The position numbers and the translations under genes are program-made. A stretch of 64,000 bases of DNA from positions 1,364,001 through 1,428,000 of the forward strand of contig NZ_CP097463.1 in the NCBI RefSeq assembly GCF_027247405.1. Direction: 5' to 3'. The DNA is from Jatrophihabitans cynanchi. Lineage in GTDB: Bacteria > Actinomycetota > Actinomycetes > Mycobacteriales > Jatrophihabitantaceae. Of the stretch, positions 1-64,000 are shown piece by piece. The notes under the pieces are model-generated. The model was not told the DNA's origin. It did no database searches and was given only the letters and a program-made list of their open reading frames with translations. Positions within the stretch are counted from its first letter, which is position 1, and the number at the start of each line of letters is the position of its first letter.

Positions 1-655
1 GCGCGGCTTCGAACTGCTGCACATTCTGCCCAGCACCTTGCGCAAGCAGATTTGCCACCGTCTTGAATCCGAGGCTCTTGTAGAGCTCGAATTGAGCGCT
101 GATCAGCTCGCTGACGCCCAATGCGGCCGGGAATCCGTACTTCGGAGAGCCCGTCGTATTACCTGTTGCAGCCCCGCCGATGATCGGAACGTGCTTCTGC
201 TCGAGATAGGGCGTCCAGGAGCCGAATGTGCCGGCCTGCGAACCCACGATCGCGACCACATGGTCCTGCTCGACCAACTTCTTGACGGCGCTCAGACCCT
301 GGGCAGGGTTGCCAGCGTCGTCGACCGCGATCACCTTCACCGGGTGTCCGTTGATGCCGCCGTGTGCGTTTGTCCACTTGGCCCATACATCGGTGATCTT
401 CAGGAAAAGCGGATCACCGAACGCGCCGCTTGCCGTCTGCACTGATCCGATTGTGATCGGGGAGCCCGTCGGAGTGTCTCCAGTACCGGTGGACGAGCTG
501 CTTGCCGTCGTTGAACTCGTGGCGGCTCCGCCGGCGGTGCTGCTGCAGGCGGCCAAGGTCAGCGCGAGGCATGCCGTCGCTGGAATGACGATCTTCCATC
601 CTCTTGCCGGCAGACGCTTCTCCGTCGCGCGACGTGAACGGTAAGTACTTCGCAT
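1..655 (-). CDS. ABC transporter substrate-binding lipoprotein (Leu/Ile/Val-type), C-terminus off window
   Basis: The reading frame is open from an ATG at 655 to the window edge (218 codons), so the C-terminal part is missing. A basic N-terminus and hydrophobic stretch lead to a lipobox with the sequence LAAC at residues 34-37, followed by a Ser/Thr-rich linker, as in lipoproteins held on the outer face of the membrane. The mature part starts ITIGSVQTASG and contains GGINGHPVKVIAVDD and VGSQAG, typical of periplasmic-binding proteins that feed branched-chain amino acid type (HAAT) importers. A GAGGAG ribosome site lies just upstream of the ATG. About 100 bp upstream is a 14-bp operator-like palindrome shared with the catabolic genes further right, so uptake may be co-regulated with them. 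The only other importer part in the window is a LivF-like ATPase 47 kb away. The ligand is unknown. Confidence 0.88.
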   Translation of the reverse strand, partial: MRSTYRSRRATEKRLPARGWKIVIPATACLALTLAACSSTAGGAATSSTTASSSSTGTGDTPTGSPITIGSVQTASGAFGDPLFLKITDVWAKWTNAHGGINGHPVKVIAVDDAGNPAQGLSAVKKLVEQDHVVAIVGSQAGTFGSWTPYLEQKHVPIIGGAATGNTTGSPKYGFPAALGVSELISAQFELYKSLGFKTVANLLAQGAGQNVQQFEAA

Positions 656-756
656 TACCTCTCCTCTGTGATGACTTGGCGAGCGTCCAGGTGGGTATTA
701 CGTCACGTCCGCGCTACATGACCCGCCGACGACAGATGCGAGTAGTTGTCTGGGTT

Positions 757-770
757 TGAATTCGTATTCA
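757..770. promoter_or_regulatory. LacI-type operator candidate, site 1
   Basis: TGAATTCGTATTCA is an imperfect 14-bp palindrome with a central CG, upstream of the leftward substrate-binding protein gene. It matches sites found before many catabolic operons in this window. The even palindrome around CG is the form recognised by LacI/GalR repressors; that this protein family binds it here is inference. Confidence 0.6.
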
Positions 771-1032
771 AGATAGGCGCACCCGAGATCGACGTCAAGG
801 TCTCGCAGGCAAGCGGCGTTACATGGGCCACGCGGTGTGGCCAAGCTGGCCGCGTTTCGCGACCACGACGAAGCGGTGTGGAGTGACGTCCCACGCCTTC
901 GCCGACTTGAAACCCTCGGGTATGTCGGCGCTTCCGGATGAGGGTGTAGTTCCTGGCACGTCGGTGCCGGGGCGCGGATCGAGATCTTCCGATGATGGGA
1001 GTTCTCACACCGCCCACTCGGAAGACCTCGAC
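771..1032. other. intergenic stretch before the ISL3 remnant
   Basis: No convincing gene was seen here. The stretch probably includes the left end of the ISL3-type element, whose inverted repeat I could not define. Confidence 0.4.
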
Positions 1033-1743
1033 GTGCCTGACGCCACCTTCTTCGTGCGCCCTGACCTGGGCGCGTTCCGCCGTCTTGACGAGCTCGGGTT
1101 GGGGGTCGTCGGGCACTACCCTTCAGCCGGATCGGGCGGTGCTGGCATGTCGGGTCGAGCCCGGCGAGTTCGACCGGTGGTGCCGTCGGTGCGGGGGGGA
1201 AGGAGTACCGCGCGACACGGTGACCCGACGGCTGGCGCACGAGCCGTTCGGGTGGCGGCCGACCACGCTGCTGATCACGATCCGCCGCTACCGATGCGCG
1301 TCGTGCTCTCCGGTGTGGCGGCAGGACACCGCTCGCGCGGCTGAGCCGCGGGCGCGACTGTCGCGGACGGCGCTGCGGTGGGCGTTGCAGGCGATCGTCG
1401 TGCAGCACCTCACGATCGCCCGCGTCGCCGAAGCCCTCGCAGTCACCTGGAACACCCGCCAACAGCGCGGTACTCGACAAGGGCCGCCGAGTGCTGATCA
1501 ATGACCCGCGCCGCCTCGATGGCGTGGCCGTGATCGGCGTCGACGAGCAGGCCGTGCGGCACACCCGACGGGCGACAAGTACGTCACCGTGGTCCTCGAC
1601 CTCACCCCGGTGCGTGACGGGGCCGGCCCGGCACGGCTGCTGGACATGGTCGAAGTCCGCTCCGAAGGGCCGAACTGAAGAAGCTCATCACCACGATCAG
1701 TGCTCACGTCCCGGCCGAACTCACCGAACTGATCACCCTCGGG
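1033..1743 (+). pseudogene. ISL3-family transposase, 5' part, frameshifted and cut by an IS21 element
   Basis: Read across three frames, this region carries consecutive pieces of an ISL3-type transposase: an N-terminus beginning PDATFFVRPDLG at a GTG (1033), a Cys-rich zinc-binding segment (CRRCG and CASC), the HLTIARVAEAL helix-turn-helix segment, GVAVIGVDE with the first catalytic Asp, and KYVTVVLDLTPVRDG. Frame changes fall near 1130, 1475 and 1560, a stop follows EGPN near 1677, and the middle of the protein is missing before LTELITLG at the right end. The gene is therefore dead. The sequence stops at 1743, where the IS21-type element begins, and resumes at 11795 in the same orientation. 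Confidence 0.8.
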
Positions 1744-1827
1744 TGCGTGTGATCACCTGACTTGGCCCCACTTCGGCCGGGCGGTTTCTAGCGATCGTTG
1801 CAACACCGGAGGTTTCCGGGAGCTGCT

Positions 1828-3045
1828 ATGGCGGGTCGTGGTCGGCGTGGTCGCGAGCCAGATGTTGACAAGCGTGAGCGGTTTGCTGAGCTGATCGCGC
1901 AGGGGGTGAGTAACCGGCGGGCGTGCCAGCTCGTGGGCATCGCGCGCAAGACGGGGACACGCTGGCGGTTGGGGCGCACAGTCACGCTTCCCGACGGTCG
2001 CAAGCGCCACTATTCGCCCGTGGTCAACGCGCCGAGTCGAGAGATCTCGCCACGCTACCTGTACGAGGACGAGCGGGTCCGTATCGCCGACCTGCGCCGG
2101 TCCGGGCTGAGCATGCGCGCGATCGCGGCCGAGTTGGGCAGGCCGGCGTCCACGGTCAGCCGCGAGCTGCGTCGTAACCGAGACCTGGACAGTGGGCGGT
2201 ATCTGCCGTTCGCCGCGCAGCGGATGGCCGAGGCTCGCCGTACCCGGCCGGGCCGCAGCAAGCTGGTCAACGACGCCGAGCTGCGTGCGTTCGTGCAGGA
2301 TCGGCTGGAGAAGCGGTGGAGTCCGGAGCAGATCGCCCACGCGCTGCGGGAGGAGTTCCCGAACCGGCCGGACCGGCACCTGGTGCCGGAAACGATCTAT
2401 CAGGCGATCTACCGACCCGGTTGTGGTGGGCTGCGCCGGGACCTGCCGCCGGTGCTGCGCACTCGTCGACGGCGCCGTAAGCCGCATCGGCGCCCTGACC
2501 AGCGCCGGCCGACGAAGCTGGTGGATATGACGATGATCGACCAGCGGCCCGCGGAGGCGGCCGACCGGTCCGTTGCTGGGCACTGGGAAGGCGATTTGAT
2601 CACCGGTGCGCAGAACCGGTCGGCGATCGGCACGCTGGTCGAACGGTGTTCCCGGTTCACGATCTTGCTGCATCTACCCGAACGACACACCGCCGAGGCG
2701 GTTCGTGACGCGATCATCGCCGCGTTCGCGCCGCTGCCGCCGCAGCTGCGTCGGTCGTTGACGTGGGATCAGGGCAGTGAGCTGGCGTTGCACGCTGAGA
2801 TCGCTGCTGCGTTGGGTATGCCGGTGTTCTTCTGCGATCCTCACTCGCCGTGGCAGCGGCCGAGCAACGAGAACACCAACGGCCTGTTGCGTCAGTACTT
2901 CCCGAAGGGCAGCGACCTGCGCGTCCACGACGCCGTCCGGCTCGAGGAGGTCGCTGCCGAGCTGAATGACCGTCCCCGTAAGACCCTGGACTGGCACACC
3001 CCGGCCCGGCTGTTCATCGCGCCCGCAGGCGGTGTCCTAGCCTGA
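1828..3045 (+). CDS. IS30-family transposase (copy 1)
   Basis: The protein has about 405 residues. The N-terminal part carries helix-turn-helix segments; the second reads GLSMRAIAAELGRPASTVSR, characteristic of IS30 transposases. The DDE core follows: GHWEGDLITG with the first Asp, TWDQGSELALH with the second, and SPWQRPSNENTNGLLR with the Glu. The PWQR-NENTNGLLRQYFPKG string is an IS30 family signature. The ATG at 1828 is preferred over a TTG at 1798 because the protein then starts MAGRGRRGRE, just after the inverted repeat, with GGGAG upstream. All catalytic residues are present, so it should be active. Confidence 0.92.
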   Translation: MAGRGRRGREPDVDKRERFAELIAQGVSNRRACQLVGIARKTGTRWRLGRTVTLPDGRKRHYSPVVNAPSREISPRYLYEDERVRIADLRRSGLSMRAIAAELGRPASTVSRELRRNRDLDSGRYLPFAAQRMAEARRTRPGRSKLVNDAELRAFVQDRLEKRWSPEQIAHALREEFPNRPDRHLVPETIYQAIYRPGCGGLRRDLPPVLRTRRRRRKPHRRPDQRRPTKLVDMTMIDQRPAEAADRSVAGHWEGDLITGAQNRSAIGTLVERCSRFTILLHLPERHTAEAVRDAIIAAFAPLPPQLRRSLTWDQGSELALHAEIAAALGMPVFFCDPHSPWQRPSNENTNGLLRQYFPKGSDLRVHDAVRLEEVAAELNDRPRKTLDWHTPARLFIAPAGGVLA

Positions 3046-3050
3046 ACCAT

Positions 3051-3284
3051 GTGATCGAGGAGGCCGCCGCCGATGCGGAGGAGGTCCGCCTGTCGGCCGA
3101 CGACGCCGCAGAGCTGGCCGACCTGCTGCGGATCTGGCACGGCTGGCTTACCGGCGAGGACACCGACCTGCTGGCCGCCTCACTGGAGCGCATGCCCGAG
3201 GGCCCGGACAGCGTCCCTGCGCTGCAAGTGATGCTGACCCGCCTGGCGGCGCGGCTCGATCCTCGCCGCGCGGTGGACTTCTGA
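3051..3284 (+). CDS. IS30 passenger protein 1, unidentified acidic 77-residue protein (copy 1)
   Basis: A GTG start lies 5 bp after the transposase stop, so the two are probably translated from one message. The protein is small, acidic and helical-looking (EEAAADAEEVRLSADDAAEL), with LLRIWHGWLTGED in the middle. I do not recognise the family. The identical gene is in the inverted copy. High third-position GC and the tight spacing support it as a real gene. It could help transposition or serve the element in another way; nothing in the sequence decides this. Confidence 0.6.
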   Translation: MIEEAAADAEEVRLSADDAAELADLLRIWHGWLTGEDTDLLAASLERMPEGPDSVPALQVMLTRLAARLDPRRAVDF

Positions 3285-3308
3285 CCCGACGACGACGAGG
3301 GCGAACCG

Positions 3309-3977
3309 GTGCCGGACATGCGACGACGTACCCCAGAGCCACCACCGACGGGCATGCCCATCGTGGAGCACAAACCCGGGCTGGCGAAGGAGATGCTGCG
3401 CGAGTTGGCGCCTCTGCTGGCCGAGGAGGGTATCGACGTCGATGACATCGACGCGCCTGACCTGGAAACGTTGCAGGCGGCGATGAACCGTGCGGTCGAA
3501 CGGCGCAACATGCAACTGTTCAGCCCGGTCGGTGAAGCTCGCGGGTACGCGATCACCACGCTGCGGCTGGCCATCGAAGCGATCGTCGATGACGACACTC
3601 GCAGCGCCGCCGCGGTAATCGACTCCGTCCCACCCGAGTCCCCGAACAACGACAGCGCCACTGTGGCCGGCTGCATCGGCGTCGCCCTCGGGCTACTCGA
3701 CACCTGGCTGTCCGGCCACGACCTCGACGCTCCGACCGGGCTCGCCAGCCACGCTCGGCTGCCGGCCGGGCACTGGACCGGGGAACGTGCAGCCACCGAC
3801 ATCCTCACCCTCGCCGGCAAAGGCAGGGCGTTCCGCTCCCTCGACACACTGATCACCCGCCAAGGCGGGCAGCAGCTCCTCTATGGCTCAGTGCTCGCCC
3901 TCACCGCCGCAGCGCAGGCCTGGGCCCGCAACACCGACACGTCGCTGCTCGAACTCATCCACACCATCGTCCGCTGA
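3309..3977 (+). CDS. IS30 passenger protein 2, unidentified 222-residue protein (copy 1)
   Basis: The gene starts at GTG 3309 or ATG 3318, 24 bp after passenger gene 1, and ends 33 bp before the right inverted repeat. The N-terminus is Pro-rich (RRRTPEPPPTGMP), followed by an acidic helical region (EEGIDVDDIDAPDLETL) and an Ala-rich C-terminal half (VLALTAAAQAWARN). No catalytic motif or membrane segment was recognised. It is the third gene of the IS30 unit and is repeated identically in copy 2. Canonical IS30 elements carry the transposase alone, so this gene and its neighbour are extra cargo of unknown role. Confidence 0.65.
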   Translation: MPDMRRRTPEPPPTGMPIVEHKPGLAKEMLRELAPLLAEEGIDVDDIDAPDLETLQAAMNRAVERRNMQLFSPVGEARGYAITTLRLAIEAIVDDDTRSAAAVIDSVPPESPNNDSATVAGCIGVALGLLDTWLSGHDLDAPTGLASHARLPAGHWTGERAATDILTLAGKGRAFRSLDTLITRQGGQQLLYGSVLALTAAAQAWARNTDTSLLELIHTIVR

Positions 3978-4049
3978 CCAAGCACTACCATCCCGCCATC
4001 AAGTCGTCGTGTTGCGACGATGACTGGAACCCGCCCCGTCGTTCTGCAT

Positions 4050-4125
4050 GAATGTTGGCCCCACCTGGGGTGGTGATCATCCCGCCCGGGTGGTGCGGTG
4101 TGTCGTCACGAATGTTGGCCCCACC
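4050..4125. repeat. internal terminal-repeat boxes of IS21-type element A
   Basis: GAATGTTGGCCCCACC occurs twice exactly 60 bp apart (4050-4065 and 4110-4125). Together with the outer TTGGCCCCACTT at 1762-1773 these are repeated transposase-binding boxes at the left end. Inverted relatives lie at the right end near 9481-9498 and 11764-11777. Confidence 0.7.
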
Positions 4126-4171
4126 CTCGTTCAGATCGTCCCGTCCGGTTGTCGGCGGGAAGGTCGGTCAG

Positions 4172-5701
4172 GTGCGGTCGAGGGTGGAACTGTTCGAGCA
4201 GATCAGGCGCGATCATCGGCAAGAAGAGCTGTCGATCCGCGAGCTGGCCGAGAAGCATGGTGTGCACCGTCGGACGGTGCGGCAGGCGCTCGCCGCGGCG
4301 GTGCCGCCACCTCGCAAGGCCTACCCGCCGCGGCCACGGCCGGCGATCGACCCGTTCGCGACGGTGATCGACGGCTGGCTGCTCGAGGACCAGGACGCGC
4401 CGCGCAAGCAGCGTCACACGGCGCGACGGGTCTGGCAGCGGCTGGTCGCCGAACACCAGGCGACGGTGTCGGAGGTGACGGTGTCGCGTTACGTCGCCCG
4501 CCGACGGGTCGAGCTCGGCCTGGTGCAGCGGGAGGTGGCGATCCCGCAGACGCACCTTGCCGGCGCGGAGGGCGAGGTCGACTTCGGCGAGTTCTACGCG
4601 ACGATCGCCGGTGTCTGGATCAAGTGCTGGATGTTCGTGCTGCGCCTGTCGCACTCGGGCCGGGCGTTCCACGTCGCGTTCGGCACCCAGGCCCAGGAAG
4701 CGTTTCTGGAGGGGCACGTGCTGGCGTTCGAGCACTTCGGCGGCGTCCCCGGCCGTGTCCGTTACGACAACCTCAAACCCGCCGTCGTCCGCGTCCTCAA
4801 AGGACGGGACCGGACGGAGTCCGAGCGGTTCACCGCGCTGCGCAGCCACTACGGATTCGACTCGTTCTTCTGCCGCCCCGGCATCGAAGGAGCCCACGAG
4901 AAGGGGGGCGTCGAGGGCGAGATCGGCCGCTTCCGCCGACGCCACCTCGTCCCAGTCCCGAAGGTCGACTCGCTCGCGGCGTTGAACGAGCTGATCGCCG
5001 CCGGTGACTTGGTCGATGACGAGCGTGTGATCACCGGCAGGCCGGTCACTATCGAGGCCGCGTTCACCGCCGAAGCACCGCACCTGATGCCGCTGCGCGG
5101 TGAGCCGTTCGACCCCGCACGGCAGCTCGAAGCCCGTGTCGACAACCGGGCGCGGGTGTCGGTGCGGCAGTGTTTCTATTCCGTCCCTGCCCGCTACGCC
5201 GGCCGGCGGCTCCCGGTCCGACTTGCCGCCCGCACCGTTGAGATCTATGACGGATCGAAGCTGGTCGCCCGGCACGAACGCGCGGTCGGGCGTCACGTCG
5301 AAGTTCTCACCTTGGATCACTACCTGGAGGTTCTCAAGACCAAGCCCGGCGGACTCCCCGGAGCGACAGCGCTCGCGCAGGCCAAGGCCAGCCGGGCGTT
5401 CACCGCTTCGCATCAGGCCTACTGGGACGCCGCCCGCCGGGCCCGCGGCGACAGTGCTGGCACGAGGGCGTTGGTCGAGATCCTGCTCGCCCACCGCACC
5501 ATGCCCGCCGCGTCGTTGGTCGCGGCGATGGACCGCGCCGTCACGTCAGGCTGCCTCGACCCGCAGGTGGTGTTGATCGACGCCCGCCGCGACACCACCC
5601 AGGTCGCACCGGTCGTCCCGATTGGGGCGCTGGCCCGCTACGACCGACCGGCACCCACCCTCGCCGACTACGACCAGCTACTGACCGGGAGCGGAACATG
5701 A
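4172..5701 (+). CDS. istA: IS21-family transposase IstA, element A
   Basis: The protein has about 509 residues from a GTG at 4172, which gives the start VRSRVELFEQIRRDHRQ. An N-terminal helix-turn-helix (ELSIRELAEKHGVHRRTVRQ) precedes the integrase core: GEVDFGEFYATI with the first Asp, VRYDNLKPAV with the second, and EGAHEKGGVEGEIG with the Glu. The C-terminal region, starting around VSVRQCFYSVPARYAGRR, is the usual IS21 beta-domain. The stop overlaps the ATG of istB as ATGA, typical of this two-gene family. Longer readings from 4052 run into the terminal repeats and are unlikely. The gene is intact. Confidence 0.93.
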   Translation: MRSRVELFEQIRRDHRQEELSIRELAEKHGVHRRTVRQALAAAVPPPRKAYPPRPRPAIDPFATVIDGWLLEDQDAPRKQRHTARRVWQRLVAEHQATVSEVTVSRYVARRRVELGLVQREVAIPQTHLAGAEGEVDFGEFYATIAGVWIKCWMFVLRLSHSGRAFHVAFGTQAQEAFLEGHVLAFEHFGGVPGRVRYDNLKPAVVRVLKGRDRTESERFTALRSHYGFDSFFCRPGIEGAHEKGGVEGEIGRFRRRHLVPVPKVDSLAALNELIAAGDLVDDERVITGRPVTIEAAFTAEAPHLMPLRGEPFDPARQLEARVDNRARVSVRQCFYSVPARYAGRRLPVRLAARTVEIYDGSKLVARHERAVGRHVEVLTLDHYLEVLKTKPGGLPGATALAQAKASRAFTASHQAYWDAARRARGDSAGTRALVEILLAHRTMPAASLVAAMDRAVTSGCLDPQVVLIDARRDTTQVAPVVPIGALARYDRPAPTLADYDQLLTGSGT

Positions 5702-6204
5702 CCACCACGACCACCTCGAAGGCGTCGACCGTCGACGCAGCAGCACAGGCCTCCATCGGCGCAGCGGCTCGCGAGCTGCACCTGCCGACCGTCCGCACCG
5801 AATCCGCACGGCTGGCAGACATCGCCAACCGGGAACGACTGACGCACCTGGCCTACCTGGCCGAGGTCCTTGCAGCCGAAGTTGATGACCGCACCGAACG
5901 ACGCCGCACCCGACGCATCAACGACGCGAAATTCCCCCGCCTGAAACGACTCGCCGACTTCAACGTCGACGCCGTCCCCACCATCCAGGCCGCCACCCTC
6001 GCCCACCTCGCTGCCGGGCACTACATGGACGCCGGCGAACCAGTCGTGCTACTCGGCCACTCCGGCACCGGCAAGTCCCACCTGCTCATCGGCCTCGGCC
6101 TCGCCGCCTGCGAACAAGGCCGCCGAGTCCGCTACGTCACCACCGCACAGCTCGTCAACGAACTCGTCGAAGCCGCCGACGAACGCGTCCTCTCACGAGT
6201 GGTC
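5698..6204 (+). pseudogene. istB: IstB helper ATPase, element A, 5' part (interrupted)
   Basis: The first 169 codons of an IstB-type AAA+ ATPase are present, including the P-loop GHSGTGKSHLLIGLGLAA and the segment RRVRYVTTAQLVNELVEA. After ERVLSRVV the frame runs into the left end of a second IS21-type element (6205). The coding sequence resumes at 8889 with GRHGRLDLLCLDELGYVQ, after the duplicated AGTGGTC. The gene is split and cannot give full-length helper unless the inner element is excised precisely. Confidence 0.88.
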
Positions 6205-6349
6205 TGTCCGCGTACGACCTCATGTCCCTAGCTGGGTACGACCTCATGTCCTGAGCTCTCGGCGCGTCGAGTCCTGTTCGCCGTGAGTGTTGATCACCCT
6301 CCGATCTGTCAGCTGCCAGGCAGATCAGACCGGAGGGAGACCACCTCGC

Positions 6350-7762
6350 ATGATCCTCGATGCGGAGCAATGGATGGACCTACGACGTTTCCGCGCCCTG
6401 CATGCGGCTGGGGTGACGATCGCGGAGATCGCCCGGGAGACCGGGCATGACTGGAAGACGGTCAAGAAGTACCTGGCCGATGACGCGCCGGTGGTGCCGC
6501 CGGCGGCGCCGACGCGGGCGGGCACGCAGCCGCGGGTGATCACCCCGTTCGTGGGGTTGATCGATTCGTGGCTGCGGGCCGATATCACGATCAAGGGCAC
6601 GGTGGTCCATGAGCGGCTGGTCGCCGATCACGGGTTCACCGGCAGCTACCAGCGGGTCAAGATGCACCTGGCCGAGGCCCGGCCGCGGATCGAGGCCGAA
6701 CTGGTCGAGGACGATGAGAACCCGCTGGCCGGGTTGCATCGCCGCTTCGAGGTGATCGCCGGCGCGCAGGCGCAGGTCGACTGGGGCGACGAGGGCGCGA
6801 TCTTGGCGCACGTCGGGATCGGCAAGGTGTACTCGTTCCACTGCACGCTGTCCTACTCGCGCGACCCGTTCTGCTGCTATGTGACCAGCCAGGACATGGC
6901 CACGTTCTGGGACTGCCACCGGCGTGCGTTCGCGCACTTCGGTGGGGTGCCGGGCTCGATCGTCTATGACCGCACCAAGACGGTGATCAAGCGGCATGTC
7001 GCGCCACGGGCGGCGGTGCCGCTGCACCAGGAAGCGGCCGCGTTCGCCGAGCACTACGGGTTCGTCATCGACGTGCTGGCCGCCTACCGACCAACCGGAA
7101 AGGGCCGGGTCGAACGCCAGGTGCTGATCGGGCGTGAGCACGTGCTGGCCGCTCGCAGCTTCGAGTCGATCGCCGAGCTGGACGCGGCGTTCGGCGACTG
7201 GCTGCCGATCCGCCGCGCCCAGATCCACCGCACCCACGGTGAGGTGATCGCGGTGCGCGCCGAACGGGACCGGGCCGCGCTGCTGCCCTTGCCGGACCAG
7301 CCCTATCTGGTCACCGACCGGCACCTGCGTCGGGTCGGGAAGGACTGCCTGATCAGCTTCGAGGCCAGCCTCTACTCGGTGCCCGCGGTCAAGATCAGGG
7401 CCGGGCAGCGGGTCGAAGTCCGCGTCGGCGCCGAGCTGGTCGCGATCCACTCCCTGCCCACCGACACCGGCGTCGGCGAGCTGCTGGCCGTGCATCCCCG
7501 CGCGGCCAACCGAGGCAGCTGGGTCGTCGATGAAGCGCACTGGAACGGGCTGCCCGACGGACACACCCGCGCCACCGTCGTTGAGACCACCGCCCCCGAA
7601 GGTCAGCACGCCCTGCCCTCGGCACCACGCGGGTTCGGTGAACCGAACCCGCTCGCCGCGCTGCTGAACGCCAACACCACCGCCGCCGTCCCGGTCGCTC
7701 GGCGGCCGCTGACCGACTACCAAGCCATCGCCGCTGCCGCGACCACCTTCGACAGGAGCTAG
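6350..7762 (+). CDS. istA: IS21-family transposase IstA, element B
   Basis: About 470 residues from ATG 6350, preceded by CGGAGGGAG. The N-terminal HTH reads AAGVTIAEIARETGHDWKTV. The integrase core has QAQVDWGDEG (first Asp), GSIVYDRTKTVIKR (second Asp) and GKGRVERQVL (Glu). The C-terminal part CLISFEASLYSVPAVKIRAGQ is the IS21 beta-domain. It is only distantly similar to IstA of element A, so the two elements belong to different IS21 subgroups. Confidence 0.92.
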   Translation: MILDAEQWMDLRRFRALHAAGVTIAEIARETGHDWKTVKKYLADDAPVVPPAAPTRAGTQPRVITPFVGLIDSWLRADITIKGTVVHERLVADHGFTGSYQRVKMHLAEARPRIEAELVEDDENPLAGLHRRFEVIAGAQAQVDWGDEGAILAHVGIGKVYSFHCTLSYSRDPFCCYVTSQDMATFWDCHRRAFAHFGGVPGSIVYDRTKTVIKRHVAPRAAVPLHQEAAAFAEHYGFVIDVLAAYRPTGKGRVERQVLIGREHVLAARSFESIAELDAAFGDWLPIRRAQIHRTHGEVIAVRAERDRAALLPLPDQPYLVTDRHLRRVGKDCLISFEASLYSVPAVKIRAGQRVEVRVGAELVAIHSLPTDTGVGELLAVHPRAANRGSWVVDEAHWNGLPDGHTRATVVETTAPEGQHALPSAPRGFGEPNPLAALLNANTTAAVPVARRPLTDYQAIAAAATTFDRS

Positions 7763-7767
7763 AAATC

Positions 7768-8049
7768 ATGACCACCATCGGCAACCGCACCCGCATCACG
7801 CTGACCGCCCAGACCGTGGAAAAGATCGCCGAGCTGCTCGAGCGCTGCGACGAGTTCATCCGCCACGCCGACCCAGCCGTGCGCGCCGAACTGTGCACTC
7901 ATCTCGGTCCACACGCGAGCGGCTACGACCTCAACCTGTTCATCGACGACCTCGGCTTCACCGCCGCGGAACTGCGCCACCAGCTCGCCACCGCCGCCGA
8001 GATCGCGGTCGAACACCAGCACGCCCGATCGACAGGACAGCCGCGATGA
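7768..8049 (+). CDS. small conserved-position protein between istA and istB, element B
   Basis: A 93-codon gene begins 5 bp after istA and overlaps the istB start (ATGA at 8046-8049). It starts MTTIGNRTRITLTAQTVEKI and is mainly helical with several acidic residues. The tight coupling to both neighbours argues that it is translated. I do not recognise a domain. Standard IS21 elements have only istA and istB, so this is a third gene with unknown function, perhaps a transposition accessory factor. Confidence 0.7.
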   Translation: MTTIGNRTRITLTAQTVEKIAELLERCDEFIRHADPAVRAELCTHLGPHASGYDLNLFIDDLGFTAAELRHQLATAAEIAVEHQHARSTGQPR

Positions 8050-8816
8050 GTGAACTGGTCAGTGCCCGCATCCGCGACCACGCCGGCAAGCTCGGCCTCA
8101 ATCACCTGATCGAAACCGTCGACCAGCTCACCACCCGCGCCGAGACCGAGCAGCTGAGCTACCTCGAGTTCCTCGACCAAGTCCTGGAAGAAGAACTCGG
8201 GCTGCGTGAGTCCCGCCGGTTCCGCAACGCCTTGAAGCTGTCCGGGCTGCCGCACCACAAGACCCTCGAACAGTTCGACTTCGCCTTCCAACCCGACCTC
8301 GACCCGCGCAAAATCAAAGACCTGGCCACCCTGGAGTTCATCGACCGGCGCAGCAACATCACCCTGCTCGGACCACCCGGCGTCGGCAAGACGATGATCG
8401 CCGTCGCGCTCGCCGTCGCCGCCTGCCAAGCCGGCTACTCGATCTACTTCACCAGCCTCGACGACCTGGTCCGCCGGCTCCGAGCCGCCGAGGCCACCGG
8501 CCGGTTCAACCGGCAACTGGCTGCCTACCTCCGACCCGCCGTCCTCGTCGTCGACGAGGTCGGCTACCTGCCGCTGGACCGCGCCGAAGCCAACATGGTC
8601 TTCCAACTCGTCTCCCGCCGCTACGAACGCGGCTCCATGATCATCACCAGCAACAAGAGCTTCGCCGAATGGGGCTCGGTCCTGGGAGACGACGTCCTCG
8701 CCACCGCCATCCTCGACCGGCTCCTGCACCACTGCGACGTCATCAGCATCAACGGCCCCAGCTACCGCCTCAAAGACCGACTCGCCCTGGTCACAGGAGG
8801 TGAAGCGATGACATGA
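8046..8816 (+). CDS. istB: IstB helper ATPase, element B
   Basis: 256 residues of DnaC/IstB-type AAA+ ATPase. Walker A is LLGPPGVGKTMIAVALAVAA, Walker B is AVLVVDEVGYLPL, and SMIITSNKSFAEWGSVLGDD is the IstB signature near the C-terminus. The start ATG overlaps the stop of the 93-codon gene. It delivers ATP-dependent target choice for the IstA transposase. Intact. Confidence 0.93.
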   Translation: MSELVSARIRDHAGKLGLNHLIETVDQLTTRAETEQLSYLEFLDQVLEEELGLRESRRFRNALKLSGLPHHKTLEQFDFAFQPDLDPRKIKDLATLEFIDRRSNITLLGPPGVGKTMIAVALAVAACQAGYSIYFTSLDDLVRRLRAAEATGRFNRQLAAYLRPAVLVVDEVGYLPLDRAEANMVFQLVSRRYERGSMIITSNKSFAEWGSVLGDDVLATAILDRLLHHCDVISINGPSYRLKDRLALVTGGEAMT

Positions 8817-8888
8817 TCACACCGCGCCGACCTCAGGACGTGAGGTCGTACGCACCTCGCCAGATGAGGTCGTACGCCGACAGTGGTC

Positions 8889-9182
8889 GGCCGCCACGGA
8901 CGCCTCGACCTACTCTGCCTCGACGAACTCGGCTACGTCCAGATCGATCCACGCGGCGCGGAGCTGCTATTCCAGATCATCACCGAACGCGAAGAGCGAG
9001 CCTCCATCGCGATCGCCACCAACCTGCCCTTCTCCGAGTGGGGCAGCGTGTTCCCCGATCCGAGGCTCGTCGCCGCTATCGTCGACCGCGTCACCTTCAA
9101 CGCCCACATCCTCGAAACCGGCACCCAGTCCTACCGGCTGCGCACCAGCAAGAACGGCCGGCGCCGCGCGTCGAACCGCTGA
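8889..9182 (+). pseudogene. istB: IstB helper ATPase, element A, 3' part
   Basis: This continues the istB broken at 6204. It begins GRHGRLDLLCLDELGYVQID (Walker B) and includes ASIAIATNLPFSEWGSVFPD and a C-terminus RLRTSKNGRRRASNR. The frame joins the 5' part through the AGTGGTC duplication. It has no start of its own. Confidence 0.86.
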
Positions 9183-9199
9183 CCACGGCAGACCGAGGG

Positions 9200-9412
9200 T
9201 CAGGACAGCGCCATCATTTTCTGAATCGCCTGCCGCGAAACCCCAAGTTCCCGGGCGATGTCCGCCTGCGACAGGCCACCGTCGAGAAGCTCCTGCATCA
9301 GGTCACGACGCTCAACCGCCAGCGCGCGAGCCAATCTGGTGTGCTCAATGGCTTCGGCCCGCACCTCCTTGATCCGCTGAAACGTCTGGTCACGGCTCGA
9401 GTTTCTTGTCAT
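9200..9412 (-). CDS. small HTH DNA-binding protein carried by IS21-type element A
   Basis: About 70 residues from ATG 9412. The C-terminal half, LLDGGLSQADIARELGVSRQ, is a clear helix-turn-helix; the N-terminal half is a charged helix. It faces istB convergently and ends 17 bp from it. Upstream lie two 17-bp palindromes (9425-9462) that look like its own operator, so it may be an autoregulated repressor of the element or a short antidote-like regulator without a visible partner. The alternative ATG at 9433 lies inside the first palindrome and is less likely. Confidence 0.7.
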   Translation of the reverse strand: MTRNSSRDQTFQRIKEVRAEAIEHTRLARALAVERRDLMQELLDGGLSQADIARELGVSRQAIQKMMALS

Positions 9413-9424
9413 GCAGCAAATCAT

Positions 9425-9461
9425 GACAACCATCGGTTGTCGCTGTCAACCTATGGTTGTC
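9425..9461. promoter_or_regulatory. tandem palindromic operator candidate before the small HTH gene
   Basis: GACAACCATCGGTTGTC (9425-9441) and GTCAACCTATGGTTGTC (9445-9461) are two near-perfect 17-bp palindromes 20 bp apart, directly upstream of the leftward HTH gene. The helical-phase spacing suggests cooperative binding of the encoded regulator; this is inference. Confidence 0.6.
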
Positions 9462-9560
9462 AGTAAGCACGCAGCCGCACCGGTTGGGGCCAGAATTCAT
9501 GAGGCGGGTTCCAGTCATCGTCGCAACACGACGACTTGATGGCGGGATGGTAGTGCTTGG

Positions 9561-10229
9561 TCAGCGGACGATGGTGTGGATGAGTTCGAGCAGCGACGTG
9601 TCGGTGTTGCGGGCCCAGGCCTGCGCTGCGGCGGTGAGGGCGAGCACTGAGCCATAGAGGAGCTGCTGCCCGCCTTGGCGGGTGATCAGTGTGTCGAGGG
9701 AGCGGAACGCCCTGCCTTTGCCGGCGAGGGTGAGGATGTCGGTGGCTGCACGTTCCCCGGTCCAGTGCCCGGCCGGCAGCCGAGCGTGGCTGGCGAGCCC
9801 GGTCGGAGCGTCGAGGTCGTGGCCGGACAGCCAGGTGTCGAGTAGCCCGAGGGCGACGCCGATGCAGCCGGCCACAGTGGCGCTGTCGTTGTTCGGGGAC
9901 TCGGGTGGGACGGAGTCGATTACCGCGGCGGCGCTGCGAGTGTCGTCATCGACGATCGCTTCGATGGCCAGCCGCAGCGTGGTGATCGCGTACCCGCGAG
10001 CTTCACCGACCGGGCTGAACAGTTGCATGTTGCGCCGTTCGACCGCACGGTTCATCGCCGCCTGCAACGTTTCCAGGTCAGGCGCGTCGATGTCATCGAC
10101 GTCGATACCCTCCTCGGCCAGCAGAGGCGCCAACTCGCGCAGCATCTCCTTCGCCAGCCCGGGTTTGTGCTCCACGATGGGCATGCCCGTCGGTGGTGGC
10201 TCTGGGGTACGTCGTCGCATGTCCGGCAC
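9561..10229 (-). CDS. IS30 passenger protein 2, unidentified (copy 2)
   Basis: Encodes a protein identical to the 222-residue passenger protein at 3309-3977, from GTG 10229. No function is recognised; see that entry for the visible features. Identity of both copies implies recent duplication. Confidence 0.65.
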   Translation of the reverse strand: MPDMRRRTPEPPPTGMPIVEHKPGLAKEMLRELAPLLAEEGIDVDDIDAPDLETLQAAMNRAVERRNMQLFSPVGEARGYAITTLRLAIEAIVDDDTRSAAAVIDSVPPESPNNDSATVAGCIGVALGLLDTWLSGHDLDAPTGLASHARLPAGHWTGERAATDILTLAGKGRAFRSLDTLITRQGGQQLLYGSVLALTAAAQAWARNTDTSLLELIHTIVR

Positions 10230-10253
10230 CGGTTCGCCCTCGTCGTCGTCGGG

Positions 10254-10487
10254 TCAGAAGTCCACCGCGCGGCGAGGATCGAGCCGCGCCGCCAGGCGGG
10301 TCAGCATCACTTGCAGCGCAGGGACGCTGTCCGGGCCCTCGGGCATGCGCTCCAGTGAGGCGGCCAGCAGGTCGGTGTCCTCGCCGGTAAGCCAGCCGTG
10401 CCAGATCCGCAGCAGGTCGGCCAGCTCTGCGGCGTCGTCGGCCGACAGGCGGACCTCCTCCGCATCGGCGGCGGCCTCCTCGATCAC
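10254..10487 (-). CDS. IS30 passenger protein 1, unidentified (copy 2)
   Basis: Encodes a protein identical to the 77-residue acidic passenger protein at 3051-3284, from GTG 10487, lying between the transposase and passenger gene 2. Confidence 0.6.
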   Translation of the reverse strand: MIEEAAADAEEVRLSADDAAELADLLRIWHGWLTGEDTDLLAASLERMPEGPDSVPALQVMLTRLAARLDPRRAVDF

Positions 10488-10492
10488 ATGGT

Positions 10493-11710
10493 TCAGGCTA
10501 GGACACCGCCTGCGGGCGCGATGAACAGCCGGGCCGGGGTGTGCCAGTCCAGGGTCTTACGGGGACGGTCATTCAGCTCGGCAGCGACCTCCTCGAGCCG
10601 GACGGCGTCGTGGACGCGCAGGTCGCTGCCCTTCGGGAAGTACTGACGCAACAGGCCGTTGGTGTTCTCGTTGCTCGGCCGCTGCCACGGCGAGTGAGGA
10701 TCGCAGAAGAACACCGGCATACCCAACGCAGCAGCGATCTCAGCGTGCAACGCCAGCTCACTGCCCTGATCCCACGTCAACGACCGACGCAGCTGCGGCG
10801 GCAGCGGCGCGAACGCGGCGATGATCGCGTCACGAACCGCCTCGGCGGTGTGTCGTTCGGGTAGATGCAGCAAGATCGTGAACCGGGAACACCGTTCGAC
10901 CAGCGTGCCGATCGCCGACCGGTTCTGCGCACCGGTGATCAAATCGCCTTCCCAGTGCCCAGCAACGGACCGGTCGGCCGCCTCCGCGGGCCGCTGGTCG
11001 ATCATCGTCATATCCACCAGCTTCGTCGGCCGGCGCTGGTCAGGGCGCCGATGCGGCTTACGGCGCCGTCGACGAGTGCGCAGCACCGGCGGCAGGTCCC
11101 GGCGCAGCCCACCACAACCGGGTCGGTAGATCGCCTGATAGATCGTTTCCGGCACCAGGTGCCGGTCCGGCCGGTTCGGGAACTCCTCCCGCAGCGCGTG
11201 GGCGATCTGCTCCGGACTCCACCGCTTCTCCAGCCGATCCTGCACGAACGCACGCAGCTCGGCGTCGTTGACCAGCTTGCTGCGGCCCGGCCGGGTACGG
11301 CGAGCCTCGGCCATCCGCTGCGCGGCGAACGGCAGATACCGCCCACTGTCCAGGTCTCGGTTACGACGCAGCTCGCGGCTGACCGTGGACGCCGGCCTGC
11401 CCAACTCGGCCGCGATCGCGCGCATGCTCAGCCCGGACCGGCGCAGGTCGGCGATACGGACCCGCTCGTCCTCGTACAGGTAGCGTGGCGAGATCTCTCG
11501 ACTCGGCGCGTTGACCACGGGCGAATAGTGGCGCTTGCGACCGTCGGGAAGCGTGACTGTGCGCCCCAACCGCCAGCGTGTCCCCGTCTTGCGCGCGATG
11601 CCCACGAGCTGGCACGCCCGCCGGTTACTCACCCCCTGCGCGATCAGCTCAGCAAACCGCTCACGCTTGTCAACATCTGGCTCGCGACCACGCCGACCAC
11701 GACCCGCCAT
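10493..11710 (-). CDS. IS30-family transposase (copy 2)
   Basis: Encodes a transposase identical to that at 1828-3045, with the same DDE core (GHWEGDLI, TWDQGSE, NENTNGLLR) and the same preferred ATG, here at 11710. Intact and probably active. Confidence 0.92.
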   Translation of the reverse strand: MAGRGRRGREPDVDKRERFAELIAQGVSNRRACQLVGIARKTGTRWRLGRTVTLPDGRKRHYSPVVNAPSREISPRYLYEDERVRIADLRRSGLSMRAIAAELGRPASTVSRELRRNRDLDSGRYLPFAAQRMAEARRTRPGRSKLVNDAELRAFVQDRLEKRWSPEQIAHALREEFPNRPDRHLVPETIYQAIYRPGCGGLRRDLPPVLRTRRRRRKPHRRPDQRRPTKLVDMTMIDQRPAEAADRSVAGHWEGDLITGAQNRSAIGTLVERCSRFTILLHLPERHTAEAVRDAIIAAFAPLPPQLRRSLTWDQGSELALHAEIAAALGMPVFFCDPHSPWQRPSNENTNGLLRQYFPKGSDLRVHDAVRLEEVAAELNDRPRKTLDWHTPARLFIAPAGGVLA

Positions 11711-11794
11711 AGCAGCTCCCGGAAACCTCCGGTGTTGCAACGATCGCTAGAAACCGCCTGACGACAGTGGGGCCAGATCGCTTGACGAAACGCA

Positions 11795-12076
11795 CTCGGG
11801 CGCACCCTGCACCGACGAGCCGGCGACGTGCTGGCCTACTTCGACTGGCCCGGCACCAGACCCGCCCGACCGAAGCCATCAACGGCCGCCTGAAACACCT
11901 GCGCGGATCCGCACTCGGCTTCCGCAACCTCACCCACTACCTAGCAAGATCTCTGCTCGACGTCGGTGGGTTCAGATCGCGATTACACCCTTACTCCGGA
12001 CGAGCCCCAAAGCGAGCCGGTTCACTTCACGACTTCACGGCCAAGAAGGTGCCTGCACGGCGTAATGAACAGGTCA
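11795..12076 (+). pseudogene. ISL3-family transposase, 3' part
   Basis: The C-terminal piece of the ISL3-type transposase resumes after the IS21-type element: GRTLHRRAGDVLAYFDWPGT, then with a frame change RPTEAINGRLKHLRGSALG and FRNLTHYLARSLLDVGGFR. The family motif NGRLKHLRGSALGFRN identifies it. The left piece ends LTELITLG, which joins naturally to GRTLHRR through the CTCGGG duplication. The right end of this element abuts the amidohydrolase stop at 12082 and was not defined. Confidence 0.8.
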
Positions 12077-12081
12077 ACGCG

Positions 12082-13326
12082 CTAGGCTAGCTGCAGCTCT
12101 TCGCGCGACAGGCCAACGCTCTCGGTCACGTCGGCGAGGCATGCCATATCGACGTTAGCGAACGCTTTCTCAAACACGCCGCACAGCACGCGATGTGCTT
12201 GCTCTTCAGGTAGACCGGCCAGTAAGCGACGCAGGCACTCGGCACGCTTGAGAGGCACTCCGCTAAGCCCCTCACCCGCAGTGGGCCAGGCACCCTCGCC
12301 ATGCGAAATATCACCACCCCAAAGAACATTGGAGATACCCGGATTCACGAAGTCTTCCGCCACTTGGTAGGAAGAGTGGACCGCATAGCAATGCCGGTTC
12401 CAGTATTCGTGTGCGCTGTCCAGCCCGGCAGCCCGGCGACCCGCCGGCGAGGAATTCAGCTCACCCTTTTCGATTCTGTCGAGAATTGGAGTGATCCAGC
12501 TGATTCCAAGCTCGGCGAAGGCAAGGTTAAGCCGCGGGAATCTGTCGAAAACGCCTCCGATAATAAACGACCACAATGGTCGGTGCGCGTACCAGCCCAC
12601 TTCCATTAAGAAGATGGACCTCTCCTCGTACTCGTTGTCACCATTGTAAGTTGGTGCGCCCCGTCCAGGGTGGACGCACACCGTCAACCCTAAGTCGGCG
12701 CAACGTTCCCAAAGAATGTCGTACCGCCGGTGGTGGTATAGCGGTAGGTAGTACTCCAGTGGCAAAACGACGCCCGTCCGAAGGCCATCATCGTACGCCC
12801 GTTCTATTTCTTCGACGCACCAGTTCGGGTCGTCAAGCGTGCCGAGCAGGGTCAACCCCAAGAGTCGCTTCGGATCGACCGAGCAGAACTCGGCGAGCCA
12901 ACGGTTGTATGCCCGGGCACCCGCGCGAACAAGCGAGGGTGGATAGCCTTCAGTTCCGATCATGCCTTCCACAGCATGTGCAAGCCCGGCCCCGAAGGGA
13001 GGATCGTTTGTGTTTTGATCGTCCGGGAAAAGGACATCACACACGATCCCGGCAAGATTCATTTCGCTGACGCGTAACTTCGGATCCCAGGCAATCGACG
13101 ATCCCCTCGCCGGATCGAATCCAGCCGTCCCGATGAACTTGTCATTGAAATCGCTAGGCAGGTACGACTCGGCTCGCAGGGGCGACCATCGCCACGCATG
13201 CTTCGTTAGGTAGCGATCGAAATCAGCATGTAGACGCTTCTCCAAATAGCCGCGATACTCGGCTGTTGGAAGTCCGGAATGGCCGTCGCCGGACATCACA
13301 GGGATCCGGCTAGCAATTGCAGTCAT
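12082..13326 (-). CDS. amidohydrolase-2 family protein (ACMSD-like metal hydrolase or decarboxylase)
   Basis: About 414 residues of the ACMSD-related amidohydrolase-2 barrel: an N-terminal DGH metal motif (residues 14-16), CVHPGRGAP in the middle, FAELGISWITPILDRIE, and VLWGGDISHGEGAWP near the end with the probable catalytic Asp. Members cleave C-N or C-C bonds, often decarboxylating ring-derived acids. ATG 13326 is preferred because GGAG stands 7 nt upstream; ATG 13338 and a longer reading to 13419 are possible. A LacI-type operator candidate lies about 110 bp upstream. Local GC is only about 53-55 percent against about 70 in later genes, a sign of separate origin. Confidence 0.83.
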   Translation of the reverse strand: MTAIASRIPVMSGDGHSGLPTAEYRGYLEKRLHADFDRYLTKHAWRWSPLRAESYLPSDFNDKFIGTAGFDPARGSSIAWDPKLRVSEMNLAGIVCDVLFPDDQNTNDPPFGAGLAHAVEGMIGTEGYPPSLVRAGARAYNRWLAEFCSVDPKRLLGLTLLGTLDDPNWCVEEIERAYDDGLRTGVVLPLEYYLPLYHHRRYDILWERCADLGLTVCVHPGRGAPTYNGDNEYEERSIFLMEVGWYAHRPLWSFIIGGVFDRFPRLNLAFAELGISWITPILDRIEKGELNSSPAGRRAAGLDSAHEYWNRHCYAVHSSYQVAEDFVNPGISNVLWGGDISHGEGAWPTAGEGLSGVPLKRAECLRRLLAGLPEEQAHRVLCGVFEKAFANVDMACLADVTESVGLSREELQLA

Positions 13327-13437
13327 ATCGAACTCCATGGTCGGAATTACCGTCGGCCGTGCCAAGCGCCCAACTCGAACGCGCGTCGACCGCCTTCGGG
13401 TTGCGACGGCCGCCGTCACGTACCGCTGAAAGCTTGA

Positions 13438-13451
13438 TGAATGCGTATTCA
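13438..13451. promoter_or_regulatory. LacI-type operator candidate, site 2
   Basis: TGAATGCGTATTCA has perfect 5-bp arms (TGAAT/ATTCA) around GCGT and lies upstream of the leftward amidohydrolase gene. Confidence 0.65.
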
Positions 13452-13709
13452 GTCTACCTACCGCCCAGCTGGTGTCAAGGCATCTGCCGGTGCTGTGGTC
13501 CGGCCGCCGAAGCCGCCATGCACAGCGCAGCCGACCGCGTCGACCGACCGGCGGCTGCCAGCGGCGGTGTGTCGTCGGCGGCGGGCATAGCCCCTCTTTC
13601 GGTACGGGATGATGTTCTGGGCGCAGTTCACCTATCAGCCAAGTGTTGATCTTGACCCATGAGGTCCAGCCTCCTGCAGGTGAACGACGCGATGTAGGTG
13701 AGTCGACTG
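13452..13709. other. intergenic stretch left of the IS1380 copy
   Basis: About 260 bases with no convincing gene. Confidence 0.4.
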
Positions 13710-13714
13710 TTCAG

Positions 13715-15359
13715 CCCAGATCCACCGCGTGAATTGGCGTGATCGTTTCGGTCGAGCTTGTTGATCTTCAGGTGGGTTGATCTGATTGTGGTTGCGGCGG
13801 TGCTGCCGGTCTGCCCGGCTTTTCCACTTGATGATCTTGGGGGCTGTTGGGCCGGGGTGTGCCGTTTAGGCGGCTGTGGGCGGCGGGTGCAGCGCGTCGA
13901 ATAGTTGTTGCCAGTCCTGATGCCAGGGCCAGTTCATGGGTAGGTGCAGCCGGATGCGTCGTGCCGAGCGGGCGATCCGGGCTGGGACGGTGATCAGGTG
14001 TCGGCGGATGGTGGCGCCGGTGGCGTGGGCGTGCCAGGGCGAGGCGAGGCATCCGGCGGCGCGGGTGAGGTTGAACGCGATCGCGGCGAGCACCAGCCAG
14101 GCAGAGTTGGCGGCGAACGACCCGGAGGGCAGGTGCGCGAGCGCGCCCGATTTCAGGTCGGCGTTGACCTGTTCGATGATCGCGTGGGCGCGGTGGTCGG
14201 CTTCAGCGTCGAGCATCGACATCGGCGAGTCGGTGAACACGGCATGGTGGCGGTAGGTGGCGAACAGTTCGCTCTGCCCGGCCGGCACGTGTTTGGGGTT
14301 GAGCCGCTTGACACGGCGCACGATCAAGCGGGCCTCGATCCGCTCGGCCTTGCCTCGGGAGCCGAAGGCGGTGAACGGTATTTCGGCGACCTCGGCGTCA
14401 GAGACCAGGTGTTGCTCGTCCTCGTCCCAGACCGCGTTGGGATAGTGGATCGGTGTCCACGCTGACTCCTCGATCGTGGCGATCGCGCGGCGGACGGCCG
14501 GGTCCATGCGTGCGGTGACCGAGAACCTCGCGCCGGCCCGGATCGCGGCGGCGATCACGGCCTGGTTGTAGTACGCGGAGTCGGCGCGCACGATCAGCAG
14601 CGGGCCGGCACCGCAGCGTCGCGCGGTGGCCAGCGCGTCGGACAGCAGCCGCGCCGCGCCGCGGGCGGAGTTCGTCGATCCTTTCCGCAGCCGGGACGCG
14701 ATGATCACCGGAGCGGCGGCCGGGGTGGACAGCGTGGCCAGCAACGCGTTGAGGCCTTTCACCTTCGAATACCCGTAGCCGGCACCTTGTTTGGCGTAAC
14801 CGTGCGTCGCGCGGATGGTGTCATCGATGTCCAGGAACGCGAGCTGATCGGCCGCCGGCAGCAACGGTGTCCGCTGCGCCAGCCCGACCAGCACGCTCGC
14901 CGCGAGCGAGTCGAGCTGACGCACGTGGCCGAAGGTAAAGCAGCGCAGGAACGTGCCTAGCGTCGAGGGCGCCCGCACCCCGTCGAACAGGCGGTCCATG
15001 CCGCCGTGGCGCAGCAGATCCATGTCATCGATGCTGTCCGCGCCGGCGACCATGCCCGCGACCAGCGCCGGCACCTTCAGGTGCGCGTTCGGCGACGGCA
15101 CGCTCAGCCGCTGCCCGACCAGATCCGCCAGACCGCACGAGTCGGCCAGTCGCAGCACCGGCTCCAGCCCGCCGCACGACACCAGATTCGGATCATCGAA
15201 GCGTGCTGACACCGCCGCCGCAGCATGAGAAGCTTGCATTTCGCGGATGCCCTTCTGTTCAAGATCGATGTGACCTTCGCAAGCCACATTCTCCTTGCAC
15301 AGCAGGGCATTCGTCCGTTACGACAGGCCCCGGCCCACTACCTCATCGGTGGATCCGGG
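13715..15359 (-). mobile_element. IS1380-type element (1645 bp)
   Basis: Inverted ends CCCAGATCCACCG (left) and CCCGGATCCACCG (right, inverted) match at 12 of 13 positions, and TTCAG flanks both sides (13710-13714, 15360-15364) as a 5-bp target duplication. It carries a single transposase gene. The length is normal for the family. Confidence 0.78.
13866..15239 (-). CDS. IS1380-family transposase
   Basis: About 457 residues from ATG 15239, starting MQASHAAAAVSARFDDPNLV, the usual start of this family. Family features include FLDIDDTIRATHGYAKQGAG with the first catalytic acid, IVRADSAYYNQAVIAAA with the second, and HAIIEQVNADLKSGALAHLP with the Glu. An upstream alternative start at 15287 would add residues not typical of the family. 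Intact and presumably functional. Confidence 0.92.
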   Translation of the reverse strand: MQASHAAAAVSARFDDPNLVSCGGLEPVLRLADSCGLADLVGQRLSVPSPNAHLKVPALVAGMVAGADSIDDMDLLRHGGMDRLFDGVRAPSTLGTFLRCFTFGHVRQLDSLAASVLVGLAQRTPLLPAADQLAFLDIDDTIRATHGYAKQGAGYGYSKVKGLNALLATLSTPAAAPVIIASRLRKGSTNSARGAARLLSDALATARRCGAGPLLIVRADSAYYNQAVIAAAIRAGARFSVTARMDPAVRRAIATIEESAWTPIHYPNAVWDEDEQHLVSDAEVAEIPFTAFGSRGKAERIEARLIVRRVKRLNPKHVPAGQSELFATYRHHAVFTDSPMSMLDAEADHRAHAIIEQVNADLKSGALAHLPSGSFAANSAWLVLAAIAFNLTRAAGCLASPWHAHATGATIRRHLITVPARIARSARRIRLHLPMNWPWHQDWQQLFDALHPPPTAA

Positions 15360-15436
15360 TTCAGTACGAAACGCGGGCCCTACACGTCTTGGGTCCAGTC
15401 GGCAATCGTGCGCACAAGTTGCCTGGAGCAAGAAGG

Positions 15437-17044
15437 CTAAGCAGTCACGATGCAGGCGGCGCCTTGAAGGGAGAGCTCTTCGATTGACACTTCCCGCATC
15501 TTGAACTTCTGAACCTTGCCGGTCACGGTCATAGGAAACTCCTGCGTGATCCGGAGGTAGCGCGGGATCTTGTAGTGGGAGAGCTTGCCGTGGCAGAACT
15601 GGCGCAGATCTTCCTCACCGAACGTCGCGCCGTCGCGGAGTCGTACCCAGGCGCAGAGCTCTTCGCCGTATTTCGCGTCGGGGACACCGATGACTTGTGC
15701 ATCCAGGATGTCCGGATGCGTGTATAGAAACTCTTCGATCTCCCGTGGATAGACGTTTTCGCCGCCGCGAATCACCATGTCCTTCGAGCGGCCAACGATC
15801 GAGATGTAACCGTCCATATCCATCATAGCGAGATCACCGGTATGTATGAAGCCTTCCGAATCTACAGCTTCGCTGGTCATCTCCGGATCGTCCCAATATC
15901 CGAGCATCAGCCCGTAGCCAGCAGTGCACAACTCGCCCGTCTCGCCCCGTTCTACGATTTCGCCGCTCGATCGGTCGACAATTTTTATGGTCACGTGCGG
16001 ATGAACTCGGCCGACCGTCGCCGTCCGGTGTTCCAACGTGTCGTCGGCCTTCGTCTGCGTGGAAACCGGTGAGGTTTCGGTCATACCGTAGGCGATAGTG
16101 ACTTCTGGCATGAACTCCGAGACGTTTTTCATGACCTCAACCGGGCAGGGAGAGCCAGCCATAATGCCGGTTCGAAGCGAGGAGAGGTCGTAGGAGTCCA
16201 AATCCTCCAGTGCCAGTTCAGCGATGAACATCGTCGGCACGCCATAAAGGGACGTGCAGCGTTCCGAAGCGACCGCGGAGAGCGTTGCCGCGGGATCGAA
16301 CGCAGGTGCTGGAATGACGACGCTCGCACCGTGGGTTAGCGCAGCGAGGTTGCCCATCACCATTCCGAAGCAGTGGTAGAACGGGACCGGGACGCAGATG
16401 CGGTCGTCCGGCGTGTAGTTGCATGCCTCCCCCACTAGGAATCCGTTCCCCAGGATATTCCGGTGAGAAAGGGTCGCACCCTTTGGAAATCCGGTCGTCC
16501 CAGATGTGTACTGAATATTGATAGGATCGGTCGGGGAGAGTTCGACATCCGGGATCTGCTCTCCGCCTGCTCCCGTCCGCAGCGCGTCCCACTCTGCGGT
16601 CCCAAAGAATACCGATGGCAAGTTCGGGGCTGCTTCGATGGCCATCGCGACGTAATCGCTCGTCTTGAACTTGGATGCAGCGATGAGCAGAGATACCCCT
16701 GCCTGCTTCATCACGTAGGCGAGTTCGTTAGTTCTGTACGCCGGATTGACGGTTACCAGGATCGCACCAAGGCGGGCGGTTGCATATTGAACGATCACCC
16801 ACTCAGCGCAATTGGGCGCCCAAATACCGACTCTGTCGCCGCGGCTTACCCCACGAGCAATCAGGCCGCGCGCGACGCCGTCTACTTCGGCTGACAACTC
16901 CGAATACGTCAGGCGCACGCCCTGCTCGACTGAGACAAGAGCGTCGTTCGATGGCCACGCAGACACGGCAGCATCGAGGGCACGGCCGATCGTCCACCCA
17001 GGCAGCAGCGGCTCCTCGGGGCCGGCATCAAGTGCAAGGGACAT
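15437..17044 (-). CDS. acyl-CoA ligase (AMP-binding, fatty-acid type)
   Basis: 535 residues of ANL-superfamily ligase. The phosphate loop is [20 protein letters not shown], followed by [10 protein letters not shown] (A5 motif), [12 protein letters not shown] and [13 protein letters not shown] (A7-A8), the hinge [20 protein letters not shown], and the C-terminal lysine motif [11 protein letters not shown]. It makes an acyl adenylate and then the CoA thioester in the cytoplasm, probably entry activation of the substrate. ATG 17044 has GAGAGG upstream and fits family length; longer readings to 17125 are unlikely. The esterase gene 245 bp upstream on the same strand may share its promoter. GC is about 58-62 percent. 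Confidence 0.9.
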
Positions 17045-17288
17045 GTTGATTCCTCTCGATTGCGTCTGCCGCGGGGAATGGTGCAACTGGTCGTGGCCGG
17101 TTCGGGCGGGTCGCGTGGCAGTCACTTCGGCGGGTTGGTGCGCGGCGCCTGTCTTTTCGGCACGGGAGGAGATCGCCTGCCATCGAGCCGCAGGTGAAGG
17201 AGTCCGGACGATCGCGCTCTAGCTGGGTCGCTCACCATCCAGCACGACCGATCCCGCTGGTCGGTGGCGGCGGGCGCTGCGGGTCGGC

Positions 17289-18311
17289 TCACGGGCTTTC
17301 GTGCCCCCACTGTCGATCAACGAAGCTACGAATCTGGCCCGCTCGCTCGCGGTCCTCTGGAGCGGTACCGAGGAAGCCTCCGTGGCCTTGCGCTTCGAAG
17401 ACGTGCAGGTCCGCAGGGATGCCAGCCGCGCGAAGTGCGCGGTGCAGACGGACGGTGTCGGACAGCAGACGATCACGTGTGCCAGATATCAGCAAGGTCG
17501 ACGGGAAGCCCTGCGTGAAGTCTGCGAACAGCGGTGATAGGTATGGATTGCACAGATCATGGCCGCCGGCATACACCGCGACGGCGGTTAGGGCATCTCC
17601 GACCAACACCGTGTCGATACCTTCGTTCGTCCGCCAGGTGTCACCAGCCCCGGTCAGGTCAGTGCTCGGAGTGGATAAAACGGCGCCTGCCGGTAACGCC
17701 AACCCTTCATCCCGCGCGCGTAGGGCCAGCGCGGCAGCAAGATTGGCACCGGCAGAGACCCCGCCGATGATGATGTCCTGTGGCGAGCGGACCTCTAGAA
17801 TTGCTCGATAGACCTTGAGACAGTCGGTCAGCGGGGCCGGGTACGGGTGATCGGGTGGCATGCGGTAGTCGACTGCCCAAACTTGGGCGCCAACCGTCAT
17901 AGCTGTTCCCACCGCAACAGCGCGACAGATATCCCCGCCAGCCATCATCCAGGCGCCACCGTGGATGTCCATGTACACGCGCCGGTCATCGGCGTTCAAG
18001 CCCCGAGGGGTAACCACGTACACGGTCACGCCGTCGATGTCGACGTCTTCAATCTGTACATCGGCCGTGCGACTCTGACCGGCTCCGGTCGGATCGCCGG
18101 CGCCTGCAGCGACCAGCGTTCTCAGTTGCTCGTCCACTGCGGCTATCCTCGACCGCCATCCCTCGATGTCATTCGTCGGTGGCCAGTCAGGGATCGGGCC
18201 GGGGATGCCGCGAGCGAGCATTGCCTGGGCTTCAGGGCTAATCGATGCCGGAACCGGGATGTCGCGCGCGGGCACCTGAAGCGTTCCGCACTTCTCGTCA
18301 TCTGGCGTCAT
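17289..18311 (-). CDS. alpha/beta hydrolase, hormone-sensitive-lipase-like esterase
   Basis: 340 residues. HGGAW is the HSL-family oxyanion motif, IIGGVSAGANLAAAL carries the nucleophile Ser in GxSxG form, LLISGTRDRLL carries the Asp and FEAQGHGGF the His, completing the triad. The family hydrolyses short-chain esters or lactones in the cytoplasm. A LacI-type operator candidate sits at 18498-18511, about 190 bp upstream, and the acyl-CoA ligase follows downstream, so ester cleavage and CoA activation may be consecutive. Confidence 0.9.
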   Translation of the reverse strand: MTPDDEKCGTLQVPARDIPVPASISPEAQAMLARGIPGPIPDWPPTNDIEGWRSRIAAVDEQLRTLVAAGAGDPTGAGQSRTADVQIEDVDIDGVTVYVVTPRGLNADDRRVYMDIHGGAWMMAGGDICRAVAVGTAMTVGAQVWAVDYRMPPDHPYPAPLTDCLKVYRAILEVRSPQDIIIGGVSAGANLAAALALRARDEGLALPAGAVLSTPSTDLTGAGDTWRTNEGIDTVLVGDALTAVAVYAGGHDLCNPYLSPLFADFTQGFPSTLLISGTRDRLLSDTVRLHRALRAAGIPADLHVFEAQGHGGFLGTAPEDRERAGQIRSFVDRQWGHESP

Positions 18312-18826
18312 AGCAGTCCCTTACGTGGGCGCGCTCTACCGCGAGGTACGCGTGACGAGCTTGCTCCTGGGAGCGTCTGGCACGGCAGGAGAGCAAAACG
18401 ACGCCGCGCCTCATCAAGCGCGGGCGGCTGTCGCAAGAGTTCCTTGGAGCTTCTGCGACCCGGCACGGCACTCGACGAAAGACGATCGTGTGGTCATTGC
18501 AATCGTATTCAAGGCTACGTTCCGGGACGCAGACCGTCAAGAGTGCGCTGAGTCTGGTCCACAGCGCACTCGGCCTGAGTTCCCAGCTCGGGGCTCGTCC
18601 TCCTTGGCTGAGGCGGACCGTGGTTATCCCGCCTTCACGCCGGGCGTCGACCTCGGGCGTGTGTGGATCGAGGCTGCGACGTACTCGGCGAGGGGGCGGC
18701 GCGCCGGCAAACTAACCGTACTGGAGGCAGTGCTGCACCGCGGGCTCACCGCCGCCCGAAGACGATCATGGGGCGTAAGGGTGCCGACGTTCTCGAACGC
18801 ACTTCCCCGATGGGGGTCGCTCGCAG
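18312..18826. other. intergenic region with operator, no gene seen
   Basis: About 515 bases between the esterase gene and the downstream end of the oxidase gene. I see no reading frame with convincing protein character. It holds the operator candidate at 18498-18511. Confidence 0.5.
18498..18511. promoter_or_regulatory. LacI-type operator candidate, site 3
   Basis: TGCAATCGTATTCA, the same variant as the sites before the VOC and SnoaL-like genes near 49.3 and 52.3 kb, upstream of the esterase/ligase pair. Confidence 0.6.
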
Positions 18827-20038
18827 TCAGCCAGCGCCGAGTCGTTGCACGATGAACTGCGCGATCGCGAAACTGGCCGTGGCAGCAGGCGAGGGCGCAT
18901 TGCGCACCGATAGCACGCGACCGTGCCGTTCGATAACGAAATCGTCGACGAGCGCGCCGCTGTCAGATACGGCCTGAGCCCGCACGCCGGCGCCTGGACG
19001 GACTAGATCGCGCGTCCGTAGCTCAGGGATGTATGAGCGAGCGCGCCGGGCGAACAGCGACTTGAGGAGCGAGCCAGCGAGTTCGTAGATGCCGGTGCGC
19101 CAGTGGCTGCGGGCCATACGCCAGGTCCCGGACCAGCCTGCAAGTTCGGCTACGTCCGCGAGGCGGACATCGCGGCGCCGATAGCCTTCCCGGGCCAGCG
19201 CCAGAACCGCGTTGGGGCCGACCGATACGCCAGCGCCGCCGATCAGCTTGGTGAAATGCGTTCCGAGGAAGGGGTAGCGCGGGTCGGGCACCGGATAAAT
19301 GAGTCCGTTGACCAGCACAGCGCGATCCCTGCGCAGGTGGTAATACTCGCCGCGGAAGGGGACGATCTGCGGGCCGCGGCTGCCACCAGCCATCCGTGAG
19401 ACGCGATCGGTCTGCAGTCCCGCGCATATGACCAACCGGCGGGCCATGACCGGGCCGCCGGTCGTGCCGACTTCGACGCGATCCCCGCGATCCCCGATTG
19501 CCTGCACCTGACAGCCGAGGCGTATCTCGCCGCCGAGCCGCAAAACATCCTGGGCAATCGCGCGGGTGATCGCGCCGAAGTCGACGATCGCCGTTGAGGG
19601 CGAGAGCAACGCCGCGTAGGCACGGCAGTGCGGCTCCCTCGCCCGGACCGCGGCCGGGCCGATGATCCGGACGCCCGGCACGCCGGCATCGGTAGCGCGC
19701 TCGAACAGCCTCTCCAGAGCCGGCATCTCGTGCAGGTCACGCGCGACGACGAGCTTGCCGCACTCGTCGTAGGCCAGTCCGTGTTCGGCGCAGAATTCGC
19801 GAAGCAGGCCGACGCCGCGGCGGCAGAGTTGCGACTTAGCCGAGCCGGGCTTGTAATACAGCCCCGCATGGACCACGCCGCTGTTGTGTCCGGTCTGGTG
19901 CGCGCCGACCGTCGACTCCTTGTCCAGTACTACCACCGAGTAGCCCGGCCGGGTGAGCAACAACTCGCGCGCAACCGCGAGGCCGACGATGCCGGCGCCG
20001 ATGATGCAGTAGTCGGCGACCGGCGAGAAGACGCGCAT
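18827..20038 (-). CDS. lhgO: L-2-hydroxyglutarate oxidase family FAD protein
   Basis: 403 residues. The N-terminus DYCIIGAGIVGLAVARELL is the dinucleotide-binding GxGxxG fold. VGAHQTGHNSGVVHAGLYYK is the family signature, and YYHLRRDRAVLVNGLIYPVPDPRYPFLGTH is typical of LhgO, with LGTHFT in the substrate site. Known members oxidise L-2-hydroxyglutarate to 2-oxoglutarate with electron transfer to the membrane quinone pool. The gene starts 4 bp after the aldehyde dehydrogenase stop and is third in a leftward operon with an Fe-alcohol dehydrogenase. In this setting the substrate may be a related 2-hydroxy acid. Confidence 0.87.
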   Translation of the reverse strand: MRVFSPVADYCIIGAGIVGLAVARELLLTRPGYSVVVLDKESTVGAHQTGHNSGVVHAGLYYKPGSAKSQLCRRGVGLLREFCAEHGLAYDECGKLVVARDLHEMPALERLFERATDAGVPGVRIIGPAAVRAREPHCRAYAALLSPSTAIVDFGAITRAIAQDVLRLGGEIRLGCQVQAIGDRGDRVEVGTTGGPVMARRLVICAGLQTDRVSRMAGGSRGPQIVPFRGEYYHLRRDRAVLVNGLIYPVPDPRYPFLGTHFTKLIGGAGVSVGPNAVLALAREGYRRRDVRLADVAELAGWSGTWRMARSHWRTGIYELAGSLLKSLFARRARSYIPELRTRDLVRPGAGVRAQAVSDSGALVDDFVIERHGRVLSVRNAPSPAATASFAIAQFIVQRLGAG

Positions 20039-20042
20039 TTGA

Positions 20043-21491
20043 TCAGCCGAATCGTACGGCCGCGGTCTTCACCCGGGTATAGAACTGCAACCCTTGCACG
20101 CCCTGCTCCTTGAACGCGGAACCGGAGTCCCGGAACCCGCCGAATGGGTGGTGGACGTCCCAGCCCGAGGTCGGCAGGTTCACCGCGATCTGGCCGGTGT
20201 CGACCTCAGCGATCGCCCGCTCCGCCGTCGCCAGTGAGGTCGTGAACACGGACGCGGAGAGCCCGTACGCGGAGGCATTCGCCAGCGCGATCGCCTCGTC
20301 CACCGACTCGGCGCGCCACGCGGCCAGCACCGGGCCGAACACCTCTTCCTGCCACAGCGCCGTCCCCGGCCCGACGCCGGCCAGCAGCGTGGGCGCGAAG
20401 AAGCAACCGTGGGCGAGGTTGGGCTTGTCGGGCACCGAGCCGCCGGCAAGCAGTTCCGCACCGGCGTCGATGGCGCAGTGGACCTGCCCCTGCACGGACG
20501 CCCGGTGGTCGAGGGTGACGAGCGGGCCCATTGCGGTGGCTGGATCGAGCGACGGGCCGACGGCAATCTTGGTAACGCGCCGCGCTAACTCGTCGATCAG
20601 CCGGTCATGTACGCCCGCGCAGGCGATGAGACGGCTCGTCGCGGTGCATCGCTGGCCGGCCTGTCCGAAGGCAGCGCCGAGGATCGCCTCGACCGCGAGG
20701 TCGATGTCCGCGTCGTCGGCGACGATCGCCGCGTTCTTCCCGCCCATTTCGGTTTGCAGCCGGACGTTCCTGGGCGCCAGCCGGCTTCGCAGCGCGTTGC
20801 CCACCGCATTGGACCCGGTGAACGTCACCCCGGCCAGTCGGCGATCGTCGAGAACCGTCTCGTCGAGAATGCTCGGAGTGCAGACGAGCACGCCGAGTGC
20901 GTCGTCCGGCAGCCCCGCGTCACGTAACACGTCCTCGAGGATCAGCGCGGCCAACGGGGTATCGCGGGCTGGCTTGAGCAGGACCTGGTTTGCCGCCGCC
21001 AGCGCTGGGGCAAGCTTGCGCGCTGGGGTCAGGAGGGGGTCGTTCCATGGGCAGATCGCCAGGACGAGACCGATCGGTTCCGTGAGCACGCGGGCGTGAG
21101 AGTTAGGCCGCGCGTCGGCAAGCAGTGTCCCTTGCGCCGAGCGCGCAAGCGCGCCATAGAATTCGAAGAAGTCAGCACTCTTCTCCACCTCGACCCGGGC
21201 CTCGCGCAGCACCTTGCCGTTCTCGGAGGCGATGATTTCCGCGAACTGCTCCTTGCGCTCGCGCAGGATCGCGGCGGCGCGCAGTAGCACGGCTCCGCGC
21301 TCGATGGCCGGAGTCCGCCGCCACCGCGAGGATTCCGCGACGATGTCGACCAGCTCTCGCGCCTGCGCGGCCGACAGTGGCGCGTAGCGCGCCAGCACTC
21401 GCCGCTGATCGGACGGGTCGAGATCGTCCATCTCGTCCGGAGCGGCACCGGCTTCCGCACGGGTTCCGATGCGATGGGTGATGGTCTTCAA
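20043..21491 (-). CDS. aldehyde dehydrogenase, succinate-semialdehyde type
   Basis: 482 residues. Visible active-site parts are Asn150 in ICPWNDPLLTP, Glu248 in TEMGGK and Cys282 in GQRCTAT, with the NAD-binding TFTGSNAVG. It should oxidise a semialdehyde to the acid. I chose TTG 21491, which overlaps the upstream stop as TTGA with GGAGC 9 nt before it; a longer reading to 21617 overlaps the upstream gene heavily. It belongs to the operon Fe-alcohol dehydrogenase, aldehyde dehydrogenase, LhgO-like oxidase, so alcohol to aldehyde to acid is a natural order. Confidence 0.88.
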   Translation of the reverse strand: MKTITHRIGTRAEAGAAPDEMDDLDPSDQRRVLARYAPLSAAQARELVDIVAESSRWRRTPAIERGAVLLRAAAILRERKEQFAEIIASENGKVLREARVEVEKSADFFEFYGALARSAQGTLLADARPNSHARVLTEPIGLVLAICPWNDPLLTPARKLAPALAAANQVLLKPARDTPLAALILEDVLRDAGLPDDALGVLVCTPSILDETVLDDRRLAGVTFTGSNAVGNALRSRLAPRNVRLQTEMGGKNAAIVADDADIDLAVEAILGAAFGQAGQRCTATSRLIACAGVHDRLIDELARRVTKIAVGPSLDPATAMGPLVTLDHRASVQGQVHCAIDAGAELLAGGSVPDKPNLAHGCFFAPTLLAGVGPGTALWQEEVFGPVLAAWRAESVDEAIALANASAYGLSASVFTTSLATAERAIAEVDTGQIAVNLPTSGWDVHHPFGGFRDSGSAFKEQGVQGLQFYTRVKTAAVRFG

Positions 21492-22675
21492 TTCGAAAGC
21501 TCCGCAGCTCGCGCGGCAGCCTCGAGGTCGCCGCGAAACCACGCGGCGTACAGCGCCTGGACGGCAGACGAGGCCATCGGGACGGGGTTGGTCGGGCGGG
21601 GGTACACGGTGGTGCATTCGTGTGCCATGGCAGCCGACTCGGCTTCCGAGATACCTGCGGCGAGCGGTGTCGACGGAATGCCGAAGGACGCCGCGAGCTC
21701 GGCGATCGCGGCGGCCGCCCCGGCGAAGTGGCCGGGCGAGGCGCCTGAAATGACCGCACCGAGGAAGAGCAGATCGGGCGAGGCGGCCGCTGCGTTGAAC
21801 GCGACGCAGAAGGGCAACGCCATCGCGCAGGTGACTCCGTGCGCGAGTTTGGAGCGATTCGCCACGGTGTAGGCCATGGAGTGGCCGACCACGACGCCCG
21901 CATTCAGCGCAATCCCCGCGAGGAACGCCCCGTACAGCGTCGCCCGGCGGGCCTCGAGGTTCCCCGAGTCGCGGTAGGCGACCGGTAGCCAGTGCATGAG
22001 CAGTGTCGCCGCGCGCAGCCCCATGCTTGCGGTCAGTGGGGTGCTGCTCGTAGACAGTGACGACTCGACGGCGTGCGCCAGCGCATCCATGCCAGTGGCG
22101 GCCGTGATGTGCGGCGGCAAGTCGGCGATGACGGCGGCATCCAGGACGACGCCGAGTGGCACGAGCGACGGATGGCTCAACACGTGCTTGCGCACGCCAT
22201 CGCTGAGTACGGCGACACGGGTCGCCTCAGCCCCAGTGCCAGCGGTCGTCGGGACGAGCACGAGCGGCTTCGCCGGCTTCAGCCGCTCGGTAGCACTCAG
22301 GTGGTCGGCGATGTCGCCGCGGTTGGCGAGCAGCAGCGCAACGACCTTCGCGAGATCGAGGACACTGCCGCCGCCGAAGCCGACGACGACATCAGCCCCA
22401 CTTCCCCGCGCTGCCTCGACCACCTCGACCGCATCGCTGAGTGTCGGCTCCCCCGCAGGCTCTGCGAACACCTCGACGCGCCAACCCGAGCTTTGAAGGC
22501 TGCCGAGCAAACCGTCGGCCAGTCCGCGGTCGATGAGGAAGCGGTCGCTCACCACGAACGCCGTCCGCCCCGCAACACCCCATCGGCGGAGGAGTTCGCT
22601 TAGGTCGGAGACCGAGCCGTCGCCGTGCGCGACGTGCGCCGGGAGGTGCATCTCCCGGCGCTCACCGACGTGCAT
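21488..22675 (-). CDS. iron-containing alcohol dehydrogenase (maleylacetate reductase / 4-hydroxybutyrate dehydrogenase type)
   Basis: About 395 residues from ATG 22675; a GTG at 22750 would add 25. GFGGGSVLDLAKVVALL is the nucleotide-binding motif, and the metal ligands are the Asp in LDAAVIADLPP, His in MDALAHAVES, His in VVGHSMAYTV and His in SKLAHGVTCAMALPF. The family reduces or oxidises small hydroxy or oxo acids with NAD(P). As first gene of an operon with an aldehyde dehydrogenase it could act as a hydroxy-acid dehydrogenase or as a maleylacetate reductase; sequence alone does not decide. A LacI-type operator lies about 120 bp upstream. Confidence 0.87.
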   Translation of the reverse strand: MHVGERREMHLPAHVAHGDGSVSDLSELLRRWGVAGRTAFVVSDRFLIDRGLADGLLGSLQSSGWRVEVFAEPAGEPTLSDAVEVVEAARGSGADVVVGFGGGSVLDLAKVVALLLANRGDIADHLSATERLKPAKPLVLVPTTAGTGAEATRVAVLSDGVRKHVLSHPSLVPLGVVLDAAVIADLPPHITAATGMDALAHAVESSLSTSSTPLTASMGLRAATLLMHWLPVAYRDSGNLEARRATLYGAFLAGIALNAGVVVGHSMAYTVANRSKLAHGVTCAMALPFCVAFNAAAASPDLLFLGAVISGASPGHFAGAAAAIAELAASFGIPSTPLAAGISEAESAAMAHECTTVYPRPTNPVPMASSAVQALYAAWFRGDLEAAARAAELSN

Positions 22676-22796
22676 TCTGAGGCCGCAAGACGAGGGGCTC
22701 GATTCGACGAGCGGCGGCGGGCCGACGACGGACGATAGTTCGTGTACCACTGTTCTTGGTCATCCACCTAGTCGAAGGAGCAGCACGGCGCCGAAA

Positions 22797-22810
22797 TGAA
22801 ATCGTATTCA
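22797..22810. promoter_or_regulatory. LacI-type operator candidate, site 4
   Basis: TGAAATCGTATTCA upstream of the leftward alcohol dehydrogenase / aldehyde dehydrogenase / oxidase operon. This exact 14-mer recurs at 25552 and, inverted, at 55124. Confidence 0.68.
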
Positions 22811-22887
22811 CGCTAGCGGTGGCCGCTTCGAAACGTCAAGCTGATCGGGTTGTCACCACACATGAGAAGACAACAGAACCGAACGGA

Positions 22888-23823
22888 TCAGCGCACTGCG
22901 ATGGAGGGCATCAGAGTGTGACTGTCCATCGAGGTGATCACTTCGAAGTGGTCGCGCACGACGTCGACGATGAGCTCGGGGTCACTGAACCCCGTGCCCA
23001 AGGCGAAGGTCAGCCGGCTCGCCTCGCCCGCCATCGCGTTGAAGAACTCGCCGTTGCTAGGGCATGCCGGATGGCACAGCCACGCGACCACCGCCGACAC
23101 GACCGACGTCGAGCGCTCGGCGAGCCGCGCGGCGTCGGCCAGGTCGACGCCGAGCCGTTCGGCCATGTGCGGCGCAAGCGCATGCGTGCGCACGGCTTGA
23201 TCGAGATCATCGCCACCGTCGCCGGCCATGCCGGTCAACGCCGTCGGGAGCACTGCGTTCACCGCCACCCCTTCGGCCGCCCCCTCGAATGCGAGCTGCC
23301 GGGTCATCGCCAGCAGAGCGCCCTTCGAGGCGCCGTAGTGGACAAGATCGTGGGCGCCACCCATCACGGCGGCCTTCGACGCGACCATGACCACGCGCCC
23401 CGTGCCGCTGCTCCGCAAGTAGGGCCACGCGTACTTCGTGGCGAAGAACGGACCGTAGGTGTTGACGCGCATCGTTTGGTCGAAGAGATCGTAGGTGGTG
23501 TCCGCGAACGCGCAGTGCACTGCGATGCCTGCATTGTTGATCAACGCGTCGACCTGGCCGAACCGCTCGACGGCCGCCGTGACGAGGCCCTCTGAACCGC
23601 TGTCGGTCGAGATGTCGTGACCGTCGGCAACCGCGATTCCGCCGGTCGCCTCGATTTCCGTGACGACCGCCCCAGCGTTTCGGATGTCGTTGACGACCAC
23701 TCGCGCACCCAGCGCGGCCAGCAGCTTCGCGTGCGAACGCCCCATACCGGCCCCTGCGCCCGTTACTATGACGACCCGGCCGTCGAATCGCACGCCAGCG
23801 TCCGCGGCACTCTCCTGCGACAT
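22888..23823 (-). CDS. short-chain dehydrogenase/reductase (SDR)
   Basis: 311 residues from ATG 23823. VVIVTGAGAGMGRSHAKLLA is the TGxxxGxG cofactor motif, ALINNAGIAVH the NNAG motif, and VMVASKAAV followed by HYGASKGALLAM the Ser...Tyr-x3-Lys catalytic set. The long C-terminal extension resembles multifunctional-enzyme type 3-hydroxyacyl-CoA dehydrogenases. The start shares one base with the stop of the decarboxylase-like gene (TGATG), which fixes it. It is the last gene of an operon behind the operator at 25552. Confidence 0.9.
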   Translation of the reverse strand: MSQESAADAGVRFDGRVVIVTGAGAGMGRSHAKLLAALGARVVVNDIRNAGAVVTEIEATGGIAVADGHDISTDSGSEGLVTAAVERFGQVDALINNAGIAVHCAFADTTYDLFDQTMRVNTYGPFFATKYAWPYLRSSGTGRVVMVASKAAVMGGAHDLVHYGASKGALLAMTRQLAFEGAAEGVAVNAVLPTALTGMAGDGGDDLDQAVRTHALAPHMAERLGVDLADAARLAERSTSVVSAVVAWLCHPACPSNGEFFNAMAGEASRLTFALGTGFSDPELIVDVVRDHFEVITSMDSHTLMPSIAVR

Positions 23824-24605
23824 CAGTCGAGCCGCGAAGAGGCCGCGCGATCCAGCTGTGACGCGGCCGAGACTGTCACCGTCGCCGGCAGCACCTCCAG
23901 CACGGGCAGCGCGGCGAGCGTCCCGATGATCCGGGCCGAGAACGGGCACTGATCCCACGTCGGTGCGTCCCAGACGACACTTCCCGTACCTGTAGACATG
24001 GACGTGACCCGTGATCGGGACACCTGTTTCACGGGATAGTCGACGTCGACCACGCCGCGCGGCCCCGGGATGAACTTCCAGCCGAAGGTAATGGAGTCAC
24101 TTCCGCTGCTCGGCTCCCGCTGAAGCACCGGCTGGAGGCCAGAGGCGGTGACGCGGAGCAGCCGCGTGCCGTACTCGTAACACTCGAACGCGGCGCCACC
24201 GGGAACGTACTCATGGTCCGGCATCTCGCCGACCATCTTCGAGATCCCGAGGTACTCGCGACCGGAAATCACGGGGTGCGGGTCCGACTCCCAGACGACG
24301 AGGCCGTAAGGAGCCTTGATGACCTGCTCGCCGTCACGGCCGAGGACATCGATCGAGATACGGACGCTGCGATAGCCCCGGCCTGCCAACCAGTCGACGT
24401 CGGTGTGCGTGCGGCCGATCACCGTGACCTTCGCGGGCTCGGCCAGCGTGAAGTGATACGGGACGAGCGGCTCGAGCGCCGCGGGGTCCGTCAGGAAGGC
24501 GTGGGCGATCATTCGCGTCTCGCCATAGGTCGCCTGCGCCCCGATATCCGAGGGGCCGAAGACGACGGGCATGTCATAGCGCCGCCCAGGTTCGGGTTTG
24601 AACAT
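23823..24605 (-). CDS. acetoacetate decarboxylase family protein
   Basis: About 260 residues. The segments YGLVVWESDPHPVISGREYL and GISKMVGEMPDHEY correspond to the core of acetoacetate-decarboxylase-like proteins, with Lys in GISKM near the usual Schiff-base lysine position. The paired catalytic lysines of true acetoacetate decarboxylase are not obvious, so the reaction may be a different beta-keto acid decarboxylation, lyase or aldol step. ATG 24605 has AAGGAG upstream. It sits between a SnoaL-like gene and an SDR in one leftward operon. Confidence 0.8.
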   Translation of the reverse strand: MFKPEPGRRYDMPVVFGPSDIGAQATYGETRMIAHAFLTDPAALEPLVPYHFTLAEPAKVTVIGRTHTDVDWLAGRGYRSVRISIDVLGRDGEQVIKAPYGLVVWESDPHPVISGREYLGISKMVGEMPDHEYVPGGAAFECYEYGTRLLRVTASGLQPVLQREPSSGSDSITFGWKFIPGPRGVVDVDYPVKQVSRSRVTSMSTGTGSVVWDAPTWDQCPFSARIIGTLAALPVLEVLPATVTVSAASQLDRAASSRLD

Positions 24606-24644
24606 TTCTCTCGTCTCCTTTACTAGCAAGGACCGGGCGCGCGG

Positions 24645-25082
24645 TTATCGGGCCGGGCTCTGCGCGAGGAACTCGCCGGCCGGCATCTCGCGGCGATAGC
24701 GGACATTGAGGCGGCGCTCAGCGAATAGCCACTGCTCCGCCTCCCGCACGTACCGGTCGCTGTAGGTGATCACTTGCAAGCAGTCGTGGTCGCTTCCGGC
24801 GCGGCGCAGAATCTCGACTACCTGCCACTCCCCGTGAACACCGCCGGCCTCCGCTAGACGGCCGCGCGTAACCAGCTGGAGAATCGACTCGTACATCGGA
24901 AGCAGCTGGCGCCACAGCGCGACGATCGAGTCTCGGCCGGTCACCGCCTTGGTGCGCAGGTGCCACGTGGAATCCTTCGCCCAGGTGCTGCCCCACTGCT
25001 CGGCATTTCCTGCGGTGACCGCCGCGGCATAGCGCACTACCAATTCGCCGATGCGAAGCTCGTCCTGAGCCGAGAGCGCCAT
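24645..25082 (-). CDS. SnoaL-like / nuclear transport factor 2 fold protein
   Basis: 145 residues of the cone-shaped NTF2-like fold: LRIGELVVRYAAAVTAGNAE, WAKDSTWHLRTKAVTGRDSI, a variable middle and RYVREAEQWLFAERRLNVRY at the end. Such proteins include ring isomerases, dehydratases and hydrolases of aromatic and polyketide-like substrates; the exact reaction cannot be read. Second gene of the operon behind the operator at 25552. Confidence 0.83.
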   Translation of the reverse strand: MALSAQDELRIGELVVRYAAAVTAGNAEQWGSTWAKDSTWHLRTKAVTGRDSIVALWRQLLPMYESILQLVTRGRLAEAGGVHGEWQVVEILRRAGSDHDCLQVITYSDRYVREAEQWLFAERRLNVRYRREMPAGEFLAQSPAR

Positions 25083-25107
25083 GGAATCTGAGAGACCCGA
25101 AGGCAGC

Positions 25108-25536
25108 TCATGCAGGAGCGAACTGGTAGGCGGCGAACATCAGGGTGGGCGCGATCACAGTCCAGTCCCTCGGTCGGGTGATCATCGGCTTGCGCAGCGT
25201 CCGCAGCGTGCTCGCGCCGATGCGCCGGGCGCGGCCTTGGACCCATCCATGTCGACGAGTCGCACATTGACGTCCCAGTGAGCGGCCCTCGCGACGTTGG
25301 CTCGCAGCTTCTCGGCGACGACTTCTCCGCGACACGTCGTCAATCTTGGTCAGCTCGTTGAACAGTCCGACCGAGCCGCGGCTCTGGGCCCGGCCGAACT
25401 CGTCGCCCTCCTCACGGTGCTGCCGGACGCGAAAGTCGCGGTGATCCTTCTTCGACGCGACCGGGGCGTCTGCGGCGACGGCGATCAGCGGCTCATCTAG
25501 GTCAAGGGTCACCGGAGGGACCCCGGGGTCGGCCAT
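25108..25536 (-). pseudogene. unidentified protein, probably with two compensating frameshifts
   Basis: An ATG at 25536 has GAGGAG upstream and directly follows the operator at 25552. The first part (MADPGVPPVTLDLDEPLIAV to LFNELTKIDDV) and the last part (LRTLRKPMITRPRDWTVIAP to the end) use codons rich in third-position GC. The middle (about 25235-25335) reads as Arg/Ser-rich with poor third-position GC, while the next frame there reads GEVVAEKLRANVARAAHWDV with good codons. This suggests two compensating frameshifts, by mutation or sequencing error. I do not recognise the family. If intact it would be the first gene of the SnoaL-like / decarboxylase-like / SDR operon. Confidence 0.5.
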
Positions 25537-25551
25537 GCAAAAATCTCCTCT

Positions 25552-25565
25552 TGAAATCGTATTCA
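25552..25565. promoter_or_regulatory. LacI-type operator candidate, site 5
   Basis: TGAAATCGTATTCA in the divergent promoter region between the leftward operon (25536) and the rightward lactonase gene (25716), 15 bp from the leftward start codon. Confidence 0.68.
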
Positions 25566-25633
25566 TACCCTAGCCATGAGCTCCTGGCTGCGTCAAGCAC
25601 CTACCTTGCCCGGGCGCCACCCGGGACGTATCC

Positions 25634-25647
25634 TGAATACGAATACA
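25634..25647. promoter_or_regulatory. LacI-type operator candidate, site 6
   Basis: TGAATACGAATACA in the same divergent promoter, 82 bp from site 5, on the lactonase side. Two sites at this distance could allow looping between the two promoters. Confidence 0.55.
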
Positions 25648-25715
25648 TGCCGAGCTGGTCGGTCCGTGCACCGGAACGACCACAACGCTCGCCACCCGCA
25701 CGAATGTCGGAGTCC

Positions 25716-26882
25716 ATGACCACTTGGCAGGTCTACGCCGGTACCTTCACGAAGCACTTCGTGCAAGAGGTCGAGCGGCTGCGCGCGGACAGCAACGTCT
25801 GGTGGGCGAATAAGGGAGCCGATGTCGGCGCCCCTAGGCCGTCCCCGTTCATCGACGGGAAGCGCTACCCGGCCGGCGGCGAGTTGGCCGACGGCCTCGA
25901 GGTCTTCGAGTTCGACGACCAAACCGGCGCGCTGGCGTTCCAGCAGGCGTACACCTCTGACATCGCGAACCCGCAATACGTTGCCCTGCACCCGAAACTG
26001 CCTCTGCTCTACGCCTCCCAGATGGCCCGGCCGAGCCGGCTCTCGGCGTTCGACATCACCGACGGCGCCCTCGATTGGCGGTTCGCGGTCGACACCGGCG
26101 CCGATCTCGCGATCGCCGTAAGCGTGCATCCGAGCGGGCGGCTCGCGTACGTCGCGCATTACTCGGACGGCACACTCACCGCATTGCACCTCGACGACGA
26201 CGGCAGGGTCACGCACGCTGAGCCGGTCGTGCGCGGGCAGGTGGCCACCGGCTCCAAGCGTTTCTCGCGGCATCATGAGTCGCATTTCACCGTCAGCGGC
26301 AACGCGCTACTGGTCACGGACATCGGGCTGGAGGAGCTGACGGTCTATCGCACGGCAGCTGACGGCGTGTTCACCGACGACCCGCCGGCCCACATCGCAT
26401 TCCCCGAGCGCAGCGCGCCGCGCCATATGGCGTGCCATCCGTCTGGCCGGTACGTGTACGTCGTCGGCGAGGCCGACTCCCGGCTGTACGTCGTCGCCGC
26501 CGATGACGGCGTCCCGACGCACCTGCTCGGGTCCTACCTCACCAGACCCGAGTCGTATGCGGGTGACAACAAGACCTCCGACATCAAGCTGCACCCCAAC
26601 GGCCGCTTCCTCTACGTCGGCAACCGCGGCAGCGACTGCGTGACCACCTGCCTGCTCGACGACGGCGGCGGGGTGCAGATCGCCGGCTTCCATCCCGCGC
26701 TGGGCAAGGGGCCGAGCGCGCTCGCGGTCGACCCCAGCGGACGGTTCCTGCTGGTCGGCAACACCTACTCTGGGAACCTCGCCATGCTTAGCATCGGCGT
26801 CGACGGCGAGCTCGATACAGCGGCGGCACCGATTTCGGCCCGCGCACCGCGGTGTCTGGTCTTCGGCGAGCGGTCCGAGTAG
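25716..26882 (+). CDS. lactonase family seven-bladed propeller (6-phosphogluconolactonase-like)
   Basis: About 388 residues from ATG 25716 (GGAG 3 nt upstream; ATG 25704 is an alternative). Repeats with NPQYVALHPKLPLLYASQ, AVSVHPSGRLAYVAHYSDG, MACHPSGRYVYVVGEAD, KLHPNGRFLYVGNRG and AVDPSGRFLLVGNTY are the blades of the YkgB/Pgl propeller. These enzymes open lactone rings or act on related cyclic substrates. An unusual insertion after YAGTFTKHFVQE extends blade one. An alpha/beta hydrolase follows 3 bp downstream. Confidence 0.88.
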   Translation: MTTWQVYAGTFTKHFVQEVERLRADSNVWWANKGADVGAPRPSPFIDGKRYPAGGELADGLEVFEFDDQTGALAFQQAYTSDIANPQYVALHPKLPLLYASQMARPSRLSAFDITDGALDWRFAVDTGADLAIAVSVHPSGRLAYVAHYSDGTLTALHLDDDGRVTHAEPVVRGQVATGSKRFSRHHESHFTVSGNALLVTDIGLEELTVYRTAADGVFTDDPPAHIAFPERSAPRHMACHPSGRYVYVVGEADSRLYVVAADDGVPTHLLGSYLTRPESYAGDNKTSDIKLHPNGRFLYVGNRGSDCVTTCLLDDGGGVQIAGFHPALGKGPSALAVDPSGRFLLVGNTYSGNLAMLSIGVDGELDTAAAPISARAPRCLVFGERSE

Positions 26883-26885
26883 GGC

Positions 26886-27632
26886 ATGGACGGTCCCACC
26901 GTCGTGCTGGTGCACGGCTCGTTCCACGGCGGCTGGTGCTTCGCTCCCCTCGTGGCCGCCCTCGCGACGCGCGGGGTGGCCGCTGTCGCCGTCGACCTAC
27001 CCAGCCACGCTAGTTCGGTGCTCCCGCGCCCCGGATTGCACGCCGACGCAGCCGCGGTGCAACAAGTGCTCGACGCCTGCGCCGGGCAGGTCGTCCTGGT
27101 CGGTCACTCATACGGAGGGTCGGTGATTACCGAGGCTGGCGTTCACCCGGCTGTCGTGCACCTGGTCTACCTTTGCGCGCTCATGCCGGACGGCCACGAA
27201 TCGGCCAGTGACGTGCTCGCTCCCGAGGCCGAGCTCGCCGACGAGGGCGGCCCGCGGCCCCGGCCCCGCATCACCGACGGAGCGACGTACGACAAGAACG
27301 GCCTGATGTCGATCGCTCCGGAAGTCGCCGCGCGCGCGTTCTACGGCGACTGCTCACCGGAGACGGTCTCCTGGGCGCTGCCGCGGCTGCGGCCGCAGCC
27401 GCTTGGTTGGGTCGAGGATCGCCCACACGCCGTCGCCTGGCGCGTCCGGCCCTCGACGTACGTGGTCGGCGCCGATGACCTGACGATCCACCCCGACTTG
27501 CAGCGGGGATGGGCGAAGCGATGCACGCGGTCGGTGGAGCTGTCCACCGGACACTCGCCGTTCCTGTCCGCCATCGACCGGGTGAGCGACCTGCTGGTGG
27601 AGATCGGCCGGGACGCCGTCGCGCCGGTCTGA
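26886..27632 (+). CDS. alpha/beta hydrolase (esterase/hydroxynitrile lyase-like)
   Basis: 248 residues. VVLVHGSFHGGWCFAPLVAA is the oxyanion loop region, VLVGHSYGGSVIT contains the nucleophile Ser in GHSYGG, TYVVGADDLTI carries an acid and STGHSPFLS the His. It resembles small salicylate-esterase or methylketone-type hydrolases. It starts 3 bp after the lactonase stop, so the pair is co-transcribed. Confidence 0.9.
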   Translation: MDGPTVVLVHGSFHGGWCFAPLVAALATRGVAAVAVDLPSHASSVLPRPGLHADAAAVQQVLDACAGQVVLVGHSYGGSVITEAGVHPAVVHLVYLCALMPDGHESASDVLAPEAELADEGGPRPRPRITDGATYDKNGLMSIAPEVAARAFYGDCSPETVSWALPRLRPQPLGWVEDRPHAVAWRVRPSTYVVGADDLTIHPDLQRGWAKRCTRSVELSTGHSPFLSAIDRVSDLLVEIGRDAVAPV

Positions 27633-27681
27633 TCAGCCGTCTGCTCGTATCCGCGTGCCCGGTTGCTCGTCCCCCTCCCTC

Positions 27682-27748
27682 TTGAGTGGGCGTATTCCGC
27701 TGAGTGGGTGGCCTTAACTGCCTACTCAACCCGCCACTGCCCACTCAA
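27682..27748. terminator. two-tier hairpin between convergent genes, candidate bidirectional terminator
   Basis: TTGAGTGGGC (27682-27691) pairs perfectly with GCCCACTCAA (27739-27748), and inside it TGAGTGGG (27701-27708) pairs with CCTACTCA (27721-27728). It lies between a rightward and a leftward gene end. No T run follows, so termination in both directions is inference. Confidence 0.5.
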
Positions 27749-27777
27749 CGAGCTGGTGCGCAGGAACTCGGCGCCGG

Positions 27778-28548
27778 TCACGTGATCGTGAATCCGCCAT
27801 CCACCACGATCGTCTGCCCGGTGACGTAGCCACCGGCGTCGCTGGCCAGGAAGATCAAGGCCGCCGCCAGTTCCCGCGGGTCCCCGGTGCGCCCGACCAG
27901 CACGCGGCCGAGCTGCCCCGCGAGGTATCCCTCCGCGTACTGGTCGGTCATCTCGCTCGCGAAGAACCCCGGCGCGAGGGTGTTGACCCGGATGCCCTTG
28001 CGGCCGGTCCATTGCTGGGCGAGATCGCGGGTCAGTCCCGCCAGCGCGGCCTTGCTCGCGGAGTACGCGGCTTGTGGCAGGCCGGCTGTGGTGATGCCGA
28101 GGACGCTGCCGATGTTGACGATGCTGCTGCCCGGCCGCATGACCCGGCCGCACGCCTGAGCCATCCAGTAGCAGCCGTTCAAGTTCACGTCGATCACGGC
28201 GCGGAACTCCTGCGGAGTCTCGCGGGTGGCTGGTCGGGAGCTGGCGACGCCGGCGTTGTTGACCAGGACGTCCACCGTGCCGAACTCGGCGAGGGCCGCA
28301 TCGACCACCTTCTTACTGTCCTCCGGCGCGGCCACGTCGGCCTGCACGGTGAGGGCGCGGCGACCGAGCCGCTCGACGGCATCTGCGGTCTCCCGTAGGC
28401 GGTCGGCACGACGCGCCGCGAGCACCACGTCGGCCCCCGCCTCGGCGAGGGCGACGGCGAATGCGACCCCGAGCCCCGAGGACGCCCCGGTGACGACGGC
28501 CGTGCGACCGGCCAACCCGAACAGCTCCACCACGGACCCCGGCATCAT
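27778..28548 (-). CDS. short-chain dehydrogenase/reductase (SDR), FabG-like
   Basis: 256 residues with TAVVTGASSGLGVAFAVAL (cofactor motif), VLVNNAGVASS, IVNIGSVLG with the Ser, AAYSASKAALAGLTRDLA with Tyr-x3-Lys and the C-terminal YVTGQTIVVDGGFTI typical of classical SDRs. It should oxidise or reduce a hydroxy/keto group with NAD(P). Its ATGATG start overlaps the stop of the aldehyde dehydrogenase, so both lie in one operon reading left from the TetR-family divergent promoter. Confidence 0.92.
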   Translation of the reverse strand: MMPGSVVELFGLAGRTAVVTGASSGLGVAFAVALAEAGADVVLAARRADRLRETADAVERLGRRALTVQADVAAPEDSKKVVDAALAEFGTVDVLVNNAGVASSRPATRETPQEFRAVIDVNLNGCYWMAQACGRVMRPGSSIVNIGSVLGITTAGLPQAAYSASKAALAGLTRDLAQQWTGRKGIRVNTLAPGFFASEMTDQYAEGYLAGQLGRVLVGRTGDPRELAAALIFLASDAGGYVTGQTIVVDGGFTIT

Positions 28549-29975
28549 CGCGCCGCCGGGCGGTTGATGGTCTGCAGCTCGACGAACGCCTCGACGCCGT
28601 AACGGCCGTGCTCCCGGCCGAGCCCGGACTCCTTGAAGCCGCCAAAGGGGACCGCCTCACCGGAGGCACCGTTCACCTTCACCGTTCCGGTGCGGATCCG
28701 GCGCGCGAGTCGGCACGCCCGGCCGACGTCGGCCGACCAGATCCCGCCGGACAGGCCGTACGGGGAGTCGTTTGCGATTCGTACCGCCTCGCCCTCGTCG
28801 TCGTAGGCGAGCACCGCGAGAACCGGCCCGAAGATCTCGTCCTGAGCGATCCGCATCCGGCTGGTGACGTCGGCGAAGACAGTCGGGCGCACGTAGTACC
28901 CGCGAGCGAGCCCGGGTGGTGCGTTCGGGCCTCCGGCGACAAGCCGGGCGCCCTCGGCGAGTCCTTGCTCGATGTACCTGCGGACGCGATCACGCTGCCC
29001 GGCGGAGACCAGCGGACCGAGGTCGACGTCGTCGTTCGGATCACCGACGGTGTAGGCCTCGGCCAGCGCGCGGGCACGCTCGACCACCTCGGCGTACCGG
29101 CTGCGCGGTGCGAGCAGCCGGGTGAGCGCCGTGCACACCTGGCCGCTGTTGAGGAAGCAGGACCGCACGACCGCAGTCACCGCGCCGTCGAGGTCGGCAT
29201 CGTCCAACAGGATCGCCGCCGACTTGCCGCCGAGTTCGAGCCCGACGCGGGCTACGCGGGCTGCGGCCACCGCCGCGATCTGCTTGCCGATCGACGTCGA
29301 TCCGGTGAAGGACACCATGTCGACGTATGGGTGTCGCACGAGGGCATCGCCGACGCTCCCACCGATGCCGTTGACGACGTTCAGTACGCCGGCCGGCAGG
29401 CCGATCTCCTCCGCCGCATCGGCGAAGGCGAGGGCGCTCGTCGGCGTCAGCTCGCTCGGCTTCAGGACGACGGGGCACCCGGCCAGCAGCGCAGCCGCCA
29501 CCTTGTCGACCGCCTGGTTCAGCGGGAAGTTCCACGGCGTGATCGCGCCGACGACGCCGACGGGCGCGCGCACGACGGTGCTGTTGCCGACCTGCTCCTC
29601 CCAGGCGATGGTCTCGGCGAGCTGAGCGTAGAGCTCGAACTTCGACAGCGGGTACGTGACGTGCGTGCGCAGGGCCAGCGCGGCGGGCGCGCCGAGCTCA
29701 TCGGTGATCGCCCGGGCGAGATCCGCGCTGCGGTGGCGCATCGCCTCGCCGAGCCGCGCCATGTAGTTGCCACGCTCAAGTGGCGGAACGTCGCTCCACC
29801 CGTCGAAGGCCGACCGCGCCGCACTGACCGCGAGTTCGATGTCCTGCACGGAGCCCGCCGTCAGCTCGGCGACGACCTCCTCGGTCGCCGGGTTCACGAC
29901 CGGAAGCGTCACACCCGCGCTCGACTCGAGCCAGCGACCGCCGACGTAGTTCCGGGTAACGCGTGGGACCGTCAT
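28545..29975 (-). CDS. aldehyde dehydrogenase (NAD-type)
   Basis: 476 residues with Asn149 in AITPWNFPLN, Glu247 in LELGGK, Cys281 in GQVCTALTRL and the C-terminal PFGGFKESGLGREHGRYG. It oxidises an aldehyde to an acid in the cytoplasm. ATG 29975 gives the standard start VTRNYVGGRWLESSAG; upstream extensions to 30182 are not family-like. Divergent to the TetR gene across 269 bp that include a CGCACA-N3-TGTGCG type site. Confidence 0.92.
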   Translation of the reverse strand: MTVPRVTRNYVGGRWLESSAGVTLPVVNPATEEVVAELTAGSVQDIELAVSAARSAFDGWSDVPPLERGNYMARLGEAMRHRSADLARAITDELGAPAALALRTHVTYPLSKFELYAQLAETIAWEEQVGNSTVVRAPVGVVGAITPWNFPLNQAVDKVAAALLAGCPVVLKPSELTPTSALAFADAAEEIGLPAGVLNVVNGIGGSVGDALVRHPYVDMVSFTGSTSIGKQIAAVAAARVARVGLELGGKSAAILLDDADLDGAVTAVVRSCFLNSGQVCTALTRLLAPRSRYAEVVERARALAEAYTVGDPNDDVDLGPLVSAGQRDRVRRYIEQGLAEGARLVAGGPNAPPGLARGYYVRPTVFADVTSRMRIAQDEIFGPVLAVLAYDDEGEAVRIANDSPYGLSGGIWSADVGRACRLARRIRTGTVKVNGASGEAVPFGGFKESGLGREHGRYGVEAFVELQTINRPAAR

Positions 29976-30192
29976 GCGTCGCCGGTTCCCGTCAGGGCCG
30001 GGACGATCTTGGAGTGCTGGTGACCCCCGCCGAGACGATGCGGGTTGGCCGCGTAAACGAAGCCCATCATCTCGGGTGCAACGGCGCGCATACGCCCTCA
30101 GCCTCCAAGGAGTGTCGACGTGACTGGGTCCGGACGCCGCGGCCCTGATGGTCCGCGTGGCCACCTTTGAACTAGCGCCCACTTCTTACTTG

Positions 30193-30207
30193 TGCACAGT
30201 GTGTGCG
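30193..30207. promoter_or_regulatory. TetR-type operator candidate, site A
   Basis: TGCACAGTGTGTGCG is the inverse of CGCACA-CAC-TGTGCA, between the divergent aldehyde dehydrogenase and TetR genes. It matches two further sites at 30935 and 49402. Its position next to a TetR gene suggests autoregulation; binding is inference. Confidence 0.6.
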
Positions 30208-30244
30208 GTAATACGAAGGACGCGCAAGTGCTAATCTTTCGTTC

Positions 30245-30880
30245 GTGGTTCTCGACCCTGTGGTAACCGACGCCGTGCAGCTGCCTCGCCGCCGCCTATC
30301 GCGCGCCGAGCAGAACGACGCGAAACGCAGGCTGCTGCTCGCCTCGGCGCTCGAGGTCTTGACCGAACAGGGCTACCAGGCGATGACTCTGGAAGAGGTT
30401 GCCGAACGGGCCGGTTTCACGCGGCGGCCGATCTACACCCTGTTCGGCTCGAAGGAGCAGCTGGCCCTCGCCTTATTCCAGACCCAGACCGATCGCTTCA
30501 CGCAGGACATGCTTCAGGTGCAGCCGGGACGCACGCTCAAGAGCACGCTCAAGCGTCTGGCCGAGATGCACAGTGAGCTAGCCGCCAGCGACGCCTTCCG
30601 GCCGATGTTCGAGCTGCAGACCGCGCTCAACGGCGTAGCCCTGCGTGACGAGGCGATCCATCGAGCTTTCACCGAGTTCCTCGGCAGCCAGCACGAGCGC
30701 TTCGTTGCTTGGCTAGCGCACGTCTGCGAGGTCACTGGGCAGCGTTTTCGGGCGCCGCTCGACCGCGTCGCCAGCTTGATGGAGGCAGGTATCGCCGGGC
30801 TCACCACCATGGGTTTTCTCGACCCGAGCTATCAGCGCGCCGAACTGCGCTACCACCTGCTCCTCGCGTTCGTCGACTGA
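30245..30880 (+). CDS. TetR-family transcriptional regulator
   Basis: 211 residues from GTG 30245. Residues about 20-70 form the TetR HTH domain: RRLLLASALEVLTEQGYQAM, TLEEVAERAGFTRRPIYTLF and GSKEQLALALF. The C-terminal ligand domain is helical with no recognised ligand. Flanking palindromes of the form CGCACA-N3-TGTGCG on both sides of the gene suggest that it controls itself, the aldehyde dehydrogenase/SDR pair to the left and the FeS/hydratase operon to the right. The effector may be a CoA thioester or aromatic acid; unknown. Confidence 0.92.
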   Translation: MVLDPVVTDAVQLPRRRLSRAEQNDAKRRLLLASALEVLTEQGYQAMTLEEVAERAGFTRRPIYTLFGSKEQLALALFQTQTDRFTQDMLQVQPGRTLKSTLKRLAEMHSELAASDAFRPMFELQTALNGVALRDEAIHRAFTEFLGSQHERFVAWLAHVCEVTGQRFRAPLDRVASLMEAGIAGLTTMGFLDPSYQRAELRYHLLLAFVD

Positions 30881-30934
30881 CCCCCACGCACGCAGTCACG
30901 TCGCTCCGGCCCGATTGTGCACGCGCTGATATTG

Positions 30935-30949
30935 CGCACAACATGTGCG
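30935..30949. promoter_or_regulatory. TetR-type operator candidate, site B
   Basis: CGCACAACATGTGCG, a palindrome with perfect 6-bp arms (extended one base further by G and C), 75 bp before the rightward operon starting at 31025. A second half-like TTGTGCAC lies at 30915-30922. Confidence 0.65.
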
Positions 30950-31024
30950 CTAGCGCGATCTGCGCGTAAGTGTTACGGTCTGCCCGAGCGTCGTCACGCC
31001 GACAGCAATGGGAGATGACTGCGG

Positions 31025-31381
31025 ATGTATAAGCGACTCGATGCCGTCGGATTGACCGACTACGTGGTCGATTTGCAGGCCGGAAACACGCTGAAGTGTT
31101 CGACCTGCACGACCCGGGTCCTCATCATGCAACTGCCGGTCGCCGCCCTAATCCCCGAGTGCTGCGGCGAACGAATGCTTACCTCCACGCCGAATCCGTG
31201 CAGCGCGCCCCAGCTGTTCCTGGTGCGGGACGCCGTCGGCTCGTTCGCCGGCTCCTGGTACATCGACGTCGAGTCCGGGCTTGTCCTGCGCTGCACTCAC
31301 GGCGGCCGCGGCGCGATCGTCTACGCCGGCCGAACCCTCACCCGGATGGCCACCCGCCCGGGTGCGGTCGCGAGGGCCTAG
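31025..31381 (+). CDS. desulforedoxin-like iron-binding protein (Fe-Cys4)
   Basis: 118 residues. Cys25 and Cys28 (KCSTCTTRV) and Cys46-Cys47 (PECCGERML) reproduce the CxxC...CCGexM pattern that binds one iron in desulforedoxin and the N-terminal domain of desulfoferrodoxin, with about 18 residues between pairs. The C-terminal half (LFLVRDAVGSFAGSWYIDVE, LRCTHGGRG) is not part of that fold and is unrecognised. It begins an operon with a Rieske ferredoxin, an enoyl-CoA hydratase and CoxG, so a redox or sensing role in the pathway is possible. Desulforedoxin domains are known mainly from anaerobes; the assignment rests on the motif alone. Confidence 0.6.
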   Translation: MYKRLDAVGLTDYVVDLQAGNTLKCSTCTTRVLIMQLPVAALIPECCGERMLTSTPNPCSAPQLFLVRDAVGSFAGSWYIDVESGLVLRCTHGGRGAIVYAGRTLTRMATRPGAVARA

Positions 31382-31386
31382 CGCGG

Positions 31387-31821
31387 ATGCCGCGGTTCAG
31401 CCTTGCCCCCCTCAGGCGCCGCCGCCTGCACCGGTCGGCCGAGCCCCAGCGACCCGCGCCCCCGCCGGGCGGTGCTACCTATGCGTGCTCGATGTCCGAG
31501 CTGCGGCGGCGCGGGCGGGTCGTCGTCGAACTGTCGGAGCCGCGCGTCGAGGTCCTCGTTGTGCACAGCGCCGGCTGGGTGTTCGCGGTCCAGAACCGGT
31601 GCCCGCACCGGGGCATTAGCCTGGCCGGCGGCGAGCTACGCGGTCGGAGCATCACCTGCAGCGCGCACCAATGGCGCTTCGACTTGGGCAGCGGGCACTG
31701 CCTCAGCGCCGTGCGCACCCGGCCGCAAGCGCTCATCACGGTCGACACCTGGGTCCAGGACGACCGGGTGTGGCTGACGGTTCCCGCCCAGCAGCTGGAC
31801 TCGCTGCGGAAGGGTGGCTGA
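31387..31821 (+). CDS. Rieske [2Fe-2S] ferredoxin-like protein
   Basis: About 144 residues from ATG 31387, 5 bp after the preceding stop. Cys72 and His74 in RCPHRGISL and Cys91 and His94 in TCSAHQWRFDL form the Rieske ligand set CxH-16-CxxH. The N-terminus is basic and Pro-rich with no clear signal peptide. It should carry electrons, perhaps to an oxygenase or hydroxylase encoded in the window; no ring-hydroxylating oxygenase alpha subunit is seen here. Confidence 0.88.
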   Translation: MPRFSLAPLRRRRLHRSAEPQRPAPPPGGATYACSMSELRRRGRVVVELSEPRVEVLVVHSAGWVFAVQNRCPHRGISLAGGELRGRSITCSAHQWRFDLGSGHCLSAVRTRPQALITVDTWVQDDRVWLTVPAQQLDSLRKGG

Positions 31822-31824
31822 CCA

Positions 31825-32619
31825 ATGATCGAAAGCTCCGAACCCGTCCTCGTCGACGTCTCCGACCGCACTGCGACCGTCACCCTCAACCGCGGGGCTT
31901 CCCGCAACGCCCTGAGCGCGCAGCTGAGATCAACCCTTGCCCAAAGGATCCGGGAGCTCGACGAGGATCCGGGCATCGACGTGCTGATCCTCACCGGGGT
32001 CGACCCGGCCTTCTGCGCCGGCCTGGACCTGAAGGAACTGGCCAGCGGCGCGCACGACATCGCTGACTCGGTCGGCAAGCCGGACCGGAGCCAAGTACCG
32101 CTCCCGCCGACGCGCAAGCCGCTGATCGGCGCGATCAATGGCGCGGCGGTGACCGGTGGACTCGAGTTGGCGCTGCTATGCGATTTCCTCGTCGCCTCTG
32201 AGCGGGCGAGATTCGCAGACACGCACATGCGGATCGGCGTCCACCCGGGGTGGGGGCTGACGGTGTTGCTGCCGCAGGCGGTAGGTCTGCGTCGGGCCAA
32301 GGAACTCAGCACGACGGGTCGGTACCTCGACGCCGCGACGGCGCGCGACTGGGGGCTGGTCAATCACGTCGTGGAACATGACGAGTTGCTGCCGTACTGC
32401 CGCCAACTCGCGACAGCCATCGTCTCGAATGACGCGGCCGGTGTGCGGGCGATCTTGCAGACGTACGACGCCGGCGCCGAAATCACCGTCGCCGAGGCCT
32501 GGGTCGTCGAAGCGTACGCCGCCCGGCACTGGCTCACGCAGGGCGGCGGCCGGGCCGACGAGATCGCCACCCGCCGGGCCGCCGTCCAGGCCTGGGGCCG
32601 CGCGCAGGCCGGCGACTGA
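31825..32619 (+). CDS. enoyl-CoA hydratase/isomerase family protein
   Basis: 264 residues of crotonase fold. DVLILTGVDPAFCAGLDLKE is the CoA/oxyanion region, KPLIGAINGAAVTGGLELAL the second oxyanion motif, and ADTHMRIGVHPGWGLTVLLP includes the usual substrate-site segment; the Glu common at one catalytic position is replaced by Val-His in GVHPGWG. Acts on an unsaturated acyl-CoA or catalyses a related crotonase reaction. It starts 3 bp after the ferredoxin gene. Confidence 0.9.
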   Translation: MIESSEPVLVDVSDRTATVTLNRGASRNALSAQLRSTLAQRIRELDEDPGIDVLILTGVDPAFCAGLDLKELASGAHDIADSVGKPDRSQVPLPPTRKPLIGAINGAAVTGGLELALLCDFLVASERARFADTHMRIGVHPGWGLTVLLPQAVGLRRAKELSTTGRYLDAATARDWGLVNHVVEHDELLPYCRQLATAIVSNDAAGVRAILQTYDAGAEITVAEAWVVEAYAARHWLTQGGGRADEIATRRAAVQAWGRAQAGD

Positions 32620-32647
32620 CCACCACGACACCACTCTGAGGAAGTCC

Positions 32648-33280
32648 ATGCTGCTGGAGAACTCGTTCACCGTGCCGGTCCCCGTCGCCGAGGCCTGGAA
32701 GGTGCTACTCGACGTCAACCGAATCGCCGCCTGCATGCCGGGCGCGACCCTCGACAGCGCCGACGCGGACGGCTTCGAGGGCCGGGTGAAGTTGCGCGCT
32801 GGTCCGGTCTCGCTCACCTATCGCGGGTCGGGGCGCTTTATCCAGCGGGACGTCACCGGGTGGCGCGTCGTCGTCGAGGTGAGCGGCCGCGAGCAGCGCG
32901 GCAGCGGGAGCGCCGAGGCGACGATGACCGCCATCCTGACCGGCTGCGGAGCCGAGACGGCGGTCTCGGTGCAGACCGAGCTCAACCTGACCGGACGCCC
33001 CGCCCAGTTCGGCCGCGGCCTGCTCGCGGACGTGAGCTCAAACATCGTCGACCAGTTCGCCGCGAACCTCGCCGAAGAAGTGCGGCGGGACGACTCGGAG
33101 CAGCCGCGTACGGCTGCGACGGAGTCCGAAATCAAGCCGACCGTGCGCTCTGACGCCACCCCGGCCCGATCCGACACTATCGACATCCTCCGAGTCGCGC
33201 GTGGCCCCCTGGCGATACGGATCGGGTCAGCCCTGGGGCTTCTCGCGGCGCTCGTCGTGGCGTGGCGTCACCGGCGGTGA
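32648..33280 (+). CDS. coxG: CoxG-like SRPBCC protein with C-terminal membrane anchor
   Basis: 210 residues. The N-terminus MLLENSFTVPVPVAEAWKVL and the segment ACMPGATLDSADADGFEGRV are hallmarks of CoxG, the accessory of CO-dehydrogenase-type molybdenum hydroxylases. RGSGRFIQRD and ELNLTGRPAQFGRGLLADV complete the helix-grip fold. A polar linker leads to one C-terminal membrane helix (AIRIGSALGLLAALVVAW) ending in HRR, consistent with the role of CoxG in recruiting the enzyme to the membrane. This links the operon to the Mo-hydroxylase subunits at 34.3 and 46.6-48.0 kb. Confidence 0.87.
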   Translation: MLLENSFTVPVPVAEAWKVLLDVNRIAACMPGATLDSADADGFEGRVKLRAGPVSLTYRGSGRFIQRDVTGWRVVVEVSGREQRGSGSAEATMTAILTGCGAETAVSVQTELNLTGRPAQFGRGLLADVSSNIVDQFAANLAEEVRRDDSEQPRTAATESEIKPTVRSDATPARSDTIDILRVARGPLAIRIGSALGLLAALVVAWRHRR

Positions 33281-33292
33281 CGCGTGCGTCGC

Positions 33293-34129
33293 TCAGAGCT
33301 TGACCTCCATCGAATAGCTCAGCTCGCCGACGAAGCGGCGGTTGGGACCGAGCGGCAAGATGGCCGCGGTCTCCCGCTCGACCGCACGGTCCTCGAACTC
33401 GATGACCATGCGGTAGGAGGCGAATATGTACGAGGTGGTCGTGAGCCGCGTCAACCGCTCGAACTCGACGGTGCGGCCGGCACCACCTGCCGCCCAGGCC
33501 GCGCGCAGTTCGGCCTTGTTTCGTGCCACCATGCGCGAGCGGCGCGTCCCGTTGACCTCGACGATGCGAATTGCACTGCAGGTGTCGTCCTCGACCAACT
33601 CCAGCCGGGCGTCCAGATCGCCCGACTGCCACGACGCGTCGAACTGGTCCAGCTGCCGGCTCAACGCGATCCGCACGTCCTTGGTGAGCCTGTCGGCGGC
33701 CCACGCGGGTTCGGTCCAGGTGACCTCGCCGATGATGCCGTCCGTCCAGGCGGGAAAGAGCACGGCGACGTGGTTGCGCTCGACCCGACCCGTCTCGTGC
33801 ATGGTCATCTCGCCGCGCGTGTCCGTCACCTTGTACCAGCGGGAGTACACGTCGTTCTCCCCGTAGGATGTGATAAGCGACCACGCGTTGACCCGCTCGA
33901 CGTAAAACTGCTCGACCTCGTCGAGGTCGTATGCCAGCTGGAGTTCGTACTGCCCGGCGGCGGGCGAGGTCATGATCGCGAAGTGCTGGTCCCACGCGCT
34001 GATCGTCGACTTGATTACCGCGACGTCGTTGCTCCGCTCGGAAACGCCGTGCTCGCGCGCCGTGCGCCGGCCGGTCATGCGGTCGTGCGGGAGGGCGGAC
34101 TGGACAGAGCGCCTGGCGGAGATCGACAT
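33293..34129 (-). CDS. SnoaL-like / NTF2-fold protein
   Basis: About 278 residues, with two NTF2-like halves suggested: HFAIMTSPAAGQYELQLAYD with MHETGRVERNHVAVLFPAW in the first, and DQFDASWQSGDLDARLELVE with RLTRLTTTSYIFASYRMVIE in the second. ATG 34129 has GAGGAG 9 nt upstream. It faces convergently the CoxG gene (12 bp apart) and is divergent to the Mo-hydroxylase large subunit. The promoter between them carries a TCCGTATGCGGA site, suggesting MarR control. Reaction unknown. Confidence 0.78.
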   Translation of the reverse strand: MSISARRSVQSALPHDRMTGRRTAREHGVSERSNDVAVIKSTISAWDQHFAIMTSPAAGQYELQLAYDLDEVEQFYVERVNAWSLITSYGENDVYSRWYKVTDTRGEMTMHETGRVERNHVAVLFPAWTDGIIGEVTWTEPAWAADRLTKDVRIALSRQLDQFDASWQSGDLDARLELVEDDTCSAIRIVEVNGTRRSRMVARNKAELRAAWAAGGAGRTVEFERLTRLTTTSYIFASYRMVIEFEDRAVERETAAILPLGPNRRFVGELSYSMEVKL

Positions 34130-34172
34130 GCGAAGCAACTCCTCTGTTTGGCGATTGCTAGACAGCGTAAAG

Positions 34173-34184
34173 TCCGTATGCGGA
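34173..34184. promoter_or_regulatory. MarR-type operator candidate, site i
   Basis: TCCGTATGCGGA, one mismatch from the palindrome TCCGTATACGGA at 39694-39705, between the divergent NTF2-like gene and the Mo-hydroxylase large-subunit gene. Confidence 0.6.
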
Positions 34185-34283
34185 GGAAACAAGATTCTTG
34201 ATGAGCCGACTTCAAATCCTGCTTTACCGAACCGCCTGGGTATCGTCGCGTGCCCGCGAACTGCCGTAACGAAGGGTTGATCC

Positions 34284-36608
34284 GTGGTCGGAACATATAT
34301 CGGCGAACGCGTACCGCGTGTCGAAGATCGCCGCCTGCTCACCGGCCGGGGCCAGTTCGTCGACGATCTCCGGCTTCCCGACATGCTGCACGCGTGCTTC
34401 GTCCGCAGCCCGCACGCTCACGCCCGCATCATCGAGACGGACGTCTCAGCGGCGCTCGCCGTGCCCGGCGTCGAACGCGTCCTCCTCGGACGCGAGATGG
34501 CCGAGCTCCTGACCCGCCTCACGAGCTTCCACGAGCTGCCCGGGTTGCGCCGGATCGAGTTCGACGCCATGGCGGCGGAAAAGGTGCGCTTCGTCGGCGA
34601 CATCGTCGCGCTCGTCGTGGCCGACTCGCGGTACACGGCGGAGGACGGCTGCGACCTCGTCGACGTGGAGTACGAGGTGCTGCCGCCGGTGACCTGCATC
34701 GCCGAGGGTTTGCGCGACGGCGCAGCACTGGTGTTCGAGGAGGCGGGCACCAACGAGCTGTTCCAGGACGCCGCGACGTACGGTGACACTGCGGGCGTGT
34801 TCGACCGCGCCCATAACGTCACACGGGCGACCTTCCGCCAGCATCGCCAGGCACCGTGCCCGATGGAGACGCGCGGCGGGGTCGCGAGCTACGACCCCTT
34901 GAGCGGGGAGCTGACCTATCACGCGAGCACGCAGAGCGGGCACAGCCTGCGCCAGGCGATCGCTCGCTTCCTCCGCCACCCCCTCCAGCTGACGCGCGTC
35001 GTCGCGCGTGACAACGGCGGCTCGTTTGGCGAGAAGTTCACCGTCACCCGCGAGGATCTCTGCGTCTGCGCCGCGAGCAAGGTGCTCGGTCGGCCGGTGA
35101 AGTGGGTGGAGGACCGGCGAGAGAACCTTATGGCCGGCGGCCATGCCCGCGAGGACGTCATGTTGGCCGAGCTCGCCTTCGATGCCGACGGCACGATCCT
35201 GGGCCTCAGGGCGGACCTCACCGTCGACGCCGGTGCCTATCCGGCGGTCCGGCTGTACATGCCCGCTGAGCTGTGCTCGTCGGTGCGGGAGGACATGCCG
35301 AGCGCGTACCGTTTGCCGTCCTTTGATCTCACCTGCCGGACCGTTGCCACGAACAAGGCCACCTACGTCGCTTACCGAGGCCCGTGGGAGGTCGAGACCT
35401 GGGTCCGCGAGCGGCTGATCGACGAGGCGGCGCACGAGCTCGGGCTCGACCCGGTCGAGTTTCGGCGCCGGAACCTCGTCCGGCGTGACGAGCAGCCGTA
35501 CACGACCGTGACCGGCGCCGTCCTCGACGAGGTCACCGCCGTCGAGACGCTGGAGACCGTCGTCCGCGCCCTGGACTACGACGAGCTGCGGGCGCGGCAG
35601 CTGGCCGCCCGCGCCGAGGGCAGGTACGTCGGCATCGGCGTCGCCGCGCACATCGAGCACAACGGTCGTGAGGGCATCACCGAGCGAACGACGGTGAAGG
35701 TGGAGCTCGACGGCACCGTCACGGTGCAGACCGCCCAGCTGCAGACCGGGCAGGGGCACGAGACCACGCTCGCTCAGCTCATTGCCGACGAAATGTCGGT
35801 GCCTCTCTCGCACGTCCGGCTCGTCTACGGTGACACGAGCCGCGTCCCGTTCAAGGTGATCGGCACCGGCGGCAGCATGGCGTCCACGATGGCGACCGGT
35901 TCGGTGCTCGCCGCCACGCGCCAGGTGATGGAGCAGATCCGGCGGGTCGGCGCGCACCTGCTCGAGTGCGACCCGGGCGATGTCGAAATCCGCAACGCGT
36001 TGGTCGGCGTACGCGGCATCCCGTCCTCGGCCATCCCGCTGGGCGACCTTGCCGCCACGACCTACTTGCGTCCGCTGCGAATCCCCGTGGGCATGGATCC
36101 GGCGCTGGAGGCGACGGCGACGTTTTCATGGCCGGGGCATCAATGGACGGTCGCCACGCACGGTTGCGTCGTGGAGGTCGACCCGCGTACCGGCCGGGTG
36201 CGCATCGACCGGTACGTTGCCGCCGTTGACTGCGGTACCGTCATCAACCCCGGGATCGTCGAGGGGCAGATCCGCGGCGGCATCGCCAACGGCGTCGCCG
36301 GTGTCCTGTACGAGCACTGCGTGTATGACGAGAGCGGCCAGTTCCTGACCACGACATTCATGGACTACCTTGTCCCGACCGCCGCTGAGGTGCCGACGGT
36401 CGAGATCCACCTCATGCCCGGGCCGGAGGGCGAGGTGCGGCCCCGCGGCGTCGGCGAGACCGGCGCCATTCTCGCGCCCGCCGCGGTGACCAATGCCATC
36501 GCCGACGCGCTGCGGCCGCTCGGCGTGTCGATCCACGAGCAGCACCTGCCGCCGTCGGTGATCGTCGGGCTCATCGAGCACGCCGCCGACTCGATGGTGC
36601 CGGCATGA
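34284..36608 (+). CDS. molybdenum hydroxylase large subunit (CO-dehydrogenase/xanthine dehydrogenase family)
   Basis: 774 residues from GTG 34284. The N-terminal a/b hammerhead region (VGTYIGERVPRVEDRRLLTG, then HACFVRSPHAHARI) is followed by the molybdopterin-binding domain: MQAPCPMETRG-like QAPCPMETRGGVA, RDNGGSFGEKF, VAYRGPWEVETW, QTGQGHETTLAQL and GTGGSMAS. The C-terminal RGVGETGAILAP carries the catalytic Glu. There is no AYRCSFR active-site loop as in true CO dehydrogenase, so it is a hydroxylase of another substrate, probably a ring or acyl-CoA. The FeS and FAD partners are not adjacent but 10-14 kb away. The amidohydrolase gene overlaps by ATGA. Confidence 0.9.
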   Translation: MVGTYIGERVPRVEDRRLLTGRGQFVDDLRLPDMLHACFVRSPHAHARIIETDVSAALAVPGVERVLLGREMAELLTRLTSFHELPGLRRIEFDAMAAEKVRFVGDIVALVVADSRYTAEDGCDLVDVEYEVLPPVTCIAEGLRDGAALVFEEAGTNELFQDAATYGDTAGVFDRAHNVTRATFRQHRQAPCPMETRGGVASYDPLSGELTYHASTQSGHSLRQAIARFLRHPLQLTRVVARDNGGSFGEKFTVTREDLCVCAASKVLGRPVKWVEDRRENLMAGGHAREDVMLAELAFDADGTILGLRADLTVDAGAYPAVRLYMPAELCSSVREDMPSAYRLPSFDLTCRTVATNKATYVAYRGPWEVETWVRERLIDEAAHELGLDPVEFRRRNLVRRDEQPYTTVTGAVLDEVTAVETLETVVRALDYDELRARQLAARAEGRYVGIGVAAHIEHNGREGITERTTVKVELDGTVTVQTAQLQTGQGHETTLAQLIADEMSVPLSHVRLVYGDTSRVPFKVIGTGGSMASTMATGSVLAATRQVMEQIRRVGAHLLECDPGDVEIRNALVGVRGIPSSAIPLGDLAATTYLRPLRIPVGMDPALEATATFSWPGHQWTVATHGCVVEVDPRTGRVRIDRYVAAVDCGTVINPGIVEGQIRGGIANGVAGVLYEHCVYDESGQFLTTTFMDYLVPTAAEVPTVEIHLMPGPEGEVRPRGVGETGAILAPAAVTNAIADALRPLGVSIHEQHLPPSVIVGLIEHAADSMVPA

Positions 36609-37624
36609 GTGCGTGGCCGTTCGGGGTCGACGTCCACCACCACCTCATGGTGCCGTCGTATCCGGCCGCGGCCCGGGAGCAGGGTGCGGGCGATCCGGAG
36701 TGGGCTGCCGCGCACTACATCCTCACCTCGCAGGCGCTCGATTCCCCTGTCGTCACCCTCGCCGGCCGCAGCGCGTTGATGCTCGAGGCCGGGATCGGCA
36801 CCGCGCTGCTGTCGGTTCCGGCCGTGTACTTCCCGACCCGCTCCATCGCGGTCGCCGCTGCCTGTGAGAGCAACCGCGAGCTGCTCACGGCGGCGAGCAC
36901 CGAGCCCGAGCGGTTCCGGGTGATGGCCTCGCTGCCGGTGCCGTTTGCGGACGCCTGCCTGGCCGAGCTCGACAAACTCGCCGGCCATGACCTCGTCGCC
37001 GCGGTGATCATGCCGCCAGGCTCGTCGAGCTGGCGGCTGGACGACCCGTCGTTTCGGCGGGTGTGGGCCGCGCTGGCCGAGGCTCGGCTGCCGGTGCTGC
37101 TGCACCCCTCGCAGGAGCCGTGGCGCCCGCCCCTCGACCGCTGGCGGCTTGGCCCCGGCATCGGCGTCCCGGTCGAGACCTCGATCGCCGCGCTCGAACT
37201 CATTCTCAGCGGCACGCTCGACGAGGTGCCGCAACTGGAGCTGATCGTCCCGCAGCTCGGTGGCGTGCTGCCGTACCTGACGCAGCGGCTCGTCGACCGC
37301 GGGCATGGAGACGCCGAGCACGACGTGGCGCACTACCTGCGGCACCGCCTGTTTTACGACAACAACTCCTACCACGCGCCGGCGCTGCGCTGCGCGGTCG
37401 AGACGGTCGGCGCCGGACGGATCCTGCTCGGATCGGACTACCCGTTCCGCGGCACTCTGACCGACTGCATTGCCGACATCACCGAGTCCAACCTCGATCC
37501 AGGCGACAAGCACGCCATCCTCTGTTCAACGGCCGGCACGCTCTTTTCCTGCGCGGGCGGTAGTCAGTCGTCGGCCGGCGCGCTGTCCAGCAACGCCTCG
37601 AGCAGCCGAACGAGCGAGGTCTGA
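36605..37624 (+). CDS. amidohydrolase-2 family protein (ACMSD-like)
   Basis: 339 residues. FGVDVHHHLMVPSY provides the N-terminal His metal motif, RLPVLLHPSQEPW a metal His, LIVPQLGGVLPYLTQRL a family segment, and ILLGSDYPFRGTL the catalytic Asp. Start overlaps the Mo-hydroxylase stop (ATGA), so the two are one operon: ring hydroxylation followed by hydrolysis or decarboxylation is plausible. The last 20 codons (SQSSAGALSSN...) overlap the convergent MarR gene by 61 bp and look non-family, suggesting loss of the original stop. Confidence 0.85.
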   Translation: MSAWPFGVDVHHHLMVPSYPAAAREQGAGDPEWAAAHYILTSQALDSPVVTLAGRSALMLEAGIGTALLSVPAVYFPTRSIAVAAACESNRELLTAASTEPERFRVMASLPVPFADACLAELDKLAGHDLVAAVIMPPGSSSWRLDDPSFRRVWAALAEARLPVLLHPSQEPWRPPLDRWRLGPGIGVPVETSIAALELILSGTLDEVPQLELIVPQLGGVLPYLTQRLVDRGHGDAEHDVAHYLRHRLFYDNNSYHAPALRCAVETVGAGRILLGSDYPFRGTLTDCIADITESNLDPGDKHAILCSTAGTLFSCAGGSQSSAGALSSNASSSRTSEV

Positions 37625-38031
37625 TCGTTCTTGCCTAAGCCGGCGATGAGCCGGCGGTTCATCTGCACCACCTTCGGCCCGAGGTCGCTCACCACCTGCC
37701 GCCCCGACCGGCTCAAGTGCAAGACGTTGCGCCGCTGGTCGCTCGGGTCGCGGAAGGTCAGGACCAGACCACGCTGGACGAGCCGGTAGACGACGTCGCC
37801 GACCGTGGACTTGTCGATCCCGACCTCCTCCCCGGCCGTCTTCTGGTCGATGCCCGGCTCGGCGAGGATTGCGTTGAGGATGCCGTACTGCGGCGACGTG
37901 ATCTCGACCGATACGTCGTTGAGCCACATACGCTTGTGCAGCTGCTGCGCGAGGCGGATAAGGTGACCAGGCAGATCCTGCACGTCGACGGCGACGAGTT
38001 CGCCGCCGGAACGGCGCCGTTTCGCAATCAT
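37564..38031 (-). CDS. MarR-family transcriptional regulator
   Basis: About 155 residues from ATG 38031; ATG 38046 would add five. The winged helix spans GILNAILAEPGIDQKTAGEE, VGIDKSTVGDVVYRLVQRGL and VLTFRDPSDQRRNVLHLSRS, the last being the MarR wing with its DxR motif. TACGGA at 38037-38042, just before the start, matches a half of the TCCGTATACGGA palindrome seen at 34173 and 39694, so autoregulation is likely. MarR proteins of catabolic clusters often answer to aromatic acids or their CoA esters. Inferred targets are the two divergent promoter pairs with full sites. Confidence 0.9.
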   Translation of the reverse strand: MIAKRRRSGGELVAVDVQDLPGHLIRLAQQLHKRMWLNDVSVEITSPQYGILNAILAEPGIDQKTAGEEVGIDKSTVGDVVYRLVQRGLVLTFRDPSDQRRNVLHLSRSGRQVVSDLGPKVVQMNRRLIAGLGKNDQTSLVRLLEALLDSAPADD

Positions 38032-38071
38032 GGGTGTACGGAGCATAGCGCAGCGAGCCGGACGCCCGCCG

Positions 38072-38779
38072 TCACTCGAAAAACTGCGGCTGCGACCAGT
38101 GCTGCGGCACGTACGCGGCCCGGTAGTGGATCGCCGGCGCGTCCCCCATCTCGGCAGCGATCGCCCGCTGCGCCTCGACCGGGTCGCTTCGCGTGTAGTG
38201 CAGATACACAAAGCACTCCGACTCGGTCTCCGCAGCCGAGCTGAGGGTCAGGGCCGACACGATGGACCCGCCGGCGAACAGCCGCGGCAGGACTTCGCGG
38301 TCGTACGCGTTGCGCCACTCGCCGCCGTCGCCCGGTGCGCGACCGACGGTGAGCACGAGGCCGACGTGCGGCACGAGCGGGACGGCGTCCTCAGAGAGTC
38401 CGAGCGCGGGGTCGGAGTAGCCGCGGACGGGTCGTGCGTACTCGCGCCAGGTGATGCGGAAGTCCCGCCCCATCGGCTGCAGCCGCCCGAGCGCCCGCAG
38501 CTTGCCGGCCAAGCCGAACATGTCCGCGCGCAGCTGGGCTGGGGCGACGCTGCTCCAGTAGGTCAGCAGGTACTGCCCGCCGTCGGTGACCGGGCTGTCG
38601 GCCCCGAACTCGCGCGTCTCGAGCGAGCCCGGCGCCGCGATCCACCGGCCGGAATGGAACACGTGCGGAATCTGCCCGACGTTCTCCGGCCGGTGGTCGA
38701 AGTCATGCCACTCCAGGAAGGACCGGTGCCGGCCTGGCGGGCAGGAGATCAACCCGACGAACACCCCGCCGGCCTTCAC
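38072..38779 (-). CDS. unidentified protein, possibly dimeric alpha/beta-barrel (EthD-like)
   Basis: 235 residues. Two similar halves can be made out: SFLEWHDFDHRPENVGQIPH with FHSGRWIAA in the first, and NAYDREVLPRLFAGGSIVSA with CFVYLHYTRSDPVEAQRAIA in the second, resembling repeated ferredoxin-like barrels of the EthD/muconolactone-isomerase kind. No catalytic residue can be named. The start overlaps the stop of the upstream gene (ATGA), so it is second in a leftward operon behind the TCCGTATACGGA site. Confidence 0.6.
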   Translation of the reverse strand: MKAGGVFVGLISCPPGRHRSFLEWHDFDHRPENVGQIPHVFHSGRWIAAPGSLETREFGADSPVTDGGQYLLTYWSSVAPAQLRADMFGLAGKLRALGRLQPMGRDFRITWREYARPVRGYSDPALGLSEDAVPLVPHVGLVLTVGRAPGDGGEWRNAYDREVLPRLFAGGSIVSALTLSSAAETESECFVYLHYTRSDPVEAQRAIAAEMGDAPAIHYRAAYVPQHWSQPQFFE

Positions 38780-39669
38780 CGGCCTTCGCCGATCCGACCG
38801 TCCCAGTCATCGAAGACGTCACCGACGACGCACTCCAGCATCTCGGCCGCCTCCATCTGGCCGTACAGCAGGCCGCTCATCGCCGTTATCAGGGTGTCCT
38901 CCTTGGAAGCGCCGAGGTAGCGGGCGAGCAGGACGTTCTCACGCAGCAGCTCGGTATTGACCGCATACGTGCTGACCTTGATCGCGGCCAGCGGCAGCAG
39001 CTGGGCCGGCAGGGTCGAGACGAGGTTCTCGTAGCGGTTGCGCCAGGCCTTGAGCGCGTCGGGACGGTGCCGGCCGAGGAAGCGGACGTAGCCGGGCACC
39101 TGGCCCAGCGCGGCGCGGTACCAGTCCTCGAGCCGTTCGAGCTCGCCCGGGAGCAGACGAGGCTCGGAGAAGTCCAGCCCAGACGCGAGCAGCGCGCGTC
39201 CCTGCTGCCACCCTCCACGGTCGGCCGAATCGGACGGCTCCTGCCACTGGTAGTCGCGGAGCGCGGTGGCGATGACCTCACCGCCCTGCGCGCCGGCGTG
39301 GTACAGGCTGATCGCTAGGCCCTCGAAAACCTCATCCTTCGTCGAGTGGCCGGACGTCTGCTGGATGTGCACGATGTAGCGGATGCCCTCGAGGTACCCG
39401 GTCCGGGCGTACCACGCGATGTTCGCGAAGTTGGTCGCCGTCAACGGAAGCCAACGGTCGAACGGCACCGCCGTCTGCGCGGCGAACAAGCGGTACCGCT
39501 TGACCGCCGACGGGTTGTTCGCCAGGAAGAAGTCGAACCCCGCATGCGGGCGGCCCTGCAGGCGGATGTAGTGCTCCTGGAAGGCAGCGATCTCATCGGC
39601 GGTCACGTGGTCGAGATCGGACAGGTCGAGCCCGCGCGCCTGCGGCGGGGGCAGCGCATCGCGAGTCAC
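38776..39669 (-). CDS. unidentified helical protein, possibly carboxymuconolactone-decarboxylase/AhpD-like
   Basis: 297 residues from GTG 39669. It is rich in helices: LDHVTADEIAAFQEHYIRLQ, NNPSAVKRYRLFAAQTAVPF, TGYLEGIRYIVHIQQTSGHS, EGLAISLYHAGAQGGEVIA, and a C-terminal LLARYLGASKEDTLITAMSG. The layout resembles AhpD/CMD helical repeats but no CxxC or conserved His is evident, so the assignment is tentative. The gene begins 24 bp from the perfect MarR-type palindrome and is divergent to the CoA-transferase. Confidence 0.55.
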   Translation of the reverse strand: MTRDALPPPQARGLDLSDLDHVTADEIAAFQEHYIRLQGRPHAGFDFFLANNPSAVKRYRLFAAQTAVPFDRWLPLTATNFANIAWYARTGYLEGIRYIVHIQQTSGHSTKDEVFEGLAISLYHAGAQGGEVIATALRDYQWQEPSDSADRGGWQQGRALLASGLDFSEPRLLPGELERLEDWYRAALGQVPGYVRFLGRHRPDALKAWRNRYENLVSTLPAQLLPLAAIKVSTYAVNTELLRENVLLARYLGASKEDTLITAMSGLLYGQMEAAEMLECVVGDVFDDWDGRIGEGR

Positions 39670-39692
39670 GCGACGATTATGGCACGCAAATG

Positions 39693-39706
39693 CTCCGTAT
39701 ACGGAG
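39693..39706. promoter_or_regulatory. MarR-type operator candidate, site ii (perfect palindrome)
   Basis: CTCCGTATACGGAG is a perfect 14-bp palindrome in the 85-bp gap between the divergent leftward gene (39669) and the CoA-transferase gene (39755). Confidence 0.7.
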
Positions 39707-39754
39707 TAGGGTCGGCGTCAACGCAAGCTCCCAGTCCGGGCGGAGGCATTCTTC

Positions 39755-41032
39755 GTGTCAGAGCACGAGTCAGTGACGCGATCCGGGCGTGGCCCACTTC
39801 ATGGCGTCCGGGTGGTCGACCTCTCCGACACCTTCATGGCTCCGTACGCCAGCCTGCTGCTGGCGCAGATGGGTGCGGACGTCGTCAAGGTCGAGTTGCC
39901 GGCTGGCGACATCACCCGGCAGATCGGTGACTTCACGGGCCGGGCCGCCGGTCCGATTTTCCTGAATACCAACCGTGGGAAGCAGAGCGTCGTCCTCGAC
40001 GTGCGGGCTTCCGAAGACTACGAGCGCTTCGTCGAGCTGATCCGAGGTTGTGATGTCTTCCTGCACAACCGCCGCCCCTCGGCAGCCGCGCGCCTGCGCA
40101 TCGACTACGCGACGCTGCGTGCGGTCAACCCCGCGCTGTTGCACTGCTCTGCGGTGGGTTTCGGTAGCGCCGGGCCGTACGCCGACCGGGCGGCGTACGA
40201 CGACGTGATCCAGGCGGCCTGCGGCATGGCTGCCGTGCAGACCGGATCCGGTGAGCCGGCGTACGTCCGCACGCCGGTGGCCGACAAGGTCACGGGACTG
40301 CTGGTGTTCGGGGCCATTTCCGCCGCGTTGTACGAGCGAGGGCAGTCGGGTCAAGGACAAGCGCTCGAGGTGCCGATGTTCGAGACGATGATCTCGTTCC
40401 TGGCCCTCGAGCAGCAGTTCGGCTTCGTGTTTGACCCGCCGCTTGGCACTACCGGGTACTCGCGCACTGATTCGCCGTATCGGCGCCCCTACCGCACGGC
40501 GGACGGCCTCATCGGCGTCGTCGTGTACACCGACGCTCAGTGGCGATCGTTCTTCGAACTGGTGGGGCGAGACGATCTGGCGACCGACGCCCGGTTCGCC
40601 ACGATGGGCGGGCGCACCGAGCACGTCGACGAGCTGTACCGGTTCCTCGAGGACGAACTGCGCGCCCGGTCGACCGCGCAGTGGCTGGAAGCGCTGGCTG
40701 ACCGCGGTATTCCCGCGAGTCGGGTGAACACGATCGCCGAAGTCTTCAGCGACGAGCACGTGGTGGCGACCGGGCTGTTCGTTACCGATATCCACCCCGA
40801 GGCCGGCCGCCTTCGTACCGCGCGCGTGCCGGTCACGTTCTCGCGCACGCAGCCAGACCCGGTGCGGCCGGCCCCGACGCTGGGTGAGCACGACCGGCTC
40901 GTCCGTGCGGGCGCGTCAACTCCCCAGCGCGGGGCGCACCTCGCGGGCGAAGGTCTCGATGCCGTCGAGCAGCGCGGGGAGGTCTTCCCCTCGCGGGATG
41001 AACACGACTTGGCGCACCCCGGCATCCCGTAG
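39755..41032 (+). CDS. class III CoA-transferase (CaiB/BaiF family)
   Basis: 425 residues from GTG 39755. HGVRVVDLSDTFMAPYASLLL and ADVVKVELPAGDITRQIGDF form the N-terminal fold, NTNRGKQSVVLDVRA and AGPYADRAAYDDVIQAACGM the central part with the Asp that forms the CoA-linked anhydride, and ADRGIPASRVNTIAEVFSDE the C-terminal signature. It moves CoA between carboxylic acids. The family usually ends near LGEHDRLVRAG (40910); the last 39 codons run antisense into the luciferase-like gene and probably reflect loss of the stop. Confidence 0.9.
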   Translation: MSEHESVTRSGRGPLHGVRVVDLSDTFMAPYASLLLAQMGADVVKVELPAGDITRQIGDFTGRAAGPIFLNTNRGKQSVVLDVRASEDYERFVELIRGCDVFLHNRRPSAAARLRIDYATLRAVNPALLHCSAVGFGSAGPYADRAAYDDVIQAACGMAAVQTGSGEPAYVRTPVADKVTGLLVFGAISAALYERGQSGQGQALEVPMFETMISFLALEQQFGFVFDPPLGTTGYSRTDSPYRRPYRTADGLIGVVVYTDAQWRSFFELVGRDDLATDARFATMGGRTEHVDELYRFLEDELRARSTAQWLEALADRGIPASRVNTIAEVFSDEHVVATGLFVTDIHPEAGRLRTARVPVTFSRTQPDPVRPAPTLGEHDRLVRAGASTPQRGAHLAGEGLDAVEQRGEVFPSRDEHDLAHPGIP

Positions 41033-41827
41033 CTCCGCTACCCGGCGCAGCATCCGGTCGCCGTTGGTCGGCATGCCGGTGGCCAGGCTGATTCCCACTG
41101 CGGCGGCGTCGCTGCCGGCCCGCTCGCAGGCGCGCGCGATACCGGATCGAGCAGAGGCGATGCGCTCGCGCTGGTAGCCGATGCCGTGCCAACCGACAGC
41201 CTGGCTGTTCGCGATGCGCGCCCACACCCGCGGCCCCTGGCCGCCGATCCAGATCTCAGGTCCGCCCCGTTGGGCCGGACGCGGCTCGGCTACGACCTGG
41301 GCGAACTCGACGTGTGGGCCGGGCGCGGATGCCGCCCCATCGGTCCATAGCGTCCGCAACGCTAGTAGCTGTGCGTCGAGGACGGCGCCGCGCGCGTCGA
41401 AGTCGGCCCCTAGCGCGGCGAACTCCTCGCGCCACCAGCCGGTCGATACGGCGAGCACTACGCGGCCGCAGGAGAGCACGTCCAGGGTGGCGACGGCCTT
41501 CGCGGTCAGCAGCGTCTCGCGCATAGGCAGGACGAGCACGCTCGTCCCGAGGCCGATCCTTTCGGTGGCGCCGGCCACCACGGCCAGCATCGTGAGTACC
41601 TCGAGGTACCCGTCTTCAGCTCTGAAGGGCGGCTCGCCGCTGGCGCTGTAGGGGTAGCTCGCCGATGACTCGGCGGGGAAGACGATGTGGTCGCTGGCCC
41701 AGACGGAGTCGAAGCCTGCCGCCTCGGCCTCCCGTGCCAGGCGGAGGAGTGGCTCGCGGGTCGCGTATCCCCCCCACTGGGGCAGCTGGAACCCGACCCT
41801 GATCGGCGAGCTGGCCACGCGATTCAT
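40916..41827 (-). CDS. luciferase-like (LLM class) F420-dependent oxidoreductase
   Basis: 303 residues of the bacterial luciferase-like TIM barrel. RVGFQLPQWGGYATREPLLR, AEAAGFDSVWASDHIVFPAE, GLGTSVLVLPMRETLLTAKA, GRVVLAVSTGWWREEFAALG and PEIWIGGQGPRVWARIANSQ are family segments of the actinobacterial F420 group. It should reduce or oxidise a substrate using F420 or flavin. It overlaps the 3' end of the CoA-transferase by 117 bp and is divergent to the flavin monooxygenase, with a MarR-type site between. Confidence 0.88.
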   Translation of the reverse strand: MNRVASSPIRVGFQLPQWGGYATREPLLRLAREAEAAGFDSVWASDHIVFPAESSASYPYSASGEPPFRAEDGYLEVLTMLAVVAGATERIGLGTSVLVLPMRETLLTAKAVATLDVLSCGRVVLAVSTGWWREEFAALGADFDARGAVLDAQLLALRTLWTDGAASAPGPHVEFAQVVAEPRPAQRGGPEIWIGGQGPRVWARIANSQAVGWHGIGYQRERIASARSGIARACERAGSDAAAVGISLATGMPTNGDRMLRRVAELRDAGVRQVVFIPRGEDLPALLDGIETFAREVRPALGS

Positions 41828-41851
41828 CCTCCTCGGCCCGGCTACGGCTAT

Positions 41852-41866
41852 TCCGCAGTGTACGGA
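41852..41866. promoter_or_regulatory. MarR-type operator candidate, site iii (degenerate)
   Basis: TCCGCAGTGTACGGA holds both half sites (TCCG...TACGGA) with 3 bp more spacing than the full palindrome, between the divergent luciferase-like and monooxygenase genes. A further half site ACTCCGTA lies at 41941-41948, 17 bp before the monooxygenase start. Confidence 0.4.
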
Positions 41867-41964
41867 TGATTCCAGAGGTCGACCACTGTTGCAATTGCTA
41901 TGCGGGCGAGAATGCCTTACGCAAGAGCTATGAGCGCATTACTCCGTAGAGCTACTATCTATCT

Positions 41965-43482
41965 GTGATAGCCACTGGTTCGACTGGTCGGGCGGAACGT
42001 TTCGACGTTGCGATCGTCGGGTACGGGCCGGTCGGAGCGGTCCTCGCAGGCCTGCTCGGCCGGCGCGGTCACAAGGTGTTGGTCCTCGACCGGGAACCCG
42101 GCGTGTACCCGCTGCCGCGCGCAGCCCACATCGACCACACCGGCCTGCGCGTGCTTCAGGAGCTGGGCTGTCTCGAGCGCCTGCTGCCCCCGATGCTCCC
42201 GAACCCGGGCACCGACTGCGTCACGGCCGACCGCAACCTGCTATTCCGCCTGCCGAGTGACCGCCCGACGCCGTACTCCCTGCCGGCTAGCATGTACTTC
42301 TACCAGCCTGTGTTCGACGCCGAGCTGCGGCGCCGGGTTGCCGAGTTGGGGACCGTCTCCGTCCGGCTCGGTCACGAGGTGCGGCACCTCGAGGACGTCG
42401 GGGACGTCGTCCGCCTGCAGGTGGCCGGGCCGGATGGCGCCGGCACCACAGTCGAGGCGGACTGGGTCGTCGGCTGCGACGGTGCGTCCAGCACTGTCCG
42501 CGAGAGCATCGGCGTCGAACGGGAAGGCTTCGGGTTTGCCGAGCAGTGGCTCATTTTCGACCTCAAGCTCTCAACGCCACCGCCATCTTTGCCCTCACTC
42601 GCCGTCCAGGTCTGCGACCCCGCCCGGCCGCGCACCGAACTGCCGATGCCCGATAACCGGTTCCGCTTCGAGTTCATGCTCATGCCTGGTGAGGATGCGG
42701 CCGAGATGATCCGACCGGACGTGGCCGAGGAACGGTTGCTCGGCCCGTTGCTGCCGCCCGGGTCCGCGACCATCGAGCGAACGGCGACCTACACGTTCCT
42801 CGGCGCGGTCGCCTCGTCGTGGCGGCGCGACCGCGTGCTGCTGGCCGGCGACGCCGCCCACCTCATGCCGCCGTTCCTGGGCCAGGGCATGTGCTCGGGC
42901 ATCCGGGATACGGCCAACCTCGCCTGGAAGCTCGATCGGGTGCTTGCGGCTGGCGCGCCGCACGAGCTGCTGGACACGTACGGGCTCGAACGGCGCCCGC
43001 ACGTCTCGCACGTCATCGGCACCGCGATCGAGTTCGGCCGGGTCATCTGCAAAACGGATCCCACGGAGGCCGCCCGCCGGGACCGCCAACTACTGGCCGA
43101 CCCCCGACCATTCGACGAACGGTTCACCTTCCGGCTGCCGCCGTTGACCTCGGGTCCGCTCGTCCTGGAGGGTGGCGGTCGACTCTTTCCACAGCCAGTC
43201 GCCGGCCTAGACGATTGGATCGGGCAGCGGTTCCTGGTGTTCGGCGCGGACGAGGCCGTACTGGGCGAAGCGGGCCGGTGGTGGCGCGCGCAGCCGGACG
43301 TGCTCGTCAGCGTGCTGGCCGACATTCCCGATCCATCCGGGCGGATCGAGGCGTGGCTGGCGCGCACGGGCCGCCGAGTCGCGATCGTGCGCCCGGATCG
43401 CTACGTGCTCGCGGTGACCGATGATATCGACGCGGCGACCGACCAGGTGGCGCCGCTGCTCGGCCGGGGCAGCGCCGCGTGA
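41965..43482 (+). CDS. FAD-dependent aromatic-ring monooxygenase (MhpA/PheA class)
   Basis: 505 residues from GTG 41965. FDVAIVGYGPVGAVLAGLLG holds GxGxxG, WVVGCDGASSTVRESIGV the DG motif, and DRVLLAGDAAHLMPPFLGQG the GD motif; the thioredoxin-like C-terminal domain ends PDRYVLAVTDDIDAATDQVA. Closest in layout to 3-(3-hydroxyphenyl)propionate hydroxylases, which add a hydroxyl to a phenolic ring with NAD(P)H and O2. The CoA ligase gene follows with GTGA overlap, so the two act in one operon. Confidence 0.9.
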   Translation: MIATGSTGRAERFDVAIVGYGPVGAVLAGLLGRRGHKVLVLDREPGVYPLPRAAHIDHTGLRVLQELGCLERLLPPMLPNPGTDCVTADRNLLFRLPSDRPTPYSLPASMYFYQPVFDAELRRRVAELGTVSVRLGHEVRHLEDVGDVVRLQVAGPDGAGTTVEADWVVGCDGASSTVRESIGVEREGFGFAEQWLIFDLKLSTPPPSLPSLAVQVCDPARPRTELPMPDNRFRFEFMLMPGEDAAEMIRPDVAEERLLGPLLPPGSATIERTATYTFLGAVASSWRRDRVLLAGDAAHLMPPFLGQGMCSGIRDTANLAWKLDRVLAAGAPHELLDTYGLERRPHVSHVIGTAIEFGRVICKTDPTEAARRDRQLLADPRPFDERFTFRLPPLTSGPLVLEGGGRLFPQPVAGLDDWIGQRFLVFGADEAVLGEAGRWWRAQPDVLVSVLADIPDPSGRIEAWLARTGRRVAIVRPDRYVLAVTDDIDAATDQVAPLLGRGSAA

Positions 43483-45125
43483 CCGGGGAGCTCCGCGACG
43501 TCGTCACAACCGCCGAGCGCGAACTCGAGTACATCGCTGGCGGGCTGTGGGATGACTCGCTGCTCGCCGATCGGGTCGCTGCCCACGCGGCCGCCACGCC
43601 GAACGCGCCGGCAGTGCGCGACGACTACGGCGTCGTCGCGAATTATGCGCAGCTTGATCGGGACGCGTCGCGAGTGGCGACGCTGCTCGCTGAGCTCGGC
43701 GTCCGGCCCGGCGATGTCGTCGCGCTGCAGCTACCCAATTGGTACGCGAGCGCGGCCATCGCCGTCGGGGCCACGCGCGCCGGCGCGGTCGTCAACCCGA
43801 TGTTGCCGAGCTACCGCGAGCGGGAGCTGCGGCACATGCTGCGCATCGCGCAGACCAGCGTGATATTCACCCCGGGCCGATACCGGTCGTTTGACAACGA
43901 CCGGTTGGCGGAGTCGCTCCGCGCCGAACTGCCGCTCTTGCGCCACCACCTCGTTGTGACACCTGATTTGGACGCGCTGCCCGGGCTGGCTGACGCGCGC
44001 GACCGGCAGGCCGCGTCGCCGCGGCCGGCCTCCGCAGTCGCGGAGCTCATATTCACCTCGGGCACCGAGGCCGAGCCCAAAGCCGTCATGCACACCGAAC
44101 GCACCCTCAACTGCAACCTACGGGCGACGTGGTCGGCGTTGGGCATGACGCCGGCCGACTCGGTGTGGATGCCGGCACCGATCGGTCACTCCACCGGCTT
44201 CAACCACGGCCTTCGACTCGCGCTGTATTTCGGTCTGCCGTTGCTGCTTCAGGACGTGTGGGACGCCGGTCGGGCCGCCGCACTGGTCGAGCGCCACCGA
44301 CCCACGCACACTTTGCTGTCCTCGACCTTCCTTCGCGATCTGGTGGCCGCCGCCGGCAACGGCGCCGGCGACGTAACGAGCCTGCGGCTATTCGGCTGCG
44401 GTGGTGCGATAGTGCCTCCGGAGCTGGTTGACGCGGCGGCCGGCGTCGGCATCCAGTGCCTGCGGCTGTACGGCGCGACGGAGTTCCTGGTGGCGACATG
44501 GGTGCGCCCGGGCTCGTCCGACGCGCACCGGACCTTCACCGACGGGCTGCCGCTCCCCGGGGTCGACGTTGAGGTGCGCGACGCGGCAGGCCGGGCCGTG
44601 GTCGGCGAGACCGGTGATATCTACGTCCGCTCGGCGAGTAATGCGGTGGGACTGTTCCGCGATCCCGAACGCACCGGCGCGACGTTCGTCGACGGGTGGA
44701 TCCGCTCCGGCGATCTGGGAGTGCTCGACACCGATGGCGGGCTGTCGCTGACCGGTCGACGCAAGGAGATCATCATCCGGGGCGGGCTGAACATCACCCC
44801 CCGCGAGATCGAGGAGGTCGTGCAGGTGCTGCCGGCTGTGCGAACGGTCGTGGTCGCCGGCGTCACCGACGAGCGGCTAGGGGAGATCACCTGCGCGTTC
44901 GTGGTGCTCGAGCCCGGCAGCAGCCTCGCCTTCGACGAGCTCGCCGAGCACCTGCAGTCCCAGGGCCTGGCGCGGTTCAAGTGGCCGCAGCGGCTGGAGA
45001 TCGTGGCCGAGATGCCGACCACGGCCACCGGCAAGATCCGCAAGCACGTCCTCATCGAGCAGTTGCGAACCGGCACGCCGTCGACTCAGGCGGCGCCAGC
45101 CTCAACGAACCCGAGCAGCGTCTGA
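43479..45125 (+). CDS. acyl-CoA ligase (cyclohexanecarboxylate-CoA ligase-like, AMP-binding)
   Basis: 548 residues from GTG 43479. The phosphate loop is ELIFTSGTEAEPKAVMHTER, followed by LRLYGATEFLV, SGDLGVLDTDGGLSLTGRRK with the hinge, EIIIRGGLNITPREIEEVVQ and TTATGKIRKHVL with the catalytic Lys. It activates an acid to its CoA thioester. The EAEPK variant of the loop is as in the AliA-type subgroup; the actual acid is unknown. The 3' end overlaps the convergent OB-fold gene by 40 bp. Confidence 0.9.
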   Translation: MTGELRDVVTTAERELEYIAGGLWDDSLLADRVAAHAAATPNAPAVRDDYGVVANYAQLDRDASRVATLLAELGVRPGDVVALQLPNWYASAAIAVGATRAGAVVNPMLPSYRERELRHMLRIAQTSVIFTPGRYRSFDNDRLAESLRAELPLLRHHLVVTPDLDALPGLADARDRQAASPRPASAVAELIFTSGTEAEPKAVMHTERTLNCNLRATWSALGMTPADSVWMPAPIGHSTGFNHGLRLALYFGLPLLLQDVWDAGRAAALVERHRPTHTLLSSTFLRDLVAAAGNGAGDVTSLRLFGCGGAIVPPELVDAAAGVGIQCLRLYGATEFLVATWVRPGSSDAHRTFTDGLPLPGVDVEVRDAAGRAVVGETGDIYVRSASNAVGLFRDPERTGATFVDGWIRSGDLGVLDTDGGLSLTGRRKEIIIRGGLNITPREIEEVVQVLPAVRTVVVAGVTDERLGEITCAFVVLEPGSSLAFDELAEHLQSQGLARFKWPQRLEIVAEMPTTATGKIRKHVLIEQLRTGTPSTQAAPASTNPSSV

Positions 45126-45496
45126 CCGTCGACTTCATAGCAACGCGCCCACACCCGGGCCCCCGAGGACAGGCTTCCGGCGAGCAGCCGGCCGAACAGC
45201 CGCGGCCCCTCGTCCAGGTTCACCGCGAGGACGGTGTACGGCTCGTCGCCGACAAAGGCCGGGGCGAGACTGCGCCGCACCGTCGTCCAGGAGTAGACCG
45301 ACCCCGCGCCGGACGCGGGCACGACTCGGGCGCCGGGCGACCCGCAGTACGGGCAGCACGGCAGCGGCGGGCAGCGATCTCGCCCGCACACGTCGCACTG
45401 CTGGAGCAGCAGGACGCCCTCGGCGAGGGCACCCCACCACGCCGCGCTGTCAGCGTCCATGACCGGGGCGATCAGCCCCCGCGGCTGGTCAGTCAT
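45086..45496 (-). CDS. Zn-ribbon OB-fold protein (DUF35), thiolase partner
   Basis: 136 residues. An N-terminal zinc ribbon (LLQQCDVCGRDRC, then CCPYCGSPG) precedes an OB fold (GAGSVYSWTTVRRSLAPAFV, PYTVLAVNLDEGPRLFGRLL). Such proteins pair with thiolase-like enzymes; in steroid side-chain degradation a DUF35 partner and a thiolase-fold lipid-transfer protein form a retro-aldolase. The start overlaps the thiolase stop by 8 bp, which supports the same pairing here. Confidence 0.9.
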   Translation of the reverse strand: MTDQPRGLIAPVMDADSAAWWGALAEGVLLLQQCDVCGRDRCPPLPCCPYCGSPGARVVPASGAGSVYSWTTVRRSLAPAFVGDEPYTVLAVNLDEGPRLFGRLLAGSLSSGARVWARCYEVDGQTLLGFVEAGAA

Positions 45497-46625
45497 CGGA
45501 ACTCAGGACCAGGGCCGAGCCGTCCATCCAGGCGCCGGACGTGACCACGCAGTTGCGCGCGGCCGGAACCTGGTTCACCGCGCGGCCCTGCACCTGCAGC
45601 ACCCCCTCGGCGACCGTATTCATGCCGTGCAGGTATCCCTCACAGAGCAGCCCGCCGTGCGTGTTGACCGGCACCCGCCCCGCACGGACGAAGTCCGCGC
45701 CGCCGCCGCGACCGGCGAGCCCGAGACCCTCTACGCTCATCAGCACCACGCTGGTGAAGCAGTCATAGATCTCGGCGACGTCGACGTCGGCCGGTCCGAT
45801 GCCGGCGCGCTTCCACAGGTCATCGGCCAACCGGCCGGTGTAGTTGCGCGACCAGTCGTCACAGTACAGCGGATCCCCGATGTCGAGACCGGGACGAGGC
45901 ACCGCCGAATACGCGCCGCTGCGGATCACAGCGGGCCGCCGGGGCAGGTCACGCGCACGATCCAGCGAGGTGACGACGACAGCACAGGCACCGTCGACCT
46001 CCGTTGTGCAGTCCGCCACGCGGAACGGGTCAGCGAGCAGCGGCGAGGCGAGGTACTTGTCAAGTGTCAACGGCTCGCGCACCACGGCCCGCGGGTTCGT
46101 CGCCGCGAACTCTCGCTGGGCGACGGCAACCGCGCCGAGGTCCTGTTCGGACGCACCCGTCTCGACCAGGTAGCGGCGCGCCCACATCGCGATGTACTGC
46201 GGGTACGCGGTCAGGCCCATGGGATAGCGGTACTGTCCACCGATGCCCGCGGCCACGGTCGACCCCACCCGCACCGCGCTGCGGCCGTTCAACGCACGGA
46301 AGCACACCACCGTCGAAGCAAGACCGCTCGCCACTGCCATCGCCGCGTTCAGCACCACGTAGCAGGGCGCCTGCCCGCCGAGGGACATGTCCAACAGGTA
46401 CCGGGGCGCCGGCAGCCCCAGCGCAGTGGCCACAGCCTGGGCCGGCACCGAGTCGTCGAAGAGGCTGTAGCTGACGATGCCGTCGACGTCCGCGAGCGTC
46501 AGACCGGCGTCTTCGACCGCCGAGCGAGACGCCTCTGTTGCCTGAGAGAGCACGCTGCGGCCGGAGTCGCGCGAGAACGCCGTGTACCCGACGCCGCTGA
46601 TCGCCGTACGCCCGGCGAACGTCAC
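45489..46625 (-). CDS. thiolase-fold protein (SCP-x/Ltp lipid-transfer type)
   Basis: 378 residues from GTG 46625, which overlaps the upstream stop as GTGA. The family segments are AISGVGYTAFSRDSGRSVLS, DMSLGGQAPCYVVLNAAMAV with a Cys (88) near the usual nucleophile position, AVAQREFAATNPRA, VDVAEIYDCFTSVVLMSVEG, and the C-terminal NTHGGLLCEGYLHGMNTVAE and EGVLQVQGRA. This is the Ltp-like branch that catalyses thiolysis or retro-aldol cleavage of acyl-CoA. Immediate coupling to a DUF35 gene favours aldolase-like chemistry; a classic thiolase is the alternative. Confidence 0.9.
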   Translation of the reverse strand: MTFAGRTAISGVGYTAFSRDSGRSVLSQATEASRSAVEDAGLTLADVDGIVSYSLFDDSVPAQAVATALGLPAPRYLLDMSLGGQAPCYVVLNAAMAVASGLASTVVCFRALNGRSAVRVGSTVAAGIGGQYRYPMGLTAYPQYIAMWARRYLVETGASEQDLGAVAVAQREFAATNPRAVVREPLTLDKYLASPLLADPFRVADCTTEVDGACAVVVTSLDRARDLPRRPAVIRSGAYSAVPRPGLDIGDPLYCDDWSRNYTGRLADDLWKRAGIGPADVDVAEIYDCFTSVVLMSVEGLGLAGRGGGADFVRAGRVPVNTHGGLLCEGYLHGMNTVAEGVLQVQGRAVNQVPAARNCVVTSGAWMDGSALVLSSDD

Positions 46626-47119
46626 GACTGCCCTCGGGCACCGTCGCGCAGCTTCGCCGCCGCAAGGTGCACGCCGTCCAGGATGCTGCCGTAACCGGTA
46701 CAGCGACAGAGGTTCCCGCTCATCCCCGCACGGATCTCCGCCTGACTCGGATCGGGGTTGTCCCGAAGGAATTCCAACGCAGTCATGAGGAAGCCGGGCG
46801 TGCAGAAGCCGCATTGGAAGGCGTTGCACTCGCTCATCGCCTCTTGTAGCGGATGGAAGCTGCCGTCCTCGGCGGCGATGCCCTCGATTGTCTGCACTTC
46901 GCGCTCCGACGCCTGCACGGCGAAGACGAGGCACGAGCGCACGGCGGCGCCGTCGAGCAGCACCGTGCACGCGCCGCAGACCCCGTGCTCGCACCCGAGG
47001 TGGGTGCCGGTGAGGCGGCAGTCGTCCCGCAAGAAGTCGGCGAGCGTCTTGCGCGCCTCGACGGTCGCCCGGCGCCGGACGCCGTTGACGACCAGCTCCA
47101 CCTCGACCCGGTCACCCAT
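46622..47119 (-). CDS. coxS: molybdenum hydroxylase small subunit, [2Fe-2S] (CoxS-like)
   Basis: 165 residues. The plant-type cluster is bound by Cys43, Cys48, Cys51 and Cys63 (GCEHGVCGACTVLLDG), and the second cluster by Cys103, Cys106, Cys138 and Cys140 (FQCGFCTPGF, GNLCRCTGYG). It passes electrons from the molybdenum site to FAD. Overlaps both neighbours by a few bases (ATGGGTGA with the FAD subunit, GTGA with the thiolase). Confidence 0.95.
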   Translation of the reverse strand: MGDRVEVELVVNGVRRRATVEARKTLADFLRDDCRLTGTHLGCEHGVCGACTVLLDGAAVRSCLVFAVQASEREVQTIEGIAAEDGSFHPLQEAMSECNAFQCGFCTPGFLMTALEFLRDNPDPSQAEIRAGMSGNLCRCTGYGSILDGVHLAAAKLRDGARGQS

Positions 47120-47993
47120 CGAGCTGGACCCGCCGATGCGCGTCGGCCAGCGCGCGTTCGGTCAGGGAGGCGGCCAGCTGCCGCCGGAACCTGACCGATC
47201 CGTGGATGTCGGAGTGCGGCTCGATCGACTCCGCGACCTGCGCGCCGGCGCGCACGAACAGCGTTTCGCCCGCTCGCTCGCCGGCCAGCATGGCCTCTGC
47301 CTCGGGTGGCCGCAGCGGCGTCGGACCGGCGCCGGCGATCGCGATCCGACCCTCGTCGACGGTGCCGTTCGGCGCGAGCCGCAGCATGGTCAGCACCGCG
47401 ATGATCGCGAAGTCACCGCTGCGACGGCTGAATTCCTGAAAGCCCCACCCGGCGCCGCTCGGCCAAGCGGGGATCCGCACGTCGAGTAGCAGTTCGTCCG
47501 CCTCAAGGTCTGTCATGAGCGGCCCGACGAAGAAGTCCCGCGCATCGACGACTCGCTCGCGACCGTCGGCGCGCCGGGTTCGCAGCTGCGCATCGAGCGC
47601 GAGGGCGCACAGCGGCAGCTCGGACGCCGGATCGCCGTGCACCAGGCTGCCCCCGACCGTGCCCCGGTTACGAATCGGGAAGTGCCCGATGTGCGAGATG
47701 GCCTCCGGCAGCACGGGGCAGACCGCCGCGATCGCGGCCGAGCGTTCGACCGTGCGCTGCAGTGTCGCGGCCCCGATCGTCACTACGCCACTGTCGGTGA
47801 CCGCGATCCGCGACAGTTCGGCGACGCCCGCGATGTCGACCAGGTGGGTCGGCCAGGAGAGCCGCACCGCCATCAAGGGGACGAGGCTCTGGCCGCCGGC
47901 GAGGAACTTCGCATCGTCGCCCAGCTCGCTGATCGTCGCCAAGGCGTCGTCGATGCTTTCAGCCCGGACGTATTCGAAGGGCGGAGGCTTCAT
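47112..47993 (-). CDS. coxM: molybdenum hydroxylase FAD-binding subunit (CoxM-like)
   Basis: 293 residues. MKPPPFEYVRAESIDDALAT, AKFLAGGQSLVPLMAVRLSW (FAD pyrophosphate loop AGGQSL), TIGAATLQRTVERSA and IRNRGTVGGSLVHGDPASEL (second FAD motif TVGGSL) are diagnostic. It is the FAD subunit of a CO-dehydrogenase-type enzyme. ATG 47993 overlaps the LivF stop as ATGA. The matching large subunit is at 34284-36608, an unusual separation. Confidence 0.94.
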   Translation of the reverse strand: MKPPPFEYVRAESIDDALATISELGDDAKFLAGGQSLVPLMAVRLSWPTHLVDIAGVAELSRIAVTDSGVVTIGAATLQRTVERSAAIAAVCPVLPEAISHIGHFPIRNRGTVGGSLVHGDPASELPLCALALDAQLRTRRADGRERVVDARDFFVGPLMTDLEADELLLDVRIPAWPSGAGWGFQEFSRRSGDFAIIAVLTMLRLAPNGTVDEGRIAIAGAGPTPLRPPEAEAMLAGERAGETLFVRAGAQVAESIEPHSDIHGSVRFRRQLAASLTERALADAHRRVQLDG

Positions 47994-48742
47994 GCGGTAC
48001 CCAGATACTGCGCCGCGATGTCGTCGCGTCCGAGCGAGTCCGACGAGCCTGAGTACGCGACGGCGCCCTTGTTGAGGACGTAGGCCAGCGGACAGATCTC
48101 CAGCACGCGCTGCACGTACTGCTCGACGATGAGCATCGAGATGCCGGCGGCCGCCAGCTCGGTCAGGGCCTCGAAGAGCCGGTCGATCAGGCGCGGGGCC
48201 AGGCCCATGGAGATCTCGTCCACGAGGATGACCTTCGGGCGGGCGAGGACGGCACGCGCGAGGGCGAGCATCTGCTGCTCGCCGCCGGAGAGCGTGCCCG
48301 CGACCTGCTTCATCCGCGAGCCGAGCACCGGGAACATCTCTAGCACGCGACCGAGCTCGGCGTCGGCCATCCACGGCGGAACCTGCAGCTCCAGGTTCTC
48401 CCCGACCGTCAGCGACGGGAAGATGCCGCGCCCTTCGGGTATCAGGCACAGACCCTTCTGGGCTCGGCGGTGCGGGCGCAGGCGCGTGACGTCCTGACCC
48501 GCGAGGCGCAGCAGGCCGGCCGACGGGCGCAGCAGCCCCGAGATGACCCGCAGCAGAGTCGTCTTTCCGGCGCCGTTGGGGCCGAGCAGCGCGACCAGCG
48601 TCGCCGGTGGAACGGTGATGTCGACCGCGTGCAGCACGGGCGACGTGCCGTAGCCCGCGGTGAGACCCGAGACGGTCAGCAGCGCGTCCTCGGGCTGGTC
48701 GGTCGGCATCGGCGCCCCCGACACGGCTACCCCGGCCGTCAT
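47990..48742 (-). CDS. livF: ABC transporter ATP-binding protein, LivF type
   Basis: 250 residues. LLGPNGAGKTTLLRVISGLL is Walker A, TLSGGEQQMLALARAVLARP the signature motif, VILVDEISMGLAPRLIDRLF Walker B and the LivF-typical D-loop region, and LIVEQYVQRVLEI the H-loop-like part. LivF is one of two ATPases of HAAT importers; LivG, LivH and LivM are absent from the window, and the only binding protein is at its left edge. It is embedded in the VOC / Mo-hydroxylase / thiolase operon by ATGA overlaps. Confidence 0.94.
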   Translation of the reverse strand: MTAGVAVSGAPMPTDQPEDALLTVSGLTAGYGTSPVLHAVDITVPPATLVALLGPNGAGKTTLLRVISGLLRPSAGLLRLAGQDVTRLRPHRRAQKGLCLIPEGRGIFPSLTVGENLELQVPPWMADAELGRVLEMFPVLGSRMKQVAGTLSGGEQQMLALARAVLARPKVILVDEISMGLAPRLIDRLFEALTELAAAGISMLIVEQYVQRVLEICPLAYVLNKGAVAYSGSSDSLGRDDIAAQYLGTA

Positions 48743-49263
48743 TGCGGTACCGGGGCGGACAGTTCGGCGTCCGCCTGTTCGGCGTACCGCCAGGCCCGCG
48801 GCGGGGCGGTATGCGGGTCGGCGCGGATGGCGTTCACGTCGAACCAGAACGGCAGCAGGTAGTGGACCAGGAAGTTACGCGCCAGCTTCGTGCCGTGTCG
48901 CTCGAGGGGCACGTCGCGCAGCCGGAGCCGGGAATCTTGTTTCTGGAACTCGAGGCAAGCGGCGTAGAGGGCGTCCACTTCTTCGATGCTGTCGCAGTGG
49001 ATGCCCATGTGTGGGATGAAGAAGTCCGGCCCGTCAAGCACGCTGACGTCCTTGGGCGGCTGCATGGCGTCGTCCGACTCGGCCAGCAGGATGAATTGCC
49101 CGTCGTCGGGACGCAGCATGTGGCAGCTGTGGTCGTACACCGCCTGGAGGCTGGACGACCAACCGAAGACTCCACACCAGAATGCGTCAATGTCGGCGAG
49201 CGTCTCGCTCGTGAGGGATCCCGTCGGAAACGTCAGCTCGAGGTGATCCCATCGCTGCGACAT
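48739..49263 (-). CDS. VOC-superfamily (glyoxalase/extradiol-dioxygenase fold) protein
   Basis: 174 residues. SQRWDHLELTFPTGSLTSET carries a first possible metal His, and HMGIHCDSIEEVDALYAACL a second; the two-module VOC layout is seen. The acid ligand near the C-terminus is not clear. It may be an epimerase, lyase or dioxygenase-like enzyme. First gene of a six-gene leftward operon (VOC, LivF, FAD subunit, FeS subunit, thiolase, OB-fold), all coupled by overlaps, behind both a LacI-type and a TetR-type operator. Confidence 0.8.
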   Translation of the reverse strand: MSQRWDHLELTFPTGSLTSETLADIDAFWCGVFGWSSSLQAVYDHSCHMLRPDDGQFILLAESDDAMQPPKDVSVLDGPDFFIPHMGIHCDSIEEVDALYAACLEFQKQDSRLRLRDVPLERHGTKLARNFLVHYLLPFWFDVNAIRADPHTAPPRAWRYAEQADAELSAPVPQ

Positions 49264-49353
49264 CTCGCTCCTTCCGCACCCCGCTGAATGCTCGTCCCAG
49301 CCTGGAACGAACGCTCGCGATCCGACCTCTTACCCAAGCCGCGCGGGCCCCTT

Positions 49354-49367
49354 TGCAATCGTATTCA
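49354..49367. promoter_or_regulatory. LacI-type operator candidate, site 7
   Basis: TGCAATCGTATTCA, 90 bp upstream of the VOC/LivF/Mo-hydroxylase/thiolase operon. Confidence 0.62.
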
Positions 49368-49401
49368 AATCTAGCGATGCGATCCTGCTCCGTCAATGAT
49401 C

Positions 49402-49416
49402 CGCACACCATGTGCG
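49402..49416. promoter_or_regulatory. TetR-type operator candidate, site C
   Basis: CGCACACCATGTGCG with perfect 6-bp arms, 34 bp upstream of LacI-type site 7, before the same operon. It matches the two sites flanking the TetR gene at 30.2-30.9 kb. Confidence 0.62.
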
Positions 49417-49441
49417 ACAAATTGGAGTCTCGTGCGTCGCT

Positions 49442-50092
49442 TCAGTGCTGCACGTCGTACGCCGCGGTGCCGGCGAGTCGGGACCGGGCCTCACGCTCGC
49501 GCACCGCGCCGACGAGGCGCAGCAGCTCACCCGGCCGTTCCTGCGGTACGCGCAGCAGGCCGTCCTCATTGCCGTGCAGCAGGTCTCCTGGTCGTACCCG
49601 CAGCCCGGCGACCTCGACCTCGATGTCCACCGCCGTGATCGTCCAGGTGCCGTGGGCAACGACGGTGCCGAGCGCGAAGGCCCACATGCCCAGTGGCCGG
49701 AGCCCGGCCAGGTCGCGGATGCCCGAACCGCTCACCACGCCCACGGCTTCGTGGCGGGCCAACCGGCTGCCGACGACGTCTCCGATATGACACCCGCGCG
49801 CCGGGTCCGGTCCGCTCTCCTGGCACACGACTACGCACGGCTTGGGCGAGCGTTCCACGGCAGCGATGAGATCCGGGTACAACCTCGTGTCGCCCTGGCG
49901 CCCCGGCGTGGTCGAATCGATCACCACGGTTACCGCGAAACCGACCATCGGCACCGGCTGCGGGATCAGGCAGCGCAGCCGCAGGTCGGCGTAGCCCTTC
50001 GTCGCGTCCCTCAGTTCCAGCTGTTCGACCGCGTTCGCCAGGGTCGCGCTGTCGACGCGCCGCAGCGCCTCGACCAGCTCGTCGGGGGTCAC
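49442..50092 (-). CDS. RraA-like protein (HMG/CHA aldolase family)
   Basis: 216 residues. The family segment HIGDVVGSRLARHEAVGVVS continues to GSGIRDLAGL, with the Arg-Asp pair that binds metal and substrate in 4-hydroxy-4-methyl-2-oxoglutarate / 4-carboxy-4-hydroxy-2-oxoadipate aldolases. These cleave a 4-hydroxy-2-oxo acid to pyruvate and a keto acid or decarboxylate oxaloacetate, late steps of ring-cleavage pathways. GTG start overlaps the upstream deacylase stop (GTGA). An RNase E inhibitor role is unlikely in this context. Confidence 0.85.
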   Translation of the reverse strand: MTPDELVEALRRVDSATLANAVEQLELRDATKGYADLRLRCLIPQPVPMVGFAVTVVIDSTTPGRQGDTRLYPDLIAAVERSPKPCVVVCQESGPDPARGCHIGDVVGSRLARHEAVGVVSGSGIRDLAGLRPLGMWAFALGTVVAHGTWTITAVDIEVEVAGLRVRPGDLLHGNEDGLLRVPQERPGELLRLVGAVREREARSRLAGTAAYDVQH

Positions 50093-51789
50093 CTCGCCGC
50101 GTCGGGCACGGCCATCCGACCGGAGCGCAGCAGGCGACCGCCGCGCGCCTCCGTGGCCTCGCCGTCGCGGGTGAACACCTGGCCGTTGACGATCGTCGCG
50201 TCGTAGCCGGTCGCCCGCTGCTCGAGCCGCGACGCGCCGCCCGGAAGGTCGTGCACGACGTCCGGGACGAGGGGCGCCACCGTGTCGGGGTCGAAGATCG
50301 TGATGTCAGCTGCGTACCCGGGGGCGACCCTGCCGCGGTCGGGCAGCCGCCACATGAGGGCGGGCTGCAGGGTGATCATCCGGACGGCTTCCTCGACGGT
50401 GAACGCCTGCCGCTCGCGCACCCAGTAGGCGAGCAGGTGCGTCTGGATCGAGGCGTCCGCGACCTGGTTCAGGTGCGCGCCGGAGTCGGAGAACGTCATC
50501 GCGGTGTTCGGGTTCCGGAACAGCGGGACGAGCTCGTCCTCTTCGAGCGCCTCGAAGCCGAGGATCTGCGGGAAGAAGATGTGGAAGTCGTGTTCGAGCG
50601 CGATGTCGATCATCGCTTCGGCAGGGTCTACCCCGCGGCGCTTGGCCTCCTCGGCCACGGTTGGGTTTGGCAGGTACGGCGAGTACATGACGTGGATGCG
50701 GTCGTAGTTGGGCTTGAACGGATCGGCCGCGGTGGACGTGCGGTACTCGCCCTCGCGGGCCGCCCGGACGAGCCGCTCCCGGACGTCGGGATCGGTGAGC
50801 AGTGCCCGCTGCTCGCTCAGCGGACGGCTCCGAACCTGTTGCCACTCCGGCAGCTTGTCGAAGGAGACCCGGGTCTCGAATGACTGCATGATCCCGACAC
50901 CGCGGCTGTGCGTGAGGCCCCACATGCGGCCGCCGCGCGCAACGGCGTCGTCGATGATGCGCACCGTCTCGTCCAAGCGGGCCGCCGGCAGCACGACGGG
51001 GACCCCGCTGGCCAGCGCGAGGTCGCGGAGACGCCGGGTGTGATCCTGGTTCGAGAGGCCGGGGTCGCCCGGCTGCCCGCTGGTCTGGAACACGCCCCGG
51101 CCCTTGCGGCCCATGAACGAGACGAGCTCGACGACCTCCTGCCAGTTGGCGAGCCGCGAGGCGACCGGCCGGTCCTGCGACGTCGTGTGGGACGGGTTGC
51201 GCGTCGTCGTGAAGCCGACGGCGCCGGCGTCGAGGGCGGCGGCGAGCTCCTGCCGCATGACCTCGAGGTCGTGTTCATTGGCCGCTTGCTCGAACGCGCG
51301 CTCACCCATGGCCCAGATGCGTAAAGCGGAGTGGCCGATCGAGCCGGCGTAGTTGATCCCCTTCGGCAGCGAGTCGACGGCGTCGAGGTACTCGGCGAAG
51401 CTCGACCAGTCGAATGGGATGCCCTCGTTCATCGCCGACGCCGGGATGTCCTCGGCGCGTTCGATGTGGCTGGTCACGAGTTCGCGGTCGGCGCCGCGGA
51501 TCGGCGCGAGCGTGTATCCGCAGTTGCCCATGACGACGGTGGTAATGCCCTGGTAACAGGACGACGAGCCCAGCTGATCCCAGAAGACCTGCGCGTCCAT
51601 GTGGGTGTGACCGTCGACGAAGCCGGGCGCGACTACGTGCCCGGCCGCGTCGACCTCCTCCCGACCGCCGCCGTCGACCTCCCCGACCGCGACGATGCGG
51701 TCGCCGATGACGGCGACGTCGCCGCGGTAGCCCGGGACACCCGAACCGTCGACGACGAGGCCGTTGCGGACAACGAGATCGAATTCCAT
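50089..51789 (-). CDS. N-acyl-D-amino-acid deacylase-like amidohydrolase (amidohydrolase-3)
   Basis: 566 residues. LVVRNGLVVDGSGVPGYRGD opens the beta-sandwich, APGFVDGHTHMDAQVFWDQL has the HxH metal motif, MGNCGYTLAPIRGADRELV the residues typical of D-aminoacylases, GAVGFTTTRNPSHT a family segment, VMYSPYLPNPTVAEEAKRRG the central part and MTFSDSGAHLNQVADASIQT the catalytic Asp. It hydrolyses a C-N bond, here possibly an amide or cyclic amide of the pathway. ATG 51789 has GAGAGG upstream. Confidence 0.92.
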   Translation of the reverse strand: MEFDLVVRNGLVVDGSGVPGYRGDVAVIGDRIVAVGEVDGGGREEVDAAGHVVAPGFVDGHTHMDAQVFWDQLGSSSCYQGITTVVMGNCGYTLAPIRGADRELVTSHIERAEDIPASAMNEGIPFDWSSFAEYLDAVDSLPKGINYAGSIGHSALRIWAMGERAFEQAANEHDLEVMRQELAAALDAGAVGFTTTRNPSHTTSQDRPVASRLANWQEVVELVSFMGRKGRGVFQTSGQPGDPGLSNQDHTRRLRDLALASGVPVVLPAARLDETVRIIDDAVARGGRMWGLTHSRGVGIMQSFETRVSFDKLPEWQQVRSRPLSEQRALLTDPDVRERLVRAAREGEYRTSTAADPFKPNYDRIHVMYSPYLPNPTVAEEAKRRGVDPAEAMIDIALEHDFHIFFPQILGFEALEEDELVPLFRNPNTAMTFSDSGAHLNQVADASIQTHLLAYWVRERQAFTVEEAVRMITLQPALMWRLPDRGRVAPGYAADITIFDPDTVAPLVPDVVHDLPGGASRLEQRATGYDATIVNGQVFTRDGEATEARGGRLLRSGRMAVPDAAR

Positions 51790-51840
51790 GACGTTCCTCT
51801 CGGCTGCTGCGGCGGCACGGCCCCGGCCGCGACGCTGGTC

Positions 51841-52314
51841 TCAGGACGGGTAGACGCTCAGCGCGTACGCAGTGTCGAACAGTTCCCATACCTCGGCGAT
51901 CAAACCGCCTTCGAACCGCAGGTGGTACGAGTAGAGGTTGTCGTAGGTCTCGCCGTTCTTCAGGGGCGAACGGATGCGCGTGAGCAGGACGACATCGTCG
52001 CCGCCCGCCGCCACCCGGACCACCTCGGGCGGCTCAGGCTTGACGAAGATCATGCGCCGGGCGTGCTCGTGCTGCGCGATGTACTCGTCGCGCGGATACA
52101 CGTACGGGTCGGGCTTGTCGGCAGGCGCGCCGGGCGCGTTTCTTTCGCGAGCCATTCGCGCCGCGGTGCGCGCGAGGTGGTACTTGAGGTGTGGCGCCAT
52201 GGTGCGGCGAAGACCACCGCTGTCGAAGCCGGTCATCGCCGCGATCCACTCCATCGCAACGTCCACGTTGCCGGGGCTGCCAGTCGTCGCTTCGGGTTCC
52301 TGGGAACTCGTCAA
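51841..52314 (-). CDS. SnoaL-like / NTF2-fold protein
   Basis: About 157 residues. VAMEWIAAMTGFDSGGLRRT, MAPHLKYHLARTAARMARE, RIRSPLKNGETYDNLYSYHL and RFEGGLIAEVWELFDTAYAL fit a SnoaL-like cone fold. I prefer TTG 52314, which has GGAAGGAAG 5 nt upstream. The upstream ATG 52332 lies only 2 bp from the operator palindrome at 52335-52348, has no ribosome site and would require a leaderless message. First gene of an operon continuing to the deacylase (51 bp gap) and the RraA-like gene. Confidence 0.8.
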   Translation of the reverse strand: MTSSQEPEATTGSPGNVDVAMEWIAAMTGFDSGGLRRTMAPHLKYHLARTAARMARERNAPGAPADKPDPYVYPRDEYIAQHEHARRMIFVKPEPPEVVRVAAGGDDVVLLTRIRSPLKNGETYDNLYSYHLRFEGGLIAEVWELFDTAYALSVYPS

Positions 52315-52334
52315 GGAACTTCCTTCCGGCATCT

Positions 52335-52348
52335 TGCAATCGTATTCA
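52335..52348. promoter_or_regulatory. LacI-type operator candidate, site 8
   Basis: TGCAATCGTATTCA immediately upstream of the leftward SnoaL-like / deacylase / RraA-like operon. Its closeness to the start means bound protein would block transcription initiation directly. Confidence 0.62.
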
Positions 52349-52382
52349 TTCACGGTAGTGCGGGACAGTGCGAGCGTCAAGG

Positions 52383-53168
52383 TCAGGACGCGAGCCACCC
52401 GCCGTCGACGACGATCGCCTGGCCCGTGACGTAACGCGCTGCCTCAGACGCGAGGAACACGACTGCACCGGCGAGATCGGCGCCGGTGCCCGTGCGACCC
52501 ATGGGGATGCGCGACTCGATCCAGCCGTGCCGCTCCGGATCGGCGAACATGGCCTCGGTCAGCTCCGTACGGAAGTAACCCGGTTGCACCGCGTTGACCG
52601 TCACGCCAAGCGAGGCCCACTCCACAGCCAGCGAACGGACGACGCCGAGCACCGCCGACTTGGAGGCCGCGTAGGCGCTCGTGTTGGCCACGCCGATGCT
52701 GCTGGTGAGCGAGGCAACGAAGACGTGCCGAGCGACCAACCGCTCGGGCCGCGCCGTCCGCATCAGTGCGGTGCTGAGGAAGAAGCCGGCGCTGACGTTG
52801 ACCGCCATCAGCGACTGCCACTCGTCCCAGCCGACCTCGAGCGCGGGCTTGCGCGCCTGGATTCCGGCGGCGTGCACGACGACGTCGACGCCCCCGCAGC
52901 GTTCGCGCACGGAAGCCGCCAGGCGGTCAGACGCGCCGGGCGCCGCGAGATCCGCGGGGAGCACGTGCGCTCGTGCACCGAGGGCCGCGATCTCGTCGGC
53001 CGTGTGCTGCAGCTGCGGCGCGGAGCGCGCGGCTACGGCCACCTCGGCGCCGGCCTGTCCTAGTGCGAGCGCGATGCTGCGACCGAGCCCGCGCCCGCCT
53101 CCGGTCACCAGGGCGACGCGACCGGAGAGGTCGAACGATGGCAAGGCCACCTCATCGATAATCGTCAT
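52383..53168 (-). CDS. short-chain dehydrogenase/reductase (SDR)
   Basis: 261 residues with VALVTGGGRGLGRSIALALG (cofactor motif), VVVHAAGIQARKP (in place of NNAG), FVASLTSSIGVANTSAYAAS with the Ser and SAYAASKSAVLGVVRSLAVE with Tyr-x3-Lys, and YVTGQAIVVDGGWLAS at the end. It oxidises or reduces a hydroxy/keto intermediate. Divergent to the LacI gene across about 200 bp with a weaker operator copy. Confidence 0.92.
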   Translation of the reverse strand: MTIIDEVALPSFDLSGRVALVTGGGRGLGRSIALALGQAGAEVAVAARSAPQLQHTADEIAALGARAHVLPADLAAPGASDRLAASVRERCGGVDVVVHAAGIQARKPALEVGWDEWQSLMAVNVSAGFFLSTALMRTARPERLVARHVFVASLTSSIGVANTSAYAASKSAVLGVVRSLAVEWASLGVTVNAVQPGYFRTELTEAMFADPERHGWIESRIPMGRTGTGADLAGAVVFLASEAARYVTGQAIVVDGGWLAS

Positions 53169-53203
53169 CGTCTCCAGCTCGGACCCGCTTGTGCGCTATG
53201 GTT

Positions 53204-53217
53204 TGGCTACGATTTCA
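53204..53217. promoter_or_regulatory. LacI-type operator candidate, site 9 (degenerate)
   Basis: TGGCTACGATTTCA, whose inverse TGAAATCGTAGCCA matches the common 14-mer at 12 of 14 positions, between the divergent SDR and LacI genes. Confidence 0.45.
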
Positions 53218-53368
53218 TTTTCGGGCGCGGCCCACCATAGCCGAGGTGCTGGCGGGCCAAAAGGACGAAGGTCGGTGCAGAAGATTGCCGAAGCGCCAAG
53301 CTCGAGACGGCGGACCGGATCGTCCGCGCCGTGACGCGAAGAAGGCCGACGCCGTCCCCGAGCCGCGC

Positions 53369-54409
53369 ATGGCCTTCGGCGATCGACGCCTGACCAGTCG
53401 CGACGTCGCGGCGCTCGCCGGCGTGTCGCAGGCGACCGTGTCGCGCGTCCTCTCCGGCAGTGACCTCGTCAAGGAGAGCACCCGGCAAGCCGTCCTCCGC
53501 GCACTCGAGACGACCGGTTATGTGGTGAACGTGAGCGCTCGCACGATGCGCAGCGGCCGAACCGGGGTCATCGGTGTGGTCGTCACGCACATGACCAACC
53601 CGTTCTATCCTGAGCTGCTCGAGGCGCTGAGCAACGCGATCCACGCGAGCAACCATCGCATGATCCTCTGGGACGGTCGGCAGGACGGCGAGGCCGACGC
53701 CGCATCGGCCATCCGCGAGCGCGCGGTCGACAGTGTCATCTTCACGACGGCCACGCCGGCGTCCCGCCCCCTGCGCGAAGCGCTCGAGCAGGAGCTTCCA
53801 GTCGTCCTCGTCAACCGCTCGTTGCGCGGCGTCCGTTGCGACAGCGTGACGACCGATAATCTCGCCGGATCCCGCGCCGTGGCGCGCTACTTCATCGATG
53901 GCGGCCGCAACTATGTTGCCGCGATCGGCGGCCTGCGTGGCACCAGCACCGCCGACGAGCGGCTCCAGGGCTTCAAGAGCGGGCTGGCCGGCACCGGCAA
54001 GGGCGGCGCAACGCTCGTCGCGACGACCTCGGTCGACTGGAGCTACGAGGAGGGCGTACGCGCGTTCAACGAGATCCTCGAATCAAGGACCGTGCCGGAC
54101 GCGATCTTCTGCGCCAACGACGTCCTCGCCTTCGGCGCGATGGACGCCGCTCGCGCGCGGGGCTTCGGCATCCCGGACGACATCTGGTTCGCCGGCTACG
54201 ACGACATCGCCATCGCCGGCTGGGGCGCCTACGACCTCACTACGATCCGGCAGCCGCTGCGCCCGATGGCCGAGCAGGCGGTCAACATGGCACTGCACCG
54301 GCTCGCCGAACCCGGCCGGGCGCCGCAGCGCAGCCGGCTGACCTCGGAGCTGGTCGTCCGCGGCTCCACGGCGAACTACGCGAGTTCGGCGGTCTCGGCG
54401 GCGTCGTGA
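53369..54409 (+). CDS. LacI/GalR-family transcriptional regulator, candidate master regulator of the cluster
   Basis: About 346 residues from ATG 53369. The N-terminal HTH (LTSRDVAALAGVSQATVSRV, LSGSDLVKESTRQAVLRALE) and hinge (TTGYVVNVSARTMRSGRTGV) are canonical, followed by a periplasmic-binding-like effector domain (IGVVVTHMTNPFYPELLEAL, DNLAGSRAVARYFIDGGRNY, AIFCANDVLAFGAMDAARAR, YDLTTIRQPLRPMAEQAVNM). LacI-type proteins bind even palindromes with central CG, the form of the 14-mers spread over this window, and a weaker copy lies upstream of this gene. The longer frame to 53189 adds a basic tail not seen in the family. Confidence 0.93.
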   Translation: MAFGDRRLTSRDVAALAGVSQATVSRVLSGSDLVKESTRQAVLRALETTGYVVNVSARTMRSGRTGVIGVVVTHMTNPFYPELLEALSNAIHASNHRMILWDGRQDGEADAASAIRERAVDSVIFTTATPASRPLREALEQELPVVLVNRSLRGVRCDSVTTDNLAGSRAVARYFIDGGRNYVAAIGGLRGTSTADERLQGFKSGLAGTGKGGATLVATTSVDWSYEEGVRAFNEILESRTVPDAIFCANDVLAFGAMDAARARGFGIPDDIWFAGYDDIAIAGWGAYDLTTIRQPLRPMAEQAVNMALHRLAEPGRAPQRSRLTSELVVRGSTANYASSAVSAAS

Positions 54410-54560
54410 GGCGGGCCTCGATGCGCCGACTTAATACTTCGCTCGGATCTGCCCGCAGCCGTGGTCGGCCCCGCCTGAAGGTGCGGCAGGTCGACGTGCA
54501 GCGGCACCAACGGCGAAGGACAGGTCGCCCCGGTCCGCAGGATCGAGCGAGACGCCGGCC

Positions 54561-55058
54561 TCAGGCTTGGGCAGCGCTGCGCGTGTACGCCTCGAAGCGC
54601 TCCTTGATCGCGCGCGGGACGAGTTCGACGAGCAGTCCCGCCGGCGAGCGCAGGTAGCTCCCCGTCGGCCCCCCTACCTCGCGGCCGACCTCGAACTCGA
54701 GCTTCCAGTCGCTGTCTTGGAGCGCCTGCTTCGTAGACGGCACGTCGTCGCACCAGTAACCGAAGTGATGCGGGTTGACCAGGTCGGTCGCCGTGGGCAT
54801 CGGCCCGACCGGGAAGTGCCCCAGTTCGACGTAGACCGGACCTTCCTTCGAGTAGACGGTGACCGCCTCCGCGGTGAAGGCCTGGCCGTCGGGAACCCAA
54901 GCGCTGTACGTACCGCGCATGACCGGCAGCCAGTTCAACCCGAGGTGCTCGCTGAGCAGGGCCATCGCGGCTTCGACGTCGGTCGCGTGCAAGAAGACGT
55001 GGTAGAGGTCGGTGTGGTTGAGCAGCGCGTCGCGCGGGACGGCGTTGCCTCCGGTCAT
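54561..55058 (-). CDS. VOC-superfamily protein (glyoxalase / extradiol-type)
   Basis: About 165 residues from ATG 55058 with AGGAGC upstream. NHTDLYHVFLHATDVEAAMA starts module one, YSAWVPDGQAF and GPVYVELGHFP lie in its core, VNPHHFGYWCDDVPSTKQAL starts module two and AGLLVELVPRAI ends it with a likely Glu ligand. The His and Glu positions fit a single metal site. The substrate is unknown. Divergent from the enoyl-CoA hydratase gene with a LacI-type site in the 105-bp gap. Confidence 0.85.
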   Translation of the reverse strand: MTGGNAVPRDALLNHTDLYHVFLHATDVEAAMALLSEHLGLNWLPVMRGTYSAWVPDGQAFTAEAVTVYSKEGPVYVELGHFPVGPMPTATDLVNPHHFGYWCDDVPSTKQALQDSDWKLEFEVGREVGGPTGSYLRSPAGLLVELVPRAIKERFEAYTRSAAQA

Positions 55059-55123
55059 CGTCGCTCCTAGGTAGGCCGACGGCAGTTCCATTGACGCCGG
55101 GCCGCCACCCATCGTACCGTTGG

Positions 55124-55137
55124 TGAATACGATTTCA
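55124..55137. promoter_or_regulatory. LacI-type operator candidate, site 10
   Basis: TGAATACGATTTCA, the exact inverse of the 14-mer at 22797 and 25552, between the divergent VOC (55058) and enoyl-CoA hydratase (55164) genes. Confidence 0.68.
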
Positions 55138-55163
55138 ACGGGTTGCAGGGAAGGCGATCGGAC

Positions 55164-55961
55164 GTGCCCTTCGAAGCGGCTCCCCACTACCAGCTCGATG
55201 ACGTGGACGGTGTTGCCGCGTGGGTGACGGAAGTCCCCATCGCGGTCGTGGAGCTCCGCCGGCCGCCGAACAACTTCTTCGACCTGGCGCTAATCCAGCG
55301 TCTAACCGCACTGTACGAGTCCTTCGGTGACGACGGCTCGACCCGGGCCATCGTGCTGTGCGCCGCGGGCAAGCACTTCTGTGCCGGCTCGGACTTCGGG
55401 AGCACCGCCGTCACCGCCCGCGCCCGGGCCGAGCTCTACGAAGCGGCGCTCGGCCTGTTCGCCACGCCGCTTCCGGTCGTCGCCGCGGTGCACGGTGCGG
55501 CCATCGGGGGTGGCCTTGGCCTTGCCTGTTCGGCGGACTTCCGCGTGACGAGCCGGGCGGCCCGGTTCTCGGCCAACTTCGCGCAGCTCGGTTTCCATCA
55601 TGGGTTCGCGCTGTCGATGACTCTGCCCGCGCTGGTGGGGCAGCAGCACGCCCGCGAGCTGCTTTACACCGGCCGCCGGATCGATGGCGCGGATGCGGTG
55701 CGTATCGGGCTGGCCGACCGGCTCGCGGCGCCCGAGGACGTGCGTCGTTCGGCGTTTGCGCTGGCTGCCGAGATCGCCGCCTCCGCGCCACTGGCGGTAC
55801 GGGCGATCAGGCGCACGCTGCGCACACCGTTCCTGATTACCGTCGAGCAGGCCCTCGACCATGAGGCCGTGGAGCAGGCGCGGCTGGAGTACACAGACGA
55901 CTTCGCCGAGGGTGTGCGGGCCTCGCTCGAGCGGCGCCCGCCCCGCTTTTCCGGCTCCTGA
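55164..55961 (+). CDS. enoyl-CoA hydratase/isomerase family protein
   Basis: 265 residues from GTG 55164 with GGGAAGG 9 nt upstream. RAIVLCAAGKHFCAGSDFGS and PVVAAVHGAAIGGGLGLACS are the two oxyanion regions; FSANFAQLGFHHGFALSMTL spans the active-site segment, where the usual catalytic Glu is replaced by Leu-Gly-Phe-His. It probably acts as a hydratase, isomerase or lyase on an unsaturated CoA ester. Confidence 0.9.
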   Translation: MPFEAAPHYQLDDVDGVAAWVTEVPIAVVELRRPPNNFFDLALIQRLTALYESFGDDGSTRAIVLCAAGKHFCAGSDFGSTAVTARARAELYEAALGLFATPLPVVAAVHGAAIGGGLGLACSADFRVTSRAARFSANFAQLGFHHGFALSMTLPALVGQQHARELLYTGRRIDGADAVRIGLADRLAAPEDVRRSAFALAAEIAASAPLAVRAIRRTLRTPFLITVEQALDHEAVEQARLEYTDDFAEGVRASLERRPPRFSGS

Positions 55962-56591
55962 CCGCCGCTCACGCTCGAGTTGATCACGTGGGCGGCATGT
56001 AGGTGGGGCCGCAGGTTCTGGGTGATTGTGATCACGCTCGCAGCGGGGCCCATTGCAGGTCCTGCAACCGCGTGACTCCTTCTGCCCGCTGTTCCCCGAG
56101 GTGCAGGATCAGGTTGACGGCCCGGAGCCGGTCCGGACCGCCGGCAGCCTGAGGATCTCGCGCACTTCGGGACCTGCGCGGCGAACGACACGATGGTCGC
56201 GCGATTGGCGTTGCCCACGACGCAGCTGGACGACGGCCTCGAGCTCGCACACCCTCCAGGTCCCGGTCGATCTGCACGGTATTACCCGCGGAAGCCCGTC
56301 CGGAATATCCGCGAAGCACCCTCTTGCGGGCGTCTTCGCGCAGCAGTCGCAGATGCTCCGGCCATCGTTCAGCGCGGCGCGGCCCAACGTCGTGCCAACC
56401 ACCACGCGGACTTCACCTCGCCCGCCGATCCGCCCGCGAGGTGTGCGATTGTGCGCGTCACCCTCGCGCCCGCTGCCGAACCTTGCCGCCACTCCCGTTA
56501 TGCGGCAAGCTACAGGCGTATCGCACTCAATGTGCAAACGCACGCATCGTGCAGATTCGCCGGGCCCCCGGTACGAGGAGGTGATTGGGCG
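55962..56591. other. intergenic region, no convincing gene
   Basis: About 630 bases before the ACT-domain gene. Several open frames exist on both strands but none reads like a protein I recognise; they could be remnants of decayed genes. It must hold the promoter of the downstream gene, whose ribosome site AGGAGGTGA lies at 56576-56584. Confidence 0.5.
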
Positions 56592-57146
56592 ATGACCGAA
56601 CGTCTGTTGCTGGTCGAGACGACTGGTTCGGACGAGGTGCCCGCGCGGATCACACGGTTGCTCGCCCAGCGGCGGGTGCGCCTGGCCAGCGCGTATGTGA
56701 CCCGCCGGACCGACGACGACGGCTGGGCTGTGCAACTCGTGGTCGACGTGACCGGCGACGACGAGGTGAGTCTGCTCGTCAAGCGTCTCAACCGGCTGAT
56801 CGACGTCGTCCGCGTGATCGCGGCTGGCACCGCTGCCGTGCACCAGCGGCGGTCGGTCTTCGTCACGCTGCAACCCGATCCCGACGACGCATCGGCCGTC
56901 GACGAGCTCGTCGGGCTCTTTGGCGCCGAGGTGCTTGATGTCCGGCCGGCGGGAATGACGCTGCACCTGGCGGCCGACCCCCGGCACTGCGAGCATTTCG
57001 TCGCCGTGCTCGAGCCCTACACAATCGTCGAGACCGTGGCCGGCGCCGTCTGCGCGATCCGGCACCGCCGACCCAGCGCCCGCCCGGCGGCCCCCCGCCT
57101 CCGGGCCGCCGACGCGCCCGTCAAGCACGACCGGCTCAACGCCTAA
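56592..57146 (+). CDS. IlvN-like ACT-domain protein (acetolactate synthase small-subunit type)
   Basis: 184 residues after an ideal AGGAGGTGA ribosome site. LLVETTGSDEVPARITRLLA, QLVVDVTGDDEVSLLVKRLN and RLIDVVRVI follow the ACT domain of acetolactate synthase regulatory subunits, where the Asn-Lys-Leu-Ile segment is conserved as LNRLID. The second half (HLAADPRHCEHFVAVLEPYT) resembles the C-terminal domain. No catalytic large subunit is nearby, so it is an orphan or diverged paralog, perhaps with a different partner. Confidence 0.78.
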   Translation: MTERLLLVETTGSDEVPARITRLLAQRRVRLASAYVTRRTDDDGWAVQLVVDVTGDDEVSLLVKRLNRLIDVVRVIAAGTAAVHQRRSVFVTLQPDPDDASAVDELVGLFGAEVLDVRPAGMTLHLAADPRHCEHFVAVLEPYTIVETVAGAVCAIRHRRPSARPAAPRLRAADAPVKHDRLNA

Positions 57147-57189
57147 CCAAGGCTGGACGATATATGGCCAGCACCGCAATCCGCGCGCC

Positions 57190-57440
57190 GGCGGGCGGCG
57201 GGTTGCGAGCAGCAACCGGCGGCCGGGTTCGATCTGGAGATCACCGGCGAGCTGTGCCGCGTGCTGTTGTCCCGCGGCATGGTGCTGACCCGCCGGCTGG
57301 AAGAGGAGGCCAACCACGGGCAGCGGTGGGGCAAGCTCGGCTGTGGCTCTGGTGTCGCGGGCAGGAGGCCGCTCCGTCGGCAGGATCCGCGATAGCGGAA
57401 GCGATCACATCTTCCGCTCGTCTCGCGACCACGCGGCCGC
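57190..57440 (+). pseudogene. remnant of a 2-oxoacid dehydrogenase E1-alpha gene
   Basis: FDLEITGELCRVLLSRGMVL and TRRLEEEANHGQRWGKLG match the start of E1-alpha subunits of the branched-chain/pyruvate dehydrogenase type. With a frame change come LWLWCRGQEAAP and then, in the third frame, DHIFRSSRDHAAAL, corresponding to GQEAA and the Y/F-REH-AA-L region of the family. Three frames and a stop within about 250 bp show decay. The rest of the protein, including the thiamine diphosphate motif, is absent; a DoxX gene follows. Confidence 0.6.
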
Positions 57441-57551
57441 GCTATGACGGGGCATCCACAGCTGCGCCAACCTCGCGGGCCGGACGGGCCGCGAGGCCGA
57501 GGAGGTCACGGGCGGGCAGCTACCGGCCCTGGCCACCGAGAAGGGAATTCG

Positions 57552-58064
57552 ATGATCGCCAGTGATCTCTCCGTGTTGATCCTGCGGATCGGCCTCGCCG
57601 TGGTGTTCATCGCCCACGGTTACAACCACGTCTTCGGCGGCGGCAAGATCGCCGGCACGGCCCGGTGGTTCGCCGGGCTCGGCATGCGTCCCGGCATGCT
57701 GCACGCCTGGACGGCGAGCCTTACCGAACTCGGCGCGGGCCTGCTGCTCCTGCTCGGACTCGCCACACCGCTGGGCTGCGCCGGCGTCATCGGCACCATG
57801 GCGGTCGCCTTTGTGACCAACCACGTCCGCAACGGCTTCTTCATCTTCCGCCCCGGTGAGGGCTACGAGTACGTGTTGACGCTAATGATCGCGGCCGCTG
57901 CGTTGGGCGGCATCGGCGCCGGCCGGTGGTCCCTCGACCACACGATCGGTTGGTTCGAACCGGCCGGTTGGCCCGGGTTCACGCTCGCCGTCGTGGCCGG
58001 CCTCGGCGGCGCGGCGGTGCTGCTCGCAGCCTGTTGGCGTCCGGACCGCGAAGCGGAGCGGTGA
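57552..58064 (+). CDS. DoxX-family membrane protein
   Basis: 170 residues from ATG 57552 with GAAGGGA upstream. Four hydrophobic segments are visible: LSVLILRIGLAVVFIAHGYN, LTELGAGLLLLLGLATPLGC with GVIGTMAVAFVTNHV, YEYVLTLMIAAAALGGIGAG and FTLAVVAGLGGAAVLLAACW. The early RIGLAVVFIAHGYNHVFGGG is the DoxX pattern. The role is not firmly known; members act in quinone-linked oxidation or stress defence. Confidence 0.88.
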   Translation: MIASDLSVLILRIGLAVVFIAHGYNHVFGGGKIAGTARWFAGLGMRPGMLHAWTASLTELGAGLLLLLGLATPLGCAGVIGTMAVAFVTNHVRNGFFIFRPGEGYEYVLTLMIAAAALGGIGAGRWSLDHTIGWFEPAGWPGFTLAVVAGLGGAAVLLAACWRPDREAER

Positions 58065-58227
58065 TGCTGCAGCTCGGTGGGAGCCAGAGTGAGTTCGAGG
58101 GGGTCAGTTTCCGTGCAAGATTTTGGCAGGCTGACGAACTCCCGTTCATCGGCTATGAGCGTCACGTTTTGACGGTGGTTCAGATCAGTGCGCTGGGCAT
58201 GATCGCGGGTGTCCCGGGATCTGGTTA

Positions 58228-58299
58228 GCGTTCGACGAGAAGGTCGCTCGGACGCACACCTAGGCTGTCGGCGATGCGCCAGATGTTGTCCAGAGCGAT
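58228..58299 (-). pseudogene. XRE-type regulator, C-terminal remnant
   Basis: Reading leftward, the bases just outside the left end of the IS3-type element encode IALDNIWRIADSLGVRPSDL followed by LVER and a stop. This is the end of a Cro/C1-type HTH domain. The N-terminal part is not found across the IS3-type element, so the gene was truncated. Confidence 0.55.
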
Positions 58300-58314
58300 G
58301 GGGTCTGCTGCACG

Positions 58315-58639
58315 AACGGGTGACAGGTTCGGTTAGGCCGCCTGGGTGGGCGGTTGGGGTCATGATTGCTTCGTACTCGATGGGGGTCAATCGGCCGAGC
58401 GCGTCTTGTCGCCGGCGGCGGTGGTAGGTCCGCTCGATCCAGGTCACGATCGCGATCCGCAGCTGTTCGCGGGTGCGCCACGGCTGCCGGTCCAGGACGT
58501 TCTTTTGCAGCAGCGAGAAGAAGCTCTCCATGGCGGCGTTGTCGGCCGCGGAGGCGACCTGGCCCATCGAGCCGACCATTGCGTGACGCGTCAGCGCGCG
58601 GTGGAACTTTCTTGATCGAAATTGCGATCCGCGGTCGGA
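58315..58639 (-). pseudogene. IS3-family transposase OrfB, C-terminal part
   Basis: Reading leftward from the RIT boundary: SDRGSQFRSRKFHRALTRHA, MVGSMGQVASAADNAAMESF with the catalytic Glu, then RTREQLRIAIVTWIERTYHR and RRRQDALGRLTPIEYEAIM. It continues the OrfB broken at 62128. No stop is met before the inverted repeat, so the original stop was lost or the protein end is read through. Confidence 0.82.
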
Positions 58640-58664
58640 GCTAAGCCGAATTCGGCTTAGCAGC

Positions 58665-58749
58665 GATTATGCCGAGGTCTGCGTTATGCCGAAGGTCGGC
58701 GGGATCCCCTTTGCTGGCAGGGCTGCGTGACTGATTCCTCGGCTTAACG
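58665..58749. repeat. RIT element terminal inverted repeat, left
   Basis: 85 bases starting GATTATGCCGAGGTCTGCGT and ending ATTCCTCGGCTTAACG. It contains TTATGCCGA twice (58668-58676 and 58684-58692), probably recombinase binding sites. The inverse copy is at 62040-62124. Confidence 0.85.
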
Positions 58750-58758
58750 ATCCGGCGG

Positions 58759-59802
58759 TTAGCGGAGGCTGTAGAGGGCCTGCAGTCGCTCCTTCGTGAG
58801 TCGGCGCGCCTGGGGTGTCGTGACGGCTGGGGTGGCGGCATCGACGGCTTTGCGCATCATGTCGACGGTGGCGAAGGCGTAGAACGCCGAGGTGGTCGAC
58901 ATGTTCTCGTGGCCGAGGAGTCGCATGATGATCGGCAGCGCGATGCCCTGCTGGTAGAGGTCCATCGCTTTGGTCTTGCGCAGCATGTGGCAGTGGATGT
59001 CTTCGGGAATCGAGGGACATCTTCGGCGTGCGGTTGTGGCGGCGCGTTTGAGCACTGCGGCGACGGTGTCGGTCGACAGCGCGGTCGGTGCCCCGTTGTG
59101 CAAGCTGTAGAACACCGGGCGGGTCGTTTCGGTTCGGGCGATGCCGGGGTGGAACTCGGCGAGGTAGACGTCCAGGTGTTCGATCGTCTTCGCGGTGAGC
59201 GGGACGACGCGGGTCTTGTCACCTTTGCCGGTGAGGACCACATGGCCGGGCCGGTGCAGGTGCAGGTCGGCCAGCGTCATGGCGGTGAGCTCACCGACGC
59301 GGGCGGCGGTGTCGTAGAGCAGGATCAGCAGCATCCGGTTCCGCCGCGATTTCGGGGTGCGGCCGGTGAATGCGGCGAGCACCGCGCTCGTCTCGGGTTC
59401 GGTGAGGTACTCGATCGGTTCCCTCGCCGCGGTGGGTGCGCGCAGCGTCTTGGCTTGCTGGCTGACCGTGACGAGGGTGAGGTCTTCGGCCGCGCAGTAG
59501 GCCAGGAACGCTTTGACGGCGGTGAGCCGCAGGCCGATCGTCCGTGGCGCGTAGTGCTGCTGCCCGCCCATCCAGGCGAGCCATCCTTTCAAGTGCTGCC
59601 GGTCGAGATGGTCGAAGCTGACGTGTGCGCGGGCGACGTGGTGCTGTTCGGCGAGGTAGCGCAGGAGGCATTCCAGGCTGATCCGGTAGGCCTCGACCGT
59701 GTTCGCCGAGCGGTGCGCCATCGTCGGCAGGTAGACGTGCAGGTAGTCGCGGGCGTAGCGGTAGAAGTCCGGTTCGCGGGTCGCTCGGTCATGCTTGGTC
59801 AT
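58759..59802 (-). CDS. RIT tyrosine recombinase, third gene
   Basis: 347 residues from ATG 59802, overlapping the preceding gene by 14 bp. An N-terminal SAM-like core-binding domain (TMAHRSANTVEAYRISLECL) precedes the catalytic domain: Arg in AARVGELTAMTL, Lys in LTGKGDKTRVVPL, HxxR in HCHMLRKTKAMDL, GHE in LLGHENMSTTSAFYAF with the nucleophile Tyr. All catalytic residues are present. The earlier frame to 60162 overlaps the second gene too deeply. Confidence 0.9.
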   Translation of the reverse strand: MTKHDRATREPDFYRYARDYLHVYLPTMAHRSANTVEAYRISLECLLRYLAEQHHVARAHVSFDHLDRQHLKGWLAWMGGQQHYAPRTIGLRLTAVKAFLAYCAAEDLTLVTVSQQAKTLRAPTAAREPIEYLTEPETSAVLAAFTGRTPKSRRNRMLLILLYDTAARVGELTAMTLADLHLHRPGHVVLTGKGDKTRVVPLTAKTIEHLDVYLAEFHPGIARTETTRPVFYSLHNGAPTALSTDTVAAVLKRAATTARRRCPSIPEDIHCHMLRKTKAMDLYQQGIALPIIMRLLGHENMSTTSAFYAFATVDMMRKAVDAATPAVTTPQARRLTKERLQALYSLR

Positions 59803-60775
59803 CGAATCCGACCTCCGGCAGCAGCGACTGGCCTGCGGTGGTGAGTCCGTCGTAGGCGTGCAGGAACTCCGGCGAGGTGTGGATGTAGTAGAACGTCGAC
59901 TCGATGCTGGCGTGGCCCATGTAGCGGGCCAGGTAGGGAAGCATCGCCATGACGTCCTTGCCCTGCGCCATCCAGCGATCGACGTTGGCGTAGGCGAAGT
60001 GATGCCGGAAGGCGTAGGGCGTGGGCTGCACCCCGCCGCTCGGCCGTGAAAGAGCGGCCTGGTGCCAGATACGCCGGAAGATCTCATCGATGGTCGCGCC
60101 TGTGACCTCGTTGCCGGTCCTCGAGATGAAGAAGGTGGCCCGTGACGGTCCGAAATGCGCACGCGTGATGCGGTCGCACTTGGCCAGAACCCTCGTGACG
60201 TCGGCAGTGAGCGGGAGCCTTCGCGACCGGTTGCCCTTGGAGTCGACCACGTCGAGGGTCCTGTCGCGCAGGTGCACGTGCTCGGGGCGTAGCCGCCGGG
60301 TCTCCCCGGTCCGCAGCCCGCAACAGTGCATCAACGTGAAGAACGCGACCGACTGCCACCGCCACGGCGACGCCGCCCGCACCGCCGCCGCAGTAGCGAA
60401 GAACGCCTCGATCTCCGCCTCGCCGAGCAAGTAGGGGTGCGTGGGCAGGCGTTGAGCCTTCCACCGGTCCGACAAGACGTAGGCGTCACACTGCCCGTGG
60501 GCCTGCAGCCAGCGGCCGACATCGCGGATGTAGGACATCCAGGACCGGTAGGGGCCCGTGCGGGCCAGACGCTCGCTGACCCATCCCTCGACCGTGTCGC
60601 GGTCGAACACCGTCCGGTCGTGAGAGGTGCAGTAGGCGTCGAACTGCCTCAGGTACCAGACCCTGGAGGCGCCGTAGAACCCCATCTGCTCCTTGAACGC
60701 GAGGTAGGCGGCAAGGTGCGGTGCGAACGCGCTGGTGAAGTCATGGCCGTTCGCGGCCAGCGCCTTCGTGCTCAT
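59789..60775 (-). CDS. RIT tyrosine recombinase, second gene
   Basis: 328 residues from ATG 60775, overlapping the first gene's stop (ATGA). N-terminal core-binding domain HLAAYLAFKEQMGFYGASRV; catalytic domain with Arg in CGLRTGETRRLRPEHVHL, Lys in VVDSKGNRSRRLPL, PYAFRHHFAYANVDRW with Arg and His, and YMGHASIESTFYYIH with the Tyr. Complete. Confidence 0.9.
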   Translation of the reverse strand: MSTKALAANGHDFTSAFAPHLAAYLAFKEQMGFYGASRVWYLRQFDAYCTSHDRTVFDRDTVEGWVSERLARTGPYRSWMSYIRDVGRWLQAHGQCDAYVLSDRWKAQRLPTHPYLLGEAEIEAFFATAAAVRAASPWRWQSVAFFTLMHCCGLRTGETRRLRPEHVHLRDRTLDVVDSKGNRSRRLPLTADVTRVLAKCDRITRAHFGPSRATFFISRTGNEVTGATIDEIFRRIWHQAALSRPSGGVQPTPYAFRHHFAYANVDRWMAQGKDVMAMLPYLARYMGHASIESTFYYIHTSPEFLHAYDGLTTAGQSLLPEVGFDDQA

Positions 60776-61977
60776 GGCCGCGCGCCGGCGGGGACGTCGA
60801 GGACGCAGTCGAGCAGGCGCACGACATCGACGCTCAGATACAGGTCAGTCGATTTCGGCCGCGCGTGGCCGAGCACGGCCGCGATGGTCGGCAACGGCAC
60901 CGACGCCCTCAGCAGCCGTGTCGCGGCGTTGTGCCGCAACAGACGCGTGCTGCCCAGCACGTCCGCGACGCCGGCCCGACGGAACACCGTGGTGATCACC
61001 CGGTGGACCGTGGCGTGGTCGGCCAGCCGCGTGTGCGGGGCCACCGAACGCACGAACAGATGCTCGTCCGGCGAGTCTGGCCGCTGGTCAAGGACGTACT
61101 CGGCAAGCCGGTCGACTACCAGATCGGTCAGCGGCACTGTCAGCGGGTTGTGGGTCTTCTGCTGCACGAGGCTCGCGGTCCGTGCCCGCCAGTCGATGTC
61201 GTCACGAAGCAGACTGATGATGTCGCATGCGCGCAGCCCCGTCGTGACCGCAAGCAGCGTGATGGCAGCATCCCGTGCCGGTATAGCCGGCGTTGCGCAT
61301 GCCTGCACGATCAGGCGCTGCGCCTCGTCCGGCAGCGCCGGCACGATCCGGTGAGAGCGCTTGAGGCCAGCCAACCCGAGCGCGTCGACCAGGTCGCTGC
61401 GGCCGGTGAACTTCAAGAACGGGCGGAAGTTCGACACGACCCAGAACAGCGACGACGTCTTCCACGTAGCCGTCAACGAGTTCAGGTAGCTCAGCACGCT
61501 CGCCCCGTCGGCGTCACGGAGACGGCGGATCCCGCCTGCCTCCAGGAACACCAGGTAATCGCGAGCGACCCGGCCGTAGGCATCCCGGGTCGCGGACGCG
61601 AGAGCCCGGTCAGCCATGTCGGCCTCCCACGCGCCAACAAGCCGGACGAACTCCCGCGAGACAGGACGGGGCCCGCCCCCGCCACGGGTGCAGCAAGCCA
61701 ACTCGACCCGGCCCGTGGTGACGTAGGAGTTGAACACGCGGACCAGCCGTCCGTAGTCGAACCGGCGCTGCACGCTGAACCTGCCCGTCCGCGGGCTGAT
61801 CGTCATCGCCGCGAACTCCGCACCCAGCGCCGGTGTGTACTTGCCGCCCCGCCCGTCGGCGAGTTGCGTCAACGCCCTGATCGACTTCTCGTAGTTGCCG
61901 ATCGTTGACTCCATATAGCCGGCCGCGCGCAGCTCCGCGACAACAACCGACCCGATCCCCGTGACCGTCATGTCCAT
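60772..61977 (-). CDS. RIT tyrosine recombinase, first gene
   Basis: 401 residues from ATG 61977 with GGAGGAGGAG upstream. The N-terminus has an extra helical domain (ELRAAGYMESTIGNYEKSIR) before the core-binding region. Catalytic residues: Arg in TTGLRACDIISLLRDDI, Lys in VQQKTHNPLTVPL, STRLLRHNAATRLLRA with Arg-His, and VLGHARPKSTDLYLSV with His and Tyr. The three genes overlap by a few bases and should be translated together. Confidence 0.9.
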   Translation of the reverse strand: MDMTVTGIGSVVVAELRAAGYMESTIGNYEKSIRALTQLADGRGGKYTPALGAEFAAMTISPRTGRFSVQRRFDYGRLVRVFNSYVTTGRVELACCTRGGGGPRPVSREFVRLVGAWEADMADRALASATRDAYGRVARDYLVFLEAGGIRRLRDADGASVLSYLNSLTATWKTSSLFWVVSNFRPFLKFTGRSDLVDALGLAGLKRSHRIVPALPDEAQRLIVQACATPAIPARDAAITLLAVTTGLRACDIISLLRDDIDWRARTASLVQQKTHNPLTVPLTDLVVDRLAEYVLDQRPDSPDEHLFVRSVAPHTRLADHATVHRVITTVFRRAGVADVLGSTRLLRHNAATRLLRASVPLPTIAAVLGHARPKSTDLYLSVDVVRLLDCVLDVPAGARP

Positions 61978-62039
61978 GGCCGTCTCCTCCTCCGCATCGC
62001 GAATGGACACGGCGGACGCTGCCACCGAACAGGCCCAAA

Positions 62040-62124
62040 CGTTAGCCCGAGGAATCAGTCACGCAGCCCTGCCAGCAAAGGGGATCCCGCCGATCCTCGG
62101 CATAACGCAGACCTCGGCATAATC
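62040..62124. repeat. RIT element terminal inverted repeat, right
   Basis: The inverse of 58665-58749, with mismatches at about four positions. It again carries the paired TCGGCATAA boxes near the outer end. Confidence 0.85.
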
Positions 62125-62127
62125 GGC

Positions 62128-62718
62128 GTGAACGATGCAGCCGGCGACGTCGGCGCCGGTGACCGCGCGTCGGGCGACGGCGTTCTCGAGCGCCGCGACG
62201 GCGAGGCGGGCCTTCATGCGCGAGTCGATGGAGTATCCGACGATCTTGTTGCTGAAGCAGTCCTTGATCGCGCAGCAGTACAGCTTGCCCTCGCCGGTCC
62301 AGTGTTCGGTGATGTCGACCAGCCACAGGCTGTTCGGCTCGGCCGCGGTGAAGTCGCGGTTGACCCGATCAGGGAAGGCCGGCGTGCCGGGCTTGCGCTT
62401 CTTCTTGCCGTTGCGGCCGCGCGGCTTGCCGAACACTGACCACCAGCCGTTCGCGGAGCAGATCCGCCACGCCGTGCGGTCGGCCATGGCCTGCCCCTCC
62501 TCGCGGGCCTCGTCGGCCAGGAACCGGTAGCCGAACTCCGGGTCGTCGCAGTGGGCGTCAAACAGCGCGTTCGCCCGGTGCGCCTCAATCCATTCGGCAT
62601 CGGGCACCGGCTCGGCCAGCCAGCGGTAGTACGGCTGACGAGCGATCTGGAGCACCCGACACGTCACCGCGACGGGGATCCCGTCGACGGCCAGCTCACG
62701 GACGAGCGGGTACATCAT
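62128..62718 (-). pseudogene. IS3-family transposase OrfB, N-terminal part (interrupted by RIT)
   Basis: The frame begins at ATGATG (62718), overlapping the orfA stop. It contains PVAVTCRVLQIARQPYYRWL, the HTH_21-like DDPEFGYRFLADEAREEG, and NSLWLVDITEHWTGEGKLY with the first catalytic Asp, then DSRMKARLAVAALENAV and ends at GADVAGCIVHA where the RIT element begins. The missing part resumes at 58639. Confidence 0.85.
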
Positions 62719-63020
62719 TTCCCCTGGCTGCCCGGCAGGTTCGCCTGCGACAGATACGCCGCCGCCCGACGCAGGACCTCGTTCTCCTGCTCCAACAGCT
62801 TGTTGCGTTTACGCAGCTCACGCAGCTCGGCCGACTCACTGGTGGTGACACCGGGGCGCTTGCCCTGCTCGACATCATCGAGTGCAAGCCAGCGGTGCAG
62901 ACACGACTCGGAGATCCCGAAGTCCTTGGCCACCTGCGCCACCGATGCATCACCGCTGCGAGCGACCCGGACAACGTCCTCGCGGAACTCCCTAGGGAAC
63001 GGTTTCGGCACGGTCGACAT
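62715..63020 (-). CDS. IS3-family transposase OrfA
   Basis: About 101 residues from ATG 63020. PKPFPREFREDVVRVARSGD and ASVAQVAKDFGISESCLHRW form the IS3 HTH, followed by a leucine-zipper helix (ELRELRKRNKLLEQENEVLR). It normally acts with OrfB through programmed frameshifting at the overlap AAATGATG. OrfA is intact while OrfB is split, so the element is not autonomous. Confidence 0.9.
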   Translation of the reverse strand: MSTVPKPFPREFREDVVRVARSGDASVAQVAKDFGISESCLHRWLALDDVEQGKRPGVTTSESAELRELRKRNKLLEQENEVLRRAAAYLSQANLPGSQGK

Positions 63021-63122
63021 CCTTCCAGCGGAGATCAATCTCCACAGATCAGATGTCACCTATCCGTGCAGCAGACCCGATAGCCTCCTGGGCACCTGTT
63101 TCGACCGATAAGGAGTGCGTGA

Positions 63123-63605
63123 GTGGCGGTGCCAAGGTTCCGCCCCGAAACGCTCATCGAGGCCAGGAAGAAGGCGGATCTCACGCAAGCCGACCTGGCA
63201 AAGCGGGCGGAGAGAATATGGGGGCCGTCTCGTGGCGAGCCGCCGGAAGACTCCGCCACAGAAGTTGCCCGCCGGGTTCGGGTCATGCAGGACCGGATCA
63301 GTGCGTGGGAGCGTGGCGTGGACGCGCCGACAGCACCGTACATACCGATGGTCGCTCGCGCGCTGAAGATCAACCCTCTAGACCTGTTCGACGTCGACCC
63401 TGCAGCTCCGCCGTTCACGGCACTGCGTCTAGTCCGTGGGTGGACATTGACGGCGCTTGCCCAGGAAACCGGGATCAACTACAGCTCGCTGCATCGGTGG
63501 TCGCGGGGTGTCGCGCCGATGCCGAACGAGGCCGCGGCGAAGCTGGCGAAGGCGCTGCACGTCACTCGGGCCGAGCTGGTCGCTTCGATCGATCGTGAGC
63601 GGTGA
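63123..63605 (+). CDS. XRE-type regulator with two HTH domains
   Basis: 160 residues from GTG 63123 with AAGGAG upstream. The first HTH (LIEARKKADLTQADLAKRAE) contains an insertion (RIWGPSRGEPPEDSATEVA) before MQDRISAWERGVDAPTAPYI. The second, VRGWTLTALAQETGINYSSL with HRWSRGVAPMPNEAAAKLAK, is a complete extra HTH ending ALHVTRAELVASI. Tandem Cro/C1 domains in one short protein are unusual. No effector domain is present. Confidence 0.85.
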   Translation: MAVPRFRPETLIEARKKADLTQADLAKRAERIWGPSRGEPPEDSATEVARRVRVMQDRISAWERGVDAPTAPYIPMVARALKINPLDLFDVDPAAPPFTALRLVRGWTLTALAQETGINYSSLHRWSRGVAPMPNEAAAKLAKALHVTRAELVASIDRER

Positions 63606-63624
63606 CCGCAGGGTACGTGTCCCG

Positions 63625-64000
63625 CTACTGCACAGCAGCTGCAAGCAGGAACGCCATCGCAATCGCTGGCCCGTACGGAAACAGGCTGCGCCGATTGCCG
63701 CCGCGGGCCAGGGTGATCACTGCCTGCAACAGCGTGATGAGTACGAACGCGCCGAAGCCGACCAGGAACCCGACGCGGGTGGGATGCGCCAGGCCGAGCC
63801 CGCCCAGGATCGCAAGCCGGACATCACCGAACCCGACACCAAGGAACCGCCAGAAGAACCCGAAGATCAGTCCGGCCGCGAGGCTGACGGCGACGGCGCT
63901 CCCGATCCATTTCCAATGTCCGGCGGCGGCGGAGGCCGCCAGCACGAGCACGGCCGTGATCACCGCAGCCTGACGGACTAGCGGCGTGGGCACGCGTTGC
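63625..64000 (-). CDS. prepilin peptidase (A24 family), C-terminal part, cut by window edge
   Basis: The frame is open to the right edge (QRVPTPLVRQAAVITAVLVL), so the start is outside. The motif FLGVGFGDVRLAILGGLGLA carries the second catalytic Asp in GxGD form; the first Asp, normally just before R-(L/I)-P, is off the window. Hydrophobic segments AAVITAVLVLAASAAA, SAVAVSLAAGLIFGFFW, VGFLVGFGAFVLITLLQAV and FPYGPAIAMAFLLAAAV are membrane helices. It cleaves and may methylate type IV pilin-like precursors. Confidence 0.85.
   Translation of the reverse strand, partial: QRVPTPLVRQAAVITAVLVLAASAAAGHWKWIGSAVAVSLAAGLIFGFFWRFLGVGFGDVRLAILGGLGLAHPTRVGFLVGFGAFVLITLLQAVITLARGGNRRSLFPYGPAIAMAFLLAAAVQ

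Follow-up and report, generated by a model that had tools for sequence, protein, structure and literature searches.

Two copies of an IS30-family insertion sequence lie at mirror-image positions within the terminal repeats of an IS21-family element, IS21-A, in the 64,000-nt stretch of the Jatrophihabitans cynanchi genome analysed here (the window). The explanation that best accounts for the whole locus, and that we regard as probable, is that a preference of this IS30 group for flanking GGCCC motifs turns IS21 terminal repeats into a hot spot for IS30 insertion. The stack itself consists of ordinary insertion sequences: an ISL3 remnant, IS21-A, and a second IS21-family element (IS21-B) together with the two IS30-family copies within A. 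Nesting as such is nothing unusual. The features of the locus are as follows:

1033–1743, plus strand: degenerate ISL3-family transposase remnant, left part, including CTCGGG at 1738–1743 (left edge from the preliminary description)
1744–11794, plus strand: IS21-A, with three interruptions, flanked by the 6-bp duplication CTCGGG at 1738–1743 and 11795–11800
1744–1779, plus strand: left tip of IS21-A, the outer terminal repeat TTGGCCCCAC followed by the CCG duplication at 1777–1779
1780–4035, plus strand: IS30 copy 1, its transposase directed into A, with CCG on both sides and imperfect terminal repeats GGCGGTTTCTAGCGATCGTTGCAACAC / GGCGGGTTCCAGTCATCGTCGCAACAC
1798–3045, plus strand: IS30-family transposase of 415 aa (NF033563 transpos_IS30, 288.9 bits against a cut-off of 80)
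3051–3284, plus strand: extra ORF p77 within the IS30
3309–3977, plus strand: extra ORF p222 within the IS30
4172–5701, plus strand: istA of IS21-A (NF033546 transpos_IS21, 242.6 bits against a cut-off of 160)
5698–6204, plus strand: 5' part of the istB of IS21-A, ending in the AGTGGTC duplication at 6198–6204
6205–8881, plus strand: IS21-B, 2,677 bp and intact, inside the istB of A, with the 7-bp duplication AGTGGTC on both sides
6350–7762, 7768–8049 and 8046–8816, plus strand: istA (intact), a 93-aa ORF and istB of IS21-B
8882–9182, plus strand: 3' part of the istB of IS21-A, opening with the AGTGGTC duplication at 8882–8888
9200–9412, minus strand: small helix-turn-helix ORF of IS21-A between istB and the right tip (phrog_686, 2.6e-10)
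9503–11758, minus strand: IS30 copy 2, its transposase directed into A, with TGA on both sides
11759–11794, plus strand: right tip of IS21-A, the TGA duplication at 11759–11761 and the outer terminal repeat (GTGGGGCCAG)
11795–12076, plus strand: ISL3 remnant, right part, starting with CTCGGG at 11795–11800 (NF033550 positions 339–369, 9.3e-07; right edge from the preliminary description)

We checked the four insertions base by base with a script, and the nest holds to single-base precision. The families, boundaries and nesting given in the preliminary description are thus correct, as are the duplications CTCGGG, AGTGGTC, CCG and TGA. Its statement that the interrupted frames rejoin is likewise borne out, as the istB frame of A is continuous once B is excised and the ISL3 frame runs across the junction with A; the ISL3 remnant is otherwise affected by additional frameshifts and lacks its middle. 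The assignment of A and B to the IS21 family agrees with the presence of istA and istB in both elements, with the in-frame rejoining of the interrupted istB of A, and with duplications of 6 bp (A) and 7 bp (B) inside the 4–8 bp range of the family. TG-type ends are likewise a mark of the family: both tips of A start with TGCG, and those of B with TGTC on the left and GTCG, one base off, on the right. After removal of its three inserts, A measures 2,849 bp, and it carries multiple terminal repeats with GGCCCC cores at its positions 21, 55 and 115 and at 2800 and 2824; the spacings of 34 and 24 bp are also found in close relatives.

The outermost layer is the least complete. The NCBIfam model transpos_ISL3 matches residues 54–158 of the translation of window positions 992–1504 with an E-value of 1.7e-20, under the curated cut-off, and the model (NF033550, 370 positions) is matched solely at positions 3–106 and 339–369, both under the whole-protein cut-off. 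Members of the ISL3 family have terminal repeats and an 8-bp target duplication. Around 640–1100 and 11950–12500 we found no convincing candidates for either, so the outer edges of the remnant at 1033 and 12076 are not fixed. The remnant, IS21-A and IS21-B are each present as a single copy in the genome.

The two IS30 copies are 2,256 bp each, base-for-base identical and mutually inverted, and a third identical copy lies at genome position 509,518 with its own duplication, GTG. Imperfect terminal repeats of about 27 bp and the 3-bp duplications CCG, TGA and GTG, within the 2–3 bp of the family, agree with the transposase match in placing the element in IS30. Three identical repeats of this length could in principle mislead an assembler. 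We consider an assembly artefact highly improbable, because every copy is flanked by a matching 3-bp duplication of its own, both junctions in A agree with natural empty sites in relatives, and the genome is a single 4.5-Mb contig (99.67% complete).

The usual IS30 layout is a single transposase ORF, which is not a strict requirement, and the present element departs from it in carrying p77 and p222 inside its terminal repeats, two ORFs that the preliminary description overlooked. For p77 we found no match in Pfam, NCBIfam or PHROGs, and a weak relative on the opposite strand in L007, one of the related loci. p222 has relatives within the IS30 elements of both L006 and L007, and others are encoded on actinobacterial plasmids as stand-alone genes. 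Six of the 394 class genomes searched contain p222 matches besides the window's own (distance to this IS30 was the sole feature checked), searches of 396 phylum and 24 family genomes returned the window's own alone, and none was found in viral contigs. The predicted structure of p222, from three sequences, is poor (mean pLDDT 49.9).

Each IS30 copy starts exactly 36 bp inside a tip of A (33 bp plus the 3-bp duplication), in mirror orientation, with the outer GGCCCC terminal repeat on one side and the inner one on the other, and leaves the outermost 36 bp of A intact at each tip. All five GGCCCC/GGGGCC sequences of A are confined to its ends. The computed chance of such a mirror coincidence is 1 in about 5,700. 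The preliminary description treated the two copies as unrelated hits and missed these positions, the one unusual feature of the locus. Because the duplications CCG and TGA differ, the copies reflect two insertion events, not one that was copied. A single insertion in one end of A, transferred to the other by gene conversion or recombination between similar tips, would account for the identity of the two copies, and the tips do have TGCGT...TGGCCCCACT in common. We judge this very improbable, since the duplications are unlike on the tip-inward strand (CCG and TCA), the inner flanks are dissimilar in sequence and place the inner repeat at different distances (18 nt on the left, 8 nt on the right), and the GTG duplication of the third copy indicates that the element moves by ordinary transposition.

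Independent cases elsewhere support the view that the IS30 copies in A are not random hits. In L007, a related IS30 occupies the left-end inter-repeat spacer of an A-type IS21. In Rhodococcus DK17/DK176, a related IS30 sits in the IS21 right end at the base homologous to that in the window, and in Rhodococcus USK10 one IS30 stands in place of the IS21 body, flanked by IS21 tips, with its left and right junctions in the spacers. Together with both ends in the window, these cases show that IS21 ends have been entered at the same place repeatedly and independently. Natural empty sites are found in Rhodococcus jostii RHA1, whose IS21 is 94.5% identical, and, for both insertions, in L137 (88% IstA identity). 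Were the four insertions of the nest instead the product of random nesting in an IS-rich spot, with no target preference and with the mirror positions coincidental, the shared 36-bp offset and orientation would be hard to explain, as would the occupation of the same spacers elsewhere; the spacers make up 46 of the 2,849 bp of A, giving a chance of about 7e-8 for four of four independent events. The absence of IS30 near the other A-type istA loci (0 of 27, in 387 genomes, within the stretch examined per locus) speaks for chance, which we nonetheless consider improbable. Taken with the finding that, of 80 related IS30 loci from genomes, a single one adjoins IS21, it indicates that loading is rare. 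A pattern search of 394 class genomes for a GGCCCC repeat followed by the tip of this IS30 matched the window alone; of 17 plasmid records that contain elements of this IS30 group, 11 were examined (H12, H15, H16, H17, H19 and H25 were left out). No report of IS30 insertion in IS21 ends was found in the literature by title or abstract start, in a coverage outside which most subscription journals fall.

The motif was first noticed at the window sites and then tested on relatives. A terminal-repeat pair was mapped in 58 of 80 loci (the third copy of the window's own IS30 makes up a 59th row), and 40 of these had a 3-bp duplication, or 39 after removal of one duplicate; the motif counts therefore exclude 22 loci without a repeat pair and 18 without a 3-bp duplication, and some mapped pairs may be wrong. 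GGCCC/GGGCC is present in 32 of 78 half-sites of the relatives' targets, where random positions give 4.6%; 14 of the 39 sites have it in both halves, for which the random figure is 0.24%. Among 84 half-sites, 34 of the 40 that bear the motif have it 4–8 nt from the duplicated site. In statistical terms, then, the relatives show that this IS30 group inserts a few bases from GGCCC/GGGCC, with a preference for sites that have the motif on both sides of the duplicated 3 bp, and that their paired motifs are usually the stems of terminator-like hairpins (mean predicted folding energy −33.4 versus −21.1). The gaps at the window sites are 7 on the outer side of the left insertion and 7 and 8 at the right one. 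The L007 insertion, 16–17 nt from GGCCCC on each side and with a 5-bp duplication, is a poor match to the spacing rule.

We dropped the idea that hairpins directly determine the window sites because these sites fold poorly: the three targets of the window's IS30 have predicted energies of −16.3, −14.1 and −16.5, and most random positions are predicted to fold more strongly. A position weight matrix built from the 39 relatives' sites gave the two sites in A no outstanding rank (191–752 of about 2,800 by summed score); since the motif lies at a variable distance, counting GGCCC by gap worked better.

Recurrent entry into the ends of another transposon has parallels. IS4321 and IS5075 of the IS1111 group, reportedly described by Partridge and Hall in 2003, repeatedly enter the terminal inverted repeats of Tn21-family transposons. 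Their target choice is RNA-guided, whereas the window enzyme is of the IS30 DDE type, not the IS1111/IS110 class, and uses a looser site that allows several positions in the spacer between the repeats. IS231A likewise inserts in the ends of Tn4430 and differs in family (IS4) and hosts. IS30 of E. coli, a member of the same copy-out-paste-in family, has a dual target specificity, entering nearly palindromic hot spots and also sites beside its own inverted repeats (PMC9333248). The window IS30 probably prefers the terminal-repeat region of an unrelated element, IS21, marked by GGCCCC; it duplicates 3 bp instead of 2 and has extra ORFs. REP-targeting insertion sequences enter palindromic hairpins at their axis of symmetry and duplicate 3 bp (PMC1525189), which resembles the hairpin targets of the window IS30's relatives; ISPsy8 and others use REP elements, whereas the IS30 group uses terminator-like hairpins or IS21 ends.

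In the mechanism we favour, the GGCCCC core of the A-type terminal repeats, recurring at fixed spacing in both ends, would make each IS21 end mimic an IS30 target. IS30 would then enter between the outer and inner repeat, as at both ends here, with the outermost tip left intact. The IS21 terminal repeats are the region bound by IstA, and such entry may separate the outer tip from the remainder of that region. With an IS30 in each end, the IS21 body could be lost through recombination or IS30-driven deletion between the copies, and the expected product, one IS30 between two IS21 tips, is the arrangement seen in USK10.

With regard to the order of events, A is older than the insertions of B and the IS30 copies into it. 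The preliminary description placed A's jump into ISL3 before this loading, which is only partly supported: with the outermost 36 bp intact at each tip, an already loaded A might have transposed if assisted in trans. We regard as unlikely the corresponding alternative, in which the body of A and the IS30 pair bracketing it constitute a composite transposon, or else A, already loaded, entered ISL3 as a block via its own tips, with B and the IS30s predating that event. The intact tips and CTCGGG duplication are consistent with it, as is the occurrence of the same IS30 right junction in DK17/DK176 and USK10, in IS21 copies that occupy different sites (IS21 duplications ATGCGTG and GCCCAG). Against it, A is a single copy, the destruction of istB by B would require proteins supplied in trans, and target preference could produce the same right junction twice. 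More doubtful still is an extension of the hot-spot explanation, that this IS30 clade, some members with p222, uses IS21 terminal repeats as a regular landing pad whose outer tips stay usable, such that IS21 transposase in trans might move a tip–IS30–tip unit like that of USK10, a transposon with another transposon's ends.

The preference for flanking GGCCC would provide a testable account of transposon pile-up, in which the transposase-binding repeats of one family are the target motif of another. The loci would also form a natural series for the decay of IS21 by IS30 attack on its ends, from empty (RHA1, L137) through one end (DK17, L007) and both ends (the window) to loss of the body (USK10).

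The two IS30 elements in the window are placed as mirror images within the terminal repeats of IS21-A (1744-11794), an IS21-type element in an ISL3 remnant, a placement that the preliminary description had overlooked. Emptied of its inserts, IS21-A measures 2,849 bp, and the IS30 duplications start 33 bp from each of its tips, with both IS30s pointing inward. Its five GGCCCC/GGGGCC hexamers all lie in its ends, where they form the cores of the terminal repeats, and each IS30 sits between the outer and the inner repeat, with 7 nt separating it from the outer repeat in both cases. Similarity between the two tips is confined to the outer repeat, and because the inner flanks and 3-bp duplications differ, the two IS30s speak for two separate insertions. 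A third genomic copy is flanked by TTGGGCC and TTGGGACC; it adjoins an ORF that reads like a putative rve-type transposase.

IS30 copies and their extra ORFs
Window 1780-4035: IS30 copy 1, CCG duplication
Window 9503-11758: IS30 copy 2, TGA duplication
G000 (the window's genome), C1:509518-511773 (locus L003, 1498-3753): IS30 copy 3, identical to the window copies, GTG duplication
Window 3309-3977: p222, extra ORF in IS30, without a family-model match
Window 3051-3284: p77, extra ORF in IS30, without a family match

By script, the duplications and the tips of the IS30s and IS21s map to the same bases as in the preliminary description, and a repeat finder independently gave an inverted pair of 2,296 nt containing both IS30s. 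NCBIfam transposase matches bear out the IS30 assignment (288.9 bits, cut-off 80) and both IS21 assignments (242.6 and 227 bits, cut-off 160), and detect the two halves of the IS21-A istB in separate ORFs. The ISL3 assignment draws on partial matches to both ends of the model; the middle is absent and the outer limits are not fixed. IS21-A, IS21-B and ISL3 are each single-copy in the genome, and IS30 is present three times at 100% identity. As proposed, IS21-A entered ISL3, and IS21-B and the IS30s entered IS21-A; as far as the sequence shows, loading may have come before or after the arrival of IS21-A at this place, and IS21-B and the IS30s may have entered in any order. Between istA and istB of IS21-B lies a 93-aa ORF (7768-8049) without a family match, and between istB and the right end of IS21-A a small helix-turn-helix ORF (9200-9412, minus strand), at whose place two related IS21s (L137, L139) carry ~0.5 kb of extra sequence.

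The p222 ORF lies within the terminal repeats of three IS30s, those of the window and of loci L006 and L007 (protein identity with the window's p222 of 65% and 62%, respectively). Plasmids of Streptomyces, Tsukamurella, Xylanimonas and Frondihabitans carry p222 without this IS30. The protein may serve as cargo or as an accessory factor. By tblastn, p222 relatives occur at three places in one 100-kb plasmid, Tsukamurella paurometabola pTpau01 (L090). For p77, L007 has a weak relative on the opposite strand.

IS30s occupy IS21 ends elsewhere as well. At L007, a locus from an actinobacterial metagenome genome, the p222-bearing IS30 (transposase 66% identical to the window's) is flanked by two TGGCCCCAC repeats; they belong to an IS21 whose IstA shares 52% identity with that of IS21-A. 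On Rhodococcus DK17 and DK176 plasmids, a different IS30 (57% identical, without p222) interrupts the right end of an IS21 (IstA 72.5% identical); its TGC duplication is at the position homologous to that of TGA in the window, and its orientation is opposite. In R. jostii RHA1 this type of IS21 (94.5% identical) is uninterrupted, providing a natural empty site. On a plasmid of Rhodococcus sp. USK10 (L115, 3858-5239), the IS21 body is gone and a single IS30, which matches the DK176 element at 98.6% identity along the stretch they share, joins the left tip up to TCA to the right tip from TGC, with the 6-bp host duplication GCCCAG intact on both sides. This structure may have arisen by insertion at both IS21 ends followed by recombination, or by an IS30-driven deletion from the right-end copy to the left-end site; deletions by IS30 are known, as are preferences for near-palindromic hot spots and inverted-repeat ends (PMC9333248). 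Because DK17/DK176 and USK10 may share one right-end insertion, the independent events are counted as four: one at each end of the window's IS21-A, one in L007 and one in Rhodococcus.

Target statistics cover 39 distinct relatives flanked by a 3-bp duplication. Among their sites, half are palindromic, with a longest complementary run of at least 9 in 51% vs 2.8% for mismatched halves, and the 59-nt empty sites fold at a mean of -33.4 vs -21.1 at random positions in the same loci. Of 78 half-sites, 32 have GGCCC/GGGCC where it is expected, vs 4.6% at random positions; once three plasmid sites are added, the motif is present in 40 of 84 halves, 34 of these 40 having it 4-8 nt from the duplicated bases. 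Taken together, the two window sites and those of copy 3, L006, L007 and DK have GGNCC between positions -18 and -5 in 9 of 12 halves vs 7.9% expected, a comparison that is not blind, since the motif had caught attention at the window sites beforehand; at L007, neither half has it within that interval. Since no hairpin is predicted to form at the window's IS30 sites, their clade may need the motif and dispense with the stem. A weight matrix of target sites failed to pick out the two sites in IS21-A. Related IS30s lie mid-way in terminator-like hairpins with GGCCC stems at L010, L014, L029, L030, L064, L122 and other loci, in Streptomyces, Kitasatospora, Lentzea, Actinoplanes and Nocardiopsis; this is likely a targeting rule that the IS30 group has in common.

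IS30 loading of IS21 is rare. In the order, 387 genomes yielded 28 istA loci, spread over 20 of them, and the stretch examined around each (some end at contig ends) contained no IS30 except the window's. An IS21 adjoins one of 80 related IS30 loci (genome_contigs), and IS30s lie in IS21 ends in three (H10, H11 and H13, two distinct cases) of 11 plasmid records examined from a set of 17. The positions, duplications, empty sites and recurrence of these insertions are directly observed; in the mechanism we propose, GGCCC would be read directly by the IS30 transposase, and the terminal repeats of IS21 would serve as target mimics.

Follow-up and report, generated by a model that had tools for sequence, protein, structure and literature searches.

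A complete RIT (recombinase in trio) element lies within an IS3-family transposase gene of Jatrophihabitans cynanchi, one of five copies in this genome. It is probably an active site-specific transposon, for which the attachment site is the codons of the second catalytic Asp of IS3-family transposases (H-[S/T/A]-D-x-G) and which would move through a circle carrying two sites for integration. In IS3 transposases, the H-[S/T/A]-D position is established as that of the second Asp of the DDE triad. From sequence alone, the genome provides a rule for the target, an empty site and a model open to testing, on the basis of a single attachment motif, a single intact target and five sets of junctions. 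One mobile element is here disabling another at its active site, where selection keeps the target conserved and available. The window analysed is 64,000 bp long and covers positions 1364001-1428000 of the genome, which is a single contig of 4,515,412 bp; positions are those of the window unless stated otherwise.

The RIT element and its interrupted IS3 host

The element occupies positions 58640-62127 exactly (3488 bp), and is flanked by the two halves of an IS3-family orfB, with orfA beyond. When the 3488 bp are removed and one 5 bp core is kept, orfB reads in frame over the junction as CIVHADRGSQFRSRKF, which bears out the sequence-only reading of a complete RIT with exact junctions in an IS3 orfB. 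All parts of the host gene are on the minus strand. The 5′ part of orfB (62123-62718) ends CAC-GCC-GA (H-A-D), the 3′ part (58301-58634) starts at the catalytic-Asp codon, and orfA, with a helix-turn-helix (HTH), is at 62715-63059. The RIT-interrupted host element, ISa, spans 58301-63078 on the minus strand, with terminal inverted repeats near 58295-58325 and 63054-63084; the ends of both were set by eye. Its target duplication is probably the 3 bp GAT at 58297-58299 and 63079-63081. The ISa orfB frame (58301-58634) runs beyond the end of the IS without a stop codon, leaving its true C-terminus uncertain. Elsewhere in the genome, at C1:890137-890194 (L018, L019, L034), both ISa end sequences adjoin within 58 bp with nothing between them, resembling a miniature or collapsed IS.

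The terminal inverted repeats of the RIT are 93 nt long and 92 % complementary (58664-58756, plus strand; 62033-62125, minus strand); by BLAST they are 86 nt at 95 %, in agreement with the inverted ends of about 85 bp and 95 % identity first described. The left repeat contains three motifs that are like recombinase sites, TTATGCCGAGG (58667-58677), TTATGCCGAAGG (58684-58695), and CCTCGGCTTAA (58737-58747). Outside the left repeat is a perfect 22 bp palindrome, GCTAAGCCGAATTCGGCTTAGC (58640-58661, without strand), that has no counterpart at the right end. Neither this one-ended palindrome nor the four further copies of the element had been noticed in the earlier reading. Three 5 bp cores mark the junctions: core x, GCCGA on the orfB strand (62123-62127, minus strand), which is native to the target; inner core y, AGCGA (58662-58666, plus strand); and core z, TCCGA on the orfB strand (58635-58639, minus strand), which is element-borne.

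Three intact, overlapping tyrosine recombinase genes had been reported between these ends, and the open reading frames are all present and intact on the minus strand: ritA (60772-61977, 401 aa) overlaps ritB (59789-60775, 328 aa) by 4 bp (ATGA), and ritB overlaps ritC (58759-59802, 347 aa) by 14 bp. These three recombinase genes are all that lies between the element ends; no Tfp, Srap or TnpC was seen there. RitA, RitB, and RitC each have a phage-integrase domain and match Xer proteins with modest scores. The Arg and Tyr of RitA and RitB align with those of Xer proteins, the first His of HxxR is replaced in both, and the Tyr of RitC aligns one residue off the XerD Tyr. RitA has been described as having two core-binding domains and RitC an extra C-terminal helix (PMC8138268); here, RitA has about 115 residues ahead of the SAM-like domain, which is compatible with two core-binding domains.

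Five copies at one target site

The interior of the element, 3276 bp, is 100 % identical in all five copies in the genome, each of which has different flanks. Since an identical interior recurs five times with five different flanks, the RIT is not a chance arrangement, and its five-fold amplification is recent. The copies occupy four different IS3-family orfB genes, the copies designated L030 and L031 being in identical IS copies, and all five read across to an intact orfB frame at H-[A/T/S]-D. Every readable insertion of this RIT lineage is at these same H-x-D codons; the element is therefore site-specific for the active site of the IS3 transposase. Random insertion into IS genes was rejected.

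A readable empty site had been anticipated, and one is supplied by an intact copy of the L029 target (L035, at genome position 1690991). This uninterrupted twin matches the L029 flanks over 929 and 332 bp at 100 %, and its empty site reads CAC-ACCGA-CCG. The search for an uninterrupted IS3 that had been suggested for the window copy was also made, and the nearest uninterrupted relatives of its target are 87 % identical. An uninterrupted relative of the L032 target was sought and none was found. When plasmids were searched with the joined ISa, ISc, and ISd genes, the matches listed included only relatives of 67-80 %, which were not used to determine native cores.

It is hardly credible that the copies have spread as passengers of their IS3 hosts, with the common position reflecting a single ancient insertion. 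The presence of L030 and L031 in identical IS copies would suit such an origin, but these two carry the element in opposite orientations and with different cores. Furthermore, the identical interior is found in four IS genes that are unrelated to one another, and for one of these an uninterrupted twin exists.

The identical IS3 copies of L030 (approximately 3665900-3670700 of the genome) and L031 (approximately 4261600-4266300), themselves in opposite orientation and both carrying the RIT, lie in two copies of a 92-94 % identical repeat, about 350 bp apart in register. The same genome also has a related transposase family (L037, L041-L044) with HADRGTSMTSK at the corresponding position, which is uninterrupted despite its H-A-D codons; this family scores under the cut-off for the IS3 family.

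Junctions, proposed circle and possible pedigree

On the orfB strand, the junctions read orfB...CAY-[x]-TTATGCCGAGG...element...CCTCGGCATAA-[y, reversed]-22 bp palindrome-[z]-...orfB. Here, x, y, and z stand for 5 bp cores of the form NNNGA. The window copy, L029, and L030 have rit genes co-directed with orfB, and L031 and L032 have them opposed to it, yet the palindrome is on the 3′ side of orfB in five out of five copies. As it is 3′ in both orientations of the element, its side is set by the target and not by the element. An asymmetric element end of the Tn916 type was rejected on the same grounds, the side of the palindrome tracking the target.

The origin of the outer cores can be read in three copies. 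In L029, x is the core of the empty twin and z differs from it. The nearest uninterrupted genes to the target of the window copy, those 87 % identical, carry GCCGA, which is its x, whereas its z is TCCGA. In L030, x agrees with that of L031, which lies in an identical IS copy. L032 gives no information on the native core. Based on the native-core readings in these three copies, it appears that the target core remains 5′ and that an element-carried core is placed 3′. Each inner core in this lineage is made up of a codon for Ser, Thr or Ala and a following GA, in line with uptake from earlier IS3 targets.

A palindrome at one end only, together with 5 bp cores, is consistent with a circle joint that holds two crossover sites in inverted orientation. 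In the mechanism proposed, the three recombinases would make a circular copy in which the joint would be [end B]-TCGNN-GCTAAGCCGAATTCGGCTTAGC-NNCGA-[end A]. Each crossover site would be a 5 bp core (NNNGA) between the element-end arm TTATGCCGAGG and half of the palindrome; element-end arm and palindrome arm have TCGGC[A/T]TA in common. Written as ATAATCG-NN-palindrome-NN-CGATTAT, the joint would have a 40 bp symmetry, bar the variable core bases, that extends into the inverted repeats. Either circle site could serve for recombination with the IS3 site; the element would thus enter in both orientations, and the palindrome would always come to lie at the orfB 3′ side. Copying would be strand-biased: the target's own 5 bp would be kept 5′, the 5 bp of the element laid down 3′, and the next circle would carry the 5′-side core with it, in the manner described for SE and Tn554 elements. 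Insertion destroys the host transposase. It may be speculated that the three different recombinases take on separate parts in recognising the element arms and the unlike target arms.

It is unlikely, although conceivable, that the element moves instead by conservative cut-out and paste-in of the Tn916 type, in which double-strand excision gives a circle with a heteroduplex 5 bp coupling sequence, mismatches are resolved at random, and copy number grows because excision comes after replication. This would use the same target and palindromic joint, the variable cores are like coupling sequences, and exact empty sites do exist. However, x is always the native core in the informative copies, of which there are only three, whereas random resolution would place it on either side. 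Quite unlikely, too, is an origin of the two orientations from inversion between cores x and y after integration, rather than from two circle sites. Cores x and y are mutually inverted across the element, and such an inversion would leave the palindrome 3′. Against this, y varies systematically with orientation, being AG in three copies and GC in two, as from two fixed circle sites; inversion with core exchange is still compatible with this pattern.

With two sites on a strand-biased circle, the cores would record descent. Taking x, y, and z in this order, their first two bases are GC, AG, and TC in the window copy; AC, AG, and GC in L029; AG, AG, and GC in L030; AG, GC, and AG in L031; and TC, GC, and AG in L032. 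A circle would take the x and y of its donor, such that one from the window copy would have the cores GC and AG. Use of one circle site would then give y = AG and z = GC, as in L029 and L030, and use of the other y = GC and z = AG, as in L031 and L032. From the x and y of the window copy, y and z are thus correctly predicted for each of the other four copies, eight values out of eight, and it is plausible from these bases that the window copy is the parent of all four. L031 as donor matches the predicted core values equally well. The window copy would be the earlier arrival, because its z (TC) cannot be derived from any present copy if circles carry x. Alternatively, circles carrying z rather than x would explain the four copies too, in which case the window copy would be a separate arrival.

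Known systems, relatives and other RIT lineages

RIT elements were first described in Cupriavidus metallidurans (PMC2864759, PMC3414803). In common with the known elements, the one described here has three overlapping tyrosine recombinase genes in fixed order, a length of about 3.5 kb, a palindrome that overlaps terminal inverted repeats, and multiple identical copies (PMC2864759, PMC3414803). Insertions have been reported in IS66 tnpA, radC, and a Tn6049 transposase (PMC2864759, PMC3414803), whereas the lineage in the window occurs solely at the H-x-D codons of IS3 orfB. In a survey from 2012, RIT ends were variable and the overlapping palindrome did not match the usual core-and-arm sites; the side rule and the variable cores would account for both this variation and the misfit of the palindrome. 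A review table from 2023 gives the target specificity, empty site, and movement of RIT elements as NT (not formally tested). The target rule, the palindrome-side rule, and the movement model were not found in the RIT literature examined, coverage of which did not extend to Ricker et al. (2013) and Van Houdt et al. (2009), and the priority of the target observation is uncertain.

The closest footprint is that of the strand-biased circularizing integrative elements (SE) and Tn554, in which the target overlap is likewise kept on one side and an element-borne overlap is on the other, with several tyrosine recombinases used for recombination (PMC10214605). SE require Tfp and Srap, and Tn554 requires TnpC (PMC10214605), none of which was seen in the RIT. 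The overlap is 6 bp in SE and 5 bp in the RIT, and SE joints are not described as two-site palindromes (PMC10214605). Certain large islands likewise have three recombinase-type genes that act jointly, but also a fourth gene that they require; the RIT is 3.5 kb long and has no cargo. As the SE gene set IntA-Tfp-IntB-Srap is absent, the RIT is not an SE, although the footprint is similar.

Relatives were found at the same codons in other actinobacteria. A RitB scan of genome contigs gave eight loci. This RIT lineage is rare, being present in 2 out of 200, 3 out of 395, and 2 out of 396 genomes (approximately 1000 sampled, including that of the window). Related trios with RitB 57-76 % identical are at the same IS3 codons in eight other hosts: Ornithinimicrobium/Serinicoccus (L021-L023), Nesterenkonia salmonea (L025), a Microbacteriaceae MAG (L026), Dactylosporangium roseum (L027, one end only), genome G095 (L072), and plasmids of Mycobacterium riyadhense (L066), Rhodococcus opacus (L067), and Arthrobacter (L068). 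L024 terminates within its repeats and its position is not assignable. Four out of seven distinct palindromes are perfect despite their differing sequences, and three have mismatches. Codon -2 is AT in all 12 insertion sites and in 9 out of 17 uninserted IS3 genes (Fisher p = 0.009; a post hoc comparison of non-independent sites), a hint that DNA recognition may extend past the protein requirement at the target. In the M. riyadhense plasmid RIT (L066, 1071-7081), ritA is split by an IS630-family element.

Three elements have hybrid ends. L026, a whole contig, is flanked at either end by an orfB 5′ half and lacks a palindrome; L068 (3573-7162) has an orfB 3′ half and a palindrome at each end; and L070 (3402-7231) carries two palindromes together with two YhcG 3′ halves that differ, being 72 % identical over 194 bp. 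From this arrangement of ends, they would be the reciprocal products of recombination between two RIT elements in opposite orientation. Such products are expected from the anatomy described above and are counted in favour of the two-site circle. L026 is on a short MAG contig and could be a misassembly.

Other RIT lineages, drawn from plasmids and mostly in order of RitB similarity, often have a single palindrome of approximately 20-32 bp at one end only. The interrupted gene could be assigned for ten of these elements but not for the remaining loci. Six of the ten are at catalytic motifs, the motif assignments here following what is established for these families: I-D in the YhcG PD-(D/E)XK nuclease (L069, L071), HEL|TH in an ArdC zincin (L098, 2600-6086), HE..H in an ArdC-like protein (L097, 2646-6122), IDNN..ER in IS66 TnpC (L094, 2674-6096), and a site beside the Tyr of another tyrosine recombinase (L091, 2515-6080). 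A further one interrupts the reverse transcriptase of a group II intron at the QGG motif (L092, 2618-6097). The other three lie at sites that are conserved but not known to have a catalytic role, in the C-terminus of IS66 TnpC (L100), IS66 TnpB (L107), and a strawberry-notch-type gene (L108), due to which a rule that all RIT elements insert at a catalytic residue was rejected. In Pfam, the gene halves end at nearby profile positions (zincin 52/53, YhcG 59/62, reverse transcriptase 117/124, and IS66 257/259).

There is about an even chance that the RIT class as a whole consists of site-specific transposons with palindromic two-site circle joints and footprints of the SE/Tn554 type, the lineages of which have settled on the codons of conserved, usually catalytic motifs in other mobile elements or in plasmid defence and anti-defence genes. 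If so, transposition pedigrees would be readable from sequence. Group I and II introns and inteins in conserved coding motifs likewise have a durable target in those codons of a widespread gene that are most conserved; these are spliced out, whereas RIT insertion inactivates its target. A coding target varies at wobble positions, therefore the recombinases must tolerate such variation, which is relevant to programmable insertion. The one-ended palindrome is present not only in Actinomycetota but also in Pseudomonadota and Bacillota, which suggests a general RIT mechanism.
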